The notes below the pieces were generated by a model. That model was not told the DNA's origin. It saw nothing but the letters and a program-made list of their open reading frames with translations, and did no database searches. A program made the position numbers and the translations under genes. DNA of 13,215 nt from Chloroflexota bacterium (lineage in GTDB: Bacteria; Chloroflexota; Dormibacteria; Dormibacterales; Dormibacteraceae), in assembly GCA_005880175.1 (NCBI GenBank), contig VBJR01000227.1:18187-31401 (forward strand), read 5' to 3'. This document shows positions 1 through 13,215 of the stretch, in pieces (the first letter of the stretch is position 1; each line of letters starts with the position of its first letter).

Positions 1-25
1 TTCAATTCGGGTCGTGGCGTGCCGC

Positions 26-697
26 TCACGTCGTCGCCCGGGGCCGTTCGAGCCAGGCGATGGCGCCCGCCAGGGCCGCTCCGCCGAGGAGCAGGCCGCC
101 GCCGACGTCCGATTGCCAGTGCACGCCAAGGTAAACACGATCGAGAGCCATTAATCCAACCACGATGGCCGCCGTCGGCGCCGCCAGCGTCCGCGCCCAA
201 CCAGGCGCAGCCAGCCGACGGACGACGAACGCCCCTAAACCATAGACCAAGAGGGTGCGCATCATGTGCCCGGACGGGTAGCTCCCATTCAATGTCAGCG
301 TTCCGCCGTGCAACATCGTTACGAGGGTTGGCCCGTCGGGATGCTCGAACGCGAGCGGCGCCGGGTGGGTCAGCGTCCACTTGTACAGCAATTCGAGGCC
401 CCAGGCCAGGGGAAGCGCCAGCAGCGCGGCCGACTCGACCCGGTATCCCTGCCGCCACAGCACCACCAGCAGGCCGATCGCGAGCAACGTCGTGACCTCG
501 GGCCCGCCGGCGACCGCGATCGCCTGGGCCACCGGCTGCAGCGCCGGCACCCAGGCCACGCGCATCGCGCGCGCCACGTCCACGTCCAGCGGCGCCAGCA
601 TGCCGCCCGCCACGACCTGGGTGTAGGCGACGAACGCCAGGCCGAGCACGCCCAGGGCGGCCAGCGGCCGCGCGACGGGAGCGTTCAGCGCTGGCAC
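26..697 (-). CDS. PAP2-family membrane phosphatase
   Basis: This is a 223-residue integral membrane protein of the PAP2 (type 2 phosphatidic acid phosphatase) superfamily, which removes phosphate from lipid phosphates or diphosphates at the membrane. Visible motifs are PSGHMMR (C2, with the catalytic His) and RVYLGVHWQSD (C3, with the nucleophilic His and its Asp). The C1 region reads KWTLTHPAP where the family normally has K-x6-RP, so the phosphate-binding Arg is replaced by Ala. Several hydrophobic segments fit the usual five to six helices. The start is taken as GTG at 697, which overlaps the mutM stop by 13 bp and keeps the first membrane helix. The next in-frame ATG (601) would delete that helix. 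There is no clear Shine-Dalgarno, so translational coupling to mutM is likely. The open frame continues upstream through mutM, but that part is a shadow. The substrate cannot be inferred. Confidence 0.85.
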   Translation of the reverse strand: MPALNAPVARPLAALGVLGLAFVAYTQVVAGGMLAPLDVDVARAMRVAWVPALQPVAQAIAVAGGPEVTTLLAIGLLVVLWRQGYRVESAALLALPLAWGLELLYKWTLTHPAPLAFEHPDGPTLVTMLHGGTLTLNGSYPSGHMMRTLLVYGLGAFVVRRLAAPGWARTLAAPTAAIVVGLMALDRVYLGVHWQSDVGGGLLLGGAALAGAIAWLERPRATT

Positions 698-1521
698 CGC
701 CGGCAGAACACGGTGGTGCGGCCGGCGAGACGGACGGTCGCGAGCGGCCGGCCGCAGCGGAGGCACGGCTCCCCGCCCCGGCCGTACACCTGCAGCAGCG
801 CCTGCTCGCCGCCCATCTCGCCCCAGGCGTCGCGGTAGGAGTCCACGGAGCTGCCCCGGTTGACGATCGCCTCGGCCAGCAGCGCGGCGAGCGCGTCGTG
901 GAGGCGGCCGACCGCCTGGCGGCTCAGGGTGCTCGCGGACCGGTCCGGCCGCACCCGCGCCCGGAAGCAGGACTCGTCCGCGTAGATGTTGCCGACGCCC
1001 GCCACGACCATCTGGTCGAGCAGCAGCGCCTTCAGGGGCGCCCGGCGCACGCGCAGGCGGCGGTAGAGATCCGCTGCGGTGAACGCGGGGTCGAGCGGCT
1101 CGGGGCCCAGGCGGGGCATCTTCCGGGCAGCCACCAGCTCCGACTCGGTGCCCAGCAGCAGGCGGCCGAAGCGGCGCGGGTCGCGGTAGCGGAGCTGGCA
1201 GCCGTCGTCGAGCGGCAGGACGGCGTGCAGGTGGTCCGGCTCCGGCGTCTGCGGGGACACGTACCGCCACTGCCCGGTCATCCCGAGGTGGACGACCAGG
1301 AGGAACGGCTCTCCGGGCGGGCCGTCGAGCTGGTGGAGGAGGTACTTGCCCCGGCGCGTGATCGCGTCGATGCGGCGCCCGGCCAGCAGCGCAGCGAAGC
1401 GCTCTGGCTCGGGGTGGCGGACGATGGTGGGGAAGCGCAGGTCGCAGGACAGGATCGTCCTGCCGACCAGGTGCGGCCGCAGGTCCGCGACGACGGTCTC
1501 GACCTCGGGGAGCTCAGGCAA
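685..1521 (-). CDS. mutM: Formamidopyrimidine-DNA glycosylase (Fpg/MutM)
   Basis: Bifunctional DNA glycosylase/AP lyase that excises oxidised purines such as 8-oxoguanine and formamidopyrimidines. At 278 residues it is the normal family length. The N-terminus MPELPEVET provides the catalytic proline (after Met removal) and glutamate; Lys59 in RRGKYLL is the conserved lysine. The helix-two-turn-helix region reads VVAGVGNIYADE. The C-terminal zinc finger has Cys253, Cys256, Cys273 and Cys276, with Arg268 in the AGRTTVFC hairpin that contacts the lesion. The start codon is TTG, fixed by the invariant MPELPE end. No ribosome site is seen, and the polA TAA lies only 12 bp upstream, so expression from the polA transcript is probable. 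It overlaps the PAP2 gene downstream. polA-mutM adjacency is well known in other bacteria and supports a joint repair function. Confidence 0.97.
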   Translation of the reverse strand: MPELPEVETVVADLRPHLVGRTILSCDLRFPTIVRHPEPERFAALLAGRRIDAITRRGKYLLHQLDGPPGEPFLLVVHLGMTGQWRYVSPQTPEPDHLHAVLPLDDGCQLRYRDPRRFGRLLLGTESELVAARKMPRLGPEPLDPAFTAADLYRRLRVRRAPLKALLLDQMVVAGVGNIYADESCFRARVRPDRSASTLSRQAVGRLHDALAALLAEAIVNRGSSVDSYRDAWGEMGGEQALLQVYGRGGEPCLRCGRPLATVRLAGRTTVFCRRCQR

Positions 1522-1533
1522 GGCGGGCAGGGG

Positions 1534-4227
1534 TTACGCGACGACCGTGGCCAGCTTGCGCATGTCCGCCCAGTTGGGGCCGCCCTTGGCCTCCACCTCC
1601 AGGCCGGTCAGGAGGTCGTACGCCTCCGTCATGACCCGGGGCACCATCTCGGCGAACATGTCGACCTCGGCCGCCGGCACCTCGAACACCAGCTCGTCGT
1701 GGACCTGCAGGAGCATGCGGCCGTTCAGCGTCCTCGCGTCCAGCTCGCGCTGGAGCCGCACCATCGCGATCTTGATGATGTCCGCGGCCAGCGACTGGAT
1801 CGGGAAGTTGATCGCCATCCGCTCGGCCGCCTGGCGCAGGCTGTAGTTCGGCGAGCGGAGGTCCGGGATGGCCCGGCGCCGGCCCGTGGCGCTCACCACG
1901 AAGCCCTTCTCGCGCGCGTCGGCCCGGAGCGCGTCCAGCCACTCCTTCAGCCGCTCGTACGTGCTCCAGTACTCGCGGAGGAACGCGCGCGCCTCGTCGC
2001 CCGGGATGCTGAGCTGCTGGGACAGGCCGTACTCGCCCTGCCCGTAGATCGAGCCGAAGTTCGCCACCTTGGCCAGCCGGCGCTGGTTCGGGTCCACCTC
2101 CTCCAGCGGCACCTTGAACACCCGGGCCGCCGTGGCGGCGTGGATGTCGTGACCGGCCGCGAACGCGGCCAGCATCTGCGGGTCCTCGCTCAGGTGGGCG
2201 GCCACGCGCAGCTCGATCTGCGAGTAGTCGGCCGCGAACAGCGTGTGGTCGGGCCGGTCGGCCCGGAACGCCCGCCGGATGCGCTGGCCCAGCTCCGTCC
2301 GGACCGGGATGTTCATGAGGTTCGGGTTGGACGAGCTGAGGCGGCCGGTCGCCGTGGAGGCCTGGCCGAACGACGTGTGCACCCGGCCGGTGGCGGGGTC
2401 GACCAGGCCCGGCAGCGCGTCCACGTACGTCGATTTCAGCTTGCTGAGCTGGCGGTGCTCGAGGACCAGGCCGACGACGGGGTGCTTCTCGCGCAGGCCC
2501 TCCAGCGTGTCGGCGTCGGTCGAGTAGCCGGTCTTCGTGCGCTTGCCGACCGGCAGCCGGAGGTCCTCGAACAGCAGCTTGGCCAGCTGCTGGGGCGCGT
2601 TCAGGTTGAACTGGTACCCGGCCACCTCGGCGACCTCGGCCTCCAGCGCCGTGAGCTGCTCCTGGAGCTCCTCCTGCATCTCGCGCAGGTACGGCCCGTC
2701 GATCGCGACGCCCTCGGACTCCATCCCGGCCAGCACCGCCGCCAGGGGCATCTCGACCTCGTGGAAGAGGTAGTCCACCTGGAGGTTCCGCATCTCGGCC
2801 TCCAGCCTCGGCCGCAGGTGGAGCACGGCCTGCGCGCGGCCGCCGATGAACTCCGCGCAGTCGCCGGGCGCGCAGTCGGCCGCCGGTCGCGAGTTGCGGC
2901 CCGTGCCCAGGAGCCGGTCCACGGGCATGAGCTGCATGCCCAGGAACTCGCGGGCCAGGTCCTCCAGCCGGGGGTCGCGCGCGCCCGCGCCCAGGAGGTA
3001 CGCCGCCAGGTGGGTGCTGAACCGCCAGTCGTGGTCGCCCGGCGCGATCGCGTCCAGCGCGAGCTGCATCTCCTTCACGTCGTGGGCGAGCAGGGGCCGG
3101 CCGGACAGGTCGCCGGCGATCCGGCCGGCCAGCGCGGCCGGCACGTACCAGGCCCGGTCGCCGATCGCCACGGCCAGGCCGACGTGGTTGCCGCTGCGCG
3201 GCTGGCCGTCCCACAGGCCGAACAGCGCCACCTCGTCCGCCTCCCGGATCGCCTCCCGCAGGTGCCCGACGTGCTCCTCGTCCACCATCGCGACGGCGCC
3301 GCTCAGCTCGACGGGCTCGAGCGCCAGCGTCGGCTGCAGGGGGACGGCGTCCGGCACCGGCAGGCGGGCCAGCAGCTGCCGGAACTCCAGCTCGTCGAAC
3401 ACGGTCTGGGCCCGGTTGGCGTCGTAGCGGAGCCAGCGCGCGGCGTCCAGGTCGAGCTCGATCGGCACGTCGGTCCGGATCGTCACCATCCGCTTGCCCA
3501 GGCGCACCTGGTCGGCGTTGGCGGCGAGCGCGGTCTTGACCCGGCCCTCCTTGAGCTGGTCGAAGCCGTCCAGCAGGGCCTCGACCGTGCCGAACTGCTG
3601 GACGAGCTGGGCCGCCGTCTTGTCCCCCACCCCCGGCACCCCGGGGATGTTGTCGGACGTGTCGCCCCGCAGGGCCTTGTACTCGATCAGCTGGATCGGC
3701 TCGAAGCCGTAGCGCTGCCGGACCTGGTCGGGCCCGTACACCATCGTGTCGGTGATGCCGCGCCGGGGCACCAGCGCCTCGATGGTGTCGCTCACGAGCT
3801 GGAGGCAGTCGAGGTCGCCGCTCACGATCGTGACGGCCGCGCCCAGCGCCTCCGCCTTGCGCGCCAGCGTGCCGATCACGTCGTCCGCCTCGAACCCCTC
3901 GACGCCCACCATCGGGATCGAGAGGGACTCGAGGACCCGGCGGACCAGGTCGAACTGCGGGCGCAGGTCGTCGGGCATCGGCCGGCGGCCCTGCTTGTAC
4001 TCGGCGTACTCCTGGCTCCGGAACGTCGGCTTGCCCATGTCGAAGGCCGCGATCGCGTACTCCGGCCGGTTGGCCAGGACGATGGCCATCATCGAGGTGA
4101 ACCCGTACGCGGCGTTCGTCACGACGCCGCCGGACGTGCTCATCGGCGGCAGCGCGAAGAACGCCCGGTAGACGAGGCTGTGCGCGTCCACGAGGATCAG
4201 CCGCCCGCGTCGGGAGCCCTTGGCCAT
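1534..4227 (-). CDS. polA: DNA polymerase I
   Basis: DNA polymerase I, 897 residues from the ATG at 4227, acting in gap filling, Okazaki fragment processing and repair. The N-terminal 5' nuclease keeps its metal-binding signatures (GFEADDVIGT, GDLDCLQL, GDTSDNIPGVPGVGDKTA). The polymerase domain has motif A DYSQIELR at about 667-674, the O helix with Arg716, Lys720, Phe724 and Tyr728, and motif C VHDE at 842-845. The central 3'-5' exonuclease domain is present but none of the three metal-binding exo motifs can be found (for example ALFGLWDG replaces the D-x-E motif), so proofreading is probably absent, as in Taq-type enzymes. The open frame extends to a GTG at 4272, which would add 15 charged residues without similarity to PolA N-termini, so the ATG before KGSRRGRLILVDAHS is preferred. 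First gene of the polA-mutM-PAP2 cluster. Confidence 0.97.
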   Translation of the reverse strand: MAKGSRRGRLILVDAHSLVYRAFFALPPMSTSGGVVTNAAYGFTSMMAIVLANRPEYAIAAFDMGKPTFRSQEYAEYKQGRRPMPDDLRPQFDLVRRVLESLSIPMVGVEGFEADDVIGTLARKAEALGAAVTIVSGDLDCLQLVSDTIEALVPRRGITDTMVYGPDQVRQRYGFEPIQLIEYKALRGDTSDNIPGVPGVGDKTAAQLVQQFGTVEALLDGFDQLKEGRVKTALAANADQVRLGKRMVTIRTDVPIELDLDAARWLRYDANRAQTVFDELEFRQLLARLPVPDAVPLQPTLALEPVELSGAVAMVDEEHVGHLREAIREADEVALFGLWDGQPRSGNHVGLAVAIGDRAWYVPAALAGRIAGDLSGRPLLAHDVKEMQLALDAIAPGDHDWRFSTHLAAYLLGAGARDPRLEDLAREFLGMQLMPVDRLLGTGRNSRPAADCAPGDCAEFIGGRAQAVLHLRPRLEAEMRNLQVDYLFHEVEMPLAAVLAGMESEGVAIDGPYLREMQEELQEQLTALEAEVAEVAGYQFNLNAPQQLAKLLFEDLRLPVGKRTKTGYSTDADTLEGLREKHPVVGLVLEHRQLSKLKSTYVDALPGLVDPATGRVHTSFGQASTATGRLSSSNPNLMNIPVRTELGQRIRRAFRADRPDHTLFAADYSQIELRVAAHLSEDPQMLAAFAAGHDIHAATAARVFKVPLEEVDPNQRRLAKVANFGSIYGQGEYGLSQQLSIPGDEARAFLREYWSTYERLKEWLDALRADAREKGFVVSATGRRRAIPDLRSPNYSLRQAAERMAINFPIQSLAADIIKIAMVRLQRELDARTLNGRMLLQVHDELVFEVPAAEVDMFAEMVPRVMTEAYDLLTGLEVEAKGGPNWADMRKLATVVA

Positions 4228-4303
4228 CCGGTCATTGTCCGTCAGGGCGGTCGCCGATTTCCGGCGGCCCACACCCCGGGGCTCCGCGCCGCGCAGGCGA
4301 GGT

Positions 4304-4310
4304 TAGACTA
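4304..4310. promoter_or_regulatory. Putative divergent -10 elements for polA and the BFN gene
   Basis: The 120-bp gap between the divergent polA and BFN genes contains TAGACTA. Read on the plus strand it gives TAGACT (4304-4309); on the minus strand it gives TAGTCT (4310-4305). Both fit TAnnnT, so one near-palindromic site could serve both directions. TAGTCT is also the -10-like hexamer upstream of the DksA-like gene. No convincing -35 box was found on either side. This is inference from sequence only. Confidence 0.4.
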
Positions 4311-4316
4311 GGTCGC

Positions 4317-4322
4317 AAGGAG
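4317..4322 (+). promoter_or_regulatory. Shine-Dalgarno AAGGAG upstream of the BFN gene, badly spaced
   Basis: AAGGAG is a strong anti-16S match, but it sits 25 nt before the GTG start of the BFN gene. Seven nucleotides after it is an in-frame ACG (4330). Two nucleotides after it begins a six-codon frame GTG AGA CGG ACG ATC TGA (4325-4342), whose stop overlaps an in-frame CTG (4339). Either a non-standard start or a short leader peptide would explain the layout. Confidence 0.5.
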
Positions 4323-4347
4323 CAGTGAGACGGACGATCTGATCGAG

Positions 4348-4875
4348 GTGAACGTCGACAGCATCCGGGTGCATCTGCCGACCGGGCAGCACGTGGTGAT
4401 CCTGAAGGAGAAGGAGAACCAGCGCTATCTCCCGATCTGGATCGGGCCGTTCGAGGCGAACTCGATCGCCATGAAGATCCAGGGCATGGCACCGGAGCGT
4501 CCGATCACGCACGACCTCATGACCACCACGTTCGGCGAGCTCGGCATCGCCGTCAGCCGGATCGTGGTCACCTCGCTGACCGAGGAGGTCTTCTTCGCGC
4601 GGCTGCACCTGCAGCAGAACGGGCGCGAGATCGACGTGGACTCCCGGCCCAGCGACGCCATCGCGCTCGCCGTCCGCTTCGAGTGCCCGATCTTCGTGGC
4701 CTCCGAGGTGCTGGAGCGCGCCGGCGTCATCCCGGAGAAGGACGAGGAGGAGACGCCGTCGGACAAGCTCGACGAGGACCGGCTGGCCGTGTTCCGCGAC
4801 CTGGTCAACAGCCTCAACCTGCCCGACCTGCCGGACGAGCCGGGCGGCCGGGGCAGGGGTACCTCGCCCAGCTAG
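4348..4875 (+). CDS. Bifunctional nuclease (BFN/DUF151) domain protein
   Basis: Protein of about 175 residues with a BFN domain (PF02577 type): VILKEKENQRYLPIWIGPFE, then ITHDLMTTTFGELG, then DSRPSDAIALAVRF, the usual conserved blocks in order. The C-terminal 40 residues are acidic and then Gly/Arg rich. Relatives are described as DNase/RNase-type proteins in plants and some bacteria; in most bacteria the role is unproven. GTG at 4348 is the only standard start in frame after the TAG at 4309. However, the only good ribosome site, AAGGAG (4317-4322), is 25 nt away from it, and homologs usually begin two or three residues earlier (IEV). CTG 4339 or ACG 4330 (7 nt after AAGGAG) are therefore possible real starts. 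It is followed 49 bp later by the degV-like gene on the same strand. Confidence 0.88.
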   Translation: MNVDSIRVHLPTGQHVVILKEKENQRYLPIWIGPFEANSIAMKIQGMAPERPITHDLMTTTFGELGIAVSRIVVTSLTEEVFFARLHLQQNGREIDVDSRPSDAIALAVRFECPIFVASEVLERAGVIPEKDEEETPSDKLDEDRLAVFRDLVNSLNLPDLPDEPGGRGRGTSPS

Positions 4876-4903
4876 GTCCCGGGCCCGGGCCCGCGGGGGC
4901 CTC

Positions 4904-4914
4904 TACGCTATCGT
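4904..4914 (+). promoter_or_regulatory. Putative -10 region of the DegV-family gene
   Basis: In the 49-bp gap between the BFN and DegV genes, the GC-rich run CCCGGGCCCGGGCCCG (4879-4894) is followed by TACGCT (4904-4909), overlapping TATCGT (4909-4914). Both resemble TAnnnT -10 hexamers. A start point about 7 nt downstream would leave a leader of roughly 3 to 9 nt before the ATG at 4925. This agrees with the absence of a Shine-Dalgarno there. No -35 was recognised. Confidence 0.35.
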
Positions 4915-4924
4915 TGATCCGCTC

Positions 4925-5812
4925 ATGAGCCAGAAGCGGGTCGCCGTCGTCACCGACTCGACCGCCGACCTCGCCCCCGACCTCGTGGAGGAGCGGGGCA
5001 TCACGGTCGTGCCGCTCACGGTCATCCTCGACGGCCGGGACTACCTGGACGGCGTGGACATCACCGCGGACGAGTTCTACGTCCGCCTCGCCGCCTCGGG
5101 GGCCGCCGCCACGACGTCGCAGCCGTCGCCGGGCCGGTTCGCCGAGGTGTACCGGCGGCTGCTCACGGAGCACGACGAGGTGATCTCCCTGCACATCTCG
5201 TCGCAGCTCAGCGGCACGTACGAGGCGGCCACCCAGGGCGCGGCGCTGGTGGACGGGCCGCGCATCCGGGTCGTGGACACCGGGATGGTCTCGATGCCGC
5301 TGGCCCTGCTGACGCTGGCCGCCAGCGCGATGGCGGCGGACGGCGCGGCGGCGGAGGCGATCGCGGAGCGCGTGCGCTCGATCAAGGAGCGCATGCGGGT
5401 GTACTTCATGGTGGCCACGCTCGAGTACCTGCGCCGGGGCGGCCGGATCGGGCGGGCCAGCGCCCTGGTCGGCTCGGTGCTCCAGGTCAAGCCGGTCCTC
5501 ACGATCGCGGAGGGCCAGGTGGCGCCGCTGGAGCGGGTCCGGACCCAGGAGCGGGCGCTGACGCGGGTCATCGAGCTGGCCAGCGCCGTCGAGGGCCCGG
5601 TGTGCGCCCTGGTCGGCCACGCGACGGCGGCCGAGGCGGCGGACCGGATCGCCCGGGCGCTGGAGCCGCACGCGGAGTCGCTGATCGTGGCCCCGCTGGG
5701 CCCGGTGGTGGGCGCCCACGCCGGCCCGGGCACGGTGGGCGTCGGCTGCTACCCGGCGGAACTGTTCCCGCTGGGCCTGAAGCGCCTGAGCTCGCTGACG
5801 GCCAACGGCTGA
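4925..5812 (+). CDS. DegV family protein (fatty-acid binding)
   Basis: A 295-residue DegV-family protein, a family of soluble two-domain proteins that bind long-chain fatty acids in a buried pocket. Some members (FakB) present fatty acids to the kinase FakA for phosphorylation. Conserved blocks are VVTDSTADL (8-16), TTSQPSPGRF (63-72), ISSQLSGTY (91-99) and EYLRRGGRIGRA (about 168-179), with the GPVVGAHAGPGTVGVG block near the C-terminus. Length is normal and no signal peptide is seen. The start is the only sensible ATG; it has no Shine-Dalgarno but a -10-like element lies 10 to 20 bp upstream, suggesting near-leaderless expression. No fakA-like gene is in the window, so a role in fatty-acid incorporation remains inference. 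It converges on the condensation pseudogene with a 12-bp gap. Confidence 0.93.
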   Translation: MSQKRVAVVTDSTADLAPDLVEERGITVVPLTVILDGRDYLDGVDITADEFYVRLAASGAAATTSQPSPGRFAEVYRRLLTEHDEVISLHISSQLSGTYEAATQGAALVDGPRIRVVDTGMVSMPLALLTLAASAMAADGAAAEAIAERVRSIKERMRVYFMVATLEYLRRGGRIGRASALVGSVLQVKPVLTIAEGQVAPLERVRTQERALTRVIELASAVEGPVCALVGHATAAEAADRIARALEPHAESLIVAPLGPVVGAHAGPGTVGVGCYPAELFPLGLKRLSSLTANG

Positions 5813-5824
5813 CCCGCCTGGGGT

Positions 5825-7050
5825 TCAGCGGCCGAGGGGCACCTCCACGTCCGCGACCGCGTCGCGCAGCACGGCCGTGTAGCGCGCCGCCAGGCCCGCG
5901 GCCGCCTCCCGGTCCATCGCCCCCGGGGCGTAGACCAGGTTCCCCCCCACCGACCCCGGGCCGTCCACCAGCTCCAGGTGCAGCGCGTTCCGCGCGGTGC
6001 CCGTCGCGATCGTCCACTCGACCTCGGTGTCGACGCCGCGGAACCCCGGGTCGCCGGACCGCCGCCGGTAGCTCAGCGACACCGGGGCCGCGGCCACTCG
6101 CGGCCCGAGCGCCGGCACCGCGCTGGCCAGCGGGACCTCGCGGACCGCGTGGGCCGCGCGCAGCTCCGCCCGGACCCCCGCCACCAGCTCCGCGAACGCG
6201 GTGCCCGCCGGGCGGCACAGGCCCACCGGCAGCTCGTTCGTGAACGGACCGATGCACTCGCGCGTGACGGCCGTCCGGGTGCTCAGGCCGGCCGCGACGA
6301 CCGCCCCGGCGTTCCCGCACCGGTGGAGCAGCGACTGCAGGCCGGCGAGCAGCAGCTCGAAGCGCGTCGCCCCGAGGTCCCGGGCCGCCAGGTCGAGCGC
6401 GTCGTCCAGCTCGGCGTCCAGGGCCACCCCGACGCAGCCCCCGGCCTCGGCCCCGATCACGGGCCGGAGCAGGCCCGGCAGGACCACGGGCTCCGGCTCG
6501 CGCCAGCGCTCGGTCCACAGCTCCGCGGCGGCCGCCCGCGCGGCCGCCGCCCGTTCCCGCTCGTCCGCGACCTGGTCGCGGAACGCCGGCAGCGGCGGCA
6601 GGCTGCCCGGCGAGCCGTCCGAGAACGCGCCGTACAGGCACGTCAGGTCGCGGACGAGCACCTCCTGGGACGCGCCGTCGAACACGAGGCGGTGCGCGAC
6701 CACCACGAGCACGTGCCGCCCCGGGGTCACCCGGCAGAGCGTGAACCGGGCCAGCGGCCCGCGGCTCACGTCGAAGGGCCGCATCGTCTCGCGCCGGACC
6801 AGGTCCGCGAGCTGGGGCCCGACCCGGTGGGCCGGCGCGGTGGACAGGTCCACGTGCGCGACGTGCGGGCGGACCATCGCCGCGCCCAGCCAGGGCACGC
6901 CCCCGTGCTCGTGGAACGCGGCGCCGAGGACGGCGTGGCGCGCGACCACCGCCTCGCCAGCGGCACGTGATACGCGGAACGAGCGGCGCACAGACGCTCG
7001 GTGCGCCAGATCCCCTGCTGCACGAGCGAGGCGGGATCCCTGCGTCTCAT
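5825..7050 (-). pseudogene. Frameshifted stand-alone NRPS-type condensation domain
   Basis: Two minus-strand frames together spell one condensation-domain protein. Frame one starts at ATG 7050 with AGGAG 8 nt upstream and reads DPASLVQQGIWRTERL then SAYHVPLA, the classic N-terminus. Frame two carries the rest from about 6958 (EAVVARHAVLGAAF) to the stop at 5825, including the GPFTNELPV block and a normal C-terminus. At the junction (about 6950-6960) roughly 15 residues normally found between PLA and VxRH are missing, and the missing length is not a multiple of three, so this looks like an internal deletion. The active-site motif HHxxxDG reads HRLVFDG, so the second, catalytic His is Arg. A GTG at 6991 could start a 388-residue product from frame two, but it lacks the N-terminus. 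No adenylation or carrier domain is nearby. Most likely a decayed acyl/peptidyl transferase gene. Confidence 0.8.
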
Positions 7051-7075
7051 CGGCTCAGCTCCTGGTCCCGTTGCG

Positions 7076-7089
7076 TGAGAGCGCTCTCA
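7076..7089. promoter_or_regulatory. LacI-type operator palindrome
   Basis: TGAGAGCGCTCTCA is a perfect 14-bp palindrome with the central GAGCGCTC core typical of LacI/GalR-family operators. It matches the well-known CebR operator form TGGGAGCGCTCCCA except for one symmetric base pair change. It begins at the last base of the putative -10 box of the condensation gene and covers the expected transcription start, 26 bp before the ATG, an ideal position for repression. No LacI-type gene or sugar transporter is present in the window. Confidence 0.65.
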
Positions 7090-7118
7090 TGATGAGGCCT
7101 CTCAAGGGTCGCTGTCAA
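7089..7118 (-). promoter_or_regulatory. Promoter of the condensation gene
   Basis: On the minus strand TTGACA (7118-7113) is a perfect -35 box, followed after 18 bp by CATCAT (7094-7089), a 4/6 match to the -10 consensus. Transcription would start within the LacI-type palindrome at about 7082, leaving a leader of about 31 nt with AGGAG placed 8 nt before the ATG at 7050. This is the best sigma70-like promoter in the window. Confidence 0.6.
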
Positions 7119-7160
7119 GCCGTTACGACGAACGCATAGTACTCGCCAGTAAGTTCTGCT

Positions 7161-8222
7161 TCAGCTCGGCGGTTCGCCCGCGCCCGCGCTCGTTTCGGTG
7201 GAAGCGCTCTCCCCAGGCGCCCGCCGCCAGGTCACGGCGTGGGCCGTCGCCCGCTTCTCGAGCCGGCCCTCCAGGCTGAGCGACTGCAGGTGCGCCAGGC
7301 CCTCCTGGAGCGCCATGCGCATCTCGTGCAGGTTCTCGCGCACGCCCCAGATCGCCGTCGCCACCTGCCACCCGTCGAGCTCGCCCCCGCCGATCACGGC
7401 GACCATCTGCTCCTTGCGCCGGCGGTGGTGGGCCTCGAGCTCCGCCGCCCGGCCCGCGGCGTCGCGGAACGGCCGGCCGTGGGCCGGCAGGACCAGCGAC
7501 GGCGCCAGGCCGACCAGCCGGCGCAGCCCGGCCAGGTAGTCGTCCAGCGGGTTGGGCGTGCTCTGCGGGTGGAGGCCGATGTTCGGGCTCGCGCTGGGCA
7601 GCAGCTGGTCGCCCGCGTACAGGACCCGGGACTCGGCGTCGAACAGGCAGACGTGGCCGGGCGAATGGCCGGGCGTCCACTCGACGCGCAGCCGGCGCCG
7701 GCCCAGCTCGAGCACCTCGGTGCCGTCGAGCTGGAGCACCGGCAGGGCCGGCTTGACGAACTGCCGGAAGCCGCGGGAGGCGTTCTTGAGGAAGTCCGCC
7801 TCGGCGTCGGGCACCCCGTGCATCTGGAGGTACCGGCCCACCTCCTCGACCAGCTGCTCGATCTCCAGGTACCGCGGGTGCACCATCGGCACCTCGAGCC
7901 GGTGGAGGTACAGGTCGGCCCCGTAGCGCTGGGTCATCTCGCCGGCGCCGCCGTAGTGGTCGGGGTGGATGTGCGTGACCAGCAGCCGGCGCAGGCGGGC
8001 GCGCGGGCCGGCCAGCTCGCGCAGGGCCGCGGCGATCAGGCCGAACGACTCCTGCGAGCTCATGCCGCAGTCGATCATGTCCACTTGGTCGCCGTCCGGC
8101 AGGAGGAAGCAGTTGACGTGCGTGTCCTCCCACGGGATCGGCAGGCGCAGCTCGAAGACGCCCGGCGCGACCTGCGTCAGCTCGGGTTCCGGGTGCGCCG
8201 CCTGGGGTTCGGAGTCAGCCAT
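7161..8222 (-). CDS. MBL-fold metallo-hydrolase, LACTB2/glyoxalase-II-like
   Basis: A 353-residue metallo-beta-lactamase-fold hydrolase, probably with two metal ions. The motif THIHPDH gives His84, His86, Asp88 and His89; TPGHSPGH gives His186; YAGDQ gives Asp205; PAHG gives His248. The region after about residue 260 is helical and basic (HHRRRKEQM), followed by a segment resembling the winged-helix tail of the LACTB2-like group; the last 15 residues are Ser/Gly/Glu rich. Members hydrolyse thioesters, phosphodiesters or RNA, and the substrate here cannot be read from sequence. No signal peptide is seen, so it should be cytoplasmic. The start is ATG 8222; it lacks a spaced Shine-Dalgarno and an AT-rich -10-like site lies only 7 to 10 bp upstream, so a leaderless mRNA is possible. 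Divergent from the SCP2 gene. Confidence 0.9.
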   Translation of the reverse strand: MADSEPQAAHPEPELTQVAPGVFELRLPIPWEDTHVNCFLLPDGDQVDMIDCGMSSQESFGLIAAALRELAGPRARLRRLLVTHIHPDHYGGAGEMTQRYGADLYLHRLEVPMVHPRYLEIEQLVEEVGRYLQMHGVPDAEADFLKNASRGFRQFVKPALPVLQLDGTEVLELGRRRLRVEWTPGHSPGHVCLFDAESRVLYAGDQLLPSASPNIGLHPQSTPNPLDDYLAGLRRLVGLAPSLVLPAHGRPFRDAAGRAAELEAHHRRRKEQMVAVIGGGELDGWQVATAIWGVRENLHEMRMALQEGLAHLQSLSLEGRLEKRATAHAVTWRRAPGESASTETSAGAGEPPS

Positions 8223-8230
8223 TCACCGCG

Positions 8231-8238
8231 TATAAGAT
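8231..8238. promoter_or_regulatory. AT-rich -10 region between MBL and SCP2 genes
   Basis: TATAAGAT is the only AT-rich octamer in the 58-bp divergent gap. On the plus strand it is a good -10 for the SCP2 gene, with TTCGGA (8208-8213) 17 bp upstream as a weak -35 lying inside the MBL coding region. On the minus strand the same site reads ATCTTATAC, which could act as a -10 for the MBL gene with a start point at or near its ATG. Confidence 0.45.
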
Positions 8239-8280
8239 GGGTTCGTCGATGCCGCATGGCGTCACTCATTGGAGGATCGC

Positions 8281-8625
8281 ATGACCGACCAGACTCCCGC
8301 TGAAATCTCTCCCGACCTAGTGGTCAACGAGATGCCGAACTACTTCCTCCCCGAGAAGGCGGGCAACACCAGCGCCACCATCCAGTTCGACCTGACGGGA
8401 TCGGACGCAGGCAAGCGGTTCATCAAGATCGCGGACGGCAAGGCGACGTCGGGGCAGGGCGAGGTCGACAGCCCGAACCTGACCCTCATCGCGGACTCCG
8501 GGGACTTCGTGAAGATCTTCACCGGCGGGCTCGACCCGACCGCGGCGTTCATGAGCGGGAAGCTCAAGATCAAGGGCGACATGGGCCTCGCCATCCGCAT
8601 GCAGAGCATGTTCAAGCGGCCCTGA
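8281..8625 (+). CDS. SCP2 sterol-carrier-domain protein
   Basis: A 114-residue protein made almost entirely of one SCP2 (sterol carrier protein 2) domain, a hydrophobic-tunnel fold that binds fatty acids, acyl-CoA or sterol-like lipids. Visible signatures are the strand TSATIQFDLTGSDAGKRFIKI, the SPNLTLIADSGDFVKIFTGGLDPTAAFMSGKLKIKGDMGLA block (split here by length: LTLIADS, then FMSGKLKIKGD) and the terminal amphipathic helix IRMQSMFKRP. The FMSGKLKIKGD stretch is highly characteristic. ATG 8281 is preceded by GGAGG five bases upstream; an in-frame TTG at 8269 lies before that ribosome site and is not used. Single-gene transcription unit with its own -10 and a strong terminator. Carrier or lipid-binding partner of acyl-CoA metabolism is likely; no attached enzyme domain is present. 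Confidence 0.93.
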   Translation: MTDQTPAEISPDLVVNEMPNYFLPEKAGNTSATIQFDLTGSDAGKRFIKIADGKATSGQGEVDSPNLTLIADSGDFVKIFTGGLDPTAAFMSGKLKIKGDMGLAIRMQSMFKRP

Positions 8626-8660
8626 CGGGCGACGTTTCGAGGCCTCCAAAACGCCCCGCA

Positions 8661-8695
8661 GAGCCCGCGGAATGCGACCCGCGGGCTCGTTTTTC
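8661..8695 (+). terminator. Rho-independent terminator after SCP2 gene
   Basis: GAGCCCGCGG (8661-8670) pairs perfectly with CCGCGGGCTC (8679-8688) around an 8-nt loop, followed after one base by five T residues (8690-8694). It ends 36 bp after the SCP2 stop codon. This is the only textbook intrinsic terminator in the window. Confidence 0.9.
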
Positions 8696-8777
8696 ATCGC
8701 CTTTCTGAGCCGCCTGGCAAGCCACATTGTCACATGCTGTATGGCCCCTCATGTGGGTCGTGCACCCGCCTCCCAGC

Positions 8778-8805
8778 GGCGATTGGTGCGTCCCGAAAAA
8801 TCGCC
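8778..8805. repeat. Inverted repeat abutting the DksA-like gene promoter
   Basis: GGCGATT (8778-8784) and AATCGCC (8799-8805) form a perfect 7-bp inverted repeat with a 14-nt spacer. The right half ends exactly where the proposed -35 begins (8806). It could be an operator for a dimeric regulator or chance; no regulator family is suggested by the half-site. Confidence 0.35.
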
Positions 8806-8833
8806 TGGACGTGGGCTTGAAATGTGATAGTCT
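8806..8833 (+). promoter_or_regulatory. Putative promoter of the DksA-like gene
   Basis: TGGACG (8806-8811, 4/6 to TTGACA) is followed by a 16-bp spacer and TAGTCT (8828-8833). The base pair before the hexamer belongs to TGTGATAGTCT, so an extended TG element is also present. The predicted leader is about 37 nt and contains GGAGG (8861-8865). Confidence 0.5.
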
Positions 8834-8876
8834 GGGGTCCCCCCGCTTGTCATCACGACAGGAGGTGTTGCCCTCG

Positions 8877-9263
8877 ATGACGGATAAGGACCAAGAGCGA
8901 ATCGTCAGGCTCGAGGCCAACCGCGCCGCCCTGGTGAGGTTGGCGAGCCAGTTCCAGGAGGAGGCTGGACTCAACAAGTCGATCATGGAGACGATGGGTG
9001 GCGTGCTCACCAGGGACTACGAGGACACGGACTTCGCGCAGGTCATGAGCGACCGCGAGGTCAACGACCGGCTGGTCCAGCTGCTCTCGGAGAACCGCGA
9101 GCAGGTCGAGCGCGCGCTCAGCCGCCTCGCCGAAGGCAAGTACGGCGAGTGCGAAGACTGCGGCAACAGGATCCCGACCGAGCGTCTCCGCTTCCGTCCG
9201 GAAGCGACGCGATGCGTGGACTGTCAGAGCCGCTGGGACCGCCTCAACCGGAGGTCCGCCTAG
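8877..9263 (+). CDS. TraR/DksA-type zinc-finger regulator
   Basis: A 128-residue protein of the DksA/TraR family, which enters the RNA polymerase secondary channel and changes promoter open-complex stability. The C-terminal C4 zinc finger has Cys92, Cys95, Cys113 and Cys116 with the typical spacing and the GECEDCGNRIPTERL sequence. The first 85 residues are predicted as a helical hairpin; the acidic tip segment is DYEDTD (48-53), containing a D-x-x-D pattern like the catalytic tip of DksA. ATG 8877 is chosen; GGAGG ends 11 nt upstream, slightly far. In-frame GTG/TTG codons at 8865 and 8868 overlap or touch that site and are unlikely. The frame stays open to 8727 but that part is intergenic. 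No intrinsic terminator with a T-run follows; a hairpin-rich region does. Confidence 0.9.
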   Translation: MTDKDQERIVRLEANRAALVRLASQFQEEAGLNKSIMETMGGVLTRDYEDTDFAQVMSDREVNDRLVQLLSENREQVERALSRLAEGKYGECEDCGNRIPTERLRFRPEATRCVDCQSRWDRLNRRSA

Positions 9264-9273
9264 GTACCCCGTC

Positions 9274-9298
9274 GCCGCGCCTCTCCCCCATGCGCGGC
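9274..9298 (+). repeat. GC-rich hairpin just downstream of the DksA-like gene
   Basis: GCCGCGC (9274-9280) and GCGCGGC (9292-9298) pair around an 11-nt pyrimidine-rich loop, starting 11 bp after the DksA-like stop codon. There is no T-tract, so it may be an mRNA-stabilising hairpin or an unconventional terminator. Confidence 0.5.
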
Positions 9299-9368
9299 AA
9301 CGCCGGAACGAGCTCTCTCCCCCCACCCAATGAGGCCTACCCGAAAAGGAGGCCGACGAGCTCCCCAA

Positions 9369-9404
9369 CCTCGGGGGGCACCCGAATATAGGGTCCCCCC
9401 GAGG
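9369..9404. repeat. Long GC hairpin in the gene-free stretch
   Basis: CCTCGGGGGG (9369-9378) pairs with CCCCCCGAGG (9395-9404); inside, ACCC (9380-9383) pairs with GGGT (9391-9394), leaving C9379 bulged and the 7-nt AT-rich loop GAATATA. It has 14 base pairs in all. No T-run follows on either strand. It lies 50 bp before the large fold-back element and is not part of its symmetry. Confidence 0.7.
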
Positions 9405-9453
9405 AGCCGGCTGAGAAGCCCTCCCGCCCCTCGTGGATGACGCACGTCTGCCT

Positions 9454-9759
9454 CTGGGCGGCGGGGACCGCTCACCCTTGACGTCGGCCCCACGCCCTGG
9501 TGAGCGGGTTCAACGAACGGGGCCTCCGGTGGGCTAGCACTGTGCCACCTCTGGGTGGCAACTATGCAACGGCTGGTCCTTGCCGTACCTTCGCCACCCC
9601 TCGACCGGGCTGAGGGGTGGCAGACGAACGGCAAGGCACTGTCGTGAACCATATGCCACCCAGACGCGGTCCGATGGTAGCCCGGCGGAGCTTCCTTTCG
9701 GTGTCGCGCTCACCAGGGCGTGGCGCCGGCGCCGGGAGTGGGCGGTCCCCGCCGCCCAG
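9454..9759. repeat. 306-nt fold-back element (giant imperfect palindrome)
   Basis: Two arms of about 148 nt fold around a 9-nt loop (9603-9611). Perfectly paired blocks from outside in: 9454-9471/9742-9759 (18 bp), 9490-9506/9707-9723 (17), 9524-9527/9687-9690 (4), 9531-9536/9678-9683 (6), 9550-9560/9654-9664 (11), 9578-9586/9628-9636 (9), 9593-9602/9612-9621 (10). Intervening segments are nearly equal in length on both sides (18/18, 17/16, 3/3, 13/13, 17/17, 6/6) and are themselves partly paired. By hand the arms match at about three quarters of positions. The element occupies the convergent gap between the DksA-like gene and the aldehyde dehydrogenase, ending 23 bp from the latter's stop. 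No protein-coding frame is convincing here. It may be a structured RNA, a palindromic repeat element or an inverted duplication. Confidence 0.8.
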
Positions 9760-9782
9760 CCCCAGCTCCGGGCCCTCACGCG

Positions 9783-11213
9783 TCAGACCTGGCCGTACAC
9801 GACCGACTTCTGCTCGGTGTACTGGTGGAACGCCTCGAGGCCGTGCTCCTTGCCGAAGCCCGACTCCTTGGTGCCCCCGAACGGCAGCTCGTCGTGGGCG
9901 ATCTGGAGCGCGTTCACCCACGTGTAGCCGGCCTCCAGCTCCTGCACCGCCCGGTGCGCCGCCTTCATGTTCGCCGTCCAGATCGACGAGCCCAGGCCGA
10001 ACACCGACCGGTTGGCCAGCTCCAGGCCCTCGTCCAGGTCCCTGATCCGCCGCACCGGCAGCGCCGGACCGAACACTTCCTCGGTCCACATCCGGGCGTC
10101 GTCCGGCACGTCGGCCAGGATCGTGGGATTGATGAAGTGGCCATTCGCGTAGCCGTCGCCCTCAGGCCGGCCGCCGCCGAACACCACCGTGGCGCCCCGG
10201 TCGAGCGCGTCCTGCACCTGGGCCTCCACCTCGGCCCGCTGGGTCGCCGTGTGCATCGGGCCCATCCGGCTGTCGCGGTCCATGCCGTTGCCCGGCTTCA
10301 ACCGCCTGGCGCGCGCCACCAGCTTCTCCAGCAGCGCCTCGTAGACGCCGTCCTGGACGTACAGCCGCTTGATCGCCAGGCAGGCCTGGCCGCAGTTGAA
10401 GAACCGCCCCGTCGAGATCGCCTTGGCCGCCTCGTCCAGGTCCGCGTCCTCGAGCACGATGCAGGGGTCCGAGCCGCCCAGCTCCAGCACCACCTTCTTG
10501 AGGAACGGCGCCGCCGCCGCCATCACCTTCTTGCCCGTCGGCGTCGAGCCAGTCAGCGCCACCTTGCGGATCATCGGGTGGGTGACGATCGCCTCGCCCG
10601 TGCCCTGCCCGAGCACCACGTTCACGACGCCCTCGGGCAGGCCGCCCTCGATCAGCGCCTCGATGCAGCGCAGCGTCGACAGCGGGGTTGTCGATGATGG
10701 CTTGAGCACGACCGCGTTGCCGGCCGCGATCGCCGGCGCGACCTTGTTGGCGGCCAGCGTCAGCGGGAAGTTCCAGGGCACGATCGCGCCCGTCACGCCG
10801 ATCGGCCGGCGCAGGACCAGGCCGTACGTCGTGGTGTCCGGCAGCGAGACGTACTCGCCGTGGATCTTGTCGGCCAGGTCGGCGAACCACGCGATGTTCT
10901 CGCCGAAGCGCTGTGCCTCGATGCGCGACTCCAGGATCGTCTTGCCCTGCTCGGCGGTCAGGACGGGGGCGATCTCCTCGACCTTCGTCAGCATGTGGGC
11001 GGCCGCCTCGTGCAGGACCTGCGCCCGCTTGTTGGGCGGCAGCGCGGCCCACGCCCGCTGCGCCTTCGCGGCGGCCTCGGCGGCCCGAGCGACGTCCTCG
11101 GCGCCCCCGCTCGGGACCTCGTCCACCACCTCGCCGGTGGCCGGGTTCGTCACCTGGTACGTCTGGCCGGACGCGGCGCCGACGCGCTCGCCCTCGATGA
11201 TCATGGTCGCCAA
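9783..11213 (-). CDS. NAD(P)-dependent aldehyde dehydrogenase
   Basis: A 476-residue enzyme of the aldehyde dehydrogenase superfamily, oxidising an aldehyde to the acid with NAD(P). Catalytic Cys278 lies in FFNCGQACLA, general base Glu244 in VVLELGGSDP, Asn148 in PWNFPLTL and cofactor-binding Lys171 in VVLKPSSTTP; GSTPTGKKVM is the Rossmann loop and EEVFGPALPV the late conserved motif. The overall pattern is close to succinate-semialdehyde dehydrogenases and related class enzymes, but the true substrate cannot be assigned. The start is TTG 11213, supported by AAGGAGG (11229-11223) with a 9-nt gap; ATG 11204 would be 18 nt from that site. It is cytoplasmic, with no signal. It is transcribed divergently from an enoyl-CoA hydratase, suggesting joint use in acid or acyl-CoA breakdown. 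Confidence 0.95.
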   Translation of the reverse strand: MATMIIEGERVGAASGQTYQVTNPATGEVVDEVPSGGAEDVARAAEAAAKAQRAWAALPPNKRAQVLHEAAAHMLTKVEEIAPVLTAEQGKTILESRIEAQRFGENIAWFADLADKIHGEYVSLPDTTTYGLVLRRPIGVTGAIVPWNFPLTLAANKVAPAIAAGNAVVLKPSSTTPLSTLRCIEALIEGGLPEGVVNVVLGQGTGEAIVTHPMIRKVALTGSTPTGKKVMAAAAPFLKKVVLELGGSDPCIVLEDADLDEAAKAISTGRFFNCGQACLAIKRLYVQDGVYEALLEKLVARARRLKPGNGMDRDSRMGPMHTATQRAEVEAQVQDALDRGATVVFGGGRPEGDGYANGHFINPTILADVPDDARMWTEEVFGPALPVRRIRDLDEGLELANRSVFGLGSSIWTANMKAAHRAVQELEAGYTWVNALQIAHDELPFGGTKESGFGKEHGLEAFHQYTEQKSVVYGQV

Positions 11214-11234
11214 TTCGCGAACCCTCCTTGCCGG

Positions 11235-11245
11235 AGCACTGTGCT
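11235..11245. promoter_or_regulatory. Small palindrome in the ALDH leader
   Basis: AGCACTGTGCT is an 11-bp inverted repeat with a single central base, lying 21 bp before the ALDH start, between its ribosome site and the AT-rich core CATCATTATTCT (11269-11280) of the divergent gap. It could be a regulator site. The AT-rich core offers TATTCT as a -10 toward the hydratase and AATAAT toward the ALDH; no strong -35 was seen on either strand. Confidence 0.3.
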
Positions 11246-11318
11246 TTCGGTCGCTTGTGCGGTACTCCCATCATTATTCTGGTTTCCCCAGCAACCACAC
11301 CCGGAGGGCATCCCCGCC

Positions 11319-12095
11319 ATGGCCGTACGACTCGAACGAGAGGGCGCCGTCGGGATCATCGTCCTGGACCGTCCGCCCGCCAACAGCTACGACTACGACT
11401 TCCTGCGCGAGCTCGGAGCCGCGGTGGACGATGCGCGATACGACGACGACGTCCGCGCCGTGGTCGTGGCCAGCGCGTCGGAGCGCTTCTTCTCGGCCGG
11501 GGCGGACGTCGTCGCCTTCCGGGCCGGCTCGCCGAACCAGCGTGCGATGACCGCGCTGCTGGCCCACGAGGTGTTCCGCAAGTTCGAGAACACGCCGATG
11601 CTGTTCGTCGCCGCGATCGCCGGTCACGCGCTGGGCGGCGGGCTGGAGCTGGCCCTGGCGTGCGACCTGCGGTTCGCGGCGAAGGGCGGCTACCGCATCG
11701 GGCTGCCCGAGGTCACCCTGGGCCTGTTCCCGGGCTCCGGCGGCACCCAGCGCCTGCCCCGCCTGGTCGGCCTGGCCAAGGGCCTGGACCTGATCGCGAC
11801 CGGCCGCCCCATCTCGCCCGAGGAGGCCCACGGGCTGGGCGTCGTGGACCAGCTGTTCGACGACGCGGCCGCCTGCCGGGCCGGCGCCGTCGAGTACTGC
11901 GCGAAGGCGGCCTCGGGCCCGGCCGAGGCGATCGGCCGGGCCAAGGTGGCCATCACGCTGGGCTACGCCGCGCCCCTGGACCTGGGCCTGGCGATCGAGC
12001 GCGAGGCCATCGCCAGGGTGTTCGTCTCAGAGGACGCCCAGGAGGGCATCGCGGCGTTCGGCGACAAGCGCCAGCCCAGCTTCAAAGGCCGCTAG
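11319..12095 (+). CDS. Enoyl-CoA hydratase/isomerase family (crotonase)
   Basis: A 258-residue crotonase-fold enzyme that most likely hydrates 2-enoyl-CoA in beta-oxidation-type pathways. Both catalytic acids of true hydratases are in place: Glu110 in [16 protein letters not shown] and Glu131 in [18 protein letters not shown]. The oxyanion hole is formed by SAGAD (59-63) and the GGG of AGHALGGG. The substrate loop [11 protein letters not shown] is more aromatic than the usual NAL-type sequence, which may point to an unusual acyl chain. ATG 11319 follows GGAGGG (11303-11308) with a 10-nt gap. It is divergent from the aldehyde dehydrogenase, and its TAG stop lies in a CTAG triplet repeat shared with the convergent lipoprotein gene. 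Isomerase or other crotonase chemistry cannot be excluded. Confidence 0.93.
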
Positions 12096-12109
12096 CTAGC
12101 TAGACGGCC
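12087..12109. repeat. CTAG x3 palindrome, six-frame stop between convergent genes
   Basis: CTAGCTAGCTAG (12092-12103) is a 12-bp palindrome flanked by GGCCG (12087-12091) and, after one A, CGGCC (12105-12109). It contains TAG in all three frames on each strand. The hydratase stops at its first TAG (12093-12095) and the lipoprotein gene stops inside it from the other side (12102-12100). The flanks allow a hairpin, but no T-run is present. Confidence 0.85.
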
Positions 12110-12708
12110 CGGACGAACGCGAAGTCCGCGGACTTCGGCGACTGCTTGCGGTCGCCGATCCGGACCCGGTCGGAGATGGGGTGGCCGTCGAAGTCGGTGT
12201 GGAACGCGAGCCGCTGGCGGCCGTCGTGCCGGCCGCCAGGGCACGTGATCGTGAAGTCCACCCCGTCGATCGACGCGTAGGTGTGGAAGTCGTAGTGGAG
12301 CGTGTTCGTGCCGTCCACCGAGACGTGGTCGTCGCGCTCGTCCCGGACGGTGCGGATGTTCGCGAAGTTGGCCGCCGCCGGGTCGAGGTGGATGGTGCCG
12401 GTGTAGTGGTGGTCCACCGGCCGCGCGTCGGTGGAGCGGATGTGCCACCCGTCACCGTCGTGCCACACGTACACCGCGCCGGCGTCGCCGGCGTCGAAGT
12501 TGTCCGGCCGGCCCTCGGGGCTGATCGCCCCGGTCCACGCGCCCGCGTCGCAGCGCGCCGGCGCGGCCGCGGTGGCGGCCGCGGGCTGGCCCGTGGACGT
12601 GGCCGACCTGGCGGCCGCGGGCTGGATCTGGAGGGTCGTGCCGCCGCAGCCCGTGAGCGCCAGGAGCGCGGCCGGCAGGGCGGCGAGGACGAGATGGCGT
12701 AGATTCAT
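12100..12708 (-). CDS. Secreted lipoprotein of unknown function
   Basis: A 202-residue protein with a clear lipoprotein signal peptide: MNLRH, a hydrophobic stretch, then the lipobox LTGC with Cys21 as the lipidation site. Residues 22-52 are a Gly/Ala/Thr/Ser-rich linker. The mature domain (about 53-202) is rich in Asp, His, Gly and aromatic residues, with predicted beta strands (VYVWHDGDGWHIRS, GTIHLDP, HYDFHTYASIDGVDFTITC); Cys53 and the Cys in FTITCPGG may form a disulfide. It should be anchored on the outer face of the membrane. I do not recognise the family. ATG 12708 is preceded by AAGGAGG with an 11-nt gap. The 106-bp upstream gap holds TTGACG (12790-12785) as a possible -35 but no matching -10. 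Confidence 0.8.
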   Translation of the reverse strand: MNLRHLVLAALPAALLALTGCGGTTLQIQPAAARSATSTGQPAAATAAAPARCDAGAWTGAISPEGRPDNFDAGDAGAVYVWHDGDGWHIRSTDARPVDHHYTGTIHLDPAAANFANIRTVRDERDDHVSVDGTNTLHYDFHTYASIDGVDFTITCPGGRHDGRQRLAFHTDFDGHPISDRVRIGDRKQSPKSADFAFVRAV

Positions 12709-12814
12709 CGTGGTCGGTGCCTCCTTGGTGTGAAGTGGACATCCCCCAGGATCGGCACCGGCCCTGCCGCCGTGGTCAGCCGCCCGTCAACGAATCGTCA
12801 GAAGCGGAGGACGA

Positions 12815-13215
12815 TCATCCCCGGCGGGTCCAGAAGCCGTCGGGGTCGAGGCGCCGGATGTGGGCCAGCTCCTCGGCCGTGGGCGCCGGCGTCTCGGCCA
12901 CGTCCGGCGCCACGCGGAGGTCCCAGCCCGTCGCCGCCCGTACCTCCTCGACGGTGTGGCCGGGGTGCACGGTGGCCAGGAACGCCTCGCCGCCCCCGGC
13001 CGGGAAGCGCAGGACGGCCAGCGTCGTCACGATCGCGGCGGGGCCGCCGCCCAGCAGCCCGTGGCGCTGGCGCCAGCCCTCGCCGTCGCCGTGGCCGGGC
13101 GACGTCACGTAGGACACGCGCTCGACCAGGCGCCGCGGCTCGTGCGCCATCAGCGTCACCCAGCGCCGGGACAGGATCGCGATGTCGGCCCCGCCCCCGC
13201 TGCCGGGCAGCTTCG
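12815..13215 (-). CDS. CoA-transferase beta subunit (IpdB/GctB-like), 5' end outside window
   Basis: The last 133 residues of a family I CoA-transferase beta subunit. The visible start KLPGSGGGADIA is the glycine-rich loop that binds CoA, followed by LMAHEPRRLVERVSYVTSPGHGDG, which resembles IpdB, the beta subunit of the ring-opening hydrolase in steroid catabolism, and glutaconate CoA-transferase GctB. The C-terminal part (FLATVHPGHTVEEVRAATGWDLRVA, then ETPAPTAEELAHIRRLDP) is typical of the family. The reading frame is open to the window edge, so an internal GTG at 13159 is not the start. An alpha-subunit partner would be expected immediately upstream, beyond position 13215. Whether it acts as a transferase or as an IpdAB-like hydrolase cannot be decided from this part. 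With the SCP2 protein and the hydratase nearby, lipid or steroid-type catabolism is possible. Confidence 0.85.
   Translation of the reverse strand, partial: KLPGSGGGADIAILSRRWVTLMAHEPRRLVERVSYVTSPGHGDGEGWRQRHGLLGGGPAAIVTTLAVLRFPAGGGEAFLATVHPGHTVEEVRAATGWDLRVAPDVAETPAPTAEELAHIRRLDPDGFWTRRG

Follow-up and report, generated by a model that had tools for sequence, protein, structure and literature searches.

Enterobacterial intergenic repeat units of 127 bp and 168 bp are described in one account (PMC2759123). A review discusses ERIC, Correia and the Coxiella MITEs as bacterial palindromic repeats or MITEs, and its passage on MITEs calls them typically AT-rich (PMC10969869). The locus studied here lies in a window of 13,215 nucleotides, that is, the whole stretch of DNA that was analysed, from a Chloroflexota bacterium of the Dormibacteraceae. 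Coordinates are window positions, and L and G numbers denote the loci and genomes of relatives used in the comparison. Positions 9454-9759 of the window (306 nt) form one imperfect palindrome, the pairing extends to 9448-9765 (318 nt), and there is a single apical loop. The palindrome shares with MITEs the terminal inverted repeats (53-nt arms, 87% complementary) and the short, non-coding nature (306-318 nt, five frames without a Pfam domain at threshold). We tentatively regard it as a MITE-like non-autonomous fold-back insertion, presumed to have been mobile, a reading to which we give somewhat less than an even chance.

Structure and setting of the palindrome

The features of the locus are as follows.

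8877..9263, plus strand: gene of a DksA/TraR-type zinc-finger protein, left neighbour
9369..9404, plus strand: hairpin of 14 bp, distinct from the palindrome and located between it and the DksA-like gene
9448..9606, plus strand: whole left arm, taking in CTG/CAG pairing outside the 306-nt ends
9454..9506, plus strand: outer left arm from the inverted-repeat search, 53 nt, 87% complementary to 9707-9759
9454-9471, 9490-9506, 9550-9560, 9578-9586 and 9593-9602, plus strand: perfect blocks of the left arm
9593..9621, no strand assigned: apical hairpin GCCACCCCTC...GAGGGGTGGC
9607..9765, minus strand: whole right arm, which matches the left arm when reverse-complemented (115/160 columns)
9707..9759, minus strand: outer right arm from the inverted-repeat search, partner of 9454-9506
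9783..11213, minus strand: aldehyde dehydrogenase gene, right neighbour, convergent

According to the gapped alignment of the arms (9448-9606 against 9607-9765), 115 of the 160 columns are identical, indels are nearly absent, and the substitutions are many and scattered. The ten longest perfect runs between the arms are 18, 17, 11, 10, 9, 6, 5, 4, 4 and 3. The seven paired blocks read by eye in the first-pass annotation (18, 17, 4, 6, 11, 9 and 10) have the same lengths as runs in this list. The concentric centre placed there at about 9606.5-9607 agrees with the best two ungapped centres, 9607 (82/153 complementary) and 9606.5 (78/153), and the segment 9472-9489/9724-9741 contains seven mismatches, four of them G·T, as had been counted. 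The tally of about 11 G·T oppositions is reproduced (11 found), whereas A·C oppositions number six by the gapped alignment against the claimed seven or so. The internal loops of the fold are mostly symmetric. The perfect blocks are clustered beyond the expectation for uniform decay (p = 0.006), and no other feature hints as clearly at selection or a mosaic origin.

The inverted-repeat score of the palindrome is 208, whereas 40 first-order Markov resamplings of the window gave a mean of 60.2 (sd 4.4, maximum 71). Folding of 9444-9769 gave minimum free energy z values of -14.15 on the plus strand and -12.01 on the minus strand, and none of 100 shuffles equalled it on either strand. Folded as single-stranded DNA, the palindrome has a z value of -12.07. 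The ungapped palindrome count is crude, because other places in the window reach up to 74 (mean 45.9, sd 7.5), and the case therefore rests on the local and gapped scoring. Among the single-hairpin candidates listed from 1,341,871 bases of relatives the best score was 88, and in 351,946 bases of G089, another genome of the class, it was 86; these scans took in the first 15 candidates at each locus and listed those of up to 500 nt with more than 0.6 of the fold in one hairpin. The fold-back at 9454-9759 is real. The earlier judgement that chance could not produce it is borne out, and the comparison of both strands with shuffled sequence, which had been proposed as a check, favours both strands strongly.

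The palindrome stands in a convergent gap of 519 nt, flanked as annotated by 8877-9263 on the plus strand and 9783-11213 on the minus strand, and ends 23 nt from the stop codon of the aldehyde dehydrogenase gene. There is no sign that the palindrome derives from coding sequence or a tRNA. Five reading frames through it contain no Pfam domain at threshold (one gives a PRCH match at E 0.11, whose 13 bits fall short of the cut-off of 27), a protein search with its chance reading frame gave one candidate and none at E <= 0.01, and no tRNA was found in the window. A compact GC hairpin also follows the DksA-like gene of L002 (about 10390-10417), with a sequence different from that of 9369-9404 in the window; the hairpin after this gene is a possible terminator.

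The same gap and further copies in relatives

DksA-like proteins with 85, 80, 78 and 70% identity were found at L001, L003, L002 and L004, respectively, and at no other loci. The records are titled Bacillota (L001), unidentified (L003), Candidatus Dormibacteraeota (L002) and Chloroflexi (L004). The genome of L001, G001, is classed with the Dormibacteraeota genome G002, and its Bacillota title is probably wrong. Both neighbours of the palindrome are kept in L002 and L004. The gap measures 175 nt from the end of one gene match to that of the other (about 159 nt between stop codons) in L002, and 26 nt (about 15 nt) in L004. The fold-back is absent from the corresponding gap of both these relatives. 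The window gap with the element removed aligns with the L002 gap no better than shuffled sequence does (170 of 300 shuffles were as good), so that the exact empty site is undefined. The only candidate for a target-site duplication is GCCTC/GCCCC, a 4/5 match within GC-rich flanks. At L001 and L003, homologues of parts of the 12.2-13.2 kb region of the window follow the DksA-like gene instead, and thus the dehydrogenase block is not there. The region 9783-12095 of the window (aldehyde dehydrogenase and the next gene) is a variable gene block, the edge of which adjoins the fold-back.

A homologous element in relatives, to be sought by searches with the arms, had been proposed as a check, and nothing convincing was obtained from four near genomes, 110 genomes of the class and 400 of the phylum. 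The DNA search matched the window element in none of the four near genomes and in no plasmid or phage. In the class, 27 of the 110 genomes gave matches at E <= 0.01 over stretches of 20-57 nt (best 1e-4). Thirty of the 32 places listed yielded loci (L005-L034), none of which has a fold-back scoring 70 or more. The phylum sample gave 0/400 genomes at 1e-5, with two candidates scored per genome among the rows listed. The arm profile R1 matched four of the 110 class genomes at E 0.003-0.009 and none of the 400 at 0.001; the four class loci hold nothing comparable, the best score (68) being that of a widely interrupted repeat. A pattern of the conserved blocks, allowing up to two mismatches, occurred in four class genomes of 110 against three for the reversed control pattern. 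Three exact patterns gave 1, 13 and 0 stretches in viral contigs, and the 14 loci contain nothing like the window element (best score 56). From these searches there appears to be no convincing second copy among the relatives' genomes, phages and plasmids. Empty homology searches are weak evidence, and no genome with a known match served as a control. In the literature, no such element is described for this bacterial group among the top matches listed, and no paper among those searched combines Dormibacter, intergenic and inverted repeat.

Two fold-back families of the class

The scan of relatives for hairpins revealed a multi-copy fold-back, family A, first met at L047:10697-10881 (about 185 nt). 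It is present in 54 of the 110 class genomes by DNA search and in 67 by a covariance model (both at E <= 1e-4). In two class genomes, all 29 scored candidates reach the threshold, giving at least 29 copies listed. Among the four near genomes it occurs in G002, where six further copies are listed at 96-97% identity, and in G004, with no match in either G001 or G003, the genomes that carry the two closest DksA-like genes. Of six G002 copies whose borders were read, five are flanked, outside GCCCGG-like ends, by equal 3-mers (TAA three times, TAG and TTA), and the sixth by unequal ones. The 3-mers look like a target duplication, and the borders resemble the YTAR target of IS5-type transposons. 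Of the loci L075-L104 (30), two were omitted, L097 for want of a clean element and L099 as a composite; L075 stands in the alignment as the same place in L047. The resulting alignment A2 has 28 rows (27 distinct copies), and A3 consists of 20 of these rows. In A2, both sides have changed in 33 of 51 pairs, and the covariation score is 0.410; shuffles score 0.153, and sliding yields no more than 0.117. The outer stems differ strongly between lineages (L077, L079, L084, L090 and others), and yet they remain complementary while the core they enclose is conserved; either an exchange of ends between cores or homogenisation of the arms may account for this. With a home-made gene caller, the flanking genes are tandem in 22 of 28 cases, divergent in five and convergent in one, and in 22 of 28 a called gene boundary is no more than 15 nt from the element.

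The type copy of family B is L002:12083-12281 (199 nt), with the ends TAGTGTCC...GGACACTA in the copies of L002 and G002. This L002 copy sits a short distance upstream of the aldehyde dehydrogenase gene that corresponds to the right neighbour in the window. Further loci are L183-L202, L221 and L222, and the family is present in 41 of the 110 class genomes. In alignment A4, which consists of eight chosen copies, both sides have changed in 19 of 65 pairs, and the net covariation term of RNAalifold is slightly unfavourable (+0.23). Among the 18 rows whose coordinates are valid, 12 place it between tandem genes, by the same gene caller; L189, L192 and L196 (3 of 21 rows) were omitted for wrong end coordinates. 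An apical GAGCGCA...TGCGTGA hairpin is common to both families in most rows, and the family A model gives a match at E 8e-5 to one family B copy and only weak matches to others. In family A, all 27 distinct copies fold better on the consensus strand, and G-U cells number 127 against 17 A-C cells; in family B, 8 of 8 copies likewise fold better on that strand. These counts are inflated because the structure was chosen on the counted strand. Rfam 15 has no family over either element at E <= 1 (12 loci for A, eight for B). G004 contains further near-perfect hairpins at L177:4415-4519 (105 nt) and L178:3628-3694 (67 nt), outside the assignment to families A and B.

The window element resembles both families in being a long, imperfect, non-coding hairpin from the same bacterial class (Dormibacterota), and in the case of family B the L002 copy lies beside the same dehydrogenase gene. 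Membership in family A was considered and rejected. The core covariance model of family A gives the window element 11.6 bits (E 0.34), which is at background level and lower than the 12.7 bits of a site within a gene of the window (7655-7703). Family A differs in its length, its conserved core, its strand bias and its apical hairpin, which the window element lacks. In a blastn search of the window element against the loci (including L002 with its family B copy, and excluding L001), no L002 match was among the best 20 listed, and the ends differ from those of family B by inspection. Family B is also shorter, has a side hairpin near the 5' end, and shows no visible sequence similarity. Families A and B are new to Rfam 15 for the loci tested, and were not met in the literature searched.

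Origin and affinities of the palindrome

Three observations point to an insertion: the fold-back itself, the lack of any fold-back between the same neighbours in two relatives, and the frequency of fold-backs in this class, as seen in the multi-copy families A and B. On this reading, the 306-318 nt palindrome would have arrived in the convergent gap once the lineage had separated from the relatives sampled, with a transposase supplied in trans doing the moving, and its point mismatches would have arisen later. Mobility, help in trans and age are what we infer rather than observe. Against the insertion, no convincing second copy was found in relatives, phages or plasmids, and there is no clean target duplication. 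Families A and B are mostly between tandem genes and are not homologous to the window element, G001 and G003 gave no family A match, and the perfect blocks are over-clustered. Among the options that the first-pass annotation had offered, a palindromic mobile element stays the likeliest, while its mild preference for a plus-strand RNA finds no support.

A local inverted duplication is a rather unlikely alternative, in which template switching would have copied about 159 nt of intergenic DNA inversely beside itself, and the product decayed without ever being mobile. It explains the lone copy, as far as seen in the relatives' genomes searched, and the missing target duplication as well as an insertion does, and arms with scattered substitutions and nearly no indels also fit it. 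It does not explain the clustering of the match blocks beyond random placement. Moreover, long near-perfect palindromes are unstable in bacteria, and thus a duplicated palindrome would need to have survived a perfect stage.

Selection on a long helix with internal loops, in a structured RNA that is its own gene or a 3'-UTR module, is improbable. The very stable fold, the mostly symmetric loops and the perfect-pairing blocks would suit such an RNA, and families A and B from the same class show strand-biased pairing and both-sided pair changes. The plus-strand preference was drawn from the excess of G·T oppositions. The plus strand folds 10.8 kcal/mol better (dMFE -10.8), whereas a null in which every mismatch was flipped at random between the arms (300 randomisations) has a mean of -1.4 and an sd of 14.2, so that the advantage corresponds only to p = 0.42. 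A search for sigma-70-like promoters gave no match in 9200-9900, and no homologue was found. The earlier statement that no known RNA family is recognisable agrees with Rfam, where no family reaches threshold. The MIR918 microRNA precursor (RF04104), which like the window element is a long single hairpin, gives 63.6 bits over 9473-9740, far below its curated gathering threshold of 268 bits, and was rejected as a generic long-hairpin match.

A transcription barrier or terminator that acts in both directions and serves the two convergent genes, which the position in the convergent gap close to the dehydrogenase stop codon would suit, is very unlikely, as the search for intrinsic terminators found no T-run terminator-like site on either strand in 9200-9900 (0 sites), the DksA-like gene is already followed by its own hairpin, and L002 and L004 manage with far shorter gaps. 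Both the RNA role and the barrier role lack positive evidence. Co-transcription of the palindrome with either gene would give the mRNA a 3' end folded into a very stable hairpin.

Taken alone, the window element is an unclassified long palindrome of putative function. The main value of the analysis lies in the two multi-copy hairpin families that it brought to light in this uncultured class of bacteria, family A showing strong compensatory change. The two families make it testable whether the long hairpins of Dormibacterota are transposon passengers, RNAs or both. It is conceivable, if unlikely, that the window element represents a third such family, longer than A and B and so far seen in this one member, among structured hairpin cassettes that are mobile and spreading. 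In that event, Dormibacterota would host a whole guild of unrelated-looking mobile hairpin elements, and at least two families among them would retain a pairing bias like that of an RNA or a single strand.

Like the bacterial MITEs and palindromic repeats, the window element is short, non-coding intergenic DNA without a transposase of its own, and its transcript would form a stable stem-loop. It differs from them in being GC-rich and, at 306 nt, palindromic over its full length, and in having no demonstrated second copy or target duplication. The length and the full-length palindromy are unusual for such elements.
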